Shown one piece after another: positions 1 to 64,000 of a stretch of DNA of 64,000 bases. Both the position numbers and the translations under genes were made by a program. Each line of letters starts with the position of its first letter. The first letter of the stretch is position 1. Under the pieces are notes generated by a model, which had not been told where the DNA came from, made no database searches, and saw only the letters and a list, made by a program, of their open reading frames with translations. This stretch comes from an uncultured Balneola sp. (GTDB lineage Bacteria > Bacteroidota > Rhodothermia > Balneolales > Balneolaceae): NCBI GenBank assembly GCA_913058495.1, contig CAJXQC010000001.1, positions 186,779 through 250,778 on the forward strand, in the 5' to 3' direction.

Positions 1-509
1 GGTTCATCCAGCAATATAAATTTAGGTTCTGTAACCAATGCTCTGGCAATTTCTGTTCTTCTGCGCTCACCACCGGATAACGAATATCCTTTGTTGTTTA
101 CTACTTTATGCAGCCCAAATTCTTCAATAAGCTTATCAACACGTTGTTTGATCTCTTTTGATGGAACAGAAAAAAACTGAAGTATGGATTCAAGGTTTTC
201 ACGAACGGTCAAATTTCTGAATACGCTGGCTTCCTGAGCTAAATATCCAACTCCCATTCGCGCCCTTTTGTACATGGGCTTTTTTGTGATGTTGGTATCG
301 TTAAGGAATATCTTACCTGAATTTGGAGTCACCAACCCAACCATCATATAAAAAGTAGTGGTTTTTCCGGCTCCGTTAGGACCCAGTAACCCTACGATCT
401 CGCCTTGTTTTACATTAATGGAAACTTCGTTTACAACGGTTCTTTTTCGGTACCGTTTAACAAGTTTCTCGCTGTGTAATGTCAGATCTGTTTGTGTGTG
501 ATCACTCAT
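1..509 (-). CDS. lptB: LPS export ABC transporter ATP-binding protein LptB (3' end cut by window edge)
   Basis: Cytoplasmic ATPase that, in the LptBFG complex, powers extraction of lipopolysaccharide from the inner membrane toward the Lpt bridge. The first 169 residues are present. Walker [10 protein letters not shown] lies at about residues 43-51, the Q-loop as [10 protein letters not shown], and the ABC signature as LSGGERRR followed by EIARAL. The frame leaves the window inside the Walker B region (LLDEP). Start is ATG (complement of 507-509). The N-terminus and the signature are characteristic of LptB among small ABC ATPases. It lies 22 bases downstream of purQ on the same strand, so it may be co-transcribed with the purine genes. 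The lptA/lptC partners are not in the window. Confidence 0.9.
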
Positions 510-531
510 GATTCAGTTAATGTACTAAATC

Positions 532-1230
532 TTAAGCAACTGACAAGGAATTGAGAATAGAATCAAATATGATCTTACCATCATCCGAACCGAGTAGTTT
601 TTCCATTGCACGCTCAGGATGTGGCATCATGCCTAAAACATTTCTGCCATCATTAGTAATTCCGGCAATATGATCGATAGAACCGTTAAAATTAGATTCA
701 TCAGTTAGATTTCCATCAGTATCAGAATACCTGAATAAGATCTGATCTTGGTCCTGAAGAGATTTTAGTCCCGATTCATTAATGTGATAATTCCCTTCAC
801 CGTGAGAAACCGGAATATCAAAAACCTGTCCTTTGGTTAACGTATTGGTAAAAAGAGAATCAGTAGTCTCGCATCGTATAAATACATTTTTACATACAAA
901 ACGAAGATCCTGATTGTGCATCATTGCTCCCGGAATCAAGCCTGCTTCGAGCAAGATCTGAAAGCCATTGCAAATCCCGAGAACAGGTCCGCCTTTTTCA
1001 GCAAATTTTACTACTTCCTGCATAATAGGAGAGAAACGTGCGATAGCCCCGGAGCGTAGGTAATCGCCATAAGAGAATCCACCGGGAACGATCAGAAAAT
1101 CAATGCCTGAAAGATCGGTGTCTTTATGCCAGAGAAATTTAACTTTACTATTCATGATGTGCTTCATTGCATGATATGCATCATGATCACAATTAGATCC
1201 CGGAAAAACTATTACTCCAAATGTTGCCAC
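532..1230 (-). CDS. purQ: Phosphoribosylformylglycinamidine synthase subunit PurQ
   Basis: Glutaminase subunit of the three-part FGAM synthase (PurS-PurQ-PurL), which supplies ammonia for step four of purine synthesis. The 232 residues match the family's size. The class I amidotransferase nucleophile is Cys87 in GICNGFQIL, and the His/Glu pair is in MMPHPERAM near the C-terminus. The N-terminus VIVFPGSNCDHD is typical of PurQ. Start is GTG at 1228-1230, one base after the stop of the clpS-like gene, which indicates translational coupling. PurL is not in this window. Confidence 0.95.
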   Translation of the reverse strand: MATFGVIVFPGSNCDHDAYHAMKHIMNSKVKFLWHKDTDLSGIDFLIVPGGFSYGDYLRSGAIARFSPIMQEVVKFAEKGGPVLGICNGFQILLEAGLIPGAMMHNQDLRFVCKNVFIRCETTDSLFTNTLTKGQVFDIPVSHGEGNYHINESGLKSLQDQDQILFRYSDTDGNLTDESNFNGSIDHIAGITNDGRNVLGMMPHPERAMEKLLGSDDGKIIFDSILNSLSVA

Positions 1231-1231
1231 G

Positions 1232-1552
1232 TTAACCTCTTATTTCGGTTATAAGTTGAATTTCTTTTAAAACACCTTCCATTTTCAGACACTCTATAAA
1301 CTCACCTTCATGTATCAAGGCTTTACCATTATTATGAACCTGAAAGGTCAAGTCCTGAGCTATAGAGTAACTGCATCCTTTTGCTTTCACGATTTGTTCA
1401 ATTACTTCATCGAAGGTATGTATATCATCATCAAATAAGAACAATCGCCAGGGAGTATCGATACTCTCTTCAACTTGTTCTTCGGTTTTTGTCAGCTCAT
1501 CAGTATCAGCAAGCAGAATATCTGAGTCTGTAAATTGAGCTAACGGTTTCAT
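1232..1552 (-). CDS. clpS: ClpS-like N-degron adaptor of the Clp protease
   Basis: ClpS proteins bind substrates with bulky N-terminal residues and hand them to ClpAP-type proteases. From residue 34 the protein follows the ClpS fold: WRLFLFDDDIHTF, then VHNNGKA, then a glycine-rich C-terminal segment; the first 33 residues are an acidic variable tail. By alignment from memory with E. coli ClpS, the pocket Asp (D42) and His (H73) are kept, while the gate Asn (N34 in E. coli) is Asp41 here. ATG at 1550-1552 overlaps the purS TGA by one base (TGATG); a TTG one codon upstream is also possible. It lies between purS and purQ, an odd place for a proteolysis adaptor. Family assignment is good; pocket specificity is not established. 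Confidence 0.82.
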   Translation of the reverse strand: MKPLAQFTDSDILLADTDELTKTEEQVEESIDTPWRLFLFDDDIHTFDEVIEQIVKAKGCSYSIAQDLTFQVHNNGKALIHEGEFIECLKMEGVLKEIQLITEIRG

Positions 1553-1797
1553 CAATCTTCGAATGAAATCTCGTAGTCTTCCATTACTTCATTTGCTAAC
1601 AATTGTGCACATGCGGATTCCACAACTTTAGTTGCAGCTTCTTTGCTGTCAGCGTTTACATCCAGTTCAATAAATTTACCGATTCGTACTTGTTGAACAT
1701 CATTCAACCCAAGATTTTGAAGGGCGTGGTGAGCCGCTTTTCCTTTTGGGTCAAGAATGGAGGGACGTAGTGTTACGTTTACTTTTGCTTTGTACAT
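1552..1797 (-). CDS. purS: Phosphoribosylformylglycinamidine synthase subunit PurS
   Basis: Small structural subunit that bridges PurQ and PurL in FGAM synthase. The 81 residues match the usual 80-85. It opens with YKAKVNVTLRPSILDPKGKA and contains the conserved stretches QVRIGKFIELDV and CAQLLANEVMEDYEI, all PurS hallmarks. It is the first gene of a tightly packed minus-strand run (purS, clpS-like, purQ, lptB) and lies 40 bases downstream of miaA. Confidence 0.95.
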   Translation of the reverse strand: MYKAKVNVTLRPSILDPKGKAAHHALQNLGLNDVQQVRIGKFIELDVNADSKEAATKVVESACAQLLANEVMEDYEISFED

Positions 1798-1837
1798 GAA
1801 TGAACGAGTTTTAAAAGTGAGCCCAAATTTACGGCTT

Positions 1838-2755
1838 CTATTGCTTAGCTGCTAAACGAGATAGCAGGATTTCTTTAAGTTCTTCAGGTTTTTTTTCATC
1901 AGCAGGAAGCCATTCGATAAAATCCCACCGTCTGAACCAGGTTAGTTGTCGTTTTGCGTATCGTCGGGTTTGAGTTTTGATCTTTTCAACGGATTTCTCA
2001 AGTTCCATTTTGCCTTCCAGAACAGCGATTATTTCCCGATAACCAACTGCATTTAATGGCTGAAGATCTTTTGAATAACCCATTTCAAGCACTTTTTGAG
2101 TTTCTTCTACCAAGCCTTCATCAATCATATTGTCCACTCTTTGATTGATTCGGTCGTAAAGATTTTGTCTGTCTCTCTGAAGCCCGAAGACCAGTGTATC
2201 ATCAGGTAGTTCAAATTCTTGATTTGAGTGAAAAGAGCTGAACGGTTTACCGGTTTGCATCCACACATCCAAAGCACGGATTATCCGTTGACGGTTCATG
2301 CCGTCCATTGTTTTCACGTATTCAGGATCAACAGAGTTTAGTTTATTGTAAACAGGTTCAATTCCTTCTCTATCAATCTGAGATTCTATCTCTGCAATAT
2401 TCTCTTCGTTTGCGGATGGTATATCTTCAATTGGTCGAATTAAACTTTGTAGATGTAATGTACTTCCGCCAACAAAAAAAGAATGATCTGATGAACTTAA
2501 AATTTCTTTTTCCCAGGCACCTGCACGCTCTGAAAATGCCCGAACGGAATCGGATTCATCCAATTCAAGATTGGAAATATTGTAATGCTCTACCCTTTGT
2601 AATTCTTTATCAGAAGGTTTAGCCGTTCCAATATCCAAATGCTTGTAGCACTGGCGGGAATCAACCGAAATGATAGGAATTCCAAGCTCTTCAGCAACCT
2701 GAAGAGAGAGTTCCGTTTTACCGGAAGCGGTAGGGCCGAGTAGAATTATTCGCAA
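1838..2755 (-). CDS. miaA: tRNA dimethylallyltransferase MiaA
   Basis: Transfers a dimethylallyl group to N6 of A37 in tRNAs that read UNN codons. 305 residues, normal for the family. The P-loop is GPTASGKT at residues 7-14, followed by the tRNA-recognition motif DSRQCYKHLDIGTAKP. The prenyl-transfer core (GGSTLHLQSL) and the C-terminal QTRRYAKRQLTWFRR segment are all present. The only reasonable start is TTG (complement of 2753-2755): no ATG precedes the P-loop and an in-frame stop lies just upstream. Confidence 0.95.
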   Translation of the reverse strand: MRIILLGPTASGKTELSLQVAEELGIPIISVDSRQCYKHLDIGTAKPSDKELQRVEHYNISNLELDESDSVRAFSERAGAWEKEILSSSDHSFFVGGSTLHLQSLIRPIEDIPSANEENIAEIESQIDREGIEPVYNKLNSVDPEYVKTMDGMNRQRIIRALDVWMQTGKPFSSFHSNQEFELPDDTLVFGLQRDRQNLYDRINQRVDNMIDEGLVEETQKVLEMGYSKDLQPLNAVGYREIIAVLEGKMELEKSVEKIKTQTRRYAKRQLTWFRRWDFIEWLPADEKKPEELKEILLSRLAAKQ

Positions 2756-3094
2756 AGGTTATTTTTAGAATAAGTTAATGAATTCTTCGAGAGGTATCAT
2801 ATTCTAAACTGCGTACTTTAAACTTACGAGTCATCGCCACGCGTAGGCAGGCGATCTAATTCTTTATCAAAGGCTACTCATAAATTAAGATCGCAGATTC
2901 CGGCATTTGCTGCGCTCTGAGGGACTGAATATCCTATCAAAGCAATTATCACAAAACAACGAGTCATTCAGAGGCTACTGCCGATGAATCTACACAACGT
3001 AAATTTGGCTTATTTCTGGATGTGTAGACTCTTCACTGCGCCCACCTACGCTATGCTGCGATGGAATTGTTCTGAGTGACTTTAGAATCACTTA
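2756..3094. other. Gene-free interval with a dispersed-repeat palindrome
   Basis: No convincing gene. The right half (2961-3082) is an imperfect palindrome: GAGTCATTCAG at 2961-2971 pairs with CTGAGTGACT at 3072-3081 (one mismatch), and an inner pair TCTACACA / TGTGTAGA lies at 2989-2996 and 3021-3028. The same style of element recurs at 50059-50140. It lies just past the 3' end of the PorV-like gene on the minus strand and may act in transcript termination, though it has no T-run. Confidence 0.5.
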
Positions 3095-4165
3095 TTAATT
3101 TTTCAGGAATCTATACTGCAAAGAAATCCTGTGAGTATATCCTAAATTACTGGAAGTTCCCGCAAAACTAGCAAAGCCATAATCCAGATTGAATTTCAGG
3201 AGTTGAACGCCTAATCCCAATGTTGGAGAAACAGAAAACCCGCCTTCCGGATCGGTTATAAAATCAGTAATACCTGTTCTGAAGCTGATCACATCTTTGT
3301 AAGTAAGTTCTGCTCCAACATGAGGTTCGATACTCATTTTACCTGAGTTTATATAATAAGCTTGTCGGTTTTCAAAAAGCAGGTCGGTATCGATGGCAGT
3401 GATTAGATCAAAATCATTGAACTTAAAGTTTTTGGAAACTCCCATCTTTATAGATGGAAGTACATACTCATTTTGTCCGCTAGGAATGGAATCATCAAAC
3501 ACTTCCTGAAATCCTGCAAATTCATCTTCATCCACAATCCACATTTTTTGCATAGTGGTAGCATCGCGAATAGCGAACCCGAGGTCAACGATCTCTGTTT
3601 TTAATTGCGCCCCAACATCCAGACTATAACCCCAGGCTTGTGCAAAAGGTCCTAAACGTTGGTTGATGATCTTAGCGGTAATTCCATAAGAAAACCGTTC
3701 ATCGCTTTGTTTTGCGAAAGAGAAAAACAGCGCAAGATCGGCGGCGCTGAAACGGGTTATATAATCTTCAGGATTTTCACGGGGCTGGTTGCGGTCGGCA
3801 TCCCAGGCGTTTAAAGTGTTGGCGATGTTATCTACACCCTGACGAAAAAAGCTGACTGAAAACACTGCATCTCTGGATTGAAGTGGAATAGCAAATGCTC
3901 CGTAATCGTACCCAACAATTCCATCAAATCGTTCTGAATGCATGTAAATAGCTTGTGGCTCAGTTACTTTTGACAAACCTGCTACGTTCCAATATCCTGC
4001 GGTTACATCACTTGTAAGTGAAGAATGAGCAGAACCCATTCCTAAAGCACGAGCTCCCGCACCGGTGCTTAAGAAATCATTTCCATACTTCGCCAATGAC
4101 GACTGAGCGGTAGTTTGAAAAGATAAAACTAATAAAAAGGTAAGCGCTGAGAGAAGGCTTTTCAT
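3095..4165 (-). CDS. PorV/PorQ-family outer-membrane beta-barrel protein
   Basis: Predicted outer-membrane barrel of the PorV/PorQ family, whose named members work in the type IX secretion system; many other members have no assigned role. The 356 residues begin with a signal peptide (residues 1-20, ending TTAQ). Next comes the family-typical segment LSTGAGARALGMGSAHSS and a TAGYWNVAGL motif, then alternating strands. It ends in an aromatic-rich last strand (HRISLQYRFLKN). No other type IX component is nearby, so specific function is not assigned. Start is ATG (complement of 4163-4165). Confidence 0.82.
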   Translation of the reverse strand: MKSLLSALTFLLVLSFQTTAQSSLAKYGNDFLSTGAGARALGMGSAHSSLTSDVTAGYWNVAGLSKVTEPQAIYMHSERFDGIVGYDYGAFAIPLQSRDAVFSVSFFRQGVDNIANTLNAWDADRNQPRENPEDYITRFSAADLALFFSFAKQSDERFSYGITAKIINQRLGPFAQAWGYSLDVGAQLKTEIVDLGFAIRDATTMQKMWIVDEDEFAGFQEVFDDSIPSGQNEYVLPSIKMGVSKNFKFNDFDLITAIDTDLLFENRQAYYINSGKMSIEPHVGAELTYKDVISFRTGITDFITDPEGGFSVSPTLGLGVQLLKFNLDYGFASFAGTSSNLGYTHRISLQYRFLKN

Positions 4166-4353
4166 CTAATGCTGTAATAAAATACTTAAAGGTTTACAGT
4201 AGCGCTTTAACGATATATTGGTATACTTATTTGGTGATTTTTTACCGGTTCCAAATGTTGCGGAGAGAGCCAGTATTTCTTAGTATAAGCACACGTTCTC
4301 GAAAGGGCAAGATTGGATAAAAAATTGTCCTAAATAACTCTAATTACGTATTC

Positions 4354-5469
4354 ATGAAATTTTCTGTATCAAGTAACGAACTCAACAAAGGGCTGTCGGC
4401 TGTAATTGGCGCGGTGCCTTCAAAAGCTACACTACCGATTTTAGAAACCATTCTTTTTGAATTTGAAGATGGGAAACTGAAATTATCTGCAACGGATCTT
4501 GAAATTGCAATCGTAGAATACATTGATGCAGACATAGAAGAAGAAGGGTCTGTAGCTATTCCGGCACGCCGACTTCTGGAAACTTTACGTCAACTTCCCA
4601 ATATCACGGTTTTCTTTACAGTTGATGAGCGAAAGAATATTAACTTCAGAACCGATAAAGGAAATTATAAGCTGGTTGGTGATGATGCAGATGAATTTCC
4701 TGAGATACCAACTTTAGAAGGCGGTGTTGAGATCAGTGCTTCTACCGATAATATTAATAATGCTATTGATAAGACATTGTTTGCTGTTTCAAGCGATGAC
4801 CTTCGTCCAGCAATGATGGGTGTTTATTTTAAGATCGGTACGGAAGAAAGTAAGTTTGTAGCTACCGACGGATATCGGTTGGTTGAGTATGTAAACAAAG
4901 AGATCAAAGGAAGTGCAGAAACGGAGTTTATCGTACCTGATAAAGCTCTTGGATTGGTTCAAAAAACAACGAGCGGTGAAGAGTGTGAGATCACAGTTAC
5001 GACCGATCATGCAAGATTTAAGAGCGAAAATACTATCGTGATCACCAGGCTGATCAACGAACAGTATCCGAATTATGATTCTGTGATTCCTCGGGACAAC
5101 AACAAATTCCTGACCATCTCAAAAGAGCAGATGCTTTCGACTGTTCGTCGTGTTGCTATTTTCTCAAGTTCAACAACCAGACAAATTCGTCTTGAACTGG
5201 CAACTGATAAACTTACGATTAGAGCAGAAGATCTTGACATGAGCAGTGAAGCGAAAGAAACTATTGTTTGTGAATACTCAAATGATGAGTTGGAAATTGG
5301 CTTTAATGCAAAGTATTTAGGTGATGTTCTCAGTAATATTGATGACGATGAAGTGAGTTTTGAATTTTCATCCCCTAATCGTGCAGGTATCGTTCGACCA
5401 TCAGAAAAAAGCGATCACGAAGAAATTCTTATGGTAGTTATGCCTGTTATGTTGAATAACTATTCTTAA
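4354..5469 (+). CDS. dnaN: DNA polymerase III beta sliding clamp
   Basis: Ring-shaped processivity clamp for the replicative polymerase. 371 residues, the standard length. It begins MKFSVSSNELNKGLSAV and shows the conserved segments LPILETILFEFEDGKLKLSATDLE (split across domain I), DGYRLVEY, and the C-terminal MPVML that lines the hydrophobic partner pocket. dnaA is not adjacent, which is usual outside Firmicutes and Proteobacteria. Its TAA stop overlaps the ATG of the next gene by one base (TAATG), so the two are translationally coupled. Confidence 0.97.
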   Translation: MKFSVSSNELNKGLSAVIGAVPSKATLPILETILFEFEDGKLKLSATDLEIAIVEYIDADIEEEGSVAIPARRLLETLRQLPNITVFFTVDERKNINFRTDKGNYKLVGDDADEFPEIPTLEGGVEISASTDNINNAIDKTLFAVSSDDLRPAMMGVYFKIGTEESKFVATDGYRLVEYVNKEIKGSAETEFIVPDKALGLVQKTTSGEECEITVTTDHARFKSENTIVITRLINEQYPNYDSVIPRDNNKFLTISKEQMLSTVRRVAIFSSSTTRQIRLELATDKLTIRAEDLDMSSEAKETIVCEYSNDELEIGFNAKYLGDVLSNIDDDEVSFEFSSPNRAGIVRPSEKSDHEEILMVVMPVMLNNYS

Positions 5470-6257
5470 TGAGCCAAATAATTACGCTTACTACCGATTT
5501 TGGTCTTCAGGATCAATATGTAAGTTCGATGAAGGCGATAATTCTGGGTTTAGCTCCTGATGTTCGCCTCATTGATATTTCACATGATATTCCAGCTCAG
5601 GATATTATGGCGGGAGCATGGGTAATTCGCAATTCAGCTTTTCTTTTTCCAAAGAACACCGTGCATCTGGTAGTTGTGGATCCCGGTGTAGGCACGGAGC
5701 GTCACCCGATCGTTCTAAAAGTTAATGATCAATATTTTGTGGGTCCTGATAACGGAATTTTTTCGCTTTTCTACAGCGAGTTTGAGGTGGAAGCTGTAAA
5801 GCTGAATAAACAAAAATACTGGCGAAAAGAACGGTCTAGAACGTTCCATGGAAGAGATATTTTTGCTCCGGTAGCAGCTCATCTTATTAACGGGGTTTCA
5901 CTAAAAGAACTTGGCGACCCTATTAAAGATCTGGTTACTTATCATTGGGCGGTTCCAATTGGGGATAAAGACGGTCTTCAAGGTTGGGTAGTTCATATTG
6001 ATCGCTTTGGAAATCTGATCACAAATATTTCTGAAGATCTTATTGAAGATATGATCGGGAGGAGAAAGGTCCGGATCTATGTTGGTAATACCATGATCGA
6101 TCATTTAGTGAATACATTCGGAGATGTTGAGGAAGGCGATCCGGCCGCATTTATAGGAAGTTCTGGAATGCTTGAAATCGGTATAAATAAAGGAAATGCC
6201 GCAAAGCTTTTAAGTGTTGATAAAGGCGCACAGGTGTCGTTAGTGCTTCAAAAATGA
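5469..6257 (+). CDS. SAM hydrolase / DUF62 family protein
   Basis: Member of the DUF62 family, which splits S-adenosylmethionine into adenosine and methionine using water; fluorinase and chlorinase are specialised relatives. 262 residues. The N-terminal core shows ITLTTDFGLQDQYV, the motif VVDPGVGTERHPI carrying the conserved Asp and Arg, FVGPDNG, and HGRDIFAPVAAHL with the conserved His. The Asp-Arg-His set marks ordinary hydrolases rather than halogenases. It is translationally coupled to dnaN; I see no functional reason for that pairing. Confidence 0.9.
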   Translation: MSQIITLTTDFGLQDQYVSSMKAIILGLAPDVRLIDISHDIPAQDIMAGAWVIRNSAFLFPKNTVHLVVVDPGVGTERHPIVLKVNDQYFVGPDNGIFSLFYSEFEVEAVKLNKQKYWRKERSRTFHGRDIFAPVAAHLINGVSLKELGDPIKDLVTYHWAVPIGDKDGLQGWVVHIDRFGNLITNISEDLIEDMIGRRKVRIYVGNTMIDHLVNTFGDVEEGDPAAFIGSSGMLEIGINKGNAAKLLSVDKGAQVSLVLQK

Positions 6258-6318
6258 GTACGTAACACCAAAGCAGTAATCACGTACTGTTTCCCCGAAT
6301 AAAAGACGGAAAGGACAT

Positions 6319-7125
6319 ATGAGCTTTGAATTAAAATCTCCGGAAAACGAAAGAGCAGCTATTCAGGTACCGAAAGAAATTTCGAATCTGACCAAACCCT
6401 TTAGCGGAACTTTGTGCTCTCAGGATGGTGATGAATACGATGTAAAAAATAACATCATCGACATTTTAGGTGGACAGCCTGATTTCTCAAGTTTAGCTTC
6501 ATATACCAATCATTGGAAACTGACTGCTACTATTTACGAGGAGATATGGAGAAAGCGTTCTCTTTCTTTATTAACAGGCGAAGACTTTCCGATCGAAAAA
6601 GAACATGAATTGCTTATCGAGTGGACAGAGCCCAAAGAAAACGGATTATATCTCGATTTAGGCTGTTCAACAGCGCTTTATGGCAGAGCATTAAAGGCTG
6701 CACAATCCAAAGCTGATGTTGTTGGTTTAGACTTTTCTATGCAAATGTTAGAAGAGGCCAGACTAAAAGCTGAAGCGGATGAAACTAATCTTTTCTTTGT
6801 AAGAGCAGATGGTAAAGAGATGCCGTTTTTCAGCAAAATTTTTGACGGAATAGTGATGGGAGGGACGCTAAATGAGCTCACTGAAGAATTAAAAGTTCTG
6901 TATGAAGCTCGCAGAGTCTTGAAAGAGGATGGAGTTCTTTTTATGATGCACTTGATAAAAGCCGATGCCTGGTACGGAAGATTACTTCAGGAGTCGATGG
7001 GAATTGGAGGAATCAAATTCTGGACTAAGGATGAAAGCAACAAGCTCTTCAAACAAGCCGGCTTCAAAGTTGAAGAACAGATTACAAGAGGAATTGTCTG
7101 TTTTACAAGATTGAGAACTAATTAG
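6319..7125 (+). CDS. Class I SAM-dependent methyltransferase
   Basis: Rossmann-fold methyltransferase of unknown substrate, 268 residues. Residues 30-55 resemble a degenerate Trm112-like zinc knuckle (LCSQDGDEYDVKNNIIDIL) that has lost its cysteines. SAM motif I is LDLGCSTALYGRAL, motif II VVGLDFS, and motif IV is around GIVMGGTLNEL. This is the layout of UbiE/BioC-like Methyltransf_11 proteins. A good Shine-Dalgarno (GGAAAGGA) sits before ATG 6319. Its stop (7123-7125) abuts the stop of argS with no gap, so the two converge. Confidence 0.85.
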   Translation: MSFELKSPENERAAIQVPKEISNLTKPFSGTLCSQDGDEYDVKNNIIDILGGQPDFSSLASYTNHWKLTATIYEEIWRKRSLSLLTGEDFPIEKEHELLIEWTEPKENGLYLDLGCSTALYGRALKAAQSKADVVGLDFSMQMLEEARLKAEADETNLFFVRADGKEMPFFSKIFDGIVMGGTLNELTEELKVLYEARRVLKEDGVLFMMHLIKADAWYGRLLQESMGIGGIKFWTKDESNKLFKQAGFKVEEQITRGIVCFTRLRTN

Positions 7126-8781
7126 TCACATATTTTCGGGTGCAGAAATTCCAAGGATAGTCAATCCATTTCGAAGAACCTGTGCCGTTGCTTTGGCGAG
7201 CTCGATTCTAGCCAGTGCCAGATCTTCATCCACACCAATAATTCTGCAATCGTGATAGAAACCGGTAAATGCTGAAGCAACATCATTCAGGAAATTGATC
7301 AAGCGATGTGGTTCACGTGCATTAGCTGCACCTGCAACCATTTCAGGAAAACGAAGAATGGTTTTGATCAGGCCTTCTTCTGAATCATGTTTCAGCAAAG
7401 AAAGATCTGCTTCTTTGGAAAACGAATATTCTTCCTCAGCTTTACGCAGAATACTGGCAATGCGAGCATGAGCATATTGAAGATAGAATACCGGATTTTT
7501 ATCTCCGGCTTCTTTGGCTTGAGCGATATCAAATTCCAGATGTGTATTTGGAGATCTCATTAAAAAGAAGAAACGGGTGACATCTGACCCCACTTCATCC
7601 ATAAGCTCATCAAGTGTTACAAAATTCGCTTTTCGGGTGCTCATTTTAAAAGGTTGGCCGTCTTTGACGATCGTCACAAACTGATAGATCACCACGTCTA
7701 CTTTTTCTTTGTCGTAACCCAAAGCAGAAATTCCTGAAAGCACGTCCGGATAAGTGGCTATGTGATCGGCACCAAATACATCCAAACAAAGATCATATCC
7801 ACGATCCAGCTTATTCATGTGGTAAGCGATATCGGGAAGTCTGTAAGTCGGTTCTCCCGTGCTTTTGATCAAAACGGTATCTTGTTCTTTACCAAATTCG
7901 GTTGTTTTAAACCAAACAGCTCCGTCTTTGTCATAGACCAATTCTTTCTCACGAAGCTTTTCAACGGTGGTATCTATGGATCCATCCGCATACAAACTAT
8001 GCTCGTTGAAGAAGGATTCCATATTGATGTTCATTCGCTGAAGCGTATTACTGATATCAGCAAAAATGGCTTCTTCTGCTTTTTCTTTGAAGGGTTTCCA
8101 ATCTTCTGTATTACCAGACAACTCAGCATTTTCTTTCGATAATTCTTCCGCTATATCGCGAATATATTCTCCTTCATATCCTCCTTCGGGGAATTCAAAT
8201 GCTTTGCCTAATTTTTCTAAATATCGAGCTTGTACACTTTGTCCCAGAACACGCATTTGTCGGCCGGCATCATTGAAGTAATATTCTCTGTCAACCTCGG
8301 CTCCTGTCCACTCTAACAATCTTGCAACGGTGTCCCCGAGCACTGCATTTCTTCCATGTCCGACGGTAAGTGGTCCGGTTGGATTTGCACTTACAAACTC
8401 TACCAATACTTTTTTACCTGAGTGTTCATCTGTTCTTCCAAAACCGGATCCAGCATCCAGAATACTCTGCAATTCATCATACAAGTAGTCCTCAGCAAAG
8501 CGAAAGTTTATAAATCCGGGGCCTGCAATTTCTACAGAGGAAATTTTCTTTTCATCGAAATTCAATCCATCAATGATCTGTTGTGCAATAGCTCGTGGAT
8601 TATTACGAAGTGGTTTTGCCAGCATCATAGCCACATTGGTGGACGCATCGCCGTGGCTGGAGTCTTTTGGAGCTTCCGTCTGGATTTCAGGTAGTTCTTC
8701 TAGATCAAATTGTTGTAAAGAGTCAGCGATTATTTGCTGGAGGTAGTCGTTCATTCTAAGATTCATTTCTGGATTCAGCAT
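7126..8781 (-). CDS. argS: Arginyl-tRNA synthetase
   Basis: Charges tRNA-Arg. 551 residues, class I synthetase. The HIGH-box region is FVSANPTGPLTVGHGRNA (here VGHG), and the KMSK-like loop is KMSTRKANFVTLDEL. The C-terminal anticodon-binding domain contains QYAHARIASILRK and ends NGLTILGISAPENM, both typical of ArgRS. Three in-frame ATGs are possible (8781, 8766, 8754); the family-like N-terminus MNDYLQQIIADSL suggests 8754 could be the true start. None has a clear Shine-Dalgarno. Confidence 0.96.
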   Translation of the reverse strand: MLNPEMNLRMNDYLQQIIADSLQQFDLEELPEIQTEAPKDSSHGDASTNVAMMLAKPLRNNPRAIAQQIIDGLNFDEKKISSVEIAGPGFINFRFAEDYLYDELQSILDAGSGFGRTDEHSGKKVLVEFVSANPTGPLTVGHGRNAVLGDTVARLLEWTGAEVDREYYFNDAGRQMRVLGQSVQARYLEKLGKAFEFPEGGYEGEYIRDIAEELSKENAELSGNTEDWKPFKEKAEEAIFADISNTLQRMNINMESFFNEHSLYADGSIDTTVEKLREKELVYDKDGAVWFKTTEFGKEQDTVLIKSTGEPTYRLPDIAYHMNKLDRGYDLCLDVFGADHIATYPDVLSGISALGYDKEKVDVVIYQFVTIVKDGQPFKMSTRKANFVTLDELMDEVGSDVTRFFFLMRSPNTHLEFDIAQAKEAGDKNPVFYLQYAHARIASILRKAEEEYSFSKEADLSLLKHDSEEGLIKTILRFPEMVAGAANAREPHRLINFLNDVASAFTGFYHDCRIIGVDEDLALARIELAKATAQVLRNGLTILGISAPENM

Positions 8782-8805
8782 TAAGATAAGGCTGATTCAA
8801 TTAAG

Positions 8806-8823
8806 AATTAAGAATTATTCAAT
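8806..8823. repeat. Left arm of an 18-bp perfect inverted repeat framing the S23-type gene
   Basis: AATTAAGAATTATTCAAT, the exact reverse complement of 9193-9210. The arm continues (8824-8831) into the last codons of the four-helix-bundle gene. The 26 bases 8806-8831 occur again, inverted, at 31099-31124. Confidence 0.95.
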
Positions 8824-8825
8824 GA

Positions 8826-9191
8826 TCAATGTTTCTTTCTAATTGATTTTGAAGAAGTGATCTTAATCTTTCCAAGTATTGCCAAAATTTCTTCAATTTC
8901 AATTAGCAATGATTCTACCATTTTTGATTCTAAAACTTCGGCGTCTCTTAATAATCTTAACCAATATTTAGTTTCTCTAGCTTCTTTATACGAAATAGAA
9001 ATCTTATGAATAAAATCCTTTTTTGATTCAGCACCTATGGCCTCTTCTGTATTAGCACCTACTGAAGTTCCACTTCTTAGAACTTGCCGTGCTATATCAT
9101 ATTGATTAGTAGAATTAGATAAGTATTTATTGAGCTTTACAATTCTTACAGCAAATTGATAAGTCTTATTAAGGATGATATTCTTTTTCAT
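8826..9191 (-). CDS. Four-helix-bundle protein of the S23 (23S rRNA intervening-sequence protein) family
   Basis: 121 residues with the family signature: an early KTYQFAVRIVKLNKYL helix, ARQVLRSGTSVGANTEEAIG, DFIHKISISYKEARETKYWLRLL and a final helix. Relatives are encoded inside intervening sequences of 23S rRNA genes in Leptospira and Coxiella, or as stand-alone genes; the biochemical role is unknown. A longer frame runs upstream into radC (to 9269), but the homology begins at ATG 9189-9191. The start and stop lie within a few bases of the two arms of an 18-bp perfect inverted repeat, so gene plus arms form a 405-bp unit between radC and argS. No Shine-Dalgarno is visible; the repeat arm occupies that position. 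Confidence 0.88.
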   Translation of the reverse strand: MKKNIILNKTYQFAVRIVKLNKYLSNSTNQYDIARQVLRSGTSVGANTEEAIGAESKKDFIHKISISYKEARETKYWLRLLRDAEVLESKMVESLLIEIEEILAILGKIKITSSKSIRKKH

Positions 9192-9192
9192 A

Positions 9193-9210
9193 ATTGAATA
9201 ATTCTTAATT
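9193..9210. repeat. Right arm of the 18-bp inverted repeat
   Basis: ATTGAATAATTCTTAATT, reverse complement of 8806-8823 with no mismatch. On the minus strand it supplies the last codon (AAT) and stop (TAA) of radC and ends two bases before the ATG of the S23-type gene. Confidence 0.95.
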
Positions 9211-9921
9211 GAGCTCGCCTTGCGAGCGTAGAGAAACAAAATCATAGCCTGCAATAATAATATGATCATCTATCGGGATGCCGAGTAGTTTTCCGGATTC
9301 GGAGATTCTTTTGGTTAGTTGAATATCTGCAGTAGAGGCTTTTGCATTTCCTGATGGATGATTGTGGAATAAAAGAATGGAATTGGCTTGATGAACAACT
9401 GCTTGGCGCATTACCTCGGCGGGCTCAACGATGGTGGCGTTACTTCCGCCTGAACTTATTTGCTGAAATCCGGTGAGCACTTTTTTGTGATTCAGAAAAG
9501 CAACAATGAACACTTCTTTGGTTAAGTGACGGAGTTTAGGGCCAAAGAAGGCGACCGCATCTTCCGGAGAAGTTACTTGCACCTCTTCACCTAAACCGGC
9601 TACCTGAATTCTGCGGGCAAGTTCAAAAGCAGCTTCCAGTGTAATAGCTTTTACTTTCGCGATGCCGGGAATTACCCGAAGTTCGCTCCACTGTTTTTTG
9701 ATGAGTGAATGGAGTCCGTTGAAATGATCGAGGAGAGCCCTTGAAGTTTCGATCACATTCATTTTTTTGGTTCCGGTTCGCAAAAGAATGGCAAGAAGTT
9801 CAGCATCAGAAAGAGAGCCGGCTCCATATTTTATAAGCTTTTCCCGGGGTTGTTCATCGGGACGCATATCTTTAACGGTTCTGTTCAGGAAATCTTCTGA
9901 AGAAAATGATTCTGTATTCAT
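9205..9921 (-). CDS. radC: RadC family JAB-domain protein
   Basis: RadC-type protein, 238 residues. The N-terminal helix-hairpin-helix region includes RMREKL-like PREKLIKYGAGSLSDAELLA. The C-terminal JAB domain carries the metal-binding signature HNHPSGNAKASTAD. Despite the name, a repair function is not well supported in the literature; a metal-dependent nuclease or peptidase-like role remains open. ATG start at 9919-9921. Its last codon and stop (Asn-TAA) lie inside the inverted repeat that frames the next gene, which suggests that the repeat insertion reset the 3' end. Confidence 0.93.
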   Translation of the reverse strand: MNTESFSSEDFLNRTVKDMRPDEQPREKLIKYGAGSLSDAELLAILLRTGTKKMNVIETSRALLDHFNGLHSLIKKQWSELRVIPGIAKVKAITLEAAFELARRIQVAGLGEEVQVTSPEDAVAFFGPKLRHLTKEVFIVAFLNHKKVLTGFQQISSGGSNATIVEPAEVMRQAVVHQANSILLFHNHPSGNAKASTADIQLTKRISESGKLLGIPIDDHIIIAGYDFVSLRSQGELN

Positions 9922-9978
9922 GGCGTATAGTTTTTTGCCAAGTAAGACAGATTGGAAGGGGATTCCTTACAAAAAATT

Positions 9979-10036
9979 ATGAATACTGAATATCGAACAA
10001 GGAATATAGAATGATGAAGTGTTGGTTATTGGATAT
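9979..10036. repeat. AT-rich GAATAT/GGATATTGG-type intergenic repeat
   Basis: Between radC and the XRE gene lie degenerate GAATACTGAATATCGAA and GGTTATTGGATATTGG units. The second resembles, in inverted orientation, the sequence after topA (17394-17440). These belong to a class of short AT-rich intergenic repeats and do not code. Confidence 0.5.
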
Positions 10037-10238
10037 TGGAAGAGTATTCCAGAATATCACCGGGTTGGCAATCGAGGACTTCACAAATAGCTTCAAGCGT
10101 TGAGAAGCGAATTGCCTTGGCTTTTCCGGTTTTTAAGATGGAAAGATTGCTCATGGTCACACCCACTTGTTCAGAAAGTTCGGTGAGGCTCATTTTTCGC
10201 TTAGCTAGCATAACATCAAGATTTACGATTATTGCCAT
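10026..10238 (-). CDS. XRE-family helix-turn-helix regulator (YozG-like)
   Basis: 70-residue DNA-binding protein that is essentially only an HTH domain: MSLTELSEQVGVTMSNLSILKTG is the HTH core, followed by AIRFSTLEAICEVLDCQPGDILEY, the classic end of Cro/CI-like small regulators. It is last in a three-gene operon after two DUF2975 membrane proteins, with only 4 bases between it and the preceding gene. HTH genes of this type are regularly paired with DUF2975 in other bacteria, which suggests a membrane protein/regulator unit. Likely autoregulated through dyads at 11608-11631 or 11660-11696 (inference). Confidence 0.88.
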   Translation of the reverse strand: MAIIVNLDVMLAKRKMSLTELSEQVGVTMSNLSILKTGKAKAIRFSTLEAICEVLDCQPGDILEYSSNIQ

Positions 10239-10242
10239 GATG

Positions 10243-10968
10243 TTAAATGGTTAGGTCTTGTTCTTCCTGAAGTGTGTTTCCCCTTTGAATCACGTTACCA
10301 AGAAATATAAATATAGCAGCAATGAAGAGTTTGAGTTGGGATCCTCCGCCTGTAATTGATTCGCCTAAATAATACGTTTCATTTAAAAAAATCATTAGTC
10401 TGCCATAAATTAACATATCAAGAAAAAAGCTCAATAGAAGAAGCGCAGTAAAATAGTTAAAGGTTTTTCCGATTTCCTTACTGAATATTCTATTTTGTTT
10501 TTTTTCATTAATTCTAAGCAAGGCGATTAAGAAAACGCATAGAATAAGCATACTCCCAAAGCCATAGAAAAACTCCAAATAAATCTGTGATTTCCAAAAT
10601 GATTCCGATTCGTCATTTATTAAAAAGGAGGGATGACTTATTAAACCAGTCATTTTACTGAAGCCAAAATTTGATTCAAGCACTTTTTCTTCGGTAACAT
10701 CTGTGGGAGTACTTTCTAAAGCTAAAACAGTGACATAATTTATTTTAGGATTTGAAGCGTCTTCAAGATAGGCTTTTGAAACTTTTAGATACTTTGTATC
10801 AAATTCTAATCGCTCGAGTTTAGAAGTACTTTCAATATTTAAAACCTTAGAAAGGTCATTGTATTCGTTGTATCCATTCCAAAATATAAAAACAGATATC
10901 AACGTAAATAAGGCCAAAATCAGATTATTGAATTTTTCTTCCGGTATAATATTCTTCGTTAAATCCAT
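10243..10968 (-). CDS. DUF2975 membrane protein (longer paralogue)
   Basis: 241 residues. An N-terminal membrane segment (FNNLILALFTLISVFIFW) is followed by a polar extracytoplasmic region of about 90 residues. Three more membrane segments follow, and it ends RGNTLQEEQDLTI, the DUF2975 C-terminal signature. Function of the family is unknown. It lies 3 bases downstream of a second DUF2975 gene and 4 bases before the XRE regulator. The two paralogues are very divergent in their loops, which could point to a heteromeric sensor; that is inference. Confidence 0.8.
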   Translation of the reverse strand: MDLTKNIIPEEKFNNLILALFTLISVFIFWNGYNEYNDLSKVLNIESTSKLERLEFDTKYLKVSKAYLEDASNPKINYVTVLALESTPTDVTEEKVLESNFGFSKMTGLISHPSFLINDESESFWKSQIYLEFFYGFGSMLILCVFLIALLRINEKKQNRIFSKEIGKTFNYFTALLLLSFFLDMLIYGRLMIFLNETYYLGESITGGGSQLKLFIAAIFIFLGNVIQRGNTLQEEQDLTI

Positions 10969-10971
10969 TTT

Positions 10972-11604
10972 TTACACCGTTAGTTTTTGTTCTTCATGTA
11001 TCTTAGTTGCTTCCCGAAAGACGAAGCCCAGAAGCATAATTAACAGACCAAAAAATATTGAGTTCACTGATTCAAAATCAGGTTTAAAATCTAAGGCCGG
11101 TTCAATCTGAAGAGTAGAAAAAATATGAACAACAAAAAAAGCATGACCGAATGCAACTAAAGCCTGAACCACTAAAAGACCACCCATTGCTATTAACCGT
11201 CGGCTATTTAAAGGGTTAAATGGATTGTCTTTTGTAACTGATTTTAGAATTCTTGAAAGTAAATAGAAGAATGCGACAAGAATTATCATTTTAAGAAAAC
11301 GAATTGCAATCAGTTGAAGATTTTTTGTTGCAAAACTGTTTTTTGAGTTGTTTACCAGAAACCGCCCTTTCACTTGCAGTGGCATCAAATAATGTTCGTC
11401 GTTTACTAAGAAGTCTGTAGAAATAAATTGCTCTGAATCAACTTGAACCATAGGATCAGAATAAGGGGCGTTGATGAAGAAGCTTACTCCTCCGGTAAAA
11501 TATGTACTGTTAATGCTTAAAAATGAGATTATTAAACCTATAATAATGATCCAGACATTATAATATAGAAAATGAGCTAACGACCAGTCTTTTTTAAGTT
11601 TCAT
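10972..11604 (-). CDS. DUF2975 membrane protein
   Basis: 210 residues with four predicted membrane segments (residues about 15-35, 95-115, 135-155 and 180-198). It has a periplasmic loop rich in polar residues and the DUF2975 ending FVFREATKIHEEQKLTV. It is the first gene of the DUF2975-DUF2975-XRE operon. ATG is at 11602-11604 with no Shine-Dalgarno; instead an 8+8-bp dyad sits directly before the start codon. Confidence 0.8.
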   Translation of the reverse strand: MKLKKDWSLAHFLYYNVWIIIIGLIISFLSINSTYFTGGVSFFINAPYSDPMVQVDSEQFISTDFLVNDEHYLMPLQVKGRFLVNNSKNSFATKNLQLIAIRFLKMIILVAFFYLLSRILKSVTKDNPFNPLNSRRLIAMGGLLVVQALVAFGHAFFVVHIFSTLQIEPALDFKPDFESVNSIFFGLLIMLLGFVFREATKIHEEQKLTV

Positions 11605-11607
11605 AAA

Positions 11608-11631
11608 TACTGAACTTGTTAATGTTCAGTA
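11608..11631 (-). promoter_or_regulatory. Inverted repeat just upstream of the DUF2975/XRE operon
   Basis: TACTGAAC (11608-11615) and GTTCAGTA (11624-11631) form a perfect 8-bp dyad with an 8-base spacer, four bases before the start codon. The size suits an operator for a dimeric XRE repressor; it could also occlude translation as an RNA hairpin. Confidence 0.5.
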
Positions 11632-11659
11632 CAAATAAAACAAATGATTAGTTGAAATG

Positions 11660-11696
11660 CAATAATTATTTATTGATAAACAATAAATAATTATTG
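11660..11696. promoter_or_regulatory. Perfect 16+16-bp AT-rich dyad upstream of the DUF2975/XRE operon
   Basis: CAATAATTATTTATTG (11660-11675) and its exact complement CAATAAATAATTATTG (11681-11696) are separated by ATAAA. The dyad lies 56-92 bases before the operon start. It contains no G/C clamp or T-run for a normal terminator, so an operator or promoter-overlapping site is more likely. Confidence 0.5.
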
Positions 11697-11750
11697 ATTA
11701 AAGAAATTCTATAAAATGAATTGGTAGAAGAGGATTGCTATTTACGACCC

Positions 11751-11790
11751 CCACCTTTGTTTCCTCCCCCGAGGGAGGAAACAAAGGTGG
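11751..11790. repeat. 18-bp-stem hairpin (REP-like palindrome)
   Basis: CCACCTTTGTTTCCTCCC (11751-11768) pairs perfectly with 11773-11790 around a four-base loop. It lies in the gap between amn and the DUF2975 operon. It is one of several C-rich/G-rich palindromes in the window (14212-14230, 39794-39811, 49353-49370, 49491-49504, 49959-49970). The rest of the 11605-11954 gap holds the two dyads listed separately and nothing that codes. Confidence 0.8.
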
Positions 11791-11954
11791 TGTGGTTTGG
11801 AGTTAGGCTATCTAATCAAATCACTTTGATTTTTCGAGTAGCAAGAATGGATACAAGGAAAAGGTAACAGGTTCTTTACATGACAAGAGGGCTAAACTTT
11901 GTTCTAATTTCGAGATTTAAGTTCGATGCCCTCACTTCATATTCAATATTCTGA

Positions 11955-13136
11955 TTATTCTCCGCTTCCCATCAACGGTTCGTTGAAAGCTCGAATGCTT
12001 GAGTTTGGAAGTCCGTCCGGATGAGTTTGTTTTACCATGTCGATAGTTTCAATCACGATCTCCAAATGTTTTTCCTTAGAGTTTTGGTAGAACGCTTGTG
12101 CTGCTCCCGAAAGCTTTGGTTTTCCGTGAAGGGGTTTATCACTTACACAAAGTAAAGTGGCATGTGGAACGCGATATCTGAATCCATTAGTAGCAACCGT
12201 TGCGGATTCCATATCCACAGCTAAACTTCTGCTTTGATGGATCTTTTCAACAGTATCTTTTTTAGAGAACTCCCAGTTTCTGTTGGCAGTAGTAAATACG
12301 GTTCCAATGCGATGATTTAATCCGTGATTATCCAGAACTTGCTTCAGATATAAATTGAGTATGTAGTTTGGAATTACAGGTATTCCGATCGGAAACAGAT
12401 CATCCAATAAACGATCATCTCTCATATAACCGTTTGCAAGTACAAAGTCTCCGATCTCCTGGTGATTTCGTAGCCCGCCGCAATGTCCAACCATGATCAT
12501 GGCATCAGGACGAAGAACCGAAACATGATCGGTAATAGTTTTCGCATTCGAAGGTCCAACCCCGATATTGATCAAAGTAATACCTTTGTTGTCATCTAAC
12601 TTGTGGTGGAAAGCAGGCATCTGAACACCTTCTCTTACAGGTTTTACACAATCAGGAAATTTTTCCAGAAATACCTCAACATGCATATCATAGTTAGTGA
12701 ACAAAATATATCGCTGAAAATCATGAGCGCTGGTTCCAGTGTAATGCTGAAGTCGGTCTAATGAAATGTCAGTTCGTTCAGGACTAAAAAGGAAAAGCTT
12801 TTTCTTAGTGATATCCCAGTTACTTTCATCGGTATGATCCAATAAAAGAGGATCGTTCAGTTCTATAACATCCCGCGATGGTTCAATTTTGATATCCGCA
12901 TCTTTTTCCAGAAGACGAAGAATCTCACGCTCTAGATAAGATCTTAGTGCTTTAGGTTGAGCGAGTTCCCCTTTTATGATCGGGTTGTGCTCTGACCAAG
13001 CTCGTTCCACTAACATTTTGGGATATTTACCGGAGTCGTAAATTTTCTCCATCAGATCGCAGGCTTTTTCCGTAGCTTTCATACGTTCTTCGAGAGTGGA
13101 AAAATCAGAATGTGATAATAGAAGTGAATCGGGCAT
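11955..13136 (-). CDS. amn: AMP nucleosidase
   Basis: Hydrolyses AMP to adenine and ribose 5-phosphate. 393 residues. The C-terminal half has the nucleoside phosphorylase fold: INIGVGPSNAKT, MVGHCGGLR, then the purine-binding segment AVDMESATVATNGFRYRV followed by LCVSDKPLHGKPK. The N-terminal half is the Amn-specific regulatory domain. The ATG (complement of 13134-13136) shares two bases with the ATG of the divergent Nudix gene, so no space for a promoter exists between them; a start at Met19 (13082) would relieve this. Confidence 0.93.
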   Translation of the reverse strand: MPDSLLLSHSDFSTLEERMKATEKACDLMEKIYDSGKYPKMLVERAWSEHNPIIKGELAQPKALRSYLEREILRLLEKDADIKIEPSRDVIELNDPLLLDHTDESNWDITKKKLFLFSPERTDISLDRLQHYTGTSAHDFQRYILFTNYDMHVEVFLEKFPDCVKPVREGVQMPAFHHKLDDNKGITLINIGVGPSNAKTITDHVSVLRPDAMIMVGHCGGLRNHQEIGDFVLANGYMRDDRLLDDLFPIGIPVIPNYILNLYLKQVLDNHGLNHRIGTVFTTANRNWEFSKKDTVEKIHQSRSLAVDMESATVATNGFRYRVPHATLLCVSDKPLHGKPKLSGAAQAFYQNSKEKHLEIVIETIDMVKQTHPDGLPNSSIRAFNEPLMGSGE

Positions 13137-13704
13137 GAGTAAAAAACTATTTAATTATACAATTGAGCCTTGGGTTACTACCAAAGAGCAGGTTGAATAT
13201 ACGACTAATATCTTCAAGGTTTTAAGTAGAGATATGAAGATCGAGTCAGAAGATCACCAAGCTACATTCTCAATTATTGAAGCACCTGACTGGATCAATG
13301 TAATTGCACTTACTGAAGAAGACGAGATCGTGTTGGTAGAACAATATCGATACGGAATTGAGAAGCCGACATTGGAGTTGCCGGGAGGAATGGTGGATTC
13401 CGGAGAGCATCCCAAAGAAACATCCATTCGAGAACTTAAAGAAGAGACGGGTTTTGCAGGAACAGAAGTGATTAATTTGGGAAAGGTGAGTTCAAATCCG
13501 GCAATATTCACTAACTATACGCATACGTATCTGATAAAAAACTGTAAGAGGGTGTCAGATCAAAACCTGGATGGAAACGAAAGGATAAATGTGCACGTAA
13601 TTCCGCTTGAAGAATTTCTGGATCTGGTCGCAAACGGGGAAGTGCATCACTCCTTAGTAGTGGCTGCGGTGGCGAAATATCTTCTTTGGGAAGGTGAAAG
13701 GTGA
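13135..13704 (+). CDS. Nudix hydrolase, ADP-ribose pyrophosphatase type
   Basis: 189 residues. The Nudix box is complete: G, five residues, E (GMVDSGE), seven residues, then RELKEETGF. The preceding LVEQYRYGIEKPTLELPGG is typical of ADP-ribose/sugar-nucleotide pyrophosphatases. Such an enzyme would release AMP and ribose 5-phosphate, and the divergent neighbour amn degrades AMP, so a joint salvage role is plausible (inference). A frame opens 13 codons earlier but the ATG at 13135 is the natural start; it overlaps the amn start codon on the other strand. Confidence 0.88.
   Translation: MSKKLFNYTIEPWVTTKEQVEYTTNIFKVLSRDMKIESEDHQATFSIIEAPDWINVIALTEEDEIVLVEQYRYGIEKPTLELPGGMVDSGEHPKETSIRELKEETGFAGTEVINLGKVSSNPAIFTNYTHTYLIKNCKRVSDQNLDGNERINVHVIPLEEFLDLVANGEVHHSLVVAAVAKYLLWEGER
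13697..13701 (+). promoter_or_regulatory. Shine-Dalgarno that sets the osmC-like start
   Basis: AAAGG lies 7 bases before ATG 13709 and within the last codons of the Nudix gene. It favours ATG 13709 over the in-frame GTG at 13694. Confidence 0.55.
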
Positions 13705-13708
13705 AATT

Positions 13709-14191
13709 ATGAAATCAGTAATGAAGCACCATTATAAATCAAATTTGGAATGGACGGGCAATTCCGGTGTGGGAACGTTGGATTACAAATCTTACGAAAG
13801 AAGCTATGTAGTTAAGATTGACGGAAAGCCAACCTTGGATGGTTCTTCTGACCCGGCTTTTCGGGGAGATAAATCAAAGTATAATCCTGAAGAATTATTT
13901 TTGGCTTCAATTTCATCCTGCCATATGCTGTGGTATTTACATTTGTGTTCAGCCAATAAAGTTGTTGTTCTGGAATACGAAGATGCTGCGGAAGGAATCA
14001 TGACTGAGGATAAAGATGGAAGTGGGAAGTTTGAAAGTGTAACACTTCATCCAAAAGTAGTAGTTGAAAAAGAATCCATGATGGAACTAGCAATATCACT
14101 TCATAAACAAGCTAATGAGATGTGTTTTATCGCAAACTCCTGTAATTTTGAGATAGGGCATGAGGTGGAGGTTAGGGCCTTAAGAAAGTAA
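13709..14191 (+). CDS. OsmC-family peroxidase-like protein
   Basis: 160 residues, OsmC/Ohr fold. The two redox cysteines are visible in ASISSCHMLWYLHL and in FIANSCNFEIGHEVEV. The N-terminus (GVGTLDYKSYERSYVV) and the PAFRGDKSKYNPEELFLASI segment match the OsmC subgroup. Members reduce organic hydroperoxides with thiols. It follows the Nudix gene directly and precedes a PrxQ-like peroxiredoxin, giving a small oxidative-defence group. Confidence 0.88.
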   Translation: MKSVMKHHYKSNLEWTGNSGVGTLDYKSYERSYVVKIDGKPTLDGSSDPAFRGDKSKYNPEELFLASISSCHMLWYLHLCSANKVVVLEYEDAAEGIMTEDKDGSGKFESVTLHPKVVVEKESMMELAISLHKQANEMCFIANSCNFEIGHEVEVRALRK

Positions 14192-14211
14192 TCATAAAAC
14201 CCACCCCTCAA

Positions 14212-14230
14212 TCCCCTCCACCGGAGGGGA
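14212..14230. repeat. REP-like palindrome after the osmC-like gene
   Basis: TCCCCTCC (14212-14219) pairs with GGAGGGGA (14223-14230) around a 3-base loop. It may also act as a transcription barrier 20 bases past the osmC-like stop. Confidence 0.6.
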
Positions 14231-14362
14231 AGCTCTTTGTTCGAGTATGCAACCGATTCGAAAGCCCAGAGAAAATTTTAAAACGATAATATCAGCGATC
14301 CTGAACGATTACACCATGAAAATCCGTTATTCATGCTCAACTGAACACCATAGAAGACAATA

Positions 14363-14836
14363 ATGATAGAAACCGGTAAAAAGATAGACACAAATTTTAA
14401 ACTGAAAGTTGTACAGGACGGAGAGGAGAAGGAAGTGGCTTTCTCGGAACTTTTAGATCGCAAGACTATAGTATCAGTATATATGAAGAACAATACTTCG
14501 AGCTGTGACAGACAAACTTTGAGTCTCGCTGAAAATGCAGATTGGTTTGATAAAAAAGGATTTAATGTGATCGCAATGAGTAAAGACGGTTGTCGCTCGC
14601 ACAAGAATTACGCAAAGAAACAAGGAATCAATTTTACACTCGCTTCAGATCCGGATTACTTATTTGCTGAAGCCACAGATTCAATAGTCGATAAACAAAT
14701 GTTTGGAAAAAGTTTTACAGCTCCGTCCCGATCGGCTTTTGTTATTGATTCGGATGGTACTATCTTGGCATCCGTTGAAAAAGTTGATACCAAAGCGCAC
14801 GCAGAAGAGTTGAAAGCTCTGATTGAAAGTTTATAA
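14363..14836 (+). CDS. Thioredoxin-fold peroxiredoxin (PrxQ/Bcp type)
   Basis: 157 residues, AhpC/TSA family. The peroxidatic cysteine is Cys48 in NTSSCDRQT, at the position of TPGCTxQ in Bcp. The substrate loop is VIAMSKDGCRSHKNY, with a second Cys77 that could be the resolving partner; no Cys lies at +5. GKSFTAPSRSAFVIDSDGTI is the usual C-terminal strand. It reduces hydroperoxides, probably with thioredoxin. It lies 13 bases upstream of topA on the same strand. Confidence 0.87.
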   Translation: MIETGKKIDTNFKLKVVQDGEEKEVAFSELLDRKTIVSVYMKNNTSSCDRQTLSLAENADWFDKKGFNVIAMSKDGCRSHKNYAKKQGINFTLASDPDYLFAEATDSIVDKQMFGKSFTAPSRSAFVIDSDGTILASVEKVDTKAHAEELKALIESL

Positions 14837-14849
14837 TTAAAGAAAGAGT

Positions 14850-17390
14850 ATGAAAAGTCTCGTAATAGTAGAGTCTCCAACAAAGACAAAAACGATCAGT
14901 AAATATCTTCCTAAAGGATATGATGTGGATTCCTCTATGGGTCACATTCGCGATCTCCCATCATCAGCAAAATTGATTCCTGCCAAATATAAAAAGGAAA
15001 GCTGGGCAACTTTAGGCATCAATCCGGATGACAGATATTTTGCAATTTACGTAACCCCGCCGGATAAGAAGAAGATCGTAAAGAGACTAAAGGACAAATT
15101 GAAAGATGTTGATGAATTGATCCTTGCGACGGATGAAGACCGTGAGGGAGAAGCTATTTCGTGGCATTTGATGGAAGTTTTGAAGCCAAAAGTTCCGGTA
15201 AAAAGGATGGCATTCCGCGAGATCACCAAAGAAGCGGTATTAAATGCTTTGGAGAACACGCGTGATATTGACATGAAGTTGGTACATGCACAGGAAACCA
15301 GAAGAATTCTGGACAGATTAGCAGGATATACTGTTTCGCCGTTATTATGGAAAAAGATCTCACCGGGTTTATCGGCAGGACGAGTACAGTCTGTGGCAGT
15401 TAAAATGTTGGTTGAGCGTGAGCGCGAGCGCATGAAATTCAGAAGTGGTACGTATTACGATCTTTCAGCTGTACTTCAAAAAAGTGGAGAGAACGACGAG
15501 TTCAACGCGGACCTGACTCACTTAAATGAGAAGAGATTAGCAAGCGGTAAAGATTTTGATGAGAATACCGGAAAGCTCAAAAAGCCGGATTCTGTGGTAT
15601 TACTTGATGAAGCCAAATCCAAAGATCTTGTTGAACAATTAAAAGATGCTGACTGGTCGGTTACCAATGTTGATGTAAAGACTCAGAAAAGAAATCCGGC
15701 GCCTCCATTTATTACTTCAACTCTTCAACAGGAAGCGAACAGAAAGTTCAACTTCTCGGCACGTGATACCATGAGCGTTGCTCAGAAATTGTACGAGAAA
15801 GGTTTTATCACCTACATGAGAACCGATTCTACCAACCTGTCTTCGCAGGCAATTAAGGCAGCAAGAGATGGAATTGTAGATCAATATGGCGAAGATTATT
15901 TGTTTGATCGAGTTCGAACTTACACCAAGAAAGGCAAATCTGCTCAGGAAGCGCATGAGGCAATACGACCATCAGGTTCAAAATTCATTCTTCCTGAAAA
16001 GTCAGGATTAAAAGACAGAGAGTTAAAATTATATGATCTGATCTGGAAGAGAACCATAGCGACTCAAATGGCAGAAGCCGAATTGGAATTTACCAATGTA
16101 ACGATCACCGCGAAGAACAACGGAACGGCTGCGGATTTCAGAGCGGGTGGTAAGAAGATATTATTCCCGGGATTTTTCCGTGCTTATGTAGAAGGAAGTG
16201 ATGATCCTGAAGCAGCATTGGATTCTCAGGAAAAGTTTTTACCTGCAATGAAAGTTGGTGACGGAACGGATCTTCAGGATCTTGAATTTAACTCTCATGA
16301 AACGAAGCCTCCGGCGAGGTATACCGAAGCTACTTTAGTGAAAGAGCTGGAGAAAAGAGGAATTGGTAGACCGAGTACCTATGCAACGGTAATCAGTACT
16401 ATTCAGGATCGTGGTTACGCTAAGAACGAAAGTAAGATGTTAATTCCTTCGTTTACTGCTTTTGCGGTTACTTCTTTGTTAGAACAAAATTTCCCCGATC
16501 TGGTGGATAGTGATTTTACTTCAAACCTGGAAGACAAACTGGATGAAGTTGCAAACGGAACTCAAGATCCGGTTGAATATCTGGACGATTACTACAAAGG
16601 AGAAAATGGACTTCGCGCTCAAGTCGATAAGCAAGAAGACAAGATCGATGCTCAGAAAGCTAAGCTACTGGATCTTCCACTTGAAGGATTGGAAGGTATT
16701 CAGGTTGCTGTAGGTCGATATGGACCTTATGCTAAAATGGAAAAGGATGGGGAGGAAGTTTCAACATCTTTGCCACAGGATCTAAACCCAAGTGATGTTA
16801 CAGCAGAGAAACTGGAGCAGTTGATCAAGCTTTCTGAAGAAGAAGACAAGCCGATTGGTATTCATCCCGATGAAGGGCTTCCTGTATTTTTACTATCAGG
16901 AAGGTTCGGGCCGTATGTTCAGTTAGGAGAAGCAACCGAGGAAAACAAAAAGCCTAAAAGAGTTTCGCTTCTAAAGGGAATGACTCCTGAAGATGTGGAT
17001 TTAGATATGGCTCTAAAGCTTTTGACCCTTCCAAGAAATCTTGGTGAACATCCGGAAGACGGTAAAGTTGTGAAAGCAGGTGTTGGTCGGTACGGTCCTT
17101 ATGTTGTTCATGACGGAAAATTCAAATCGCTACCAAAAGATGACAGCGTTCTTGAAGTAGAACTAGACAGAGCGGTTGAGTTGTTAAAACAGAAAGGAGC
17201 TCCAAGAAAAAGTTCTGAACTGAATGATCTTGGAGAACATCCGGAGACAAAAAAGCCGATCAAGGTAATGAACGGACGGTATGGACCTTACATCAAGCAC
17301 GGTAAAAAGAATATCGGATTGCCGAAAGGCACAGAACCGGAGAAGTTTACCCTGGATGAGGCAGTAGCTTTGATTGCGGAAAAAGGCTAG
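14850..17390 (+). CDS. topA: DNA topoisomerase I
   Basis: Relaxes negative supercoils by a type IA mechanism. 846 residues. The Toprim domain opens MKSLVIVESPTKTKTISKYL and includes the acidic motif ATDEDREGEAISWHL. The nucleophile is Tyr322 in FITYMRTDSTNLS. In place of C4 zinc fingers, the C-terminus has four repeats of the topoisomerase C-terminal type: VGRYGPYAKM, LSGRFGPYVQL, VGRYGPYVVH and NGRYGPYIKH, spaced about 90-110 residues apart. This zinc-free arrangement is common in the group. Confidence 0.97.
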   Translation: MKSLVIVESPTKTKTISKYLPKGYDVDSSMGHIRDLPSSAKLIPAKYKKESWATLGINPDDRYFAIYVTPPDKKKIVKRLKDKLKDVDELILATDEDREGEAISWHLMEVLKPKVPVKRMAFREITKEAVLNALENTRDIDMKLVHAQETRRILDRLAGYTVSPLLWKKISPGLSAGRVQSVAVKMLVERERERMKFRSGTYYDLSAVLQKSGENDEFNADLTHLNEKRLASGKDFDENTGKLKKPDSVVLLDEAKSKDLVEQLKDADWSVTNVDVKTQKRNPAPPFITSTLQQEANRKFNFSARDTMSVAQKLYEKGFITYMRTDSTNLSSQAIKAARDGIVDQYGEDYLFDRVRTYTKKGKSAQEAHEAIRPSGSKFILPEKSGLKDRELKLYDLIWKRTIATQMAEAELEFTNVTITAKNNGTAADFRAGGKKILFPGFFRAYVEGSDDPEAALDSQEKFLPAMKVGDGTDLQDLEFNSHETKPPARYTEATLVKELEKRGIGRPSTYATVISTIQDRGYAKNESKMLIPSFTAFAVTSLLEQNFPDLVDSDFTSNLEDKLDEVANGTQDPVEYLDDYYKGENGLRAQVDKQEDKIDAQKAKLLDLPLEGLEGIQVAVGRYGPYAKMEKDGEEVSTSLPQDLNPSDVTAEKLEQLIKLSEEEDKPIGIHPDEGLPVFLLSGRFGPYVQLGEATEENKKPKRVSLLKGMTPEDVDLDMALKLLTLPRNLGEHPEDGKVVKAGVGRYGPYVVHDGKFKSLPKDDSVLEVELDRAVELLKQKGAPRKSSELNDLGEHPETKKPIKVMNGRYGPYIKHGKKNIGLPKGTEPEKFTLDEAVALIAEKG

Positions 17391-17393
17391 GAT

Positions 17394-17440
17394 TGAATAT
17401 CCAATATTGAATATTCAATAACCAATATCCATTGAGGAAT
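17394..17440. repeat. AT-rich palindromic repeat after topA
   Basis: It contains the 16-base perfect palindrome TATTGAATATTCAATA at 17405-17420, followed by ACCAATATCC. It belongs to the same AT-rich class as 9979-10036 and, more loosely, the 31053-31124 element. Confidence 0.6.
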
Positions 17441-17535
17441 ATTCAAGGCACTAGGGAATAAGTAAGCATGGACTATAGACCTGCTGAAATTATTATTTAG
17501 AAAAGGATAGAGTCTAAAATACACACAGATTTAAT

Positions 17536-17877
17536 ATGAGGAAGTCAGATGTTACTATCTCTTTCGATGAATCTGGATTTAAAGTTATAAACGGTAAATC
17601 CAAAAAAGTTCAGATCAATTGGTCAGATATAGATTCCATTTCTGTTTTTAAAAGGGATCTAATAACTTTTGATGAAATATGTATGGAATTGTTGACTAAG
17701 AGTGAAAAGAGAATTGAACTCAATGAAGAAATGACAGGTTGGGAAGAGTTGGTAAAAGCGATGCCTGAACACCTTGAAGGGTGTGTTAGTATTAAAGATT
17801 GGTTTCCTGAGGTAACAAAGGAATCATTTGAAACAAACAAGGTATTTCTGTTTTCCCGAAAAACAATTTCACATTAA
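17536..17877 (+). CDS. Hypothetical protein, possibly PH-like
   Basis: 113 residues, not recognised. The pattern INWSDIDSISVFKRDLITFDEICMELL resembles the strand-rich core of small bacterial PH-like proteins. It is followed by a helix, GWEELVKAMPEHL, and a WFPEV/FETNKVFLFSR tail. No signal peptide or membrane segment, so cytoplasmic. It starts 145 bases after topA and has its own leader. Function unknown. Confidence 0.6.
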   Translation: MRKSDVTISFDESGFKVINGKSKKVQINWSDIDSISVFKRDLITFDEICMELLTKSEKRIELNEEMTGWEELVKAMPEHLEGCVSIKDWFPEVTKESFETNKVFLFSRKTISH

Positions 17878-17937
17878 TCGGTATAAAAATTTTATTGGTC
17901 TAGCTGATTTAATTTCAGCATATTCTGTTGGTACTAA

Positions 17938-18528
17938 ATGGTAACGGGTTATAACCAGATCATGCAGAAGAGAAGTAATTTCTATTTTAAATATCCGCCC
18001 AACATACATGAGTTGGATCTGGCTTCAATGGTGAATCTTTTTCGAACCAGAGGGGAGCCCAAAAAAGCTGATCCGGGTAAGCATTTTGCATGCGCAGTAA
18101 CTCATCATTTACTTCGTGAGGGGAAACACTGGTTTGGGCGTCACTACTCGCAAAAAACCTGGGATAATTTACTAACTAAAGGCAGCGAAGGTTTTCCAAT
18201 GACGGAAGCTGAGCTGAATGTGTTAGGGAAATTATATATGGCTCAGGATGAAGCTCCACATCGGGAGATCATTGAAAAAAGCTCAGGAGTTACTGAAAAA
18301 CTTGCGTACCTGATCGTTAATGACCTTCGATCGTTTGGATTTATTCTGGAAGATGAGGGCGGTTTTTTGACTATTACACCACGGGGAGAGAAAGCTCTTC
18401 ATGGAATAGCTCGCCGTATTTACGAAAAACGATTTATGCCTGAAATGCTCAATAACTTCGAGCTTCGTGAAGACCCAACCATCGAGCGTGCGCAAAAATC
18501 GGATCAGGAACAGAGAAGCTTGTTTTAA
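17938..18528 (+). CDS. Hypothetical protein with winged-helix-like C-terminus
   Basis: 196 residues, not recognised as a named family. The N-terminal half is basic and aromatic (HHLLREGKHWFGRHYSQKTW). Residues about 85-165 read like a winged helix: MTEAELNVLGKLYMAQDEAP, REIIEKSSGVTEKLAYLIVNDL, then FGFILEDEGGFLTITPRGEKAL (the wing). A second in-frame ATG lies at 17962; neither has a clear Shine-Dalgarno. It may bind DNA, but no target is apparent. Confidence 0.6.
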   Translation: MVTGYNQIMQKRSNFYFKYPPNIHELDLASMVNLFRTRGEPKKADPGKHFACAVTHHLLREGKHWFGRHYSQKTWDNLLTKGSEGFPMTEAELNVLGKLYMAQDEAPHREIIEKSSGVTEKLAYLIVNDLRSFGFILEDEGGFLTITPRGEKALHGIARRIYEKRFMPEMLNNFELREDPTIERAQKSDQEQRSLF

Positions 18529-19014
18529 TTAAGGGTCATCCCGAACTTGTTTCGGGATTATGGATGTCAGGTAATTCGTTAACGGTTTAGTGAACCCATC
18601 TTAAATACTTCGGCTTGATCCTTTGTCCCGTTCGAACGGGATATCAAGACAAAAGCAGGTAGCCTTGTGCTGTTTTTAAGCCTGAATAGATATTTCAGTT
18701 TCTTTATTGATGTACTTTTGTGCCGACAAAAGTACCAAAAACTCCCGACAAGAATTATTGACGCGAACTCCATTACATCGACTAATCATTACAAAAGGTC
18801 TACGATCGTAAGATGCATATTCAAGAATGATCCTGAGTGTAATGATTGCTCCTTCGGAGCCGTCGATTTCATTACGTTCTTGGCTCGCCAATAATTCTAA
18901 GGGTCGATGTAGTTGGAAGCTTTTTATGAAATCGTCATAATTATAAACAGGACAATTTTTATAAGTGAATTCCATAGCATTTACAGGGATGACCTAAGCC
19001 AAGGAACTAAACTA
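18529..19014. other. Gene-free interval with a dispersed repeat shared with 40.1 kb
   Basis: Reading frames here are not convincing. The segment 18570-18750 matches 39957-40290 in blocks: AATTCGTTRACRGTTTAGT, then TGAACCC, then CTTAAATACTTCGGCTTGAT, then ACAAAAG units, then a hairpin. The hairpin here is GTACTTTTGT GCCG ACAAAAGTAC at about 18716-18739. The right part (18750-18990) resembles degenerate intergenic repeats of the group. It separates the 17938 gene from the convergent malic enzyme gene. Confidence 0.6.
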
Positions 19015-20169
19015 CTAACTCTTAAAATTCCTCACCGCTTCAGCAACTCTTCCGGGAACGCGATCATCAAAAGGACTTGGGATGATTTTTTCCTCCGATA
19101 AATCCTCTACACTATCAGCAATTGCTCTTGCAACTTCTATGAACATAGCAGAAGTTAAGTTATTTGTTCGGGCGTCTAGTGCTCCTCTGAACAAGCCGGG
19201 AAATGCCAGCACATTGTTGATCTGATTAGCAAAATCAGAACGACCGGTGGCAATTATTCGGGCTCCGGCTTCTCGTGCTTCGTCCGGCATTATTTCAGGT
19301 GTTGGGTTAGCCATTGCAAAAATGATAGGATCCTTGGTCATAGTCTTGACCATTTCCTGTGTTAATACGCCGGGAGCGGAAACTCCGATAAATACATCCG
19401 AATCTTTTACTGCGTCTTCTAGGTTGCCGGTGATGTTGGTTTTATTGGTAAGCTTAGACATTTTCTTTTTGGTGTCGTTCAGATCAGTCCTTCCCTTATG
19501 AATAATTCCACGGCTGTCACACATAATCACTTCCTTGACGCCTGCTTCGAATAGCAGTTTTACAATGGCAACTCCGGCAGCTCCTGCACCATTAATTACT
19601 ACTTTAAGATCTTTGAGCTTTCTGTCTGTTAGCTTACACGCGTTGAACATTCCGGCCAAAGTAACAATTGCAGTTCCATGCTGATCGTCATGAAAAACAG
19701 GAATAGAAAGTTCCTTTTTTAGCCGCTCTTCAATTTCAAAACAACGAGGAGCAGAAATATCTTCCAAATTGATTCCTCCAAAAGTTGGTGCAATTGCTTT
19801 TACAGCAGTAATGATCTCCTCAGTATTTTGAGTACTTAATACTATAGGAATTGCATCAACATTAGCAAATTTTTTGAATAGAACTGCTTTCCCTTCCATA
19901 ACCGGAAGCGCCGCTTCAGGGCCAATATTACCCAAGCCCAGTACCGCTGAACCATCACTGACAACAGCAACCAAATTTCCTTTAGCTGTGTATTCGTAAG
20001 CTTTTTCTACATCATTGGATATTTCCCTGCACGGCTCAGCAACTCCCGGTGTGTAAGCGATGCTGAGATCATCTTTAGTATCCAAAGGCATTTTAGATTC
20101 TACCGATATTTTTCCCCGAGCTTTTTTATGAGCTTCTATTGAAAGTGCCGCGTAGTCTTTTTTTGACAT
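19015..20169 (-). CDS. NAD(P)-dependent malic enzyme (decarboxylating), short form
   Basis: Converts malate to pyruvate and CO2 with NAD(P)H formation, linking the TCA cycle to pyruvate. 384 residues. It shows [12 protein letters not shown], the segment [17 protein letters not shown], the Rossmann motif [10 protein letters not shown], and [11 protein letters not shown] near the C-terminus. It lacks the phosphotransacetylase-like C-terminal domain of MaeB, so it is the compact bacterial type. Coenzyme preference cannot be read with confidence. It lies downstream of the M1 peptidase, with a terminator between. Confidence 0.93.
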
Positions 20170-20192
20170 AATTTTTTAGAGCTTTTATAAAT

Positions 20193-20224
20193 AAAAAAGG
20201 CATCAAACAATCTGCTTGATGCCT
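20193..20224 (-). terminator. Rho-independent terminator of the M1 peptidase gene
   Basis: Read on the minus strand: AGGCATCAA, a 9-base loop, TTGATGCCT, then a T-run (TTTTTTAT). The stem is 9 bp and perfect, 18 bases past the M1 peptidase stop. Confidence 0.85.
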
Positions 20225-20241
20225 ATAACTTAAAATACTGT

Positions 20242-22119
20242 TTATTTCTTAATCATTCCCTCAACATCGAAGGAATTATTGGATTGTTCTATATCTGCTA
20301 AACGTTGAGATGGATCAATGGAAACTCGTTTTATTGAAGTGCCTGCTGCAGGAATATCAAAAGTATAAGACGGGTTCGTCCATGGCCAGTCTTCCAAAAT
20401 AGTTCTTTTCAGATCGTTTTCTGCAGGTTTTTCACCTCTCATTATTCTAAGTGGTATATAAAACATTTCTGAGGATCCATCGGTGTATTCAACCAAAACA
20501 TCTATAGGCATGGGCATCAATCCAACTCTTTCTAACTCGATTACAGTTTTGTTTTCATCACCAATAAGTGCTTTTATTCCGTAATCAACGGTTTTCGTTG
20601 TATTAACAAAGTATTCGTTATACCAGTCAAGGACCATACCGGATTCTTTTTCCATTATTCTGAGAAAATCCTGAGCTGTTGGGTGCTTCATTTTCCAGGT
20701 ATCAAAATAAGTCAGCATCCCTTTTCTTAGGGCATCATCACCAATCACATACCCAAGCTGAGCCAGATAAACAGCCCCTTTTGAATAAGATGCTGAACCG
20801 TAAGCCCGATTTGTTGTGAAGTGATCAGCATGTGTAGTTAATGGTTCTTCTAATCCTGATTCAACGATGCTGTAGTACCCCCGGTAAGAACCTGCATACG
20901 GGAAATCTGGTTCTCTGTCAAAAATATGAAGCATTGTTTCTGCGGATGCAAAACTGGTAAATCCTTCATCCATCCAGGCATACAGAGCTTCGTTTGTTGC
21001 TAACACTCCTTGAAACCAACTATGGTAAAACTCATGAACGGTTACACCAACCAAACTACCCAGAGACCTTCCTCCTGTAATAAGTGTTCCCATTGGATAC
21101 TCCATTCCGCCATCTCCACCTTGTACGGTAGAAAACTGTGGATAAGGATATTTGCCATAATGCTTATTTGCATATTCAAATCCTTTAACGGTTAATTCAG
21201 GTAACTGCTCCCAATATCTTCTATATGCAGCGTTTTCTTCAATGGATCCTTCTTTGTCTACGGTTTCCTGATAGAAAAAATGAAGTTTTGGTCCGTTTGG
21301 AACCTGAGCTGTAGTATGAACAAAGTCCGGGTCAGCTCCCCAAAAGAAATCAATTACATTTTCAGCTACAAAATGGTACGTAATTCTACTGTTTGGTTTT
21401 CTACGATTTAGTTTTATTCCTTCATCTTCATATCCATGACCAATTTCGTTCGGATTTTGAAGGACACCTGTTCCTCCGATTACGTAATCAGCGTCAATGG
21501 TTATCTTAACATCGAAATCTCCCCAAACTCCATGAAATTCTCTTCCAACATATGGATTCGGATTCCAACCTGTATAATCATACTCTACCATTTTTGGATA
21601 CCATTGACTCATCGAAAACTCAACTCCTTCGGCATTGCTCCATCCTGAACGTCGAATTTGAAGAGGAACCTGTGCATCCCACTCCATATCAAAAGTCGTT
21701 TTGCCGCCAGATTTGATTGGCTTGTTCAATTCAACAACTAAAATAGTTCCATCATGAGTAAAGTTGACGTCTTTGCCATCTTGTTTAAGAGTCCGAATTT
21801 TTTGATATCCGATTTCGTCATCAGAAAGCTTTGAGATTCTGTCCCTTACTCTACCATCAGGATCAGCAATAGTCCTTGAGCGAACATCCATCATACTACC
21901 GGGTTGAAAGGCATTGAAATACAAATGAAAATAAACTTTGTCTAACTCGTCAGGAGAGTTGTTGATGTAAACAATTTTTTGGTCTCCTTGGTATTGGTGC
22001 TTTTCTGTATCAACATCAATATTCATGGTGTAGTCAATTTCCTGCTGCCAATAAGTGCGCTGAGCAGAAATATTCAGGGAAAAGAATCCCAATAAAAGCA
22101 AAGTGATCAATTTCTTCAT
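20242..22119 (-). CDS. Secreted M1-family zinc aminopeptidase
   Basis: 625 residues with a signal peptide (residues 1-20, MKKLITLLLLGFFSLNISAQ). Zinc-site motif: VTVHEFYHSWFQ (HExxH with E as base), with the third ligand Glu in AWMDEGFTSFASAE. The exopeptidase loop GGDGGMEYPMGTL stands in for the usual GxMEN. It is probably periplasmic or secreted and trims peptides from the N-terminus. The C-terminal 130 residues form a beta domain of unknown role. No type IX sorting domain is obvious at the end. Confidence 0.93.
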   Translation of the reverse strand: MKKLITLLLLGFFSLNISAQRTYWQQEIDYTMNIDVDTEKHQYQGDQKIVYINNSPDELDKVYFHLYFNAFQPGSMMDVRSRTIADPDGRVRDRISKLSDDEIGYQKIRTLKQDGKDVNFTHDGTILVVELNKPIKSGGKTTFDMEWDAQVPLQIRRSGWSNAEGVEFSMSQWYPKMVEYDYTGWNPNPYVGREFHGVWGDFDVKITIDADYVIGGTGVLQNPNEIGHGYEDEGIKLNRRKPNSRITYHFVAENVIDFFWGADPDFVHTTAQVPNGPKLHFFYQETVDKEGSIEENAAYRRYWEQLPELTVKGFEYANKHYGKYPYPQFSTVQGGDGGMEYPMGTLITGGRSLGSLVGVTVHEFYHSWFQGVLATNEALYAWMDEGFTSFASAETMLHIFDREPDFPYAGSYRGYYSIVESGLEEPLTTHADHFTTNRAYGSASYSKGAVYLAQLGYVIGDDALRKGMLTYFDTWKMKHPTAQDFLRIMEKESGMVLDWYNEYFVNTTKTVDYGIKALIGDENKTVIELERVGLMPMPIDVLVEYTDGSSEMFYIPLRIMRGEKPAENDLKRTILEDWPWTNPSYTFDIPAAGTSIKRVSIDPSQRLADIEQSNNSFDVEGMIKK

Positions 22120-22299
22120 TCTTGAAATTATTTAGGTTATCAGATTGGTTAAAATTTTATTCAATATTAAAGGAACCCACAAAAATGCAAAAACTCCACT
22201 GGATTTACATTTTTTGTTTAATAAACCACAAAGGAACACAAAGAAAGCAGAATGTTGAGAAATATAACATAGAAACTCTGTGCGCTCTGTGGTTATAAA

Positions 22300-22902
22300 T
22301 CAAAAGCTATTTCTGCTTGCAAATGCACGACTTAATGTGGCCTCATCAATGAACTCCAGCTCAGTTCCCATTGGGATTCCGTAAGCAATCCTGGTTACGG
22401 TAACATCGTAAGGGATTAGTAGTTTATTGATATAGTAAGAAGTTGCTTCACCTTCAGCATCAGGATTCAGCGCCAAAATTACTTCGGTTATTTCTTCATC
22501 TCCGCCAATGCGTTTCAGAAGCTGCTGAATTCGAATATTATCCGGTCCTACGTTATCCATAGGTGAAATAACCCCACTTAAAACATGGTATCGACCTCGA
22601 AACTCGTTTGTTTTTTCAATGATATAGACGTCATTGAATTCTTCCACAACACAGATAGTTCCATTTTGACGTTTCGCATTTTCACAAATATTACAAGGAT
22701 CAGAGTCACTTACATTTCCACAGATATCACAACGGGTAACTTTATTCTTGAGATCAATAATGGCATTAGCTAACCGAAGAGCGTATTCGTCATTTTGCTT
22801 TAATAAATGAATGGCAATTCTTTGAGCCGATTTTCTGCCTGTACCGGGAAGTTTTGCAAGCTGTTCAATAGCTCTTTCTAAATATTCTGAGGTTATCTGC
22901 AA
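22300..22902 (-). CDS. recR: Recombination mediator RecR
   Basis: 200 residues, standard for RecR. An N-terminal helix-hairpin-helix (LAKLPGTGRKSAQRIAIHLL) is followed by the C4 zinc finger CDICGNVSDSDPCNIC. The Toprim domain begins ICVVEEFNDVYIIEKT and ends with PMGTELEFIDEATLSRA. It works with RecO and RecF to load RecA on gaps. Start is TTG (complement of 22900-22902); no ATG precedes the HhH. The order dnaX, ebfC, recR is a conserved bacterial arrangement. Confidence 0.96.
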   Translation of the reverse strand: MQITSEYLERAIEQLAKLPGTGRKSAQRIAIHLLKQNDEYALRLANAIIDLKNKVTRCDICGNVSDSDPCNICENAKRQNGTICVVEEFNDVYIIEKTNEFRGRYHVLSGVISPMDNVGPDNIRIQQLLKRIGGDEEITEVILALNPDAEGEATSYYINKLLIPYDVTVTRIAYGIPMGTELEFIDEATLSRAFASRNSF

Positions 22903-22916
22903 GGAGATTAAAAATT

Positions 22917-22966
22917 AAAGATTAAAAATGAAAAATCAGGATTGGTGAACCCAATTTTTAATCTTT
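22917..22966. repeat. AT-rich inverted repeat between ebfC and recR
   Basis: AAAGATTAAAAAT (22917-22929) pairs perfectly with ATTTTTAATCTTT (22954-22966). Flanking AAAATGAAAAAT-type runs extend the symmetry. It is a typical A/T intergenic palindrome, with no T-run that would make it a clear terminator. Confidence 0.6.
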
Positions 22967-22987
22967 CATTTTTCATTTTGAGTTCAG

Positions 22988-23335
22988 TCATAGTCCAAAT
23001 TTAGAAAGATCCATTCCGGGGATACCGCCGCCGGGAATCATACCTTTATAAGCTTCCTGCATTTGAGATTTTGCAGCTTCATCCGCTTGTTCAAGAGCTT
23101 TGTTAACACCGGCTACAACCAGATCTTCCAGCATCTCTTTGTCATTTGGATCGATTACATCCTCATCAAACTTGACGGAAAGGATCTGACGAAGCCCGTT
23201 AGCTTTAACTTTCACCATTCCGCCGCCGGCTTCTGCTTCAACAGTAACTTCAGCTAACTTAGCCTGACTTTCCTGCATTTTTGCTTGCATTTCCTGAACT
23301 TTGCCGAACATATCGGCCATATTAAAATCACTCAT
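22988..23335 (-). CDS. ebfC: YbaB/EbfC nucleoid-associated protein
   Basis: 115 residues, small DNA-binding protein that dimerises as tweezers. It has the family run of helix (MFGKVQEMQAKMQESQAKLAE), strands VEAEAGGGMVKVKANG, and VAGVNKALEQADEAAKSQM, then a flexible Gly/Pro/Met-rich end. It lies between dnaX and recR as in most bacteria, all on the minus strand. Confidence 0.94.
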   Translation of the reverse strand: MSDFNMADMFGKVQEMQAKMQESQAKLAEVTVEAEAGGGMVKVKANGLRQILSVKFDEDVIDPNDKEMLEDLVVAGVNKALEQADEAAKSQMQEAYKGMIPGGGIPGMDLSKFGL

Positions 23336-23403
23336 AACTAAAAATTTTGGTTAAATTTTTTTGATTAATTATTTAAGCCACAAAAGCACGAAGACACGGA
23401 AAA

Positions 23404-25191
23404 TTAATATTCTAACTCTGCACCAAACCGTTCTACCAAACTACGAACCATCGGATCTTTTTGTTGAATCTCCTTAAATCGTTCGTAAGGGTTTCGAGCT
23501 TTTGTTTGTTTAATCTTCTGTGACACTTCTACATTAAAACGAAGTGACACTCCAATACATTCCTGCAATTTTCCTGCCAATTCTTTGGCCTGTTCGTCCA
23601 ACATGGTCTTTGCTAACTGATTGTCACATTCTAATGACAATTCAGTCCCTTTCAGTTTTACAGGCAGGGCGCGTTCGGTTTGCATCTTTAAAATAGAAGA
23701 CACAGATCCATTCAAAGAATCAATAAACTCCGGCCATGCACTTTTTATGTCTTCGATCTGTAAATTCTTAGCTTCTTGAGAGTGTTGAGGCGTAGTTTCA
23801 ACTTTAATTTCGGTTTTAACTTGCTCTTTGCTCGCTTCATTTACTTGTGAAAACCTAGTTTTTAAAGCGGGTGTTCCGATATCAAATTCGTCATCAACTT
23901 CTTTTGTCGCTTCCGGTTCTTTTTCAGAAGATGGCAGTTCTTCTTCAACTATTGTTGAAGACTCTTCAGTAGATGGAACCAGATTCTCTTTTTCGGGTTC
24001 AGTAGCAGAGTCTACATTCTTTTTTTCCTGAACATCAGGTTTAGATTCAGGAGAAGAGAGGGGAGCTAAGTTTTTAGAGTTTTTTTTTACTTCCTCAAGA
24101 TCGGACAATAGTTTAGCGAGATTCTCAGAGCGTTCCATGTGAATGAGTTTGAGTAGTGTAATCTCAAACTGAATTCTTGGTTGATTCGCATCTTTGATCT
24201 TGATCTGTGCTTCAGAAACAATATGAAGCATTCGCATAAGGTCGTCGCGAGAAAAATCAGGAGCAGATTCTTTGTATTTAGCTTTTGTGTCTTCGGAAGC
24301 CTCAACCATATACAGCTGTTTGCTATGGTGAGCTATATACAAATTTCGTAAGTGCTCAGTAAGTCCAATCAGAAATTCCTGAATATCATACCCTTCCTGG
24401 AGCAGTGTATTAATCAGTTCCAGGCCTTTATCAGCATCATGCGTTTTAACGCAGTCCATAAACTGAAACAAGCGATCTGTTCCTACGACATTCAGTGCTT
24501 GGAGCAACTCATTGTGTGTGATGGAATCTCCACAAAAAGCTATTGCCTGATCCATCAAACCAAGAGCGTCACGAAGAGCTCCATCCGCTTTTTTAGCAAT
24601 TACATGAAGCGACTCGTCGTCTATAGAAATATTTTCGTCTTTCGAAATTTTTCTGAGTCTTCGAACGATCTCATCAACAGCTATGCGCTTAAAGTCGAAC
24701 CGTTGAACACGAGAAAGTATCGTAGGGAGAACTTTGTGTGGTTCTGTAGTAGCAAAAATAAAAATAGCATGCTCGGGCGGTTCTTCAAGTGTCTTTAAAA
24801 GCGCATTAAATGCAGCTTTTGAAAGCATATGAACCTCATCCACAATAAAAACTTTGTAGCGACCATTTTGAGGTGGGATCCGAACGGTTTCTCTTAAATG
24901 ATGAACATCGTCCACTTTGTTGTTTGAGGCGGCATCCATCTCAACCACATTCAGTGTTTGGTTAAGAGATTCCCCATCAACACTATTATCAATTTCATTT
25001 ATGGTTCTGGCAAGAACACGAGCCATCGTTGTTTTTCCAACTCCACGCGGACCGCAGAACATATAAGCATGGGATAAACGATTTTGTTTGATGGCGTTCA
25101 TCAAGGTAGAGCTTACATGATCCTGAGAAACAATATCCTCAAAGTTTTGCGGGCGATATTTTCTGGTAAGAGCGCGGTAGTTTTCTGACAT
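23404..25191 (-). CDS. dnaX: DNA polymerase III subunit tau/gamma
   Basis: AAA+ clamp-loader subunit, 595 residues. Walker A is GPRGVGKTT; VFIVDEVHMLSKAAFNALLKTLEEPP is the Walker B region; sensor motifs follow (IFATTEPHKVLPTILSRVQRF, split by helices). The region between ARTIN and NVVEMDAASNN is only about 19 residues and has no cysteines, so the usual C4 zinc knuckle is missing. Residues 370-470 form a Ser/Glu/Lys-rich linker before the tau-specific C-terminal domain. At codon 368 an A9 run (24088-24080) offers a slippage site: one extra A gives TAA two codons later, one fewer A gives TAG five codons later. Confidence 0.96.
   Translation of the reverse strand: MSENYRALTRKYRPQNFEDIVSQDHVSSTLMNAIKQNRLSHAYMFCGPRGVGKTTMARVLARTINEIDNSVDGESLNQTLNVVEMDAASNNKVDDVHHLRETVRIPPQNGRYKVFIVDEVHMLSKAAFNALLKTLEEPPEHAIFIFATTEPHKVLPTILSRVQRFDFKRIAVDEIVRRLRKISKDENISIDDESLHVIAKKADGALRDALGLMDQAIAFCGDSITHNELLQALNVVGTDRLFQFMDCVKTHDADKGLELINTLLQEGYDIQEFLIGLTEHLRNLYIAHHSKQLYMVEASEDTKAKYKESAPDFSRDDLMRMLHIVSEAQIKIKDANQPRIQFEITLLKLIHMERSENLAKLLSDLEEVKKNSKNLAPLSSPESKPDVQEKKNVDSATEPEKENLVPSTEESSTIVEEELPSSEKEPEATKEVDDEFDIGTPALKTRFSQVNEASKEQVKTEIKVETTPQHSQEAKNLQIEDIKSAWPEFIDSLNGSVSSILKMQTERALPVKLKGTELSLECDNQLAKTMLDEQAKELAGKLQECIGVSLRFNVEVSQKIKQTKARNPYERFKEIQQKDPMVRSLVERFGAELEY
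24080..24088 (-). promoter_or_regulatory. A9 slippery run in dnaX (candidate gamma-generating site)
   Basis: On the coding strand GTAAAAAAAAACTC, nine adenines starting in codon 368. In the zero frame it reads V-K-K-N-S. With ten A the frame becomes CTC-TAA; with eight A it becomes ACT-CTA-AAA-ACT-TAG. Both shifts stop within a few codons after domain III. E. coli dnaX uses ribosomal frameshifting on A6G, and Thermus dnaX uses transcriptional slippage on A9. Confidence 0.6.
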
Positions 25192-25384
25192 TACTTAAGC
25201 TGATTTTGCTATCAATTGGAATGTACAAAAAGAAGAGAAGAATTGGAGAAAGGATATGGAATTAAAATTTAGAATTATGAGAGTTGGGGTAGATCATTTT
25301 GCTTTAATGAAGTAATATTATAAAATCTGTAATCCTTACAGCATAGATCGCACTTTCCCAGTATACTTCACGTTAACTTAACCG

Positions 25385-27076
25385 ATGAAAAAAGCCTTCT
25401 ACATATCAGTCATATTCAGTGTTTCTCTTTCGATTGCTGTCGATGCTCAAACACAGTCAAAGTCCCAGATAAATGGAACAATTACTTATGTACAGGGATT
25501 GGAAGCGTTTGAAAATCAAGAATACGAAAGATCTGTCGAGCTATTAATTGAAGCCGAGAAACAACTTGGTGGTACAGCCGGAGTTAATTATGCCATTTCT
25601 GACGCTTATTTTGTAATGGAAGACCTTCCAAGCGCTGCGCTATACGGAAAACGGGCAGTTGAGCTAGCCCCGGAAAATAAATGGTACAGATTTAAACTAG
25701 CGCAGATTTACAGAAGTGCAGGAGAAAATACAGCAACCTTAGAAGAGCTGAATACATTATTGGAGTTTTACCCTAATGACTACGATGCATTATTTATGCT
25801 TGCGGATACTTACAAAGACTATGGAGAATATCTGAAAAGCAATCAGATTCTGGATCGTGCATTAAAACTAACGGGGCCGAATCGGTCAATCTATCTATTG
25901 AAGTACAGAAATTTTGAATCTTTGGGAGTAAGAGATTCTGCAATTACGCAACTTGAATTGCTACGAGAAGTTGACCCGGACAATTTAAATACACTTAATC
26001 TTTTAAGTGAATACTACTCAAGAACAGGGAAAGATGAGAACGCTAAAAAAGTTCTCACCGAAGCATTAACACGAAATGCCAGAGATCCCCAGTCTTTAAT
26101 GAATCTTGCAGGAATATTTATTGAAGATCAAAAGTGGGACAGTGCAGGAGCTTTGATCAGGACTTTTTTGAATGACAAGATTATTTTACCCGAAGAAAAA
26201 CTGGGAGTAGCCCAATTTCTATATACTAAACAGCAAGAAAGCCCACTTAACGAACAGCTTAAAAAGGAAACAGGTTGGGCCTTGGACGCTTTTACAGAAT
26301 CGTCTTCAGAATATGGCCCGGCATTTACATTGGCAGGCCAATACTATTCTCAAATTGGAGAAACAGAAAAGGCTATAGAAAAGTTGGAAAAAGGGAACGA
26401 GTTACTTCCTCAGGATGATATTGCATGGAGATTGAGACTGCAGTTGTTGCTTGCGGAAAATAGATTGGACGAAGCAGTAAAGGTAGGGAAGGAAGCAGAT
26501 GAAAATGTACCGGATGATTCGTTTATACAGTTTTTCTTAGGCTCTGCTTATATGTTAAGTGATGAAAATGAAGAGGCTGTAATTTGGCTGGAAAGAGCTT
26601 CTAGAGCGCCTGCAAGAAAGCCCTTCAAATCTGTAGTGTACTCAACGCTAGGCGACGCACAAAGCAATTTGGGAAACAGTGAAGAAGCTGACAGAGTATA
26701 CGAACTGGCTTTGAGGTATGATCCTGAGAACCATAATGCAATGAACAATTATGCTTATAATCTTTCTGTTCGGGGAGAGAATCTGGAAAAAGCTCAGGAA
26801 TTAGCATTAAAAGCAATGGAGTTAGAGCCAGAGAATGCTGCCTATTTAGATACAATGGGTTGGATTTTTTATAAAATGGGTGAGTTTGAAAAAGCCAAAA
26901 GATTTATTAAAGCATCTATTGATCTGAATGCTGATGAAGCAAGCGCTGAAGTTTTGGAACATTTAGGTGATGTTTATGATAAGCTTAATAATATTGATGA
27001 AGCTAAAAAGTGGTGGAAAAAAGCACTGGAAAAAGATCCATCTTTGACCTATCTCCAAGAAAAAATTCAAGAGTGA
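25385..27076 (+). CDS. Secreted TPR-repeat protein
   Basis: 563 residues. Signal peptide 1-22 (ending AVDAQ), then tetratricopeptide repeats along nearly the whole length; clear units include DYDALFMLADTYKDYGEYLK, NHNAMNNYAYNLSVRGENLE and AAYLDTMGWIFYKMGEFEKA. Such proteins scaffold complexes in the periplasm or at the outer membrane. It heads an operon with a DUF4292 lipoprotein (4-base overlap) and an EnvC-like protein, an order recurrent in this phylum and pointing to a cell-wall or outer-membrane role. Confidence 0.88.
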   Translation: MKKAFYISVIFSVSLSIAVDAQTQSKSQINGTITYVQGLEAFENQEYERSVELLIEAEKQLGGTAGVNYAISDAYFVMEDLPSAALYGKRAVELAPENKWYRFKLAQIYRSAGENTATLEELNTLLEFYPNDYDALFMLADTYKDYGEYLKSNQILDRALKLTGPNRSIYLLKYRNFESLGVRDSAITQLELLREVDPDNLNTLNLLSEYYSRTGKDENAKKVLTEALTRNARDPQSLMNLAGIFIEDQKWDSAGALIRTFLNDKIILPEEKLGVAQFLYTKQQESPLNEQLKKETGWALDAFTESSSEYGPAFTLAGQYYSQIGETEKAIEKLEKGNELLPQDDIAWRLRLQLLLAENRLDEAVKVGKEADENVPDDSFIQFFLGSAYMLSDENEEAVIWLERASRAPARKPFKSVVYSTLGDAQSNLGNSEEADRVYELALRYDPENHNAMNNYAYNLSVRGENLEKAQELALKAMELEPENAAYLDTMGWIFYKMGEFEKAKRFIKASIDLNADEASAEVLEHLGDVYDKLNNIDEAKKWWKKALEKDPSLTYLQEKIQE

Positions 27077-27831
27077 AATTGATACCAACAAAATATTTGT
27101 TAACAGCTATAATACTGCTGTTTATTTCGTGTACATCTACAAGGACGGTTACAACAGATGAAGAGTTGTATGAAGTAAAAATCCCATTAAATGGAATTAT
27201 AGAAAGCATACCAAACTATTCAGGAGAGCTTACCTCAGTAAAAGGAAAAGGCAGGGCTTTGGTAAGTGAACCGGGTAACAGTGATCGAATTACCATCGAT
27301 TTTGAGACAGATACCTTGTTAAGTTTACTTACTTTCAAAAACAGGATCGGAATTACCGGAGGGAGCATGCTGGTAGATAGAGACTCCATCCTTATTTATA
27401 ATAAGATTGATAAATATGCTCAGAAAGTATCCGTGCAGGATGGCAGAATGACAAACCTTAATGAGTTGGCCTCAGTAAATTTGTTAGATCTGATGAATTT
27501 TAAAATTGAAATTGAGGATGTCGAAAAGATTCTGCAGTCTGATACTGAATATATTTTAGGGTTCTATAACAAGGGAATCGCTCGTATCAATAAAAAGACA
27601 GGAACCGTTAGCTATGTAGAACAGGCGAGATCATCAGGGCTTCCATATTCATCCTTAACTTATGAAAATTATGGTGAAATTGACGGCTACACTTTGCCAA
27701 GAAAAATTACCATATTAAGCGCAGACAGAAATTCACAGGTAGTTTTTCAGGTTCGTACTCTGGAAGTAAATCCATCTAAATTAGATCTTAACATTGATAT
27801 TCCTGATGATATAGTCATTGAACGCTTATGA
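27073..27831 (+). CDS. DUF4292 lipoprotein
   Basis: 252 residues from GTG 27073, which overlaps the TPR gene stop (GTGA). A longer frame reaches back to 27010, but only the GTG start puts the signal sequence first: VKLIPTKYLLTAIILLFISC, with a lipobox Cys at residue 20. The rest is strand-rich (LLSLLTFKNRIGITGGSMLV, RINKKTGTVSYV), resembling LolA/LolB-like or VioE-type curved sheets. DUF4292 proteins have no proven function. Stop overlaps the next start by 4 bases (ATGA). Confidence 0.85.
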   Translation: MKLIPTKYLLTAIILLFISCTSTRTVTTDEELYEVKIPLNGIIESIPNYSGELTSVKGKGRALVSEPGNSDRITIDFETDTLLSLLTFKNRIGITGGSMLVDRDSILIYNKIDKYAQKVSVQDGRMTNLNELASVNLLDLMNFKIEIEDVEKILQSDTEYILGFYNKGIARINKKTGTVSYVEQARSSGLPYSSLTYENYGEIDGYTLPRKITILSADRNSQVVFQVRTLEVNPSKLDLNIDIPDDIVIERL

Positions 27832-29138
27832 GATCAAGAATTTTAATACTGATACTTTTATTTCTTACAACAGGAGCAATTTCTGTTTCAGCGCAGACGT
27901 ATGATGAAAAGAGAAAAGAAATTCTGAGTAAACAGAATAACACCAGAGCAGAGATCAATGTGCTGGATGCACGTATTAAGTCCTATCAAAAAAGAGTAGC
28001 CGAAGCCGAGGCAAAGTTCAATCAATCGTATAAACAATATGAGAGTTTAAATGGACTGATTGCTTTACAGGACGATAAAATCGAAAGTCTGACCAAAGAA
28101 CAACAGCAAATTCAGGAAGAAATAAACTTAACTGAGCAGGAAATCGGAATCCGCCAGAAAGAATTAAAAGTGCTGATAGATAATTATAAAAAAATATTAC
28201 TATTCGCTTATAAGAACAGCAGATCTTCAAACCTGGAGTTGTTGCTTACATCCGGTTCTTTTAATCAGATGCTGATCAGGGCCCAATATCTTAAAAAGTT
28301 CGAGGAACAAAAGGCTAAACAAGCAGAGCAAATAAGAAGAAGGAAAAACGAGCTTGATCAAATTCAAATAGATCTTCGGCAAAGTCTTAACAGGAATCAG
28401 GTTGTTCTTCAGGAAATACAGAGCGAAAAAGAAATACTTAATGGTCAGCGTTCTCAGCAAAAACAAACAGTGGAAACTATTCGAAGTCAGCGTTCAGATT
28501 TAGTTGCTGAATTAACAAAGAGCAGGGAGCAGAAAGAAGCGCTTCAAAATGCATTTACAGATTTGATTGCAGAAGCTGAGAGAATTCAGGAGCTGGAGAA
28601 TGAGCGCTTAATAAAATTAGCCAGAGCCAGAGAAATTGCAGATGAAAATCTCAGAAACAGAGAAGTGGCTAAATACTCTAAATCCTTAGTTCGGGATGCT
28701 GCCGTGAGCAATGAAATGTTGTTAGATAATGAGCGTGTATTTGCGGCTTCAAAGGGTGTTCTGCCATGGCCTGTGAATAGTAAAACGGTATCAAAGAACT
28801 TTGGAAGAACCAGAAACCCGGTTTACGGAACGGTTACGGAATATCTGGGAATCAATATTGTGACAGATCCGGCTGCTTCAGTTAAGGTAGTTTCCGACGG
28901 ATATGTTTCTCAAATATCACCGATCAGTGGGTTTGGAGATGTAGTATTTGTTAAGCACGGCTCTTATTACACCGCTTATGGAAATCTCAGCAGAATAGAC
29001 GTACAAAAAAATCAGGTGTTGAATGCAGGAGATAGAATAGGGCTCTCAGGTGTTGCTCAGTCTCCGTTAGGAGAAAACCTGTTGTTCGTGGTTCGTCATA
29101 AAGATTATCAAAATCCATTAAACTGGCTGCAAAAATAG
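27828..29138 (+). CDS. EnvC-like murein hydrolase activator (degenerate M23/LytM domain)
   Basis: 436 residues. Signal peptide 1-23, then about 240 residues of coiled coil (heptads such as EKRKEILSKQNNTRAEINVL and KELKVLIDNYKKILLF), then a C-terminal LytM domain starting around WPVNSKTVSKNFG. The catalytic zinc ligands are lost: the usual HxGxD strand reads TEYLGINIV, and the HxH strand reads YYTAYGNL. This makes it an activator like EnvC rather than a peptidase. It probably controls amidases at division. It overlaps the DUF4292 gene by 4 bases. Confidence 0.9.
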   Translation: MRSRILILILLFLTTGAISVSAQTYDEKRKEILSKQNNTRAEINVLDARIKSYQKRVAEAEAKFNQSYKQYESLNGLIALQDDKIESLTKEQQQIQEEINLTEQEIGIRQKELKVLIDNYKKILLFAYKNSRSSNLELLLTSGSFNQMLIRAQYLKKFEEQKAKQAEQIRRRKNELDQIQIDLRQSLNRNQVVLQEIQSEKEILNGQRSQQKQTVETIRSQRSDLVAELTKSREQKEALQNAFTDLIAEAERIQELENERLIKLARAREIADENLRNREVAKYSKSLVRDAAVSNEMLLDNERVFAASKGVLPWPVNSKTVSKNFGRTRNPVYGTVTEYLGINIVTDPAASVKVVSDGYVSQISPISGFGDVVFVKHGSYYTAYGNLSRIDVQKNQVLNAGDRIGLSGVAQSPLGENLLFVVRHKDYQNPLNWLQK

Positions 29139-29198
29139 ATTTTTCGTACAATATTCTGTACTCTCTTTTTTTAAGAATAGTTAAACAAACAACAGGCT

Positions 29199-29669
29199 TT
29201 GAATAACCTCCCCCGACTTATATTTTACTTAACTGGAATACTTATTATCTCCGGAGCTTTTACGCTGATAACTTCCGATCTGCTAACTAAAGTGAACGAT
29301 GGAACAACTTTAGGAACGATTCTGTTTTTCTTTTTTGGATTGATCTACATGAATATGGTTACCATCACCAGCAGAAGATTTATGAGACGTTTGGAAGGCC
29401 CGACAGTGGCACCTTATGTATTTGCGATCTTTACTTTAATACCTCCTGCTGTTTGGGTAAATATTTATCAGGATGGAACTGCAACTTCGCCCGCAATTTA
29501 TGTGCCTATGCTTTTAGTGGCAGTTGGTACAGGTGCATTTTTTGGGCATCGTATGGGGCTAAAGGCACAAATCAAATTTCAGGAAAACCTAAAAGCCTAC
29601 TTTGAACAAGACAAACGCTTACATAGCGATCCTCCTCAAGAAGAGGACGAAAATTCAACTAAAAACTAA
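29199..29669 (+). CDS. Hypothetical four-segment membrane protein
   Basis: 156 residues. Start is TTG 29199; an ATG start at 29352 would remove the first membrane segment. Four hydrophobic segments lie at about residues 5-25, 35-55, 72-92 and 103-120. A charged cytoplasmic tail follows, with a run of Asp/Glu (DPPQEEDEN). No named family recognised. It lies between the envC-like gene and an M28 peptidase, 5 bases before the latter. Confidence 0.6.
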   Translation: MNNLPRLIFYLTGILIISGAFTLITSDLLTKVNDGTTLGTILFFFFGLIYMNMVTITSRRFMRRLEGPTVAPYVFAIFTLIPPAVWVNIYQDGTATSPAIYVPMLLVAVGTGAFFGHRMGLKAQIKFQENLKAYFEQDKRLHSDPPQEEDENSTKN

Positions 29670-29674
29670 CTTTT

Positions 29675-31048
29675 ATGAAATTACTTAAATCGTTGACTTT
29701 ATTTTGCATAGTATTCTTCTTTTCTGCGGACTTTGCAATTTCTCAAACGATAACTCCTGAAGAGCTTCATAAGATCGGGACAGCTCCATCAGCGGAACGT
29801 ATCGAAAGGGATATTCAAACGCTGGTTGATTTTGGTACCAGACATACGCTTTCTGATACTGTTTCAAGTAAAAGGGGTATTGGCGCAGCACGAAGATGGA
29901 TCAAGGCTGAGTTTGAACGAATTTCAGAAGACTGTGGCGGTTGTCTGGAAGTCTTTTATGTGAGTGACGTGATTTCCGGCCAAAGAAGAATTCCTGATCC
30001 TGTTAATATTGTGAACGTTGTAGCGATACAGAGAGGAGCCGCAGATCCAAATCGATTTGTAATGATGAGTGGCGATATTGACTCCAGAGTTTCAGATCCG
30101 CTGGATGGAGTTTCAGATTCTCCGGGTGCAAATGACAATGCCTCAGGAATGGCTGGAGTAATTGAGTCGGCTCGAGTATTAACTAAGTATGAGTTTCCTG
30201 GTTCAATAATGTATGTAGGCTTGTCGGGAGAGGAACAAGGACTTTTCGGTGGGCAGATTTTAGCGGATCATGCACTTGAAAAAGGCTGGAGAATTAAAGC
30301 CGTTCTTAACAATGATATGATCGGAAACATCAAAGGAATTAACGGAGTGATCAATAACACCACGGCTCGTGTATTTTCGGAAGGAACACGAGCTGTTGAA
30401 ACAGAACAAGAGGCCAGAGTTCGAAGGTTTACCGGTGGTGAAGTAGATTCCCCTTCAAGAAATGTTGCCCGTTATGTAGATAAAATGGCAGACATGTATA
30501 TCCCGAATTTAGATGTAATGATGATCTACCGATTGGATCGTTTTGGAAGAGGAGGGCACCATCGTCCGTTTAATGCTGTTGGATTTCCGGGAGTTAGAAT
30601 CATGGAAACCAATGAAAACTATGTAATGCAACATCAAGACATAAGAACTGAGGATGGAATTAAGTACGGCGACACCATTGATGGTGTAGATTTCGATTAC
30701 GCGGCTAAACTAACCGGGTTAAATGCAGTAACGATGGCAAGTATGGCTTGGGCACCAAACCCTCCGGTTAATGTTCAGATTCAGGGAGCAGTAAGGCCGA
30801 GTACAACGCTCGAATGGAATGCGCTGAGTCCCGAACAAAATCCACAATTAGCGGGATATAAGATTTATTGGAGACTTACAGATTCCAACCAATGGGAAAA
30901 AAGTGTATTTGTTCCGGCCGGTTCTACAGAGCATACACTCGAAAATGTTGTTATTGATAACTACTTATTCGGAGTAGCTTCTGTTTCCAAAGAAGGATTT
31001 GAAAGTCCGGTTGTATTTCCCGGTGCGGCAGGCTCTTTTGGGGAATAA
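29675..31048 (+). CDS. Secreted M28-family peptidase with C-terminal fibronectin-like domain
   Basis: 457 residues. Signal peptide 1-23 (ending AISQ). M28 core: MSGDIDSR replaces the usual GHxDS, then SPGANDNASGMAG, the catalytic/zinc-binding GEEQGLFGG, DMIGNIKG, and a late His in VMQHQDIRTEDG. The first zinc ligand is Asp rather than His. Residues 365-457 form a fibronectin type III-like domain (LEWNALSPEQNPQLAGYKIYW split around its core). It is likely secreted or surface-exposed and cleaves N-terminal residues from peptides, if the site is active. Confidence 0.88.
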   Translation: MKLLKSLTLFCIVFFFSADFAISQTITPEELHKIGTAPSAERIERDIQTLVDFGTRHTLSDTVSSKRGIGAARRWIKAEFERISEDCGGCLEVFYVSDVISGQRRIPDPVNIVNVVAIQRGAADPNRFVMMSGDIDSRVSDPLDGVSDSPGANDNASGMAGVIESARVLTKYEFPGSIMYVGLSGEEQGLFGGQILADHALEKGWRIKAVLNNDMIGNIKGINGVINNTTARVFSEGTRAVETEQEARVRRFTGGEVDSPSRNVARYVDKMADMYIPNLDVMMIYRLDRFGRGGHHRPFNAVGFPGVRIMETNENYVMQHQDIRTEDGIKYGDTIDGVDFDYAAKLTGLNAVTMASMAWAPNPPVNVQIQGAVRPSTTLEWNALSPEQNPQLAGYKIYWRLTDSNQWEKSVFVPAGSTEHTLENVVIDNYLFGVASVSKEGFESPVVFPGAAGSFGE

Positions 31049-31052
31049 TTGA

Positions 31053-31124
31053 AATTAAGAATGCAACAATATTCAATGATCAATGTTGAGTGATCAAACA
31101 TTGATCATTGAATAATTCTTAATT
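31053..31124. repeat. Gene-less copy of the palindromic element that frames the S23 gene
   Basis: Inner stem: ATTCAATGATCAATGTT (31071-31087) pairs perfectly with 31097-31113 around a 9-base loop. Outer stem: AATTAAGAAT (31053-31062) pairs with ATTCTTAATT (31115-31124). The right arm 31099-31124 is the exact reverse complement of 8806-8831. It lies between convergent M28 and Ppx/GppA genes and could serve both as terminator. Its outer arm supplies the Asn-TAA end of the Ppx/GppA gene, as at radC. Confidence 0.85.
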
Positions 31125-32693
31125 GACAACTGAAAAGCTAATCTTCTTTCCGGTTACTTCTCTTAATAAGTGTGCTTTTCTCTGAGCGCCCCAAATTTCC
31201 AGTTGAGGGTCTGACTGTACTTTTATTTTGAAAGTGATCTCTTTGTCAGTAGAGTCAATGTCTAATTCCTGAACATTCTGATAGTGACTCCGGTCAAGCC
31301 CGTCAGCAACTCTTAAAATACCTGAAAGGTTCTTAATTCTTTTACGGACAGCCGGTGCAAGTTTCCAGTATTCTCCATGTCGCTTTTTAGGAGTGGACCG
31401 ACGATGATACCTTGCTACATTTGCAATAACTTCAATTTCTTCTTCACGAAAGCCTTTGAGTGTTGAATTTCTGATAATATATAGCGCGTGTTTATGATGT
31501 TTTGAATGCGAAATATAGTAACCGATATCATGGAGATAGCTCGCGTATTCGAGCAGTTCTTTATCAGGTGTTTCCAGTTTTAGCTCATCTTTTAATACAT
31601 CAAATATTTTCAAAGCCATATTAGCGACGTGTGTTGAATGAGCTTCATGCCAATCGCATTTTCTCAGCAGTTCAAACACGCTTCTACGCCTAGGGTCAGA
31701 CATGGATCCGGACCATGGTAACCCGATCATATCTTTTTTCAGGTATCGAATTATTATGCCTTCTCTTAATGCCTGAGTAGAAATTTTAACCTTCTTAATT
31801 CCGTACTCCCGAAGAAGATAATTAACCAGAACTACTCCGGTGTTGATAAAATCTATACGCTTGGCGTCTAAGCCTTTTATTTTTTTTCGTTCGGTTCGGT
31901 TCAGTTTGATGAAATCCTTATAAAAAGAGAAAAAATCTTTGGCAGTATATTCCATTTCATTGAGAGTAACATCTACAGGAAGGCCTTTTCGGGCGGCGAT
32001 CATGGCTGCAATATTTTGCATGGTTCCGGATGAACCAATGATCATGTTTGTCCTGTTTGTTCGGAGAGCATTGGCCAGCTGTGAAGTCTGTTCCCGATAA
32101 TGAGTTTCCAGTTTCTCGATTTCTGTGTCAGTTATGGGATCGGATGGCTTAAAAATATCCGTCATTCTGGATACACCGATTTTTTTGCTTGTCAGAAAGT
32201 GGAATTCTTTAGCATTTCCCAGAATAAACTCAACGCTACCACCTCCGATATCAACCATCAAAACGGGATTGTTTCCAAGACGAACTCCGTGCTGAACCGC
32301 ATAACCAATCAATTCAGCTTCTACTGATCCCGGAATAGCATTTATTTTTATATCATAACGATCGATACTGTCCTGAATAAATTCTCCGCCATTTTCTGAT
32401 TCCCGTATGGCGCTGGTGGCATAGGCTAGAATATGTTCAACGTTATGGCTGTCACAAAGTACTTTGATGTTTTTGAGAGCTTTCATGCCTCTTGAATACG
32501 CTCCTTCAGCTAAGCGTGTACCCAACCCGCCTTTTGCAAGCTGTACCATTTCTTTAAAATCTTCGATCTTTCTGAAGCTACCGTCTGAATACAAGTCTAC
32601 GATAACGGCATGGAAGGAGTTAGTTCCCAGATCAATTGCAGCCAATCGTTTAATAGGAACGGTAGTGTTGTTATTTTGTCCGCTTATAATCAA
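31119..32693 (-). CDS. Ppx/GppA phosphatase with HD-like C-terminal domain
   Basis: 524 residues. The N-terminal actin-like domains carry AIDLGTNSFHAVIVD, the phosphate-binding GGGSVEFILG (after LMVDI), and IGSSGTMQNIAAMIA. The C-terminal third has an HD-like domain with HSTHVANMALKIFDVL and YLHDIGYYISHSKHHKHA. Such enzymes degrade polyphosphate or remove the 5' phosphate of pppGpp; the two activities cannot be told apart from sequence alone. Start ATG (complement of 32691-32693). Confidence 0.9.
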   Translation of the reverse strand: MIISGQNNNTTVPIKRLAAIDLGTNSFHAVIVDLYSDGSFRKIEDFKEMVQLAKGGLGTRLAEGAYSRGMKALKNIKVLCDSHNVEHILAYATSAIRESENGGEFIQDSIDRYDIKINAIPGSVEAELIGYAVQHGVRLGNNPVLMVDIGGGSVEFILGNAKEFHFLTSKKIGVSRMTDIFKPSDPITDTEIEKLETHYREQTSQLANALRTNRTNMIIGSSGTMQNIAAMIAARKGLPVDVTLNEMEYTAKDFFSFYKDFIKLNRTERKKIKGLDAKRIDFINTGVVLVNYLLREYGIKKVKISTQALREGIIIRYLKKDMIGLPWSGSMSDPRRRSVFELLRKCDWHEAHSTHVANMALKIFDVLKDELKLETPDKELLEYASYLHDIGYYISHSKHHKHALYIIRNSTLKGFREEEIEVIANVARYHRRSTPKKRHGEYWKLAPAVRKRIKNLSGILRVADGLDRSHYQNVQELDIDSTDKEITFKIKVQSDPQLEIWGAQRKAHLLREVTGKKISFSVVN

Positions 32694-32873
32694 AAAAGTA
32701 CCTGTGTTTTAAGTGTGCTGAATCATAACCAAAAGATGGAAGACTTGGAAGAGGAGAGTTTTTGTTTTATTCGCAATTAAATCGGAGGTCAATGTTATGA
32801 TCATTATTTCTTAACAAAACATAGTTGGAATTAGGTTAAACTACCCGTACCTTTTTGACCTTAATTCAAAAAA

Positions 32874-32886
32874 TGACCGGCGGTCA
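32874..32886. promoter_or_regulatory. Candidate TetR operator overlapping the efflux-operon start region
   Basis: TGACCGGCGGTCA is a perfect 6+1+6 dyad, 5 bases before ATG 32891. TGACC...GGTCA half-sites are of the type used by TetR/AcrR regulators. Its place suggests autorepression of the regulator and the efflux genes. Confidence 0.65.
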
Positions 32887-32890
32887 CAAA

Positions 32891-33598
32891 ATGGGAATTT
32901 CAGAACGTAAAGAACGGGAAAAGGAGCAAAAGAGGTCTCTTATGTTAGAGGCTGCTGAAGCTTTGATTCTGGAAAAGGGTTTAGACAACCTTAATATGAC
33001 GGAAGTAGCTGACCGTGCTGAAGTAAGTAAAGGGTCACTTTATCAGTATTTCGAAAGTAAAACAGATCTTGTTTTAGGGATTTGTGATAAGGCAACGGGA
33101 TTGCTGACTAAGGAAATTCAGAAGGTGCTCACACAGGACAAACCCGGCATTGAGCTGGTTCATATGATAGGATCAACATTTATGAGTTTTGTAACGCAAC
33201 ATCCGGAGTATTTCAGGGCAATGAGATTTCATGATAACCTGAAGGAGACAAGTGACTTAGAGGACAGTACATTTCTGGATTCCTGTTCCACAAATATGCA
33301 AAGTTCTTTTACCTGCATGGTGCGTGCAATTCAGATTGGTATGCAGGACGGGAGTATAAATTCAAGCTACGACCCGAAAGAACTGGCTTTGATACTTTGG
33401 GCTACTTCTCACGGAATGGTAAGTATGGCATATCAGCATCAAAACACGCAGCATTTCAACCTTTTAAATGAGCTCGGTATAAATCTGAAATCTCTGTTTG
33501 AGAACTTCATGAAAATGATCGGTTGTGGAATTGCCACTGAAGCTCAGAAAGGAAACTATGACTCACAGTCATTTTTTGAAACTAATGGAAAAAATTAA
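32891..33598 (+). CDS. TetR/AcrR-family regulator of the efflux operon
   Basis: 235 residues from ATG 32891; frames reach back to a TTG at 32855 and an ATG at 32873, but those would translate through the dyad operator. The N-terminal HTH is typical: EAAEALILEKGLDNLNMTEVA, then VSKGSLYQYFESKTDLV. The C-terminal ligand domain is unassigned. It lies 23 bases upstream of the tolC-like gene in an efflux operon, so it is probably its repressor, responding to a substrate or to envelope stress (inference). Confidence 0.88.
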   Translation: MGISERKEREKEQKRSLMLEAAEALILEKGLDNLNMTEVADRAEVSKGSLYQYFESKTDLVLGICDKATGLLTKEIQKVLTQDKPGIELVHMIGSTFMSFVTQHPEYFRAMRFHDNLKETSDLEDSTFLDSCSTNMQSSFTCMVRAIQIGMQDGSINSSYDPKELALILWATSHGMVSMAYQHQNTQHFNLLNELGINLKSLFENFMKMIGCGIATEAQKGNYDSQSFFETNGKN

Positions 33599-33621
33599 CG
33601 TAATCGGCAACTGAATTTTTA

Positions 33622-35073
33622 ATGATACTAACTAACATAAATAGAATGGGTAACAGATTAGGGCTTCTGCTTATTTCACTAACTTTGCTTACATCAACTT
33701 TAAAAGCACAACCGGGGGATTTAAACAGGGAAATAACTTTGGAGCAAGCCATTGAAATGGCTCTGGCTAATAATCCGCAGATCAACAGAGCTATTCTTGC
33801 TATAGACGATGCAGAGGAACTTTTAAACTTGGCCAGAGCTGAAGTATATCCTGATATCACATCTTCAATAAATTATACCAGAAATATTGAAATACCTGTT
33901 CAGTTTCTTCCCGCCGAAATTTTTGGGGGACCAGCAGGCACATTAACACCAGTTCAGTTCGGTACAGATAATAATTGGCAAGGTGGGTTTTCAGTAGCTC
34001 AAAATTTGTTCAAAGGCGAAGCAATAGTTGCATTAAAAAGTTCGGCAGTATTTAAAAAAGTCCAGGAAGAGAATTACAGATCAGCCAGTCAGCAAATAAT
34101 TACGCAAGCAAGAATTGATTACTATGCTGTACTTGCTGCTCAGGAACAGCTTAGACTAGCCAACGCACAAATTGAAAGGCTAGAAACAAACCTGAAAGAA
34201 AACGAAGCCAGAGCAAAAGCTGGAATTGTAGATGATTATGCAGTACTTCAACTTAAAGTGCAATTGAGTAATCAAAAACCTCAACAAATCGAAGCGAAAT
34301 ACGCTGTTGATGAAGCATACAGAAACTTGAACATTGTGATGGGGCTGCCAGTAAAATTTTCTTACAAGGTGAAAGGTAGTCTCAACGAATTTGATATTCT
34401 TTCAGAGACGGCTTCTCAATCTGAGAATAGTCACTTAAAGAAGATCGACAAAATGAATCCCTACAGCTTCTCTTCAGCCACTACCGATTCAGCTTTACTA
34501 ACAGAGAACAGAGGTGATATCAGAATAGCTGAAGCAAACTTAAGATTGCAAGACAAACAGATCAGAGCAGAGAAAAGCAGGTTTCTTCCAACGCTAACTG
34601 CGTCGTACAATTTGCAATGGAGTGCAGCCGAGGCTGGAAGTCCTGACTTCTTTCAGGATGCTAAAAGATTCCAGACTTTAGGTGTGAATTTAAGTTTGCC
34701 TCTATTCCAAGGATTTTCAAGAATGGCTAATTTGGAAAGAGCTCAAATCCAATACAAAGATATCGAAGAGCAAAAGCGAATGGCGATCCTGATTGCGCAA
34801 AATGAAGTGGCGAGTGCGAGCGAAGAATTAGATAAGATTTTTGAAACAGCGACAGCCAGAAAACAAGCACTGGAACAAGCAAGTATCGGATATGACAGGG
34901 CTAAGAAAAGACTTGAAAACGGTTTGGGGTCTCAGCTTGAACTAACAGAAGCAGAAATTCAGGTTAGGGAAGCTGAAGTAAATTATGCGATCATGGTATT
35001 TAATTATCTGACAGCAAAAGCAAATTATGACTTGGCAACCGGAATGGTGCCATTTGTAGACACAACTAACTAA
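33622..35073 (+). CDS. TolC-family outer-membrane efflux channel
   Basis: 483 residues. Signal peptide to about residue 30 (ending TLKAQ). TolC-type repeats appear as long helices: TLEQAIEMALANNPQINRA at the start of repeat one, LRLQDKQIRAEKSRFLPTL at the start of repeat two, and QLELTEAEIQVREAEVNY near the end. An alternative start, ATG 33646, gives a tidier signal peptide. It forms the trimeric exit duct of a tripartite pump with the next two genes. Confidence 0.92.
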   Translation: MILTNINRMGNRLGLLLISLTLLTSTLKAQPGDLNREITLEQAIEMALANNPQINRAILAIDDAEELLNLARAEVYPDITSSINYTRNIEIPVQFLPAEIFGGPAGTLTPVQFGTDNNWQGGFSVAQNLFKGEAIVALKSSAVFKKVQEENYRSASQQIITQARIDYYAVLAAQEQLRLANAQIERLETNLKENEARAKAGIVDDYAVLQLKVQLSNQKPQQIEAKYAVDEAYRNLNIVMGLPVKFSYKVKGSLNEFDILSETASQSENSHLKKIDKMNPYSFSSATTDSALLTENRGDIRIAEANLRLQDKQIRAEKSRFLPTLTASYNLQWSAAEAGSPDFFQDAKRFQTLGVNLSLPLFQGFSRMANLERAQIQYKDIEEQKRMAILIAQNEVASASEELDKIFETATARKQALEQASIGYDRAKKRLENGLGSQLELTEAEIQVREAEVNYAIMVFNYLTAKANYDLATGMVPFVDTTN

Positions 35074-35103
35074 CGAAATTATTCAACTATATAAATCTAA
35101 GAA

Positions 35104-36177
35104 ATGAAAGTTCAAAACTATTTAACCATACTAATAGCCGGCACAGTACTTCTGGGTTGTGGAGGCGAAGCTCAACAGGCGGAAACTCAGGAAGAGCTTG
35201 TAAAAACAGTAAATATTACTACTAAAACCATAGTTCCAAGCACTTTTGCAAGTTATGTGAGAGTGGTAGGAAATGTGGAAACTTCAAACGATATCATGAT
35301 CTCTGCCGAAGTTAACGGAAGAGTAATTGACTACAGAGTAGAAGAGGGAGCTCAGGTTAAAAAAGGTCAGACCATTGTAAAAATTGACGATTCTAAACTG
35401 AAGCAGGAAAAAGCCCGGTTAGAAGCAATGACTTCTCAAACCAAGGAGCAATACGAGCGTCTCAAAAAAGTGTATGAAGAAGATGGAATCGGATCTGAAT
35501 TAGATTACCTGAACGCGAAGTATGCTTATGAGCAGAGTAACTCAGCATTGGAATCAATTAAAATTGATCTTGAGAATACAAGTATCAAAGCGCCATTCAA
35601 CGGAGAAGTTGAAGCAATTATAGTTGAAGAAGGTGAAATGGTAAGTCCCGGAATGCAGGTTGTCCGATTGATCGGTTCTGATGCCTATAAAATAGTAGCC
35701 GGCGTTCCTGCTCGGTATTCAGATGCTGTCCAGATCGGAGATAAGGTAGATGTTTGGTTTGATACTCAGGTAAGGGATACGCTTAATTCCGCTATCAATT
35801 ATGTTGGAGGCAGTATCAATCCCCAAAACAGAACATTCAGGATTGAGACCAAACTTCCCAAGAACAAAACATATAAAGTAGACATGATTGCTAACATGAA
35901 GTTAAAAACAGTTGAGCAAAGTAATGTTTTAGTGATCAGTGAAGAGTTTGTGTATTCAAAAGACAACCGATACGTGGTCTATGTGCTTTCTGAAAATGAA
36001 GAAGGAAAGGCTGTGGCAAATGAAAGAGAAGTGAAGTTGGGACTTTCATACCAAACAAATGTGATCATAGAAGAAGGACTTGCTGAAGGTGACAAACTGA
36101 TCACATTAGGCTCTGCTTTTCTTGATGATGGCATGCGTGTGACGGTGAAGGACGACAAAAAATTAGCAGCAAATTAA
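35104..36177 (+). CDS. RND efflux periplasmic adaptor (membrane-fusion lipoprotein)
   Basis: 357 residues. Lipobox in LIAGTVLLGCGG (Cys about residue 19), so inner-membrane anchored by lipid. The two lipoyl halves are VNGRVIDYRVEEGAQVKKGQ and IKAPFNGEVEAIIVEEGEMV, with a short helical hairpin between them, then a beta-barrel domain and C-terminal membrane-proximal domain. It bridges the RND pump and the TolC-like channel. Gap of 30 bases from tolC-like and 18 bases to the pump gene. Confidence 0.92.
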   Translation: MKVQNYLTILIAGTVLLGCGGEAQQAETQEELVKTVNITTKTIVPSTFASYVRVVGNVETSNDIMISAEVNGRVIDYRVEEGAQVKKGQTIVKIDDSKLKQEKARLEAMTSQTKEQYERLKKVYEEDGIGSELDYLNAKYAYEQSNSALESIKIDLENTSIKAPFNGEVEAIIVEEGEMVSPGMQVVRLIGSDAYKIVAGVPARYSDAVQIGDKVDVWFDTQVRDTLNSAINYVGGSINPQNRTFRIETKLPKNKTYKVDMIANMKLKTVEQSNVLVISEEFVYSKDNRYVVYVLSENEEGKAVANEREVKLGLSYQTNVIIEEGLAEGDKLITLGSAFLDDGMRVTVKDDKKLAAN

Positions 36178-36195
36178 TTTAACTCGGAAACTATT

Positions 36196-39100
36196 ATGAG
36201 TACCGAAAAAAATAACAACGGCGCATCAAAAAACGGAGCTACCTTTGCTGAAGAAGGAAAGCGTAAAGAATTTGGGCTGTCGACGTTTTCAATAAACAAC
36301 AGAATTAGCGTACTGGTACTGTTGGTACTGATAGCGATCATGGGGATAGTGTCATATCTGACCATTCCTAAAGAAAGCTTCCCAAGTATAAACATCCCGA
36401 ATATATTTGTGGTTACAGTTTATCCCGGAGTTTCGCCGGAGGATATGGAGAGTCTGGTTACCAGAAAGCTTGAAGATGAGTTGAGCAACATCTCTGATAT
36501 AAAAAATATGACCTCATCATCTGCTGAGGGCTATTCAAATATCAATCTGGAATTTGAACCAAGTGTAGATATTGAAGATGCTCTCCAGAAAGTGCGGGAA
36601 AAAGTAGATCTGGCTAAGCCGGAGCTTCCCGAAGATGCGGAAGAACCAACCGTTCAGGAAATAAATCTGTCTGAATTTCCGATCATGAATGTGAATCTTT
36701 CCGGAGAATATGATGAAGTAATTCTTAAAGAAATAGCGGAAGATCTTCAGGATAAAATCGAAGCAATTCCTTCTGTTCTTGGAGTTGATCTGACCGGAGG
36801 AACAGAGCGCGAGGTTCAGGTGGACGTCGATCTTGCCAAAATGAAATACTACAATATTGCTTTTGGTGATATTATTCAGGCAATTTCGAATGAAAACGTA
36901 ACTATTCCGGGTGGAGACATTTCGGTTGGTACCAAAAAATTCTTACTTCGTATACCGGGACAATATGAAGACACAAAACTACTCGAAGACATTGTAATTA
37001 AAGGTGAAAATCGTAGCCCGATTTATGTTCGGGATGTTGCTAAAGTAACCTTTGGTTTCAAGGAAAGAGCAACATATTCTGAACTGGACGATGCTCCTGT
37101 AATTACTTTGGGTATTAAAAAACGTACCGGAGAAAACATCCTTGATACCGGTAATGAAGTAAAAGCCATTCTTGATGAAGCAATTCCAACCTTGCCGCCA
37201 ACTACACGATATGCGATCACTAACGATCAGAGTGTAGATGTAATTAACATGGTTACCAATCTGGAGAATAATATTATTTCCGGATTGATCCTGGTGGTAG
37301 GCGTTTTATTATTCTTTTTAGGAGTAAGAAACTCTTCATTTGTTGGGATCTCCATTCCAATGTCTATGTTCCTTTCTTTTATAGTGTTATCTGCTGTGGG
37401 AATAACTATGAATATGATTGTTCTTTTCTCATTGATCCTATCTTTAGGAATGTTGGTGGATAATGCCATAGTAGTGGTAGAGAATATTTATCGCTATCTG
37501 GAAGAAGGATATGAACGATTTGAAGCTGCCAAGAAAGGAACCGGTGAAGTTGCTGTTCCGATTATTGCAGGAACGTTCACAACAATTGCGGCATTCGCAC
37601 CAATGATCTTCTGGCCGGGAATTGTAGGTCAATTTATGAGCTATTTGCCAAAGACACTGATCATTACACTGGCAAGTTCACTATTTGTTGGGTTAGTAAT
37701 TAATCCTGTGATCTGTGCACTGTTTATGACGGTTGAAGGTCAGGATGCTGAGGCGAAACTAACTCCAAATGGAAAAAAGATATTGTACGGAGTTGTTGGA
37801 TTCTTTTTACTGATATTTCTAGCTACAAATTTCATCACTTGGGCGATGCTAATCATCCTAGGAGTTATTTTCTGGGCGCTTAACAAATATGCGTTAGAGC
37901 CGGTAGGAAGATGGTGGCAAAGAGATGGCCTCAATAAAGTGATTGCTAAATATGAAAATACGTTAGTATGGTCTTTAAACCACAGACTATCAGTATTGGG
38001 AATTTCAGCAGTAGTTCTTGTTTTGAGTTTTGTAGCATTAGGTGCTTTTAACCCGGGAACGGAATTTTTCCCTGAGGACATCCCTCCACGTGACGTTTAT
38101 GTACAGGTAGAAACACCGATCGGTTCGGATGTGGAATACACCAAAACCATTATCGAAGAAGTTCAGCAGCGTGTTAAAAATCTTCCAAATTTTGTGGATG
38201 TAAATAGCGTGCTTGCAACATCAGGGGCAAGTATTACTGCTGATCCGGGTGCCGGAGGTGGAGGTAATACTCCGAACAAAGGAACCGTGGCTCTGAACTT
38301 TGTGGATTTCCAGGAGCGTGAAGGCGATGTGTTTGAAGCCATGGAATTTCTGAGAAATCACATGAGTGATAACATTGTAGGAGCAAAAGTAACTGTGGAA
38401 CAGCCACCAAACGGTCCTCCAACAGGAAAGCCGGTAAATCTGGAAATTTCCGGGCCTAACATGGATCAGCTAAGTATGCTCTCAGGAGAAATTTTATCTA
38501 TTCTTGAAGAAGATTCTGTATTCGCAAAAATGGATGGCTTGGAATCAAATCTACCGGAAGCTCGACCTGAGATCAGAGTAGATGTGGATCGTGAAAAAGC
38601 TGCTCTCTACGAACTTTCAACCAATGTGATCGGGATGACCATTCGTCAGGCAATCAATGGTGTGGAAGCTTCAAAATTCCGAGATGGAAAAGAAGAGTAC
38701 GACATTATAGTTCGGTTAAATGATGAGTATCGTGATGACCTGAGTACATTAGGTGACTTGACTATTCCGCATGAAGGAAATCAAATTCCACTTTCAGAAG
38801 TAGCAACATGGGAAGTTAAAGACGGACTTGGCGGGATCAATCACAAAGATTCAGAACGTGTTATCACCATAAGTGCTGATGTTCGCTCAGGATATCAGGC
38901 AAATGCGGTGTTGGCTGAAGTTCAGGGAGTTCTTTCTAATTATCTGGATGATATACCTTCCGGATACGGTTACAGCTGGACAGGGCAGCAACAGGAGCAG
39001 GACGAATCGTTTGAGTTTCTGGGAATTGCATTCCTGATCGCAGTATTTCTGATCGCATTTATTTTGGTATCACAGTTTAATTCGATAGCAAAACCGATCA

Positions 39101-39687
39101 TTATTTTGAGTTCGGTAGTAATGTCGATGGCGGGTGTGTTCTACGGATTGGTAACCTTCCAGATGGCGTTTGGTTTGATGGCTTTTCTTGGAATTATTTC
39201 ACTCGCAGGAATTGTAGTAAACAACGCCATTGTATTGATCGATTACGTGGATATCCTCAGAACACGTGATGGATTGAGTTTACGAGATGCTTTAGTTCAA
39301 GGTGGAAAAGTGCGTTTTCGTCCGGTAATTCTTACGGCAATTACGACCACACTTGGTTTAGTGCCGCTGGCAATCGGATTCAATATTGATTTCATTGTGT
39401 TGGTAAATACTCCTATCGAGTTTTTTGGAAACCTAGGCTCTTATGTTTACATGGGTGGTGAGCAAGCAACATGGTGGGGACCGATGGCAATAGCAGTAAT
39501 TGTAGGTTTATTATTTGCTACAGCTCTTACACTGATCCTAGTTCCTGTGCTGTACAGCTTAATTGAAAGAAGTCGCCGAGGCTTGAACAAAGTTATGTTT
39601 GGAAAAGAAGAGCCGGGCATCATCAAAGACCAAAGTGATTTGAATGGAAACGGCGCAAGCACAAAACCCGAGCCGGTCACTGCTTAG
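36196..39687 (+). CDS. RND-family efflux pump permease (AcrB-like)
   Basis: 1163 residues, a full-length HAE1-type RND transporter. Twelve membrane segments are expected in the usual 1+5+1+5 layout; clear ones include ISVLVLLVLIAIMGIVSYL near residue 35 and IISGLILVVGVLLFFLGV near 360. The proton-relay region shows LGMLVDNAIVVVENI. The two large periplasmic loops contain YPGVSPEDMESLVT and porter-domain repeats. Extra length comes from an insertion in the second half (an added membrane pair and tail). Substrate unknown. It ends an operon closed by the terminator at 39739. Confidence 0.94.
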   Translation: MSTEKNNNGASKNGATFAEEGKRKEFGLSTFSINNRISVLVLLVLIAIMGIVSYLTIPKESFPSINIPNIFVVTVYPGVSPEDMESLVTRKLEDELSNISDIKNMTSSSAEGYSNINLEFEPSVDIEDALQKVREKVDLAKPELPEDAEEPTVQEINLSEFPIMNVNLSGEYDEVILKEIAEDLQDKIEAIPSVLGVDLTGGTEREVQVDVDLAKMKYYNIAFGDIIQAISNENVTIPGGDISVGTKKFLLRIPGQYEDTKLLEDIVIKGENRSPIYVRDVAKVTFGFKERATYSELDDAPVITLGIKKRTGENILDTGNEVKAILDEAIPTLPPTTRYAITNDQSVDVINMVTNLENNIISGLILVVGVLLFFLGVRNSSFVGISIPMSMFLSFIVLSAVGITMNMIVLFSLILSLGMLVDNAIVVVENIYRYLEEGYERFEAAKKGTGEVAVPIIAGTFTTIAAFAPMIFWPGIVGQFMSYLPKTLIITLASSLFVGLVINPVICALFMTVEGQDAEAKLTPNGKKILYGVVGFFLLIFLATNFITWAMLIILGVIFWALNKYALEPVGRWWQRDGLNKVIAKYENTLVWSLNHRLSVLGISAVVLVLSFVALGAFNPGTEFFPEDIPPRDVYVQVETPIGSDVEYTKTIIEEVQQRVKNLPNFVDVNSVLATSGASITADPGAGGGGNTPNKGTVALNFVDFQEREGDVFEAMEFLRNHMSDNIVGAKVTVEQPPNGPPTGKPVNLEISGPNMDQLSMLSGEILSILEEDSVFAKMDGLESNLPEARPEIRVDVDREKAALYELSTNVIGMTIRQAINGVEASKFRDGKEEYDIIVRLNDEYRDDLSTLGDLTIPHEGNQIPLSEVATWEVKDGLGGINHKDSERVITISADVRSGYQANAVLAEVQGVLSNYLDDIPSGYGYSWTGQQQEQDESFEFLGIAFLIAVFLIAFILVSQFNSIAKPIIILSSVVMSMAGVFYGLVTFQMAFGLMAFLGIISLAGIVVNNAIVLIDYVDILRTRDGLSLRDALVQGGKVRFRPVILTAITTTLGLVPLAIGFNIDFIVLVNTPIEFFGNLGSYVYMGGEQATWWGPMAIAVIVGLLFATALTLILVPVLYSLIERSRRGLNKVMFGKEEPGIIKDQSDLNGNGASTKPEPVTA

Positions 39688-39738
39688 CGGAAGAAAATAA
39701 CCCTCCCTTATCAAAGGGTGGGAACGGTTCAAAAATTT

Positions 39739-39778
39739 AAAAAGCCCGATTCTGTTTTTCAGAGTTGGGCTTTTTATT
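39739..39778 (+). terminator. Terminator of the efflux operon
   Basis: AAAAAGCCCGATTCTG pairs with CAGAGTTGGGCTTTTT around a TTTTT loop, with two wobble or mismatch positions, and the stem runs into TTTTTATTT. It lies 52 bases after the RND pump stop. Confidence 0.85.
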
Positions 39779-39793
39779 TGCAAAAAATTTCAG

Positions 39794-39811
39794 TCTCCCC
39801 TTGAGGGGAGA
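39794..39811. repeat. REP-like palindrome
   Basis: TCTCCCCTTGAGGGGAGA, perfect 8-bp arms with a TG loop. The following GATTATCCAAACAGTT resembles GATCATCCAAATGGTT after the palindrome at 49353-49370, so the two are copies of one repeat. Confidence 0.75.
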
Positions 39812-39956
39812 TGATTATCCAAACAGTTACTTCACATACACCCTTCGCTTTTTCGGCAAGCCGAAAACCGCACCTTCCTCGAGGGAGGAACTAAGTCTTC
39901 AATAAGCCTTTCAATTTCAGAAAAAGCTCCCCAATTAAATTTGATTGAAGAAGTCA

Positions 39957-40290
39957 GTTAATTCGTTGACAGTTTAGTAGTGATAGTTCCAAGAAAATTC
40001 GCCCTTAGTATTTAAGACGGAAAAGTGAGCATGATCCGGACGCGTCTGCAAAGCAGGAATAATCCTTTCAGGTGAGGAGAGTAGATATTTTCCAAGAATG
40101 CTCGAGGACCTTTAGGATTATTCAGCGCAGGATCAGTGAACCCGTCTTAAATACTTCGGCTTGATCTTTTGCTACTTTTGTATCAAGACAAAAGTAGGTG
40201 CCCTTGTTCTAAATTAAACCTTGTTATAGGATTCAGTTCCTTGGCTCTGTGTACTTTTGTGTGGACAAAAGTACCAAAAACCACCAGAAA
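39957..40290. repeat. Dispersed repeat, second copy, interrupted by a palindromic insert
   Basis: Matches 18570-18750 at both ends. Between GTTTAGT (39972-39978) and AGTGAACCC (40135-40143) an extra 156-160 bp is present that the other copy lacks. The insert region contains TATTTAAGACGG (40009-40020) facing CCGTCTTAAATA (40142-40153) and, inside, AATAATCCT facing AGGATTATT. The repeat also has a CTACTTTTGT / ACAAAAGTAG hairpin near 40172-40200. Confidence 0.6.
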
Positions 40291-40561
40291 ACATAAAGAT
40301 TTCACTTTTACAAGTCGTTGATTAAAAAATAGCTTAGGATTCTATCTTTCTTCAAGGTTACTAATACCCATGTTTTCTGGAAGCTTTAAATTATCAAATT
40401 AATTTTTTCAAAGCCCTAATATCTAAAGTTTTAAGATTATTACTAGAATTCCTTCCATCAAGAAGAGAACTTTACTAACCCCCAAATACAAATTTTAAAC
40501 ACATTAGAACTCATATTTAATTATTCTAAGCCACTTACTATCAGAAATCAATCAGATTAAG

Positions 40562-43500
40562 ATGAAACGACTCACTTCCTTACTTAGCTTTGTGCTTCTA
40601 ATAAGCACATCAACACTTTATGCTCAAAAATCAGATAAAGACTCCCGTTATGATATTGCCTGGAACAGCCTAGAATTCAGAAGCATTGGACCTGCCTTTA
40701 CTTCGGGAAGGATCTCGGATTTTGCTGTAAATCCAGACAACCACAGCGAGTTTTATATTGCAACGGCATCAGGTGGAGTGTGGAAAACGGAGAATGGCGG
40801 TATTAGTCTGAAGCCGGTTTTTGATAACGAAGGCTCTTACTCCATCGGTTTCGTGGCGATGGATCCAAACAATCACAATGTGGTTTGGGTTGGAACGGGA
40901 GAAAATAATAATCAGCGAAGTGTGGCTTATGGTGATGGAGTGTACAAATCCATTGATGGTGGCAAAAGCTGGAAGCATATGGGACTGAAGAATTCTGAGC
41001 ACATCGGAATGATAGAAATTGATCCCAGAGATTCAGACGTGGTTTATGTAGCGGCAACCGGACCACTTTGGAGTTCCGGCGGAGATCGTGGATTGTACAA
41101 AACTACTGATGGTGGAGAGAATTGGGAGAAAGTATTGGAGATCAGCGAGCACACCGGAGTAAATGAAGTTCATATGGATCCGAGAGATCCTGATGTGTTG
41201 TATGCAACGGCTCATCAGCGAAGAAGAAGAGTATTTACATATATCAGCGGTGGACCTGAATCAGCGATTTACAAATCTACGGATGCCGGAAAAACCTGGA
41301 ACAAAACCATGAGAGGAATGCCTGGCGGAGACATCGGAAGAATCGGAATGGATATTTCTACTGCAAATCCGGATGTGGTTTATGCAGTTGTTGAAGCCGA
41401 ATCAGGCAAAAGCGGATTTTATCGTTCTGATGACAGAGGAGAATCATGGGAAAAACAGAGTAATTATTCATCAAGTGGTAATTATTATCAGGAAGTGATC
41501 GCTGATCCTGTGGATGTAGACCTGGTGTATGTGATGAACACGTATTCCGGAGTTTCTGAAGACGGAGGAAAGACGTTCAACAATGTAGGCGAGAAGAATA
41601 AGCATATTGACAATCATGCGTTGTGGATCAATCCTGATAACCCGAGTCACTTGTTGAACGGAAATGATGGTGGAGTGTATGAGTCGTTTGATCGTGGAAA
41701 GACATGGAGATTTTTTACCAATCTTCCGGTAACACAGTTCTATAAAGTAGCCGCTGATAATGCAGAGCCTTTTTATAATATCTACGGCGGAACTCAGGAT
41801 AACTTCACTTTAGGCGGACCTTCCCGAACAAACGCCACAACCGGAATCAATGATGACGAATGGTTTGTAACGGTACTTGGGGACGGATTTGAGCCTCATG
41901 TTGATCCAACTAATCCGAATATTGTGTATGCACAATCTCAATATGGTGGATTAGCTCGATTCGATAAACAAAGTGGCGAACAGCAGAATATCAGACCTCA
42001 GGCCCCCGATGCAGATTATGATTATAACTGGAACTGGGATTCCCCATTTTTTATAAGTACTCATGACAACAAGAGACTTTATTTTGCATCTGATCGTGTT
42101 CTAAGAAGTGACGATATGGGACAAAGTTGGAGAGAAGTTAGTGGTGATCTTACGCGCCAACTGGATCGAAATAAATTTGAAGTGATGGATAAAGTGTGGC
42201 CGATGGATGCCATTGCAAAAAATGCTTCAACTTCAGTGTATGGAAGTATTGTTGCTCTAGCAGAATCTCCACTGGATGAAAATCTATTGTACGCCGGAAC
42301 CGATGACGGATTGGTTCATGTATCAGAAGATGGAGGAGAAACCTGGAAGAAATACGATAAGTTTCCGGGAGTTCCTGATATGGTGTATGTAAATGAATTG
42401 ATCGCATCAGAGCATGATAGAAATACCGTATATGTTGCATTCAACAATCACAAAAACGGAGATTTTAAACCATACATTTTAAAAAGTACAAACCTGGGAA
42501 AGTCGTGGAAATCGATAACGAATAATCTTCCGGAAAGAGGCTCTATCTATTCCATAGCTGAGGATTTCGAAACCGGAAATCTCTTATTCGTAGGGACAGA
42601 ATTCAGCATGTTTGCTTCCATTGATGGTGGTGAATACTGGAAGGAATTGAACAAAGGATTACCAACCGTAGCTGTTCGGGATATTGATATTCAGAAAAGA
42701 GAAAACGATCTGATTTTGGGGACTTTCGGACGTAGTTTTTACGTGATGGACGATTATTCTGCTCTTCAGGAATTATCGAAGGAAGTTGCAGAAAAAGAAG
42801 CTTATTTATTTTCTACAAGACATGCTTATCAATACCAGCAGTACAGCAGAATTGCAGCAAGTAATACTATCAGTTGGTTGGGACCAAAAGGATTTCAGGG
42901 CGAGGATTATTTCCTGGGCGAAAACCCTGAGTTTGGTGCTGCTTTCACTTACTACTTAAAAGACGGATATAAAACTAAGAAAGCTATTCGCGAAGCTGAA
43001 GAAGCGAAGAAACGAAAAGATGGTGAGACGGTTTATTACCCAACTTATGAGCAATTAAAAGCGGAAGAAGAGGAAGAAGCACCATTCCTGATCTTTACAG
43101 TTAAGGATGCTAATGGAGAAGTAGTTCGCGAATTAAAAACGTCTCCAAGAAAAGGGATCAACAGAATTTACTGGGATCTGACATACCCACAGATCACAAG
43201 ATTAAATACCAGAGATGCTGATCAGTCTAAGGATTTTGATTCAGGATTGATGGTGCTTCCGGGAATGTATACTGTTGAGTTATCAAAAAGCATTGATGGA
43301 GAAGTTACTCAATTAACCGAAGCACAGAGCTTTGAAGTAAGATCGTTAGGTAATGTGACTTTACCGGCAGAAGATCCTGAAGCGATGTTGGCTTTTCACA
43401 AGCAACTAAATCAGCTTTCAAAAGCAGCCAATAGTGCAAGAAGTGCGGTAGGAGAAGCTCAGGAACGACTTCAATATTACAAAGGTGCATTAAAAGCTCT

Positions 43501-43849
43501 TGGTAGTGATGCACCATCCAGCTTAGCTTCAGATATTGAACAGTTGGAAGAAAAACTGGACGAAATTAATATGATCATGTTTGGTGATCGATTAGCGGGA
43601 CGCTTGGAAATTCAACGAGCTCCATCGTTAAATTCCAGAATAAATAATGCGATTGGCGCCGGAACTTCATCGTCATCTGATCCGACCGGAACATCAAAAC
43701 GTGTTGCTGAAATAGCAAAGAAACAACTGAAGCCGGTAATCGATATGCTGAAAGAGATCATAAATACGGACATTCCTGAAATTGATCGTATGCTAAATCA
43801 AACTAATGCTCCATGGACGCCGGGAAGGATTTTAGAGATAGATTGGTGA
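40562..43849 (+). CDS. Large secreted BNR/Asp-box (sortilin-like) repeat protein
   Basis: 1095 residues. Signal peptide 1-21 (ending TLYAQ). At least nine Asp-box motifs (S/T-x-D-x-G-x-T/S-W) mark beta-propeller blades: KSIDGGKSW, KTTDGGENW, KSTDAGKTW, RSDDRGESW, ESFDRGKTW, RSDDMGQSW, SEDGGETW, KSTNLGKSW, ASIDGGEYW. Residues 750-1095 add a second region with RKGINRIYWDLTYP and a helical tail. Proteins like this are often called glycosyl hydrolases, but no catalytic residues can be pointed to; the fold is that of VPS10/sortilin propellers. It probably stands alone, with a long leader. Confidence 0.88.
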   Translation: MKRLTSLLSFVLLISTSTLYAQKSDKDSRYDIAWNSLEFRSIGPAFTSGRISDFAVNPDNHSEFYIATASGGVWKTENGGISLKPVFDNEGSYSIGFVAMDPNNHNVVWVGTGENNNQRSVAYGDGVYKSIDGGKSWKHMGLKNSEHIGMIEIDPRDSDVVYVAATGPLWSSGGDRGLYKTTDGGENWEKVLEISEHTGVNEVHMDPRDPDVLYATAHQRRRRVFTYISGGPESAIYKSTDAGKTWNKTMRGMPGGDIGRIGMDISTANPDVVYAVVEAESGKSGFYRSDDRGESWEKQSNYSSSGNYYQEVIADPVDVDLVYVMNTYSGVSEDGGKTFNNVGEKNKHIDNHALWINPDNPSHLLNGNDGGVYESFDRGKTWRFFTNLPVTQFYKVAADNAEPFYNIYGGTQDNFTLGGPSRTNATTGINDDEWFVTVLGDGFEPHVDPTNPNIVYAQSQYGGLARFDKQSGEQQNIRPQAPDADYDYNWNWDSPFFISTHDNKRLYFASDRVLRSDDMGQSWREVSGDLTRQLDRNKFEVMDKVWPMDAIAKNASTSVYGSIVALAESPLDENLLYAGTDDGLVHVSEDGGETWKKYDKFPGVPDMVYVNELIASEHDRNTVYVAFNNHKNGDFKPYILKSTNLGKSWKSITNNLPERGSIYSIAEDFETGNLLFVGTEFSMFASIDGGEYWKELNKGLPTVAVRDIDIQKRENDLILGTFGRSFYVMDDYSALQELSKEVAEKEAYLFSTRHAYQYQQYSRIAASNTISWLGPKGFQGEDYFLGENPEFGAAFTYYLKDGYKTKKAIREAEEAKKRKDGETVYYPTYEQLKAEEEEEAPFLIFTVKDANGEVVRELKTSPRKGINRIYWDLTYPQITRLNTRDADQSKDFDSGLMVLPGMYTVELSKSIDGEVTQLTEAQSFEVRSLGNVTLPAEDPEAMLAFHKQLNQLSKAANSARSAVGEAQERLQYYKGALKALGSDAPSSLASDIEQLEEKLDEINMIMFGDRLAGRLEIQRAPSLNSRINNAIGAGTSSSSDPTGTSKRVAEIAKKQLKPVIDMLKEIINTDIPEIDRMLNQTNAPWTPGRILEIDW

Positions 43850-43859
43850 TGCATGCAGT

Positions 43860-44014
43860 TAAGAGCGCATGGCGACGCGCTCTTACTCTGGATCCGATTG
43901 TATCCGTCGGATCATAACCAATCAAATCAAGAACTACGGTTCCAACACAGAGCATTGGAACGAGTAGAAATCATTTTCAATATGTAGAGACGTAAAATTT
44001 TACGTCCCTACATA
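43860..44014. repeat. Run of four short hairpins between convergent genes
   Basis: Hairpins: TAAGAGCGC / GCGCTCTTA (43860-43885); GATCCGA / TCGGATC (43891-43913); GTTCCAA / TTGGAAC (43939-43961); and TATGTAGAGACGTAAAA facing its near-complement with no loop (43981-44014, one mismatch). They lie between the BNR gene and the convergent antiporter gene, where the first and last could end both transcripts. Confidence 0.7.
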
Positions 44015-44019
44015 TAAAA

Positions 44020-45570
44020 TCAAACAAAGAAAAAGACCAGCGCCGAATACATCACAATTGCTAAACTGCCGGCAACCATTGCCAGTGGAAACTGTGTTTT
44101 TACGTGATCCATGAGGTCGCATCCTGTTGCCAAAGAAGATAAAATGGTTGTATCAGATATAGGCGAGCACTGATCACCAAACACGGAACCACCGATCACC
44201 GCTGAAAAGCACAATGTGAGAAAAAACGGGTCAGGAACTATTGCCCATGCCAGAGGAACGGCTACGGGAAATACTACCGCGTAAGTTCCCCATGAAGTGC
44301 CTGTAGAAAAAGCAATGATCATACAGAAAACCATAAGTAATCCGGGAAGGATAATCGGGTTTATTATTCCACCAACGATATCTACAACATAAGCTGCGGT
44401 TCCAACAGCATCAGCAACTTCCTTAAGAGTAACGGCAAATGCCAGAATAATAGCACCGATAGTGACTCCTTTACATCCATCTACAAATCCATCAATTGCA
44501 TCTTGTAATTTCATGCCTTTGGCTACTGCTATTCCCAGTCCGGCAAGCACAGCTAATACAAATGCTTCTGCAATTAATAGAGTGGCATCATTACCCATAT
44601 CCAGAATAAAGAACGTATAAAAGAATGGAATGATAGCTACTCCAAGCAGAGTTCCTATCGGTCCGAAAAAATCTATCAAACCGGGTTTGTAGCCTTCCGG
44701 AATTTTTTGTTCTGTGAGTTCATCTGCTGCCATAGGTGTGGCTCCATCTCTATCCAGCTTTCCTTCTTCTCTGGAACGTTTGATAGCCGCGCGCATTTGC
44801 TTTCCGGGAATCCATGGCAGTTTCTCCCATGCAAAAAGCAGAGTCAGAATAATGGAAAAGATCGCATAAAAATTAAATGGTAAAGCTGATAAGAAAAAAC
44901 TGATCCCATCCTGAGTAGTTTCAAAAAGGGCATTTGTACCGATCACTAAGCCGGCTACATAAATGGGCCAAACATTGAAGGGAATAAGTGTTGCAATAGG
45001 TGAAGCGGTTGAATCCACTACATAAGAAAGTTCTTCATGAGAAACTTTGTGCTTGTCGGCGATTGGTCGAACAGTGGCTCCTGTCAGGATCGTACTTATT
45101 GTTCCGCCTTGATGGAATACAATTCCCATAAACCAAGTAAACAGTTTGGCAGACACAGGACCTTTTACCATTTTCTCACTAGCCCATCTTGCAAATTTTT
45201 CAGCACCACCGGTTCGTGTCCAGATTCCGATCAATCCGCCTAGCGCCCAGAGATAAACCAGAAGAATTAAGGCAAAACTCTCTGTGCCAATTGATGGTAT
45301 CAGAAATTCCTGGACTACATTGATTTTATTCGAAATTACAGCTCCCAGGCAAATCCCCAGAAATAATGAACTGGCTACTTCCCCGGTATAAAACGCAAGA
45401 AAGATGGCAAGTAACGGAGGAGTGATAGACCAAAACCCGTAATGACCATTTTCCTGAACAAAACCATCAGAAAAGTAAACGGCAATAACGGAGATAATAA
45501 ATGTGAGAATGGCTCCCTGAACAATTCTTTTTCTGGTGTCGGGATCGGTAAATTTTTCTTTAATATTCAA
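44020..45570 (-). CDS. NhaC-family Na+/H+ antiporter
   Basis: 516 residues, eleven or more hydrophobic segments. The NhaC signature lies in the second half: FGDQCSPISDTTILSSLATG, followed by CDLMDHVKTQ. Mid-protein HQGGTISTILTGATVRPIAD and DSTASPIATLIPFN match the internal repeat of the family. Residues 265-310 form a charged cytoplasmic loop (KRSREEGKLDRDGATPM). It exchanges Na+ for H+ or an amine substrate; the family includes malate-lactate antiporters, so the substrate is not certain. Confidence 0.88.
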   Translation of the reverse strand: MNIKEKFTDPDTRKRIVQGAILTFIISVIAVYFSDGFVQENGHYGFWSITPPLLAIFLAFYTGEVASSLFLGICLGAVISNKINVVQEFLIPSIGTESFALILLVYLWALGGLIGIWTRTGGAEKFARWASEKMVKGPVSAKLFTWFMGIVFHQGGTISTILTGATVRPIADKHKVSHEELSYVVDSTASPIATLIPFNVWPIYVAGLVIGTNALFETTQDGISFFLSALPFNFYAIFSIILTLLFAWEKLPWIPGKQMRAAIKRSREEGKLDRDGATPMAADELTEQKIPEGYKPGLIDFFGPIGTLLGVAIIPFFYTFFILDMGNDATLLIAEAFVLAVLAGLGIAVAKGMKLQDAIDGFVDGCKGVTIGAIILAFAVTLKEVADAVGTAAYVVDIVGGIINPIILPGLLMVFCMIIAFSTGTSWGTYAVVFPVAVPLAWAIVPDPFFLTLCFSAVIGGSVFGDQCSPISDTTILSSLATGCDLMDHVKTQFPLAMVAGSLAIVMYSALVFFFV

Positions 45571-45614
45571 ACTGTAAAGATTTATTTTAGTTGAAATAAA
45601 TATGTCTTAAATAA

Positions 45615-46745
45615 ATGACATGCTTTGTAAAAGCAATATTTAAAAGTATTAAAGATATTATACTAAATTTTATGGGGACAGATTTTAAGGACAACATCTT
45701 TTTCATAGCCAAAACTATCTTATTCTGGTTTTTTGCTTTTCTATTTTATGATGTGTTTCGGAGGATGGGTTTGTCTCAGGAAGATGGTGTTGTTTTATTA
45801 AGAGAACCTTTATCAAGGACAGAGAATTTGGAACTTACCTTGATATTGAGTTTTGTAACAGGGTTTATCTATTCTTTGATTGAGTTTGGGTTTGAAAACC
45901 AATTATTGAAAAGAAGAGGGTTAGGTGTTCGGTTATTAATAAAAACGATAAGTTATTTCCTTCTTATCAATATTGTAGTAATCCTTGCCATTGAACAGCT
46001 AAACAGGTTTTTGACGGTCCCTTTAGAATATTCATATACACAGCTTATCACAAACGGCGCTGTACATTCATTCATAATCTACTTTATCACCTGTAGCTTG
46101 TTATTTACTTTTTTCAGAATAGTAAATGAGAAATTTGGTAAGGGAGTGCTGAGAGATATGCTTTTGGGGAAATACCGGAATCCTAGAATAGAAAAAAAGA
46201 TCTTCATGTTTGTGGACTTGAAGTCTTCCACTATGCTGGCAGAAAAAATGGGGTATATAAAATACAGTTCACTTATTCAGCAATGTTTTTATGATCTGAA
46301 TGAGGTGGTTCGTAAATACGATGGTCAGATCTATCAATATGTAGGTGATGAGGCGGTAATTTTTTGGGATTTTGATAAAGGAATTCAAAAGAACAGATGT
46401 ATAGAATGCTTTTTCGCATTTCGAAATAAACTCCATCTGAAAAGTGGATTCTATAAAAAGAAATTTCAGCTTTTACCCGAGTTTAAAGCCGGTATTCACG
46501 GAGGAGATTTAATTGTAACAGAGGTGGGGGTAGCTAAAAAGGAGATCGCTTATCATGGAGATGTGATAAACACTACAGCCCGAATTCAGGAACAATGCAG
46601 TAGTTTTGAGAAAGAGTTATTGATTTCAGGATCAATTTATAATGAGCTGAAGTTTAATGGAGTCCATTCCTGTATCAATCTAGGAGAGGTACTTTTAAAA
46701 GGAAAACAAAAACCTATTGAGATCTACACAGTAAAAGAAAACTAA
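45615..46745 (+). CDS. Membrane-bound adenylate/guanylate cyclase
   Basis: 376 residues. Four membrane segments lie at about residues 25-45, 75-95, 105-128 and 145-168, then a class III cyclase domain. Metal-binding Asp residues are in FMFVDLKSST and YQYVGDEAVIFW; the transition-state Asn/Arg are in HGDVINTTARIQE. So the site looks complete. Base specificity cannot be read safely. A second ATG at 45672 may be the true start, since it begins just before the first membrane segment. The gene ends 6 bases before the convergent ABC-F gene. Confidence 0.9.
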   Translation: MTCFVKAIFKSIKDIILNFMGTDFKDNIFFIAKTILFWFFAFLFYDVFRRMGLSQEDGVVLLREPLSRTENLELTLILSFVTGFIYSLIEFGFENQLLKRRGLGVRLLIKTISYFLLINIVVILAIEQLNRFLTVPLEYSYTQLITNGAVHSFIIYFITCSLLFTFFRIVNEKFGKGVLRDMLLGKYRNPRIEKKIFMFVDLKSSTMLAEKMGYIKYSSLIQQCFYDLNEVVRKYDGQIYQYVGDEAVIFWDFDKGIQKNRCIECFFAFRNKLHLKSGFYKKKFQLLPEFKAGIHGGDLIVTEVGVAKKEIAYHGDVINTTARIQEQCSSFEKELLISGSIYNELKFNGVHSCINLGEVLLKGKQKPIEIYTVKEN

Positions 46746-46751
46746 ACTGAA

Positions 46752-48635
46752 CTAAGCACGCTCCGCCAGTTCCAACCACCGAAACTCTTTTTCTTCCAAT
46801 TCTTCCTTTAAAGCGCTGAATGTTTCGGAAAGCTCCTGAAGTTTTTCATAATCAAGATCGGAATTGCTCATTTGGCGATGAATCGCAGACTTTTTCTTCT
46901 CCAGTTCTTCGATCTCTTTTTCCAGCTTCTGATATTCTTTTCGTTCGTTAAAACTGAGTTTCTCGGGATCAGAATTTGATGGCTTGGGATGATCTGACTT
47001 CTTTTTTTCAGATGAACCACTTTTTTGCCCACTTTCCTGTTCAGCTTTTAAAGCTCTGTATTCAGAATATGTACCGTTAAAATCATTAACCTCTCCATTC
47101 CCTTCAAACACAAAATAGTGTTCTACCAAATTATCCATGAAATAGCGATCATGAGATACAATGATCAGGCAACCTCCAAAGTTGGAAAGAAAATCTTCCA
47201 GTTTTTCCAATGTGATAAGATCCAGATCATTTGTAGGCTCATCCAGTATCAGGAAGTTCGGGTTCTTGATCAGCACCATCATTAAGCCAAGACGTCTTTT
47301 CTCTCCGCCGCTTAACTTTGAAACCGGAGTGTACTGCATCTTGGAATCGAACATAAAATGTTCCAGAAACTGAGAAACAGAAATGGTATCGCCGTTTGCC
47401 AATACGATCACTTCCGCAATCTCTTTGATGACATCGATCACTCGTTCTTTTTCTTTGATCTCAATACCGGATTGCTTGTAATGTCCGTAAACAATGGTTT
47501 GACCGGTTTCGACCTCTCCTGAATCAACGGGTTCTTCTCCGGTAATTATCTTCAGGAAAGTACTTTTACCAACTCCATTTTTTCCGATGATCCCGATTCG
47601 TTCTCCTTTATTAAAGGAGTATTCGAAGTCTTTCAGAATAACGAGATCATCAAAGCTTTTGCTTACTTTTTTAAGTTCCAAAACCTGTCCACCAATGCGG
47701 GACATGTCAACTTCCAACTTTACTTCTTGCTTTACTTTTCCTGACTTGGCTTTTTTTTCCGTTTGATAAAAAGCATCTATTCTTGATTTAGATTTGGTAG
47801 TTCGGGCTTTAGGCTGGCGACGCATCCACTCTTGCTCTTTCTTCATCAACTTGCCGGCTTTGGCTACTTCCGTAGCGTAAACCTCTTCACGCTCAGCTTT
47901 CTTTTGCAGGAAATATTCGTAGTTCCCTTTGTGGTGATAAAGTTGGCCATCTTCGATTTCTAAAATGTGATTACAAACTCTGTCCAAGAAATACCTGTCG
48001 TGAGTTACCATCAATAGAGTCATGGTACTTTTTGTAAGATAAGCTTCCAGCCACTCGATCATTTCCACATCCAGGTGGTTTGTTGGCTCATCCAGGATCA
48101 AAAGATCAGGTTCGTCAAGCAGAGCAAAAGCTAAGGCTACACGTTTTCTTTGTCCACCCGACAGAGAAGAAATGGATTGATCCAGATCATGAATATTCAG
48201 TACTCCCAGTATTTGATGGAGTCGTTGTTCATAATCCCAGGCATTTGCAGCATCCATTTTTGCGAGCGCTTTATCAAACGCTTCCTGAGTTTTCTCGTTG
48301 TAATCTTCAGCTTGGGCAGCTACAGCTTTTTCATACTGCTGAACCACTTTCACCATCTCATTTTCTCCGTGCGCTATAAACTGGTTGATGGTCATGGAGT
48401 CGTCGAGTTCGGGTTCCTGTTCCAGCATAGCTACTTTGATCCCATTACGGATCATCACCTCTCCGGAATCAGGAGTTTCATTTCCGGCTAATATTTTTAA
48501 CAAAGTTGATTTACCAACACCATTTTGAGCAATGAGCGCAGTTTTGTCTCCTTTTGAGATGCCAAAAGTGAGGTCCTCGAATAAAAGTTTAAGGCCGTAT
48601 TTTTTACCCAGATTTTCTGTGGAGAGGTAGGTCAT
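46752..48635 (-). CDS. ABC-F ATPase, Uup-like
   Basis: 627 residues, two ABC domains with no membrane part. Walker A motifs AQNGVGKSTLL and GKNGVGKSTFL; signatures LSGGQRKRVALA and LSGGEKRRLGLM; Walker [13 protein letters not shown] and [12 protein letters not shown]. The last 90 residues are a coiled coil (KLEKEIEELEKKKSAIHRQM), which is the Uup C-terminal domain. Uup-type proteins act on ribosomes and affect transposon excision and replication forks. It is not an antibiotic-resistance ABC-F by arm or linker type, as far as I can tell. Confidence 0.92.
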   Translation of the reverse strand: MTYLSTENLGKKYGLKLLFEDLTFGISKGDKTALIAQNGVGKSTLLKILAGNETPDSGEVMIRNGIKVAMLEQEPELDDSMTINQFIAHGENEMVKVVQQYEKAVAAQAEDYNEKTQEAFDKALAKMDAANAWDYEQRLHQILGVLNIHDLDQSISSLSGGQRKRVALAFALLDEPDLLILDEPTNHLDVEMIEWLEAYLTKSTMTLLMVTHDRYFLDRVCNHILEIEDGQLYHHKGNYEYFLQKKAEREEVYATEVAKAGKLMKKEQEWMRRQPKARTTKSKSRIDAFYQTEKKAKSGKVKQEVKLEVDMSRIGGQVLELKKVSKSFDDLVILKDFEYSFNKGERIGIIGKNGVGKSTFLKIITGEEPVDSGEVETGQTIVYGHYKQSGIEIKEKERVIDVIKEIAEVIVLANGDTISVSQFLEHFMFDSKMQYTPVSKLSGGEKRRLGLMMVLIKNPNFLILDEPTNDLDLITLEKLEDFLSNFGGCLIIVSHDRYFMDNLVEHYFVFEGNGEVNDFNGTYSEYRALKAEQESGQKSGSSEKKKSDHPKPSNSDPEKLSFNERKEYQKLEKEIEELEKKKSAIHRQMSNSDLDYEKLQELSETFSALKEELEEKEFRWLELAERA

Positions 48636-48799
48636 AAATCAGTTTGAACATTAAGTCTTGATGAAGTAGGTAATATACGGTAAATGTGAGCGAATCATGA
48701 ATAATGATTATGCAAATTACTTTATGTGAGGTGCTTTCTTGCAAAATTCAGAATCTATGTTTATTTGTATAGTACACTAACAATTTATCGGAGAATGCT

Positions 48800-49243
48800 A
48801 TGCTTGTTAAAAATCTTCTGCAGAAAAAAGGAAATGCAATCTATTCTGTAAACCCTGATAATTCCGTTTATCAGGCAATTGAAAAGATGGCTGAGTTGGA
48901 TATTGGAGCGCTGGTTGTAATGAGCAATGATGTTCTGAAAGGAATTATTTCAGAGAGAGATTATCGAAATAAAGTGATCCTGAAAGGAAGAGCTTCCAGA
49001 ACTACGGCTGTAAAACAGATAATGTCAGATAAAGTGGTGTGCGTAACTCCTGATGATTCTGTGAACTTGTGTATGCAATTGATGACTGACAAACGAATTC
49101 GCCACTTACCTGTCTTGGATGATGAAAAACTTGTCGGAGTTATTTCTATTGGAGATGTGGTAAAATCAGTGATCGAAAATCAGAAAAACGAAATCGATTC
49201 TTTGAGAGATTATATCACCAGTGGGAGTGGGTATCCGGGGTAG
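48800..49243 (+). CDS. Protein with two CBS domains
   Basis: 147 residues, a Bateman module alone. CBS1 includes SVYQAIEKMAELDIGALVVM and LKGIISERDYRNKVI; CBS2 includes CMQLMTDKRIRHLPVLDDE and LVGVISIGDVVKSVIE. Such modules bind adenosine nucleotides and often regulate partners in trans; the partner is not apparent. Its start is 20 bases after AACAATTTATCGGAG (a good Shine-Dalgarno, GGAG). Confidence 0.9.
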   Translation: MLVKNLLQKKGNAIYSVNPDNSVYQAIEKMAELDIGALVVMSNDVLKGIISERDYRNKVILKGRASRTTAVKQIMSDKVVCVTPDDSVNLCMQLMTDKRIRHLPVLDDEKLVGVISIGDVVKSVIENQKNEIDSLRDYITSGSGYPG

Positions 49244-49308
49244 TTTTTCGTATTTAAATTCGAGCTCGTAACCAAATCTCTCCTTGAGGGGAAGCATGTG
49301 CTGAGCTT

Positions 49309-49350
49309 GATTCAGTAATTAATAGAATTAAAGAACTGATCGAAAAAATA
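49309..49350 (+). pseudogene. 3' relic of a second DUF559 gene copy
   Basis: The reading GATTCAGTAATT (49309-49320) then AATAGAATTAAAGAACTG encodes DSVINRIKELIEK. The intact DUF559 gene ends DSVIRFLKSKIKELNEK (codons from 49889). Both are followed within a few bases by the same AAAATAAATCTCCCTTCGAAGGG string. The relic is joined upstream to a TCTCCTTGAGGGGA palindrome, so most of the gene has been deleted. It is a fragment and does not code. Confidence 0.65.
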
Positions 49351-49352
49351 AA

Positions 49353-49370
49353 TCTCCCTTCGAAGGGAGA
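49353..49370. repeat. CTTCGAAG-centred palindrome, upstream copy
   Basis: TCTCCCTTCGAAGGGAGA, 18 bases, fully palindromic. It is followed by a second dyad, GATCATCCAAA / TTTGGATGATC (49372-49382 and 49389-49399). The preceding CGAAAAA-TAAATCTCCC also precedes the palindrome at 49959. Confidence 0.9.
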
Positions 49371-49465
49371 CGATCATCCAAATGGTTCTTTGGATGATCC
49401 GAGGGATGTTGTGAGGTTTTTGAATTAGCAAACTTTACAATATCTCCGTTCCTACATCCCCCGCA

Positions 49466-49504
49466 AAATCTCTGGACGAGATTTTGAACCCCCTTCGAAG
49501 GGGG
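49466..49504. repeat. CTTCGAAG-centred palindrome just before the DUF559 gene
   Basis: AAAATCTC TGGAC GAGATTTT (49466-49486), followed by CCCCTTCGAAGGGG (49491-49504). Same core as the palindromes at 49353 and 49959, here 34 bases before the DUF559 frame. Confidence 0.85.
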
Positions 49505-49564
49505 ATTTGGATGCTTTTCTTAAATTTTTTGTAAGGAATGGGCTTTGAAGCGGTCTTACTTGGT

Positions 49565-49954
49565 ATGGCAAGAAATACCATCATACCATACGATCCGAGA
49601 TTACGTCGAAGAGCACGGGAGTTAAGAAATAACTCAACGTTGGGTGAAGTTTTACTTTGGAAACAGCTTAATCGCAAAAAATTAGGAGTAGGATTCCATC
49701 GGCAAGTACCGATCAGTCATTTCATAGTAGATTTTTATTGCCACGAAATCATGTTAGCAATCGAAGTTGATGGAAGCATTCACAATACCATTCAGCAAAA
49801 AGCCAAAGACATTGAGCGTCAATATCATCTGGAGCAACTCGGAGTTCGTTTTATCAGAATTGAAGATTCAGATGTAAAAAAGAATATGGATTCTGTAATT
49901 CGATTTCTGAAATCCAAAATCAAAGAGCTGAACGAAAAAGAAGTCGAAAAATAA
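49565..49954 (+). CDS. DUF559 protein, very-short-patch-repair-like nuclease fold
   Basis: 129 residues from ATG 49565; an in-frame ATG at 49538 is possible but the family begins near MARNTIIPYDPRLRRRARELRNN. Core: STLGEVLLWKQLNRKKLG, then VGFHRQVPISHFIVDFYC, then LAIEVDGSIH, then LGVRFIRIEDSDV. The Asp of VDFYC and the Glu-Val-Asp of IEVDG fit the Vsr/PD-(D/E)xK active site. Function is unknown; no methylase or restriction partner is near. Its stop codon lies inside a repeat that carries the downstream palindrome, and a relic of a second copy lies upstream. Confidence 0.85.
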   Translation: MARNTIIPYDPRLRRRARELRNNSTLGEVLLWKQLNRKKLGVGFHRQVPISHFIVDFYCHEIMLAIEVDGSIHNTIQQKAKDIERQYHLEQLGVRFIRIEDSDVKKNMDSVIRFLKSKIKELNEKEVEK

Positions 49955-49958
49955 ATCT

Positions 49959-49970
49959 CCCTTCGAAGGG
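49959..49970. repeat. CTTCGAAG-centred palindrome, downstream copy
   Basis: CCCTTCGAAGGG, within TCTCCCTTCGAAGGGGGG. With the CGAAAAATAAATCTCCC before it, this forms a direct repeat of 49341-49369. The DUF559 stop (TAA 49952-49954) is part of that repeat. Confidence 0.9.
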
Positions 49971-50058
49971 GGGATTTATATATTCAATAAATTTGGAGGT
50001 TCTCAAAATTCCACCCTTCAAAACTCCTTAACTCTCCGTACATTTGGGTTCTTTCTCA

Positions 50059-50140
50059 AAAGTCATTCTGAGGATACTTCCGAAGAATCTTCACATACGG
50101 ATTAATGTGCAGATCCTTCGCTGCCGCTCTGGATGACTTT
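50059..50140. repeat. Imperfect palindrome of the class also seen at 2961-3082
   Basis: AAAGTCAT (50059-50066) pairs with ATGACTTT (50133-50140); inside, GAAGAATCTTCACAT faces ATGTGCAGATCCTTC. It resembles a dispersed repeat widespread in this phylum. It lies in the leader of ettA. Confidence 0.65.
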
Positions 50141-50164
50141 AATACATAACAAACTACAAGTACA

Positions 50165-51835
50165 GTGAGTGATCAAAAGATAATTTTTTCGATGGTGGGC
50201 GTAAGTAAAGTCCACAAACCAAATAAAACCGTTTTAAAGGATATCTACCTTTCATTTTTCTACGGCGCCAAGATCGGTGTTCTGGGATTAAACGGTGCAG
50301 GTAAATCAACTTTATTACGATTGATCGCAGGTGTAGATCAGGATTATCAAGGAGAGATCAGTTCTCAAAAAGGGATTACGTTTGGGTATCTGGAACAAGA
50401 GCCAAAGCTGGACCCGGAAAAGACAGTCAAAGAAATTGTAGAGGAAGGTGTACAGGAAACAGTTGATCTCATCAATGAATACGAAGCTGTAAACGCGGCT
50501 TTTGGAGATCCGGATGCAGATTTTGACGCACTTATCGCGAAGCAAGCAAAACTTCAGGAAAAGATAGACCAAATTGATGCTTGGGATCTGGATGCAAAAT
50601 TGAATCAGGCAATGGACGCTCTCCGTTGTCCTCCCGGAGATACTTCCGTTAAAGTGCTTTCCGGTGGAGAAGCTCGTCGTGTAGCTCTTTGTAGATTGCT
50701 ATTGAAGAAACCAGATGTTCTATTATTGGATGAGCCGACAAACCATTTAGATGCGGAATCAGTGGGGTGGTTAGAGCAACATTTAGCTCGCTATGAAGGA
50801 ACTGTAATCGCTGTAACGCATGATCGTTATTTCTTAGATAATGTTGCAGGATGGATTCTGGAACTAGATAGAGGAGAAGGAATTCCGTTCAAAGGAAATT
50901 ATACTTCTTGGTTGGAACAGAAATCGGAACGACTTCGCCAGGAAGAGAAGCAGGAATCCAACAGACAAAAAACATTACAACAGGAATTGGAGTGGATTCG
51001 TCAAAATCCGAAGGGAAGGAGAGCCAAAAGCAAAGCTCGTATCAATTCTTATGAAGAGTTATTGGCAAAGGATCAGGAAAAACGAAATGATGATATGCAG
51101 ATCGTTATTCCTGCCGGACCTCGTCTGGGAACTAAAGTGATCGTCGCCGAAGGCGTAGCAAAAGGATACGGAGATAAGCTTCTGGTTGAAGACATGGAGT
51201 TTCAATTACCTCCGGGTGGGATTGTTGGAGTGGTTGGTCCAAATGGTGCGGGTAAAACGACGTTGTTCAAAATGATTATTGGGGAAGAACAACCGGATTC
51301 CGGAAAGCTAGAAATTGGCGAAACGGTTGAGCTAGGATATGTGGATCAAAAACGACCACTAGATCCAAGTAAGACTATTTGGGAAGAAATTTCAGGTGGA
51401 CACGAAATCCTGAAACTCGGAAACAGAGAAGTCAATTCCAGAGCATATGTTGCCAGATTCAATTTCAGCGGAAGTGATCAACAAAAGAAAACAAGCCAAA
51501 TTTCGGGTGGAGAGAGAAATCGTGTTCATTTAGCCAAAATGTTGAAAGAAGGTGCAAATGTACTTCTGCTTGATGAGCCGACAAATGATCTGGATGTAAA
51601 TACACTTCGTGCCTTGGAAGAAGCTCTACTCGAATTCGCCGGTTGTGCAGTTGTTATTTCTCATGATAGGTGGTTTTTAGATCGTGTTGCTACTCATATT
51701 CTGGCCTTTGAAGGAAACAGCCAAACTTATTGGTTTGAAGGAAACTACGAAGAGTATGAAGCGCATCGCAAAGAACGCTTAGGCATTTCTGAAGATCAGC
51801 CTCAACGAATTCATTACAAAAAGCTGACGAGATAG
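50165..51835 (+). CDS. ettA: Energy-dependent translational throttle protein EttA
   Basis: ABC-F ATPase that gates the first translocation step of ribosomes according to energy state. 556 residues, normal EttA length. N-terminal [20 protein letters not shown] and [20 protein letters not shown] are nearly diagnostic. Other motifs: [27 protein letters not shown], the linker with [30 protein letters not shown], and [12 protein letters not shown]. Start is GTG 50165, with only a weak Shine-Dalgarno. Confidence 0.95.
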
Positions 51836-51936
51836 CATCCAAAAATACCCCATTCGGGTGATTTATTAGCGAGAACATTCTGAGCATTTTGACTCCGTCA
51901 ACTCACGATCGAGTGAAATAATAAAAGGAGTGCAAA

Positions 51937-53622
51937 ATGTTTTCAAAAAGAATACTGGTTTTAGGACTGGCTACCATGGTGCTTTCATGTGCCACAGTTC
52001 AGCAACAGATAGGGAAAGTGGCTTTGAAATTCATGACCAAAAAAGAGGCGGATTTCAATAACATAGCAGCAATCGGAATGTATCAAACCAATGTATATTC
52101 CGCAGATGTAGGAATTACAACATTGGGTACCGAAGATTGGGAAGAAGGTGAAAACCTGGTTGGAGTACAACTGGTTAAGCCGGGAGGTGCAATTGGAGTT
52201 ATTGCTCTGGACGGAACAGTTACTGTAAATGGAGTGGAAGCCAAGAGTTATGGAGGCGGCGCTTATTACGCCAGATTTGATGCGGAAGACACGTCTACAA
52301 AAACGGTTACATTGACAAGCTCTAACGGTGAATCAACTGAGTTTGAGATATCTTCGTTACCATCGGTAAGAATCAAAAGTATAAATGGCAATAGTGCATC
52401 CCCAACAGTAGACCTGAATTCAGATCTGGAAATAGAATTGGATTACGACTCGGATGCAGAAGGTAAACGAGTAATTGTTTCTTTGATAACCAGCGCAGTT
52501 GGAGCCAAAGGTTTTGCTTATTTCCAATCAGCTGTAATAAACAACAAAATTACTGTCCCCGCTGATGCATTTAAACATAAACACATAGCAGGCGGTGGCC
52601 CTACCGGTAAAGATGTAACCAATTGGGTGAAAGGTGTGAATCATTTACAGGTCATGATTCTGGAATCGGACAGAGGGGCTTCCGTACAACCATTTGATTA
52701 TTTTAAAAAGGATATGAGATCTTTTGATACGGTTCCTGTTAATGTAACGGGCGATGCTGAAGGTCGCGCATGGGTTCAGATAAAAGGAAATTCCGAAGAA
52801 AGCTCAGGAAAATTCAAATATACCGCAAATTCATCGAACGCATGGTATGCTCGTCCTTTGGATTCTGATATACAACGAATCGGTATATCTTCGCTGAGTG
52901 TTTCAGGTACACTTTATAAACAAGAAACTGAAACTTCAGAAAGAGATAATTATGCAACCGGTTATCGTGAGATAACAACAACTACAACCACCTTTCAATT
53001 TCCTGAACTGGATGATCAGTACTGGGATCAGTTTTTGGAAAATATCTACGGAGATCTTACTTCGATGCTGAGAAATGATTATGGAGCTTCGGTAGTGGAT
53101 GTGGATCAAATTACATCTAATTCAATTTATGATGAGTTTTATACTCCCGAAGATGAAAATTCCAAAGAGTACATTGCTAAAAATCTGAGAAACACTAAAC
53201 GACTCGTTCCTAACTCTCTGGGGGAAATTCTGGGAGACAGAACAACCGCTCTTATTGCTGACGATGGTGTTTCAGCTCGTTTAATGCGGGATATGAATAT
53301 GGATGCTTTTATGGACATAGTAATTAACTACCAGGTTGCCGGAGGAGAAAATAATACTATCGTACTTGTTCCTAATGTGAGCTATCGGGTATCCGGTCAA
53401 ACTCAGGGTTATGATGGAACCTCGAATGTGTGGTTCAACGGCAATATTCAAGGTCCGGGTGTTTCATTCAGTGAGTCAGAATTTTCTGACTTAAACGCAT
53501 TAAACCGTATCGGTCAAAAAGATGTGATCGTTAAGCTGATCAAACAATCCATCAAGGAATTGTCAGAGAAGCAAAATGAATTTGGATATCAAACTGTCTG
53601 GAAGACAGCACTCGAAAACTAA
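51937..53622 (+). CDS. Hypothetical lipoprotein with beta-rich domains
   Basis: 561 residues, no named family recognised. Lipobox in LATMVLSCATVQQQ (Cys about residue 18), so membrane-anchored by lipid. Residues 50-250 are strand-rich with Gly-rich turns and look Ig-like. From 250 on, motifs such as FQFPELDDQYWDQFLENIYGD (split) and DVIVKLIKQSIKELSE suggest a helical tail. A good Shine-Dalgarno (AAAAGGAG) precedes ATG 51937, and a terminator follows, so it is likely a single-gene unit. Confidence 0.7.
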   Translation: MFSKRILVLGLATMVLSCATVQQQIGKVALKFMTKKEADFNNIAAIGMYQTNVYSADVGITTLGTEDWEEGENLVGVQLVKPGGAIGVIALDGTVTVNGVEAKSYGGGAYYARFDAEDTSTKTVTLTSSNGESTEFEISSLPSVRIKSINGNSASPTVDLNSDLEIELDYDSDAEGKRVIVSLITSAVGAKGFAYFQSAVINNKITVPADAFKHKHIAGGGPTGKDVTNWVKGVNHLQVMILESDRGASVQPFDYFKKDMRSFDTVPVNVTGDAEGRAWVQIKGNSEESSGKFKYTANSSNAWYARPLDSDIQRIGISSLSVSGTLYKQETETSERDNYATGYREITTTTTTFQFPELDDQYWDQFLENIYGDLTSMLRNDYGASVVDVDQITSNSIYDEFYTPEDENSKEYIAKNLRNTKRLVPNSLGEILGDRTTALIADDGVSARLMRDMNMDAFMDIVINYQVAGGENNTIVLVPNVSYRVSGQTQGYDGTSNVWFNGNIQGPGVSFSESEFSDLNALNRIGQKDVIVKLIKQSIKELSEKQNEFGYQTVWKTALEN

Positions 53623-53660
53623 CTTATATAGTTAGTACTTAGTTGATACACTAAACACTT

Positions 53661-53692
53661 AAAAAGCCCCGCAGGAATGCAGGGCTTTTTTT
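53661..53692 (+). terminator. Terminator of the lipoprotein gene
   Basis: AAAAAGCCC C GCA, loop GGAA, TGC A GGGCTTTTTTT. The stem is 12 bp with one mismatch and ends in a T-run, 39 bases past the stop of the lipoprotein gene. Confidence 0.9.
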
Positions 53693-53783
53693 ATAAGAAA
53701 AAAGAATACAATATTTTTTATAGCATAAAACATTTATTTAAATAGTAAGTTATATCATGCAATTATGAATATATAATATCCAA

Positions 53784-54317
53784 ATGAAGAAAATAATTTT
53801 ACTGATTGTACTCAGTGTTTTACTGGCTTCAACAAGTTTATTCAGCCAGACAAAAAAACCACTAGAATTTGTAGGAACGAAGCAACTTGGACTTACGGCT
53901 TCTACTTTAGGGGGAACCGGTATTTATTACCTGCATCCAATTAACGAGAAAGATAACTTCAAGATAGCAGGTATTTATATTTATGATGATAATAGCTCCT
54001 ATTCCGATTCTTATTTCTCAATTGGATTTGATTATCAACGGGATTTCTATGAGGAGTACACTAGAAGAGTATATTTTTTGACGGGTGCTCATATAGATAA
54101 TGCAATAAGTGAAGATGCCTTTTTTGAAAGTTATGAAAACGATGATAAAGCCAGCTTTTTTAGTATAGGTGTAGGAGTAGGTGCCGACCTGGGTGACAGA
54201 AGCAAAGGATTGGTATTTAATCTCCATTTAACATATCAGCTAACAAAAAGCTTAGATGATAATGACAGAACCAGAGTTGGTTTGGGTGCAGGAATTGGGG
54301 TAGGTTTTAATTTCTGA
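53784..54317 (+). CDS. Hypothetical secreted barrel-like protein
   Basis: 177 residues. Signal peptide 1-21 (ending SLFSQ). The rest alternates polar and hydrophobic residues in strand-length runs (FKIAGIYIYDDNSS, FSIGVGVGADLGD, VGLGAGIGVGFNF), ending in Phe, as in small outer-membrane barrels. No family named. It lies between the terminator at 53661 and a hairpin at 54396, so it seems to be its own unit. Confidence 0.65.
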   Translation: MKKIILLIVLSVLLASTSLFSQTKKPLEFVGTKQLGLTASTLGGTGIYYLHPINEKDNFKIAGIYIYDDNSSYSDSYFSIGFDYQRDFYEEYTRRVYFLTGAHIDNAISEDAFFESYENDDKASFFSIGVGVGADLGDRSKGLVFNLHLTYQLTKSLDDNDRTRVGLGAGIGVGFNF

Positions 54318-54395
54318 CATACTTTCAAAAAATCAATTTTAAAAAGGATTCATCTTATAGATGGTTATCTCGGGCATATAAATAATATAAAAATG

Positions 54396-54431
54396 AATCT
54401 GTAAGTGCTGTTTTAAAGGCACTTACAGATT
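54396..54431. terminator. Hairpin between convergent genes
   Basis: AATCTGTAAGTGC (54396-54408) pairs perfectly with GCACTTACAGATT (54419-54431). Stem 13 bp, 10-base loop. It lies 9 bases beyond the end of the minus-strand permease operon and could end transcription in that direction; it has only a weak T-run. Confidence 0.6.
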
Positions 54432-54440
54432 ATGTATGCC

Positions 54441-55907
54441 TTATCTCATATCATATCTCAGAAAAGAGATAAAAGCCCCACCGAAAGTTAAAATTATAAA
54501 AATACCCAATAATCCGAAGTCAAGAATGCTTTTGGAAAGCGCATTACTTGTGCTTAAAACAGGAGCGGAATACTGTGGCATTTCGCTGGTATCCAAAGTC
54601 TGATCATCTCTTCCAAAATCAATTTTCACTCCTGATTCTGAATCAACATTAATACTGAACCCACCACGTGATCCACTTTCAGATTGCTTCTTTTGAGTAA
54701 AATCGGTGAATTTATCACGATACTCCCGCATACTATCTTCATATCTGGATTTCATATCAATATCTGTACCGGCAATATTCATGGCAGCCAAACGGAATGA
54801 AGAAGCAGGAGAAATTCGAGCTAAACTGAATGCAACTCTTTCCTGAAGTTTCTTCTGATTAGAAGTCTCCTCAATAAGTCTTCTGTTGTTTTCAGTAATG
54901 TCTTGTTGTACCTGTTTTCTGGCAGCATCATCTTCTTCCAGCCAATCCCATTCCTTTTCATCGCGATATGCTTGCCTTTCGGCATCATCCATCCCTTCCA
55001 TTTCTTGGGAACGCTTTCTCCATGTTTCTGAAATGGTTGAAGAGTATTCATCCCATCGTGCTTTTTGGTAGGCTTCCTGTTTGGCTTCTATTTGGGCAAT
55101 AGATTCCACTTCTACAAGCTGACCCGATGCCATTACACTCATTCTTGGTAAGATCAACACGCCACCGATCCATATTACTAAAAGAAGCAGAAATGATAAT
55201 GATGATTTTCTGGTGATGGTCGAAACTAAAAGTCCAATCCCAATAAAGAAGGTGACATATAAAACAGACAGCCCTATAAAGCTGGAAATGCTCACCCAGT
55301 CACCGCCGGAAATGGGAACTCCCATCAGTGTTGTAATAAGTAATGCGATCAGAATTAGAATCAATAAAGGAATAATAAGTCCGATCCAAACACCCGCAAA
55401 TTTAGAGATCAGGTAGCTTGCTCTGGAAACAGAATTAGCAAAAGCCAGTTTGAGTGTTCCGTTTTCTCTTTCACCATTAATGGCATCGTAGGTAAATAAA
55501 ATGGCAAATAGTGATAATACAACCTGTACAATAAATGTAAGATCAATGAATCTGAATAATGCGAAAAGTGTCTCGTCAGAATATGGACTGCGAGTAAGTT
55601 TCACATCCTGAAATCCTGAAATTCTAGAAACACGCCCTACATCGAAGTGTAACCCGGATACAAAAACCTGCATGGGATTAGGTTTTCTGTGTACCTGGTT
55701 TCGAACACTTCCCCAATTTGTGGCTTGTGCAATATCCTGAGTAGCGATCTGCTGGTTCGCCTCATATTGGGCAACTGCTGTATGATATTCCTGAACCCCG
55801 ATGTAGACACTGGTTAAGATCAGAATAGAACAAACCAAGAAAGTCGCCGCAAATTTCGGGCTTAGAAGGATGTTTTTTAGTTCTTTTTCAATCAATAGTT
55901 TAATCAT
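54441..55907 (-). CDS. ABC-2 type permease (paralogue 2)
   Basis: 488 residues. Membrane segments at about 18-38, 130-150, 170-195, 205-225, 235-255 and at the C-terminus (LGIFIILTFGGAFISFL). The segment TYDAINGERENGTLKLAFAN then SVSRASYLISKFAG matches the adjacent paralogue almost word for word (AYDAINGEKVSGTLKLCFSN, SVSRASF). A periplasmic or cytoplasmic domain of about 180 residues interrupts the membrane part (residues 255-450). This is the DUF3526/NosY-like ABC-2 layout. It would dimerise with the paralogue and use the ATPase at 57413. Confidence 0.85.
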   Translation of the reverse strand: MIKLLIEKELKNILLSPKFAATFLVCSILILTSVYIGVQEYHTAVAQYEANQQIATQDIAQATNWGSVRNQVHRKPNPMQVFVSGLHFDVGRVSRISGFQDVKLTRSPYSDETLFALFRFIDLTFIVQVVLSLFAILFTYDAINGERENGTLKLAFANSVSRASYLISKFAGVWIGLIIPLLILILIALLITTLMGVPISGGDWVSISSFIGLSVLYVTFFIGIGLLVSTITRKSSLSFLLLLVIWIGGVLILPRMSVMASGQLVEVESIAQIEAKQEAYQKARWDEYSSTISETWRKRSQEMEGMDDAERQAYRDEKEWDWLEEDDAARKQVQQDITENNRRLIEETSNQKKLQERVAFSLARISPASSFRLAAMNIAGTDIDMKSRYEDSMREYRDKFTDFTQKKQSESGSRGGFSINVDSESGVKIDFGRDDQTLDTSEMPQYSAPVLSTSNALSKSILDFGLLGIFIILTFGGAFISFLRYDMR

Positions 55908-55930
55908 GATAAATCCTTAAATCGTTTTAA

Positions 55931-57346
55931 TTAACGTAGATCGTATTTCAGGAAGGCAAAGAAAGCACCCCCAAAGAAAACGATGTTGAAAAGAATAAGT
56001 AGCCCCAAATCGAGTAAGCTTCGGCTTGCCGTTGATGATAAAGTCGCTTTTTGGAATTCGAACTCCGGTAGCTCAGAAGCATCAATGGTTTCCGGTTCTT
56101 CGCCTGAATCATCATCTGTGGATATGATCATTCTGAAGCCTGTCATACCGCCGGTTCCGGTTTTTTCGGTCATAAAATCATTATAGACTTGCTGATAATC
56201 CTGAGCAGAATCCATATATCTGTTTTGTAGTCCTAAAGAAGTACCTGCAAGTTCAGTGGATGCTATGCTGAAAACGGAAGCAGGAGAAATTCTTGATAAA
56301 GATAACGCTAAGCGCTCTTGCTGTCTTCTTTTGTTGATATACTGCTCGTTGATCTTCTCTTCAAATATTTCGGTTTTTTTAGCTCGTTCTTCCGAAAGTT
56401 CACTCATATACTTTGAGAATTCCTGCATTACCTGCTGAGGTTCGGTACCTTCCGGAACAGAGAAATCTGCCATTTTTGGGCGATCATCAGCGAACAACTG
56501 AAAACGATATCTGTTTTTTTCCGATGTGATCTCGTCTACATTTGGTACTTCAACCATTCTCCCTGAAATCAAAACTGAAGCCCTTGGTGTAATCAAAACC
56601 GCAAAGATCCATACTACCAAACCAATTAAGAATGAGTTTGAGGGTTTATTGGTCATGGCAGAAATGCCGATGGTCAAAGCCAGAAATAACCCAAAATAAG
56701 CCAGACCTGAAATCAGAATTAAGCCTAATCTCAACCATTCATCACCTGTAAGATTAACTCCGAGCACAGGGAGCAAAGCACACCCTATTAAGAGCGGAAT
56801 AATGAGAGCCACAGAAAGTCCCGCGAAAGATCCCGCCAGTTTACCGGCAATAAAAGATGCTCTGGAAACTGAATTGGAGAAGCATAACTTTAGTGTTCCA
56901 CTTACTTTCTCACCATTAATGGCATCGTAAGCAAAAATGATAGCGAACAGAGAAAGAATCACTCCGAAAATGAATTCCAGATCCATAAATCTGAAAATCG
57001 CAAAAATGGGTTCGTCATTGAATCGTGTGTTTTGAGCAGAAAGTTCTCCACGGCCACGTACTTCAATATCTCGGCCTATATCATTTGAAATTCCTGTAAC
57101 CAAAGCCATGAGAGGTTGAGGTGGCAGCATAATACTATGATTAACGCTCATCCATTCCGTGTTTGCAGCAATCTGATTATAATTTTCTTGTTTAGCTGCT
57201 TCGTATTGTGCTTTTCCTGCTAAATAATTCTGAGCTCCCATAAAGAAAGACAGAATGATCAATAACGAACACACAGCAAAACTGATCGTGAACCGACTGC
57301 TTTGCAGAATTTCTTTGAGTTCTTTTATAAATATTAATTTAAACAT
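55931..57346 (-). CDS. ABC-2 type permease (paralogue 1)
   Basis: 471 residues, same plan as the downstream gene: an N-terminal segment LKEILQSSRFTISFAVCSLL, a membrane block at 120-260 with the shared AYDAINGEK motif, a hydrophilic block, and a last membrane segment (LLILFNIVFFGGAFFAFL). The tandem pair clearly arose by duplication. Gap of 23 bases to paralogue 2 and 66 bases from the ATPase gene upstream. Confidence 0.85.
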   Translation of the reverse strand: MFKLIFIKELKEILQSSRFTISFAVCSLLIILSFFMGAQNYLAGKAQYEAAKQENYNQIAANTEWMSVNHSIMLPPQPLMALVTGISNDIGRDIEVRGRGELSAQNTRFNDEPIFAIFRFMDLEFIFGVILSLFAIIFAYDAINGEKVSGTLKLCFSNSVSRASFIAGKLAGSFAGLSVALIIPLLIGCALLPVLGVNLTGDEWLRLGLILISGLAYFGLFLALTIGISAMTNKPSNSFLIGLVVWIFAVLITPRASVLISGRMVEVPNVDEITSEKNRYRFQLFADDRPKMADFSVPEGTEPQQVMQEFSKYMSELSEERAKKTEIFEEKINEQYINKRRQQERLALSLSRISPASVFSIASTELAGTSLGLQNRYMDSAQDYQQVYNDFMTEKTGTGGMTGFRMIISTDDDSGEEPETIDASELPEFEFQKATLSSTASRSLLDLGLLILFNIVFFGGAFFAFLKYDLR

Positions 57347-57412
57347 AGTTATTTGGGCTTTGTCATTTGTTAATTGGAAAAAACTGCCATTATCAAATGA
57401 CGATTAATATTA

Positions 57413-58204
57413 TCAGTTCAGATCGTTTGTTAATACAAGGTTTTGATCCGTTTCTTCCATATATCCGGCCATATACTCCACGTAGAGTTGTTCAAGATTT
57501 ACACCTTTCAGTTCCGCATTCGTTCGTTGAGCAACCAATTCGCCGTTATTCAAGATCCCAACATGATCGGAAATCTCTTTAGCTCTGAAGATGTCGTGTG
57601 TACTCATAAGAATCGCTTTTCCTTCATCTCTCAATTCACCAATCAGTTTTGTGAACTCTTTCCCGGCTTTTGGATCTAATCCTGATGTAGGCTCATCCAA
57701 TAAAATTGCCGGAGCGTTTTTAAGAATAGCTATAGCGATACCACATTTTTGTCGCATTCCTTTTGAGAAGTCTCTTAGTTTTTTATCAAATGCTTCACTT
57801 TGAAGTCCCACTCTGTTCAGTGCGTTCTCGTAATCTGATCTTTTGTAATTGCTCTTACCACCCAATCGAACAAAGAAGTCTATGTTCTGCATAGCAGTAA
57901 AATTAGGATAGAGTTGAACATTTTCAGAAACAAAAGCCACATTCTTTTTTGCTTCCAGTGGATCTGAATTTGAATCGATTCCATTTATAAATGCATTTCC
58001 GTTTGTTGGCTGAATGAAATCCAGAAAAATATTGATGGTAGTGGTTTTACCGGCTCCGTTTCCGCCCAGCATTGCATAAATTTCGCCCGGCATTACCTTG
58101 ATATTCAGATTATCCAAAGCTTTTACTCCATCTTCATAGACCTTGGTAAGATTTCGGGCTTCCAATAAAGGAGCTTGTTTGATTGTCTCGTTTGCAGTTT
58201 CCAT
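57413..58204 (-). CDS. ABC transporter ATP-binding protein of the envelope locus
   Basis: 263 residues. Walker [12 protein letters not shown], signature FSKGMRQKCGIAIA (a variant LSxGMxQ type common in ABC-2 exporters), Walker B ILLDEPTSGLDPKAG, then H-loop STHDIFRAKEI. It lacks the extra C-terminal domain of sugar importers. It is encoded just upstream of the two permeases and downstream of the NEW3-like gene. It resembles NosF/GldA-type ATPases, but the substrate is unknown. Confidence 0.92.
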   Translation of the reverse strand: METANETIKQAPLLEARNLTKVYEDGVKALDNLNIKVMPGEIYAMLGGNGAGKTTTINIFLDFIQPTNGNAFINGIDSNSDPLEAKKNVAFVSENVQLYPNFTAMQNIDFFVRLGGKSNYKRSDYENALNRVGLQSEAFDKKLRDFSKGMRQKCGIAIAILKNAPAILLDEPTSGLDPKAGKEFTKLIGELRDEGKAILMSTHDIFRAKEISDHVGILNNGELVAQRTNAELKGVNLEQLYVEYMAGYMEETDQNLVLTNDLN

Positions 58205-58215
58205 AATGTTGTGTT

Positions 58216-58283
58216 TTCAGCTGTCAGCATTTGGCATTCAGCTTTTGTTAGTTAATTACAAAAGCTGAATGCTGTTAGCTGAA
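58216..58283. repeat. Nested palindrome in the gap before the ABC ATPase gene
   Basis: GCATTCAGCTTTTGT (58234-58248) pairs perfectly with ACAAAAGCTGAATGC (58258-58272); outside it TTCAGCT (58216-58222) faces AGCTGAA (58277-58283). A 15-bp stem with a 9-base loop. It may tune expression between the NEW3-like gene and the ABC genes, or be only a repeat. Confidence 0.75.
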
Positions 58284-58324
58284 GGCAATTTTGATTTAGA
58301 TTTTTATTTCAACTTTGTTCCCCA

Positions 58325-59824
58325 TCACTTCCTTGATAGTTTAATTCCGAAAAACACGAGCCCACCTACTAACCCGATGATGAGAAAGAGAATCAGTGAA
58401 GTACCCAGAATGCTGGCTTCTGCATTTATCTGAACAGTGAATGTTTTGTCTTCTGCGTTTACCGGTTGATTGTCAGACAATGAAGTTGATCTTAACCGGG
58501 TTTCGTATTTTCCAACGCTTACATCTTCAGGTGGAGTAAGAGTAAGTGTTACCGTTTTTTCTTCCCGTATTCCAAGTTCAGAAATGATTACAGGATTAAT
58601 GGATTTCTCCCATTGAAACGGAGCGTCCATTTCAAATTCGATGTTATCCAATCGACGTGAGCCTTCGTTTACAACGGTAAAAGTGAAATTGACAGGTTGT
58701 CCTTCTTCAGCAGTATTAAAAAGCTGTGGAGCCTTTATAGCCAGCTTTCCAACACCTTTTGGGATCATTTCCAGTTTCACATAACCTACATCTAACGCTT
58801 TAACTTCTTCTTCAGTCCAGATTTCTCTTCTGCGATCATTCACTTCAGTAACTTTATCCTGAGGAACTGCCATCACAAAGAAATCTATGGGTTGATCCAT
58901 GATCACATTCTCTGTGGGACGATCCGGTAACGAGATATTCAGGTTAGTCTGACGTGTGTTATTACTTTCCGTGAACTTGATCTGACTGATTCTCCCCTGA
59001 GCTCCAACCTCGCTGAAATAGCGGGCTACAGATTGTGGAAGGTTTACAACTTCCAGTTTATAGGTGTCATCTGTACCACTGAATAATTCCAGTCCAAGCC
59101 CGAAAGTAGCATCGCTTCCAAGTTCAATTTCCTGCGAAAAACGTTCTGATTGTATAAGTACTTTATTAGCGGAAGCATCTTTCTGAAGAAATACTTTCGG
59201 ATTCCTGGAAGAACCGTTTCCGTAAATGATATTAACAGTAGCTTCGTCAACATCCTGTAGTAATTCAAACTCAACGGTTGTAGGATTCCCCGAGCGTAAC
59301 TCAGAAAGTTTGATCTCATAAGGACTGCTGATGATGGCTCCATCATCATTACCAAGTGATACATACACATTGTGAATCACATCCGGTTGAAGAGATCGAA
59401 ATAACTCATCTTCCATATCAATAATTTGCGAAAACTCCGCGGTTGCCCCGGAAGTATTAGCGAGTGTTACCCGAACTTTTTTCCTGCCATTCTCTTCCTG
59501 AGATTTAACTGCGTTAACAATACTTACAAATTGCTGCTCAAAAAGTAGTACCAGTAATGATTGCTGATAATTTACTTCAGCATCCAGAAACGAATTCTTT
59601 GCTTGCTCAAAGGCTTCCCTGGAAATCAGATCTTTTTCAAAAAGTTCTTCAGTTCGGTTCATTTCACTAAGTGCACGTTCGTACGAACTTTTTGCCCGTT
59701 TTAATCCTAACAAGGGATAGCTGTCATCTCGTGCATTAGGGAAAGGAGTTTGAGCTGTTGAAGTGGTTGGTATTAACAACCCAATTCCCAGTAGGATTAA
59801 TAAAAAACAGAAGAATTTATCCAT
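58325..59824 (-). CDS. Secreted protein with NEW3-like domain and C-terminal anchor
   Basis: 499 residues. Signal peptide 1-24 (ending TSTAQ), then a helical hairpin at 35-95 (KSSYERALSEMNRTEELFEK and QAKNSFLDAEVNYQQSLL). Two strand-rich domains follow. The third, residues 370-465, is NEW3-like (FTFTVVNEGSRRLDNIEFEM, SVGKYETRLRSTSLSD). A single membrane segment at the end (ILGTSLILFLIIGLVGGLVF) is followed by KLSRK, so the bulk faces the periplasm. The stop-start overlap with the PDZ gene (8 bases) shows coupling. Confidence 0.75.
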   Translation of the reverse strand: MDKFFCFLLILLGIGLLIPTTSTAQTPFPNARDDSYPLLGLKRAKSSYERALSEMNRTEELFEKDLISREAFEQAKNSFLDAEVNYQQSLLVLLFEQQFVSIVNAVKSQEENGRKKVRVTLANTSGATAEFSQIIDMEDELFRSLQPDVIHNVYVSLGNDDGAIISSPYEIKLSELRSGNPTTVEFELLQDVDEATVNIIYGNGSSRNPKVFLQKDASANKVLIQSERFSQEIELGSDATFGLGLELFSGTDDTYKLEVVNLPQSVARYFSEVGAQGRISQIKFTESNNTRQTNLNISLPDRPTENVIMDQPIDFFVMAVPQDKVTEVNDRRREIWTEEEVKALDVGYVKLEMIPKGVGKLAIKAPQLFNTAEEGQPVNFTFTVVNEGSRRLDNIEFEMDAPFQWEKSINPVIISELGIREEKTVTLTLTPPEDVSVGKYETRLRSTSLSDNQPVNAEDKTFTVQINAEASILGTSLILFLIIGLVGGLVFFGIKLSRK

Positions 59825-60557
59825 CAGTGCTGAGCTTTACGTTACCTTTTGCTTTAGGCTTTTTGATCGTAATTTTGATGTCATCATCAGGTTTTGAAAA
59901 CTCGAAAGTGAGATTCGATCCGATTTCAACAGCATCAATGATCATCTTTGCATCTTCAGAATTCTCAGGTTTTTCATCATTAATAGAAACAATGTTGTAA
60001 CCCTCTAGATCGAGAGTTTTGAATTCATCCGGTAATAATGGTGCCAAAACACGCTGAACGGTTACCATATCATTGCTATCAGAAAGCACTAGTCCCAATT
60101 CCGGAACAACTGTAGCAGGCCCGTCACCAGACATTTCCATACTCATTACCATTCTGTTGCCTCCGGCACCTGGTTCCGGAGTATCTCCTTTCTTTTTTCT
60201 TAAAATGAAGCGTTCACTACCTCTTCGTACTCCAATTTTTACCTCTTCATCTTTAGATACTGAATCATATATTTTTCTCAGTTCAGCGATGCTGCCTGCT
60301 CTTTTCCCATTCATCATTATAATGAGGTCTCCTCGTTCCAGTTTATCACCGGGTTCATCAGAGTTACCCATTCTGACTCTAACTTTAATTTCTCCGTCCT
60401 CTTCAATCAGCATGGCTTGAAATTCCTGAAGCATTAAAGAGGTGGCAGCATCGAAAGTCATCGTTCTTGTTTCCTGAGCTTTAGCAGGGATAGCTAGCAG
60501 TGCGGTGATAATTGTAATTAGTGGTATCAGTGATTTTATTTTCATAGATAGTTTCAT
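59817..60557 (-). CDS. Periplasmic protein with two PDZ domains
   Basis: 246 residues. Signal peptide 1-28 (ending IPAKAQ). The first PDZ-like domain spans about 40-120 (EPGDKLERGDLIIMMNGKRA, EVKIGVRRGSERFIL). A Gly/Met-rich linker follows, then a second one at about 155-240 (TLDLEGYNIVSINDEKPENS, NLTFEFSKPDDDIKITI). No protease domain, so it probably binds C-termini or partners. It is the first gene of a minus-strand operon that diverges from a sensor kinase gene. Stop overlaps the NEW3-like start by 8 bases. Confidence 0.8.
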   Translation of the reverse strand: MKLSMKIKSLIPLITIITALLAIPAKAQETRTMTFDAATSLMLQEFQAMLIEEDGEIKVRVRMGNSDEPGDKLERGDLIIMMNGKRAGSIAELRKIYDSVSKDEEVKIGVRRGSERFILRKKKGDTPEPGAGGNRMVMSMEMSGDGPATVVPELGLVLSDSNDMVTVQRVLAPLLPDEFKTLDLEGYNIVSINDEKPENSEDAKMIIDAVEIGSNLTFEFSKPDDDIKITIKKPKAKGNVKLSTDG

Positions 60558-60603
60558 TATTTGATTTGTTGGGAGGAATATTCGAAACTGAACACTATGA
60601 GTT

Positions 60604-60650
60604 GTTAAGCACTCGCAAAATGTTTGTTAAGGATGTTAAATCGGAGTTAA
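60604..60650. promoter_or_regulatory. Phased GTTAA repeats in the kinase/PDZ divergent promoter
   Basis: GTTAA occurs at 60604, 60626, 60635 and 60646, all in the same direction, 22, 9 and 11 bases apart, so close to one helical face. OmpR-family regulators bind tandem direct repeats of about 5 bases at 10-11-base spacing. The site is between the PDZ gene and the kinase gene, so regulator 62607-63296 may control both transcripts. Confidence 0.5.
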
Positions 60651-60688
60651 AATTTTTCGAATGACATCAAAAGCACCTAATTTCAATC

Positions 60689-62617
60689 ATGCAGAATAAA
60701 TGGACTATATATAGTTTCCTGGGAATCATGATAGTGGCACTCATTACGTTGGCAGTGCTGCAATATCATTGGTTGGGAAGTGTAAGCGATGCAGAAAAGA
60801 AGCGTCTGGAAGAAAATCTTGAAGCCTCTACAGAAAATTTTGTATCTGATTTAAACAGAGGATTTAGTTCTTTAAATCAGACTTTTAAAATCCAGATTAG
60901 CACCGGCGAATCTGATGTCGAACAATTACTCGAACAATCTTTCCTGAATTGGCTTTCAACTGCTGAATATCCACAGTTAGTAGATTCTGTGTTCTTTGTG
61001 GAGGATGTTTATGGGAGTAACCCCATTGTAAATATTTTCAATACTGACCCGGCAAGACTTCTTGAATTTCGGGAAACAAAGCATATTACAAATTGGATTG
61101 ATGAACAAAAAAAATCAAAAAAGCACGCATCCAACAGCTTTGATCTAATAAGATCGCCTGAATTTGGAGATCCTACATTAATTGCTGTTCCTGTACAATT
61201 ACTTGATCTGATAACAGTAGAAAATGAAAATTCAGGTAAAAATATGCAGGTTAGTCTTAATATTGATCAGGGTGATGATGTAGTGCTTCTGCAGTTGGAT
61301 GATGAAGTAATAAAAAATGAAATAATCCCTGATATAGCTAAAACCTATTTTTCAGAATCCTACGAAGATCAATATCACATAAGCATAGTAAAAGAAGATA
61401 ACGACTCGGATATTTCAAAGACGGTTTATTTAACAACATATGAAGGAGCCGACATTCCGGACCCTGACTACAAAAAAAACCTCAGAAAAATTGATTTCTC
61501 CAGTGTATTTATCATTCAAACTGATGCTGATGGAGCAAATGTAAACCCCTTTTTAAACGGGATAGATTCATTGTCCGGAAAATTGAAAAGTATCGAAATC
61601 AGTGATAAATCATCATCTGTTAGAAGTATAGCTTTAAGTAATGAAACAAGACGTTTGAGTTATAAATCTGCTCAGAAAGATTCCATTTTTACTGCTAAAA
61701 GGGATACTACTATTAATACTTCGTTCTCTGCAGATTTTACAACAGCTGGTTGGCAATTTTGGCTCAGCTTTAAAGAAGGTTCTCTGGATACTTTTGTCAA
61801 TAAAGCTAAGAACCGTAACCTTGCGATAAGTTTTGGAATACTTTTGATACTTGGGTTTTGTGTAGGAATGATTGTTTTGTACTCAAAGCGTTCACAAGAT
61901 CTCGCGGAAAAACAAATGCTGTTTGTTGCCGGAGTTTCTCACGAGCTAAGAACTCCCTTAACAGTTATTCGGTCTGCTGCAGAAAACCTGAATGAAGGAG
62001 TTATTCAATCAGAAGAACGTAAAAAGGAATATGCCAGGCTGATGTTGAAAGAAGGTCGCCGACTCAGCGATATGGTAGATCAAATAATGGAATTTTCAGG
62101 AATTCAATCAGGTAAGAAAGTATATCAGTTTTCGGATTTTGAAATCAAAAGCTTTGTTGAGGAAATTAACGCCGAATGCAGAACACTTTTGGAAGAACAA
62201 GAGATGACACTCGAATATTCTGTTCATACTTCAAAGGATTATATTTTTGCCGACAGAGATGCCTTATTTCTAGCTATTGGAAACTTAATTCAAAACGCTA
62301 TAAAATTTAGCAATGGATCAAAGTTGGTTAGTTTAAAAGTAGAGGAGTTAGAATATAGATCAGACAATGCTGTTCGATTTCAGGTAATTGATAATGGAAT
62401 TGGGATTCCGGAAGAGGAGCAGAAACAAGTTTTTGAGCCGTTTTTCAGAGGAACACGATCTGTGAAAGATCAGGTAAAGGGCAATGGGATTGGTTTAAGT
62501 TTAGTACAGAAAGTTGCATTGGCTCATAACGGAGAAGTTACTCTTAGAAGCAAATCCGGAAAAGGTTCTGTGTTTTCATTGATAATTCCTCTAAATAAAA
62601 ATAAGCATGATGGCTAG
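60689..62617 (+). CDS. Sensor histidine kinase
   Basis: 642 residues. Membrane segment 1 at about 7-28, an extracytoplasmic sensor domain of about 340 residues, and membrane segment 2 at about 374-398 (AISFGILLILGFCVGMIVLY). Then the HisKA domain with phospho-acceptor His418 in VSHELRTPLTV and the HATPase domain with LIQNAIKFSN (N-box), IDNGIGIPEEEQ (G1), and KGNGIGLSLVQKVA (G2). The sensor domain matches no named fold that I know. It overlaps the regulator gene by 11 bases. Confidence 0.92.
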   Translation: MQNKWTIYSFLGIMIVALITLAVLQYHWLGSVSDAEKKRLEENLEASTENFVSDLNRGFSSLNQTFKIQISTGESDVEQLLEQSFLNWLSTAEYPQLVDSVFFVEDVYGSNPIVNIFNTDPARLLEFRETKHITNWIDEQKKSKKHASNSFDLIRSPEFGDPTLIAVPVQLLDLITVENENSGKNMQVSLNIDQGDDVVLLQLDDEVIKNEIIPDIAKTYFSESYEDQYHISIVKEDNDSDISKTVYLTTYEGADIPDPDYKKNLRKIDFSSVFIIQTDADGANVNPFLNGIDSLSGKLKSIEISDKSSSVRSIALSNETRRLSYKSAQKDSIFTAKRDTTINTSFSADFTTAGWQFWLSFKEGSLDTFVNKAKNRNLAISFGILLILGFCVGMIVLYSKRSQDLAEKQMLFVAGVSHELRTPLTVIRSAAENLNEGVIQSEERKKEYARLMLKEGRRLSDMVDQIMEFSGIQSGKKVYQFSDFEIKSFVEEINAECRTLLEEQEMTLEYSVHTSKDYIFADRDALFLAIGNLIQNAIKFSNGSKLVSLKVEELEYRSDNAVRFQVIDNGIGIPEEEQKQVFEPFFRGTRSVKDQVKGNGIGLSLVQKVALAHNGEVTLRSKSGKGSVFSLIIPLNKNKHDG

Positions 62618-63296
62618 AATACTTTTAATTGAGGACGAACCAGGTCTTGTGATGACGTTACAAGACAGGCTAGTGGATGAGAATTATGAAGTAGAATCTG
62701 CAAATGATGGAGAGGAAGGATTTCAGAAAGCGAAATCTGATGATTTTGATGTAATTGTTCTTGATCTGATGTTACCCAAAAAATCAGGGCTGGATGTTTG
62801 TCGTGATCTAAGACAAGCCGGAGTGGAAACACCGATTATAATGCTGACTGCAAAAGGGCAGGTGGTAGACAAAGTTCTTGGGCTAAAACTGGGAGCGAAT
62901 GACTATATGCAAAAGCCATTTGAGATGATGGAGCTTCTGGCAAGAATTGAAGTTCAGTTACGAAAGAAAACTTCCGAAAAGAAATCCTCCGCGAGTGGAA
63001 TTGTTGCTTTTGGCGATACAGAGATCAACTTCCAAAGTATTGAGGTAAAGAAAGAAGGAGAAACGATTAGTCTTTCATCTAAAGAATTTCAATTGTTGAA
63101 ATTTATGGTTGAAAACGAAGGAGTGATTCTTTCAAGAGATCAATTACTAAATGAGGTTTGGGGATATGACGCAGTCCCATCAACAAGAACCGTTGACGTG
63201 CATATTGCCTGGCTTAGACAAAAACTTGAAGCAGATAGCGGTTACCCAAAGTATATTCTTACCGTTCATGGTTTTGGATACAAGTTTGTTGGATAG
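62607..63296 (+). CDS. OmpR/PhoB-type response regulator
   Basis: 229 residues. Receiver domain with phospho-acceptor Asp53 in VLDLMLPKKSG, Thr in IIMLTAKG and Lys in YMQKPFEMMEL. Winged-helix C-terminus: SLSSKEFQLLKFMVENEGVI, then VWGYDAVPSTRTVDVHIAWLR, then YILTVHGFGYKFV. Two ATGs at 62607 and 62610 are both possible; both are inside the end of the kinase gene. It is the obvious partner of the kinase. Confidence 0.94.
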   Translation: MMARILLIEDEPGLVMTLQDRLVDENYEVESANDGEEGFQKAKSDDFDVIVLDLMLPKKSGLDVCRDLRQAGVETPIIMLTAKGQVVDKVLGLKLGANDYMQKPFEMMELLARIEVQLRKKTSEKKSSASGIVAFGDTEINFQSIEVKKEGETISLSSKEFQLLKFMVENEGVILSRDQLLNEVWGYDAVPSTRTVDVHIAWLRQKLEADSGYPKYILTVHGFGYKFVG

Positions 63297-63326
63297 AAAT
63301 ATCCTCAACTTAAATACTGAAAGTAC

Positions 63327-64000
63327 TTAATCTTTAGCAGGATAAAGTTTGGTAAAAATATATCCGGCTATCATTGATAAAAGAAAAGAAGGGGCCAGTA
63401 CATCCAGCTTTTCGAAATAAATACCAATGCCGTCAATTTCCTGAACCACAAATTTGAAAAAAGGAACACATGCAAAACCTGTGATCATTGAGGCGATAGC
63501 TCCTTTTTCAGAATAAGCTTTCCAGAAAAGAGAAAGGATAATTACAGGGCAAAAAGTAGCTGCAATTCCCGACCACCCAAAAATCACAAACCAAAAAATT
63601 GTTCGGTCAGGCGATAGTACAGCTACTGAAAAAGAGAGTCCTAATGCAATTAGAGCCATAACTAAAGTCACGATTTTTGATAATCTGGATAATTTGTCGT
63701 CAGCTAATTCGAGGTTAAAAATCTTTTGATAGAAATCTCTTGTTATAGCACTGGAAGCGACAACCAGAAGCGAATCTATGGTAGACATAATTGCAGATAG
63801 TACTATCGCTATGTAAACACCAACTAAGGTGAGAGGTAATAAATGTTCTACCAAAACAATGAGTACATCTTCAGCTCCGGTTCCTAAAATAGCTTCCGGA
63901 TCTTGTCCTGCTTCAGTGAATAAATATCTTCCCAAAAGTCCAATGGTTACCGCAGCAGCATCGGTCAGCAGTGTAAAACCAATGGCTACCCATCGGCCTT
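63327..64000 (-). CDS. Sodium:solute symporter (SSS family), 5' end cut by window edge
   Basis: The C-terminal 223 residues of a SSS/PutP-type transporter. The frame continues to the window edge (upstream codons GRWVAIGFTLLTDAAAVTIG), so no start lies in the window. Motif IVLSAIMSTIDSLLVVASSAITRDFYQKIF holds the Na2-site SAIMSTIDSLL typical of SSS proteins. Then come membrane segments LVMALIALGLSFSVAVLS and FWFVIFGWSGIAATFCPVIILSLFW (split in two helices). It resembles PutP (Na+/proline); the substrate is not certain. It converges on the regulator gene. Confidence 0.88.
   Translation of the reverse strand, partial: GRWVAIGFTLLTDAAAVTIGLLGRYLFTEAGQDPEAILGTGAEDVLIVLVEHLLPLTLVGVYIAIVLSAIMSTIDSLLVVASSAITRDFYQKIFNLELADDKLSRLSKIVTLVMALIALGLSFSVAVLSPDRTIFWFVIFGWSGIAATFCPVIILSLFWKAYSEKGAIASMITGFACVPFFKFVVQEIDGIGIYFEKLDVLAPSFLLSMIAGYIFTKLYPAKD

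Follow-up and report, generated by a model that had tools for sequence, protein, structure and literature searches.

An S23-family gene between perfect inverted repeats

Between the protein-coding genes radC and argS lies a 405-bp unit that is built like a 23S rRNA intervening sequence (IVS), which raises the question of what such a unit is and what its complementary ends are for. The first-pass annotation of the window (the whole stretch of 64,000 nucleotides analysed here) had described an S23-family gene between perfect 18-bp inverted arms, and both parts of this description held. In profile searches, the 121-aa protein scored 89.5 bits against PF05635 (cut-off 33.8 bits) and 98.8 bits against TIGR02436, identifying it as a genuine member of the S23/23S-IVP family. 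Moreover, its AF2 model (pLDDT 92) has four helices that form a four-helix bundle, and the best PDB matches to this model were 2rld (TM 0.88) and 2gsc (TM 0.78), with 4dwl also matching (TM 0.74).

The downstream arm reads AATTAAGAATTATTCAAT, and the upstream arm is its exact reverse complement (Table 1); the pairing stretches to 24 nt at 92% (8806-8829 with 9187-9210). A chance origin of the inverted repeat was ruled out, as 40 dinucleotide shuffles of the window gave a mean of 0.0 inverted 18-mer pairs within 450 bp. The S23 ATG lies one base inside the gene-proximal edge of the upstream arm, the end of the TGA is two bases away from the downstream arm, and the upstream arm overlaps the final codons of radC together with its stop codon (9205-9207). 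The downstream arm sits within a longer 7-bp-periodic array (CAATTAAG AATTAAG AATTATT CAATGAT CAATG), and the arm has a lag-7 excess of 0.33. This array contains two AG units; five AG units, which are typical of clean members of the class described below and not of all members, were not matched anywhere within the window. In total, we conclude that the radC-argS locus, where the S23 gene is bracketed by inverted arms, is a degenerate and somewhat decayed member of this class, with the 7-bp period kept and two AG units.

The proposal that the unit is an IVS-like cassette outside rRNA was similarly upheld as a matter of architecture, i.e. the S23-type open reading frame (ORF) and the complementary ends are present, the location is not inside 23S rRNA, and Rfam gave no match in positions 6000-12000. 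A defence system was considered and dropped because PADLOC gave no match. Elsewhere in the window, a perfect 18-bp hairpin with a 4-nt loop (CCACCTTTGTTTCCTCCC / GGGAGGAAACAAAGGTGG; 11751-11790) is probably a terminator.

Table 1. Features of the radC-argS locus and a related element in the window
Feature	Position	Strand	Evidence or remark
S23 / 23S-rRNA-IVP family gene, 121 aa	8826..9191	-	PF05635, TIGR02436, AF2 four-helix bundle
Upstream arm (5' of S23 gene), perfect 18-bp inverted repeat	9193..9210	-	Covers radC stop; extends to 9187 at 92%
Downstream arm, perfect 18-bp inverted repeat	8806..8823	+	
7-bp-periodic array including downstream arm	8798..8831	+	Largely also upstream of argS in relatives with other or no S23
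Palindrome of the same repeat family, gene-less loop	31053..31124		Related element outside the cassette
radC-like gene, upstream context	9205..9921	-	Present in 8/8 genus genomes
argS, downstream context	7126..8781	-	Start may be internal MNDYLQ

Cassettes with different arms in the same genome and genus

The first-pass annotation had named two patterns that would speak against a cassette, namely S23 genes elsewhere in the genome without such ends, and the same radC-S23-argS order with diverged flanks in all relatives. The assembly contains 11 S23 genes, nearly all of which are flanked by close inverted repeats; thus, the ten other genes mostly have such ends, and the sequence is different each time (e.g. 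a perfect 19-bp arm at L014, 18 bp at L017 and 20/23 at L018). A single dispersed transposon with fixed ends was ruled out because the arms are different at every S23 locus. Nor was the second pattern found: the radC-argS gap contains one S23 type in genomes G000 and G001, another type with other arms in the five genomes G002-G006, and no S23 gene in G007. The downstream array recurs in G002-G005 and, partly, in G007. Because it occurs where S23 is different or absent, the downstream sequence at radC-argS is probably older than this cassette, and what is new is probably the upstream arm.

The arm at this locus belongs to a family of dispersed intergenic palindromes whose loops contain no gene, with about 23-30 half-sites in this genome. 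These gene-less palindromes occupy gaps of every orientation, and one with the same arm sequence lies in a convergent gap within the window (Table 1).

In six genomes of the genus, a paa-like operon (L149-L154) contains as many as four S23 cassettes, differing in type and lodged between successive cistrons, and both the S23 type and its presence in these gaps vary by species. In the thiolase-PaaY and paaZ gaps, the cassette is present in some species and absent in others, the gaps being too diverged to fix an insertion point. One relative has retained the cassette with most of the S23 ORF deleted. Of 23 sites in the genus, 11 are sense, five antisense and six divergent, with one further site lacking an orientation call; most of them are common to several species and under purifying selection. 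Pairs of S23 orthologs mostly have dN/dS values of 0.03-0.2, and the gene at radC-argS has a dN/dS of 0.20 relative to its ortholog in G001, a value that rests on seven changes. We conclude that the S23 protein is under purifying selection and that orthologous cassettes are inherited across species.

Inverted flanks with a strict 7-bp period are general

We surveyed about 220 S23 loci in four sets, i.e. the genus itself, the phylum, named genomes that span more than ten phyla, and Gammaproteobacteria. In these sets, the S23 genes are flanked by inverted repeats whose sequence is particular to each locus and whose period is strictly 7 bp. At the 82 loci of the genus, the inverted-repeat score of the flanks averaged 20.0; mismatched S23 flanks gave 13.1 and neighbouring genes 12.7 (Mann-Whitney p 3e-21 against neighbouring genes, with loci that are partly orthologous). 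With mismatched pairs of S23 flanks as the control, the score was 17.5 vs 11.4 at 25 loci of the phylum, 21.1 vs 10.0 at 37 loci of Gammaproteobacteria, and 19.2 vs 10.9 at 77 loci of named genomes, which include one archaeal lineage and were drawn from the best-scoring 80 matches to a canonical S23 alignment rather than at random. On cyanobacterial plasmids, clear heptads were present at three of the five S23 loci that were read. Altogether, an S23 gene framed by inverted heptad arrays is a general architecture, seen at most of the S23 genes sampled, of which we are practically certain. On a plasmid of Pseudanabaena galeata (L342), an S23 gene lies between cas6 and cas4, after a long run of the 7-bp unit AAAGCTA.

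Within 60 bases on each side of the S23 gene, every set showed an excess of matches at lag 7 (0.06-0.18) and lag 14 (0.06-0.14), with at most 0.07 at other lags; in control intergenic regions, neither of these two lags exceeded 0.025. Polarity is evident in the upstream arm, which is AG-rich: G exceeds C in 130 of the 144 arms with a bias, and AG occurs 648 times vs 161 times for CT. Its unit is approximately AGNNNTN, which fits 77 of 153 arms vs nine after shuffling. When exact chains of AG with 7-nt spacing were counted at 139 distinct loci from outside the genus, the distribution showed a second peak, at five units: chains of four, five and six were found 8, 28 and 11 times in the upstream arm and 16, 25 and 3 times in the downstream arm. 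A chain of at least four on either side accompanies 50% of S23 genes vs 2.6% (1/39) of control genes; roughly every second S23 gene sampled has no such chain on either side. A few arrays have a period of 8, and some are homogenised.

Orientation of the cassettes and association with S23 across genomes

The cassettes are mostly sense-oriented and located in short gaps between co-directional genes, a preference that is weaker in the genus of this genome. In co-directional gaps of the three wide sets outside the genus, the sense-to-antisense ratios were 62:2, 18:0 and 18:2. In seven gammaproteobacterial loci (L316, L319, L324, L325 and L327-L329), S23 lies directly upstream of a tRNA gene, apparently at one common chromosomal site.

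AG-heptad arrays (at least ten matches) were present in 44 of 77 gammaproteobacterial genomes with S23 vs 27 of 292 without it (Fisher 4e-18, in a test that ignores phylogeny). Twelve gammaproteobacterial genomes are array-rich with no S23 match over the cut-off, and some genomes with S23 have zero AG-heptad arrays. That PF05635 had overlooked S23 in the array-rich genomes was rejected, as a search of the PF05635-negative ones with TIGR02436 also gave nothing over the cut-off. Four genomes that are rich in AG-heptad arrays and in which S23 was undetected (G208, G457, G406 and G416) may be incomplete assemblies or have another partner. A 1.5-Mb genome, G465, has about eleven copies of a remote S23-like gene on contig C1 (L320, L321), most of them scoring identically; it has no AG-heptad arrays and many matches to the reversed pattern (GA).

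A putative S23 ring on AG-centred heptads and its alternatives

The closest solved relatives of S23, 2rld and 2gsc, have five chains each, and the title of the paper on Xcc0516 (2gsc) speaks of five four-helix bundles. We know of no ligand for either structure. Because the peak at five units, the polarity of the arms and the pentamer suggest it, we infer that the arrays could be ligands of an S23 ring. In this model, the arrays would be recognition sequences of a ring-shaped S23 pentamer, and each subunit would contact one AG-containing heptad of one strand, either in an RNA leader or in single-stranded DNA. The cassette would encode S23 together with its own putative binding sites, the gene-less palindromes would be further sites or derivatives that lost the gene, and the rRNA IVSs would, in the best explanation, be members of the class lodged in 23S rRNA. 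Speaking for this explanation are also the frequent arrays in gammaproteobacterial genomes with S23, the preference for sense orientation, the purifying selection on the protein and the heptamers before the S23 ORF of the Coxiella IVS. Counting against it, the locus studied here has at most two AG units, roughly half of the S23 genes in the sample have no AG chain of four or more, the orientation preference weakens within the genus, a few arrays have period 8, and arrays and S23 occur without each other in some gammaproteobacterial genomes. As a whole, a cassette whose arrays serve as recognition sequences of the S23 pentamer is our leading explanation, and we give it about an even chance; that the arrays are bound by S23 falls a little short of even, and the assignment of one AG to each subunit is more tentative still.

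The first-pass annotation had suggested that the protein or the stem-loop is the functional partner and that the unit might be excised as RNA or DNA. If the arms paired in the transcript and RNase III cut the stem, the S23 cassette would leave a polycistronic mRNA; the rRNA IVS has the same architecture, a terminal stem and excision by RNase III (PMC4990558), the sense orientation is strong between co-directional genes outside the genus, and the predicted RNA fold contains the terminal stem whether taken as the minimum-energy or the centroid structure (z -2.0). However, an RNA helix under selection would be expected to accumulate G.U rather than A.C mismatches, and the arm mismatches in three sets comprise 154 of the G.U type vs 150 of the A.C type and thus carry no signal of selection for an RNA stem; the genus, moreover, has antisense and divergent sites. 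We therefore regard excision from RNA as unlikely. By this measure, the arms of the suggested stem-loop are complementary but lack a signature of RNA folding, and because G.U does not exceed A.C, the complementarity looks like a property of DNA or a side effect of the same binding sequence being present twice. A mobile DNA cassette, in which the inverted heptad arrays serve as ends and the unit is moved or swapped by S23, possibly together with replication or repair functions of the host, would account for palindromes without a gene as non-autonomous copies, as in REP/RAYT or MITE/IS, for S23 genes on plasmids, and for gaps that in different species contain different S23 types and arms or none (radC-argS, thiolase-PaaY and several of the 23 sites). 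Set against this, each locus has ends of its own, no target-site duplication turned up in the gaps compared, which are too diverged to match an occupied site cleanly with an empty one, a catalytic domain beyond the S23 bundle was not found, most sites are common to several species and under purifying selection, and an RVT_1 reverse transcriptase is absent from six of the eight genus genomes, making mobility quite unlikely in our assessment.

Least probable of all, in our view, is that the arrays are simple-sequence repeats of the host, generated by slippage and template switching, and that S23 survives in such gaps with no functional link. Heptamer repeats have indeed been published in papers in which the term S23 is absent (PMC4692102, PMC4679880), arrays occur in genomes without S23, and the exceptions with period 8 and the homogenised arrays fit this origin; it is contradicted by the specificity for S23 flanks compared with neighbour genes, the polarity relative to the S23 ORF, the peak at five units and the association of S23 with arrays at the level of genomes. 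Finally, S23 could be a regulator resembling TRAP, with leader sites of many genes as its regulon and the cassette arms as autoregulatory sites. This explanation overlaps the leading one on binding and differs from it in role. Five AG units lie close to the S23 start codon at many loci, and TAACTGA heptamers just 5' of start codons have been proposed as sites of a post-transcriptional regulator (PMC4679880); the inverted downstream array is left unexplained, however, and the gene-less palindromes of this genome lie in gaps of any orientation. We consider such a role rather unlikely.

The recognition model may unite three puzzles, i.e. the role of S23, the S23 ORFs in rRNA IVSs and the partner of heptameric intergenic repeats, and because five repeat units correspond to five chains in the solved structures, they come down to one question: does the S23 ring bind the repeat? 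That pentameric rings of S23/IVP recognise five AG-centred heptads, and that rRNA IVSs, intercistronic S23 genes and orphan heptameric repeats are one system, is possible and somewhat doubtful. Judged from the genomes compared, the association of S23 with heptads is general and, as far as the open-access literature shows, undescribed; in that literature, we found no paper linking non-rRNA S23 genes to heptameric repeats and none on pentameric Avd.

Comparison with known systems

REP/RAYT and MITE/IS systems resemble the S23 cassette in that inverted palindromic repeats flank a protein gene and that many copies lack the gene; by contrast, S23 has no nuclease or transposase domain, and its ends are locus-specific. 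Similarly, the features of a transposon with terminal inverted repeats, i.e. the same ends on all copies and a target-site duplication, were not found here. The structures 2rld (BT_0352), 2gsc (Xcc0516) and 4dwl, the Avd protein of diversity-generating retroelements (DGR), have the same fold as the S23 model. DGR Avd works with a reverse transcriptase and most genomes of this genus are without one; a resident reverse transcriptase as partner was rejected because RVT_1 is missing in six of the eight, and the two matches in G000 are on other contigs (C39, C41). TRAP, the trp RNA-binding attenuation protein, is a ring that binds regularly spaced AG-containing motifs with a spacing of about 5 nt. 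The proposed likeness of S23 to TRAP is an analogy, as the folds are unrelated, the spacing is 7 nt here, and binding by S23 is putative.

None of the surveyed loci scanned with Rfam had S23 inside rRNA, and the comparison with the rRNA IVS of Coxiella burnetii therefore depends on the published description. This IVS has tandem GACAGAT heptamers before S23p, and its ORF is reported to be degrading and probably not expressed (PMC4990558). As at radC-argS, an S23-family ORF lies between complementary ends with heptamers directly 5' of it, in about 430 nt vs 405 bp; the Coxiella IVS is located in rRNA with an ORF reported as degrading, whereas the cassettes described here lie between protein genes, have locus-specific arms and encode S23 under purifying selection. 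Heptameric intergenic repeats have been described as GGGAATC in Xanthomonas, with about 70 convergent pairs per genome, and as GGGGA(C/T)T in Nostoc (PMC4692102), and as TAACTGA in Beggiatoaceae, Cyanobacteria and Bacteroidetes (PMC4679880), in each case without an established partner protein. Like the arrays studied here, these published repeats are intergenic tandem 7-bp units; the difference is that the arrays described here frame S23 genes.

Follow-up and report, generated by a model that had tools for sequence, protein, structure and literature searches.

In slippage of the Thermus type, the dnaX mRNA is heterogeneous at a run of A's, and gamma and tau are produced at about 1:1. PMC1088944 and PMC5009743 describe the A9 transcriptional slippage that Larsen et al. 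2000 reported for dnaX of Thermus thermophilus. Two-ORF dnaX genes with a poly-A run, including those of Chlorobium and Chloroherpeton, were described by Antonov et al. 2013 (PMC3711429); their run, mostly of 10 A's, lies behind the clamp-loader core, and gamma is encoded in frame 0 while tau is reached by slippage. In dnaX of E. coli, a -1 ribosomal frameshift takes place at A_AAA_AAG with the aid of a Shine-Dalgarno sequence and a hairpin.

The dnaX gene studied here belongs to a Balneola genome and lies in a 64-kb window, which is the whole stretch of DNA analysed (Table 1). It resembles the T. thermophilus gene, as far as the cited passages describe that gene, in having nine A's within a single open frame for tau, near stops in both other frames and a predicted short product without the tau tail. 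It differs in coming from another phylum and in being known from sequence alone. The features of the Thermus type found in the window are the uninterrupted tau frame, A9 behind the core, the two near stops and a conservation beyond the needs of the protein. With the two-ORF genes it shares the poly-A run behind the core and the probable production of gamma and tau from one gene, but its tau is in frame; the two-ORF arrangement is found in two other Balneolaceae (L195 and L197) and in many other Bacteroidota, not in the window dnaX. The E. coli gene also gives gamma and tau, as the window gene probably does, and in both cases gamma would end 1-2 codons after an A-rich site. The window gene, however, has a longer run and a second frame that is closed too, and it lacks both a conserved hairpin and a Shine-Dalgarno sequence at the correct spacing.

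The mechanism is already known from the Thermus A9 and the two-ORF poly-A genes, and the window dnaX appears, by its sequence, to be a strongly supported additional member. Novel points, as far as the literature examined shows, are that the run is conserved at one exact site in Balneolaceae, that two members of this family have the opposite polarity, that polarity has often been reversed in the phylum, and that the third frame is closed. A literature search for Balneola together with dnaX found no paper.

Table 1. Features of the dnaX locus, in window positions.
Feature	Position	Strand	Basis
dnaX, full-length tau frame, 595 aa	23404..25191	-	ORF list; Pfam DNA_pol3_delta2, DNAX_ATPase_lid, DNA_pol3_gamma3
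Clamp-loader core, domains I-III, residues 1-359, common to tau and gamma	24115..25191	-	Pfam boundaries; alignment with E. coli DnaX structures
Putative A9 slippage run, codons 368-371 (GTA AAA AAA AAC)	24080..24088	-	Sequence; same codon in 78/86 family genes
TAA predicted to end gamma on one added A (or -1 ribosomal shift)	24074..24076	-	Sequence, translation; stop distances
TAG predicted to end gamma on one lost A (or +1 shift)	24066..24068	-	Sequence, translation; stop distances
Part present in tau only: variable linker followed by a conserved C-terminal domain	23404..24079	-	Uninterrupted open frame; relatives' matches
ybaB/ebfC, next gene downstream of dnaX	22988..23335	-	Pfam PF02575
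recR, completes dnaX-ybaB-recR order	22300..22902	-	Pfam Toprim_4, RecR_HhH, RecR_C

The dnaX locus and the proposed slippage

The order dnaX-ybaB-recR is the usual one in bacteria. Balneola sp. EhC07 is among the nearest named records, with a DnaX identity of 94%. Residues 4-350 of the window DnaX were aligned with residues 2-357 of E. coli DnaX, and Pfam PF12169 places the end of domain III at residue 359, so that A9 stands behind the core. The run occupies dnaX nucleotides 1104-1112, starting from the third base of codon 368, and appears as T9 on the plus strand. The coding strand at the site reads GAG GAA GTA AAA AAA AAC TCT AAA AAC TTA G. One added A leads to V-K-K-K-L-TAA and a product of 372 aa (42.5 kDa), and one lost A leads to V-K-K-T-L-K-T-TAG and a product of 374 aa (42.7 kDa), the masses being computed from the sequence; TAA is one codon and TAG four codons past A9. 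The full-length tau has 67.6 kDa in one uninterrupted frame, and the matches of most relatives to the tau extension reach residue 595. The sequence-only reading had placed A9 at codon 368 with stops in both alternative frames, which is exact, and at the end of domain III, with which both the Pfam boundary and the E. coli alignment agree. Its gamma-like product of about 372-375 residues also stands, while its masses of 41 and 66 kDa for gamma and tau were slightly low.

This A9 is the sole A or T run of at least nine in the window, and only about 62 separate runs of at least nine A's were counted in the whole 3.4-Mb genome after overlapping matches had been merged by hand. The stretch separating recR from ybaB contains an AT-rich inverted repeat, AAAGATTAAAAATGAAAAAT...ATTTTTAATCTTT (window 22917-22966), which is present as one copy in the genome.

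The A9 run is probably a programmed slippage site, used mainly by RNA polymerase, which gives tau and gamma from one gene. RNA polymerase would slip on A9 and produce dnaX mRNAs with nine A's alongside others with A's added or lost. The mRNAs with nine (or 9+3n) A's would be translated into tau, and the remaining mRNAs would meet TAA or TAG within a few codons and yield gamma, which would have domains I-III (ATPase and collar) and lack the tau tail. Judging from its E. coli homologue, this tail would contact the polymerase and the helicase. We infer the occurrence of the slip in transcription, its frequency and the role of gamma in the clamp loader.

Conservation of the run and the stops in Balneolaceae

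The window gene was compared with about 220 other dnaX genes, comprising 86 Balneolaceae genes with an intact frame start and, outside this family, genes from further genomes of the order (22), from other orders of the class (38) and from other classes of the phylum (80). In 78 of the 86 Balneolaceae genes, A9 or A10 begins at the same gene nucleotide, and the eight Balneola genomes are uniform, with A9 in each. A 5'-truncated gene outside the 86 (L196) carries A9 in the same context as well.

A simple explanation would be that there is no slippage and that the run merely mirrors conserved lysines and A-rich codon use. The genome is indeed AT-rich (window GC 39%), and Lys-Lys is conserved at the site. 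The codons, however, already contradict this explanation. Lys369 and Lys370 are each encoded by AAA in 78 of 78 genes, against an AAA share for Lys of 67% over whole genes and 40-86% at the other conserved Lys columns; at each of the remaining conserved Lys positions of dnaX, AAG is common. The amino acid at codon 368 varies among Leu, Val, Ile and Ala, and its third base nevertheless stays A: of the 83 Leu, Val or Ile codons before the lysines, 82 have A as their last base (Leu 66/67, Val 14/14, Ile 2/2, with 21%, 27% and 15% expected, respectively). When synonymous codons were shuffled within each gene, runs of at least nine A's at this place were expected in 6.9 of the 86 genes, against the 78 observed. 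The alternative frames are closed, which is also at odds with a run that mirrors only the protein. The eight exceptions in the family, seven members of genus g19 and G036, have no run at the site, but in six of them 8-10 A's stand in a row at another place close to the core or in the linker (nt 1073-1335); in the remaining two, L127 and L178, the longest A run has at most seven. A mere reflection of codon use is thus very improbable, and the comparison indicates that the A9 run is held by selection at the DNA level, beyond the protein requirement.

The distance to the first stop was measured in 75 family genes. In the -1 frame, which is entered by an added A, the median is 8 nt past the run versus 20 nt at control positions, and in the +1 frame, entered by a lost A, it is 19 nt versus 40 nt; +1 stops within 36 nt are present in 96% of the family genes and 46% of the controls. 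Because these genes are related, their p-values overstate the evidence. The test was therefore extended to family medians in the wider sample, without pre-selecting genes for close stops: the genes with tau in frame point in the same direction (p 3e-6 and 0.006, the latter for the weaker effect in the lost-A frame), as does the third frame of the two-ORF genes (p 1e-3).

By comparison among relatives, selection is thus seen to act on the run, its position after domain III and the stops in both other frames. The reading from the sequence had proposed a Thermus-like A9 slippage giving a gamma-like product and had named a lack of conservation among relatives as one refutation. Both the run, counted above in genus and family, and the closure of the two other frames proved to be conserved, and the proposal is supported at the level of sequence comparison.

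Asn at codon 371, directly after A9, is always encoded by AAC and never by AAT (48/48, with 19.9 expected from the codon use of each gene). This preference is demanded by neither of the alternative stops.

Possible signals for a ribosomal frameshift

Gamma could instead arise by a programmed -1 ribosomal frameshift as in E. coli dnaX, in which tandem tRNAs would slip on A_AAA_AAA or A_AAA_AAC and the ribosome would stop at TAA after a 372-residue gamma. Both heptamers are present in frame in the window dnaX, from which A_AAA_AAG is missing; the latter is present in 19 of the A9 genes of the family. The stop of the -1 frame is the closer and more constant of the two, and 31 of the 32 relatives with tau in a shifted frame need a shift in this direction. 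The base after A9 is never T, for which simple polymerase slippage gives no explanation and which would fit a ribosomal shift. The run length is less suited to this model: seven A's are enough for a ribosomal heptamer, and yet all 78 genes keep 9-10.

The stimulatory elements give a divided picture. A Shine-Dalgarno-like stretch able to form a strong duplex is found just upstream in 29% of the family versus 9% of the controls, and is missing in 71%. In the window, GAGGAAG abuts the T before the run and is thus only a few nt away, whereas about 10 nt are required of a Shine-Dalgarno sequence; the stretch adjoins the run there because the protein has Glu-Glu at this place. No match to 16S rRNA, whose end carries the anti-Shine-Dalgarno, was found in the assembly. 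No conserved downstream hairpin was detected in the 60 nt after the run (mean folding z -0.31 versus -0.28 in controls, 75 family genes). The window dnaX has a z of -1.83, with a predicted stem that starts about 22 nt past the run. Nothing consistent was found in a search for other slippery heptamers in dnaX genes without the run.

A separate tRNA-Lys for AAG was suggested as a reason for polymerase slippage of the Thermus type, according to the relevant passage of PMC5009743, and Thermus has two tRNA-Lys. In the genome of the window, only tRNA-Lys UUU was found (30 tRNA loci read of 34 matches, in an assembly that is possibly incomplete, given no 16S rRNA match), as in E. coli and unlike Thermus. 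On the loci read, the Thermus argument is therefore unusable here, and the tRNA set does not disfavour ribosomal slippage.

The +1 frame is closed early as well, although a lone -1 ribosomal shift needs no stop there, and slippage in both directions, as expected of a polymerase, is therefore favoured. The E. coli-like frameshift is considered unlikely as the main source of gamma, and RNA polymerase rather than the ribosome is the favoured slipping agent on the evidence of these sequences.

Tau polarity beyond the family

Runs of A9-A11 between codons 334 and 420 were found in 70 of the 140 genes of other families. Tau is in frame in 40 of them, is reached via one added A in 29 and via one lost A in one. 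Inside Balneolaceae, two species of one genus, L195 (G090) and L197 (G089), have A10, and their tau lies only in the added-A frame; a stop directly behind A10 closes their frame 0, whose last residues, up to 372, are A-K-K-K-D. Thus, tau is in a shifted frame in 32 genes (30 outside and two inside Balneolaceae), 31 of which need one added A, equivalent to a -1 ribosomal shift. For each of the 32 extensions a match was found to a tau extension encoded by some other genome (E values from 2e-4 to 5e-129), and they are therefore tau tails and not chance frames. Since tau is encoded only in the shifted frame of these genes, its production requires slippage at the run. L337 (G279) is the only dnaX seen to need a lost A (or the gain of two) for tau, possibly through a sequencing error; if there is no such error, a -1 ribosomal shift is excluded for that gene.

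A quick tree of 97 cores, with some long branches, implies a minimum of 15 switches in tau polarity. In the family f27, L382 has A9 and a shifted tau, and its relatives L381, L378 and L385 have A10 and tau in frame. Such a flip of the frame by one A among close relatives would be expected under phase variation, in which the run length in the DNA changes between cells or strains and tau is switched on and off. Against this, all eight Balneola genomes have the same length, and the A10 members of Balneolaceae other than L195 and L197 keep tau in frame. Tau is essential in the bacteria studied, and a switch removing it would be lethal without slippage. Phase variation is accordingly a highly unlikely account of the run. 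It seems fairly likely that slippage in much of the phylum is so efficient that the encoded frame hardly matters and one-base changes repeatedly swap the default product, which would be tau in Balneolaceae, with tau made only by slippage in at least the genus of L195 and L197.

Outside the family, a run is missing from the majority of the dnaX genes sampled in the class, including all 38 that come from its other orders. Among the genes beyond the family, the mean GC is 57% without a run versus 47% with one, and runs are kept in genes of up to about 61% GC, which again speaks against a run dictated by A-rich codon use. The lineages without a run may either lack gamma or obtain it by another route, such as the proteolysis that PMC5009743 mentions for Caulobacter.

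It has long been disputed whether gamma is real and under selection, and the number of bacteria studied in this respect is small. The run behind the core across a large phylum, its relocation in the linker where it was lost, and the closed escape frames provide independent evolutionary evidence for selection of both products. The slippage rate can be tested directly in natural relatives that are one A apart and have opposite polarities. For annotation, many dnaX genes of these groups seem truncated or frameshifted and probably are not.

The core shows a further difference within the class. Residues 55-85 of the window DnaX (window 24937-25029), between Walker A and the DAAS motif, are without the four zinc-module cysteines. 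None of the 108 genes examined from Balneolales (families f1-f5) has these cysteines, and four or five are present in all genes examined from the rest of the class. Judging from these sequences, the loss is common to the order Balneolales.
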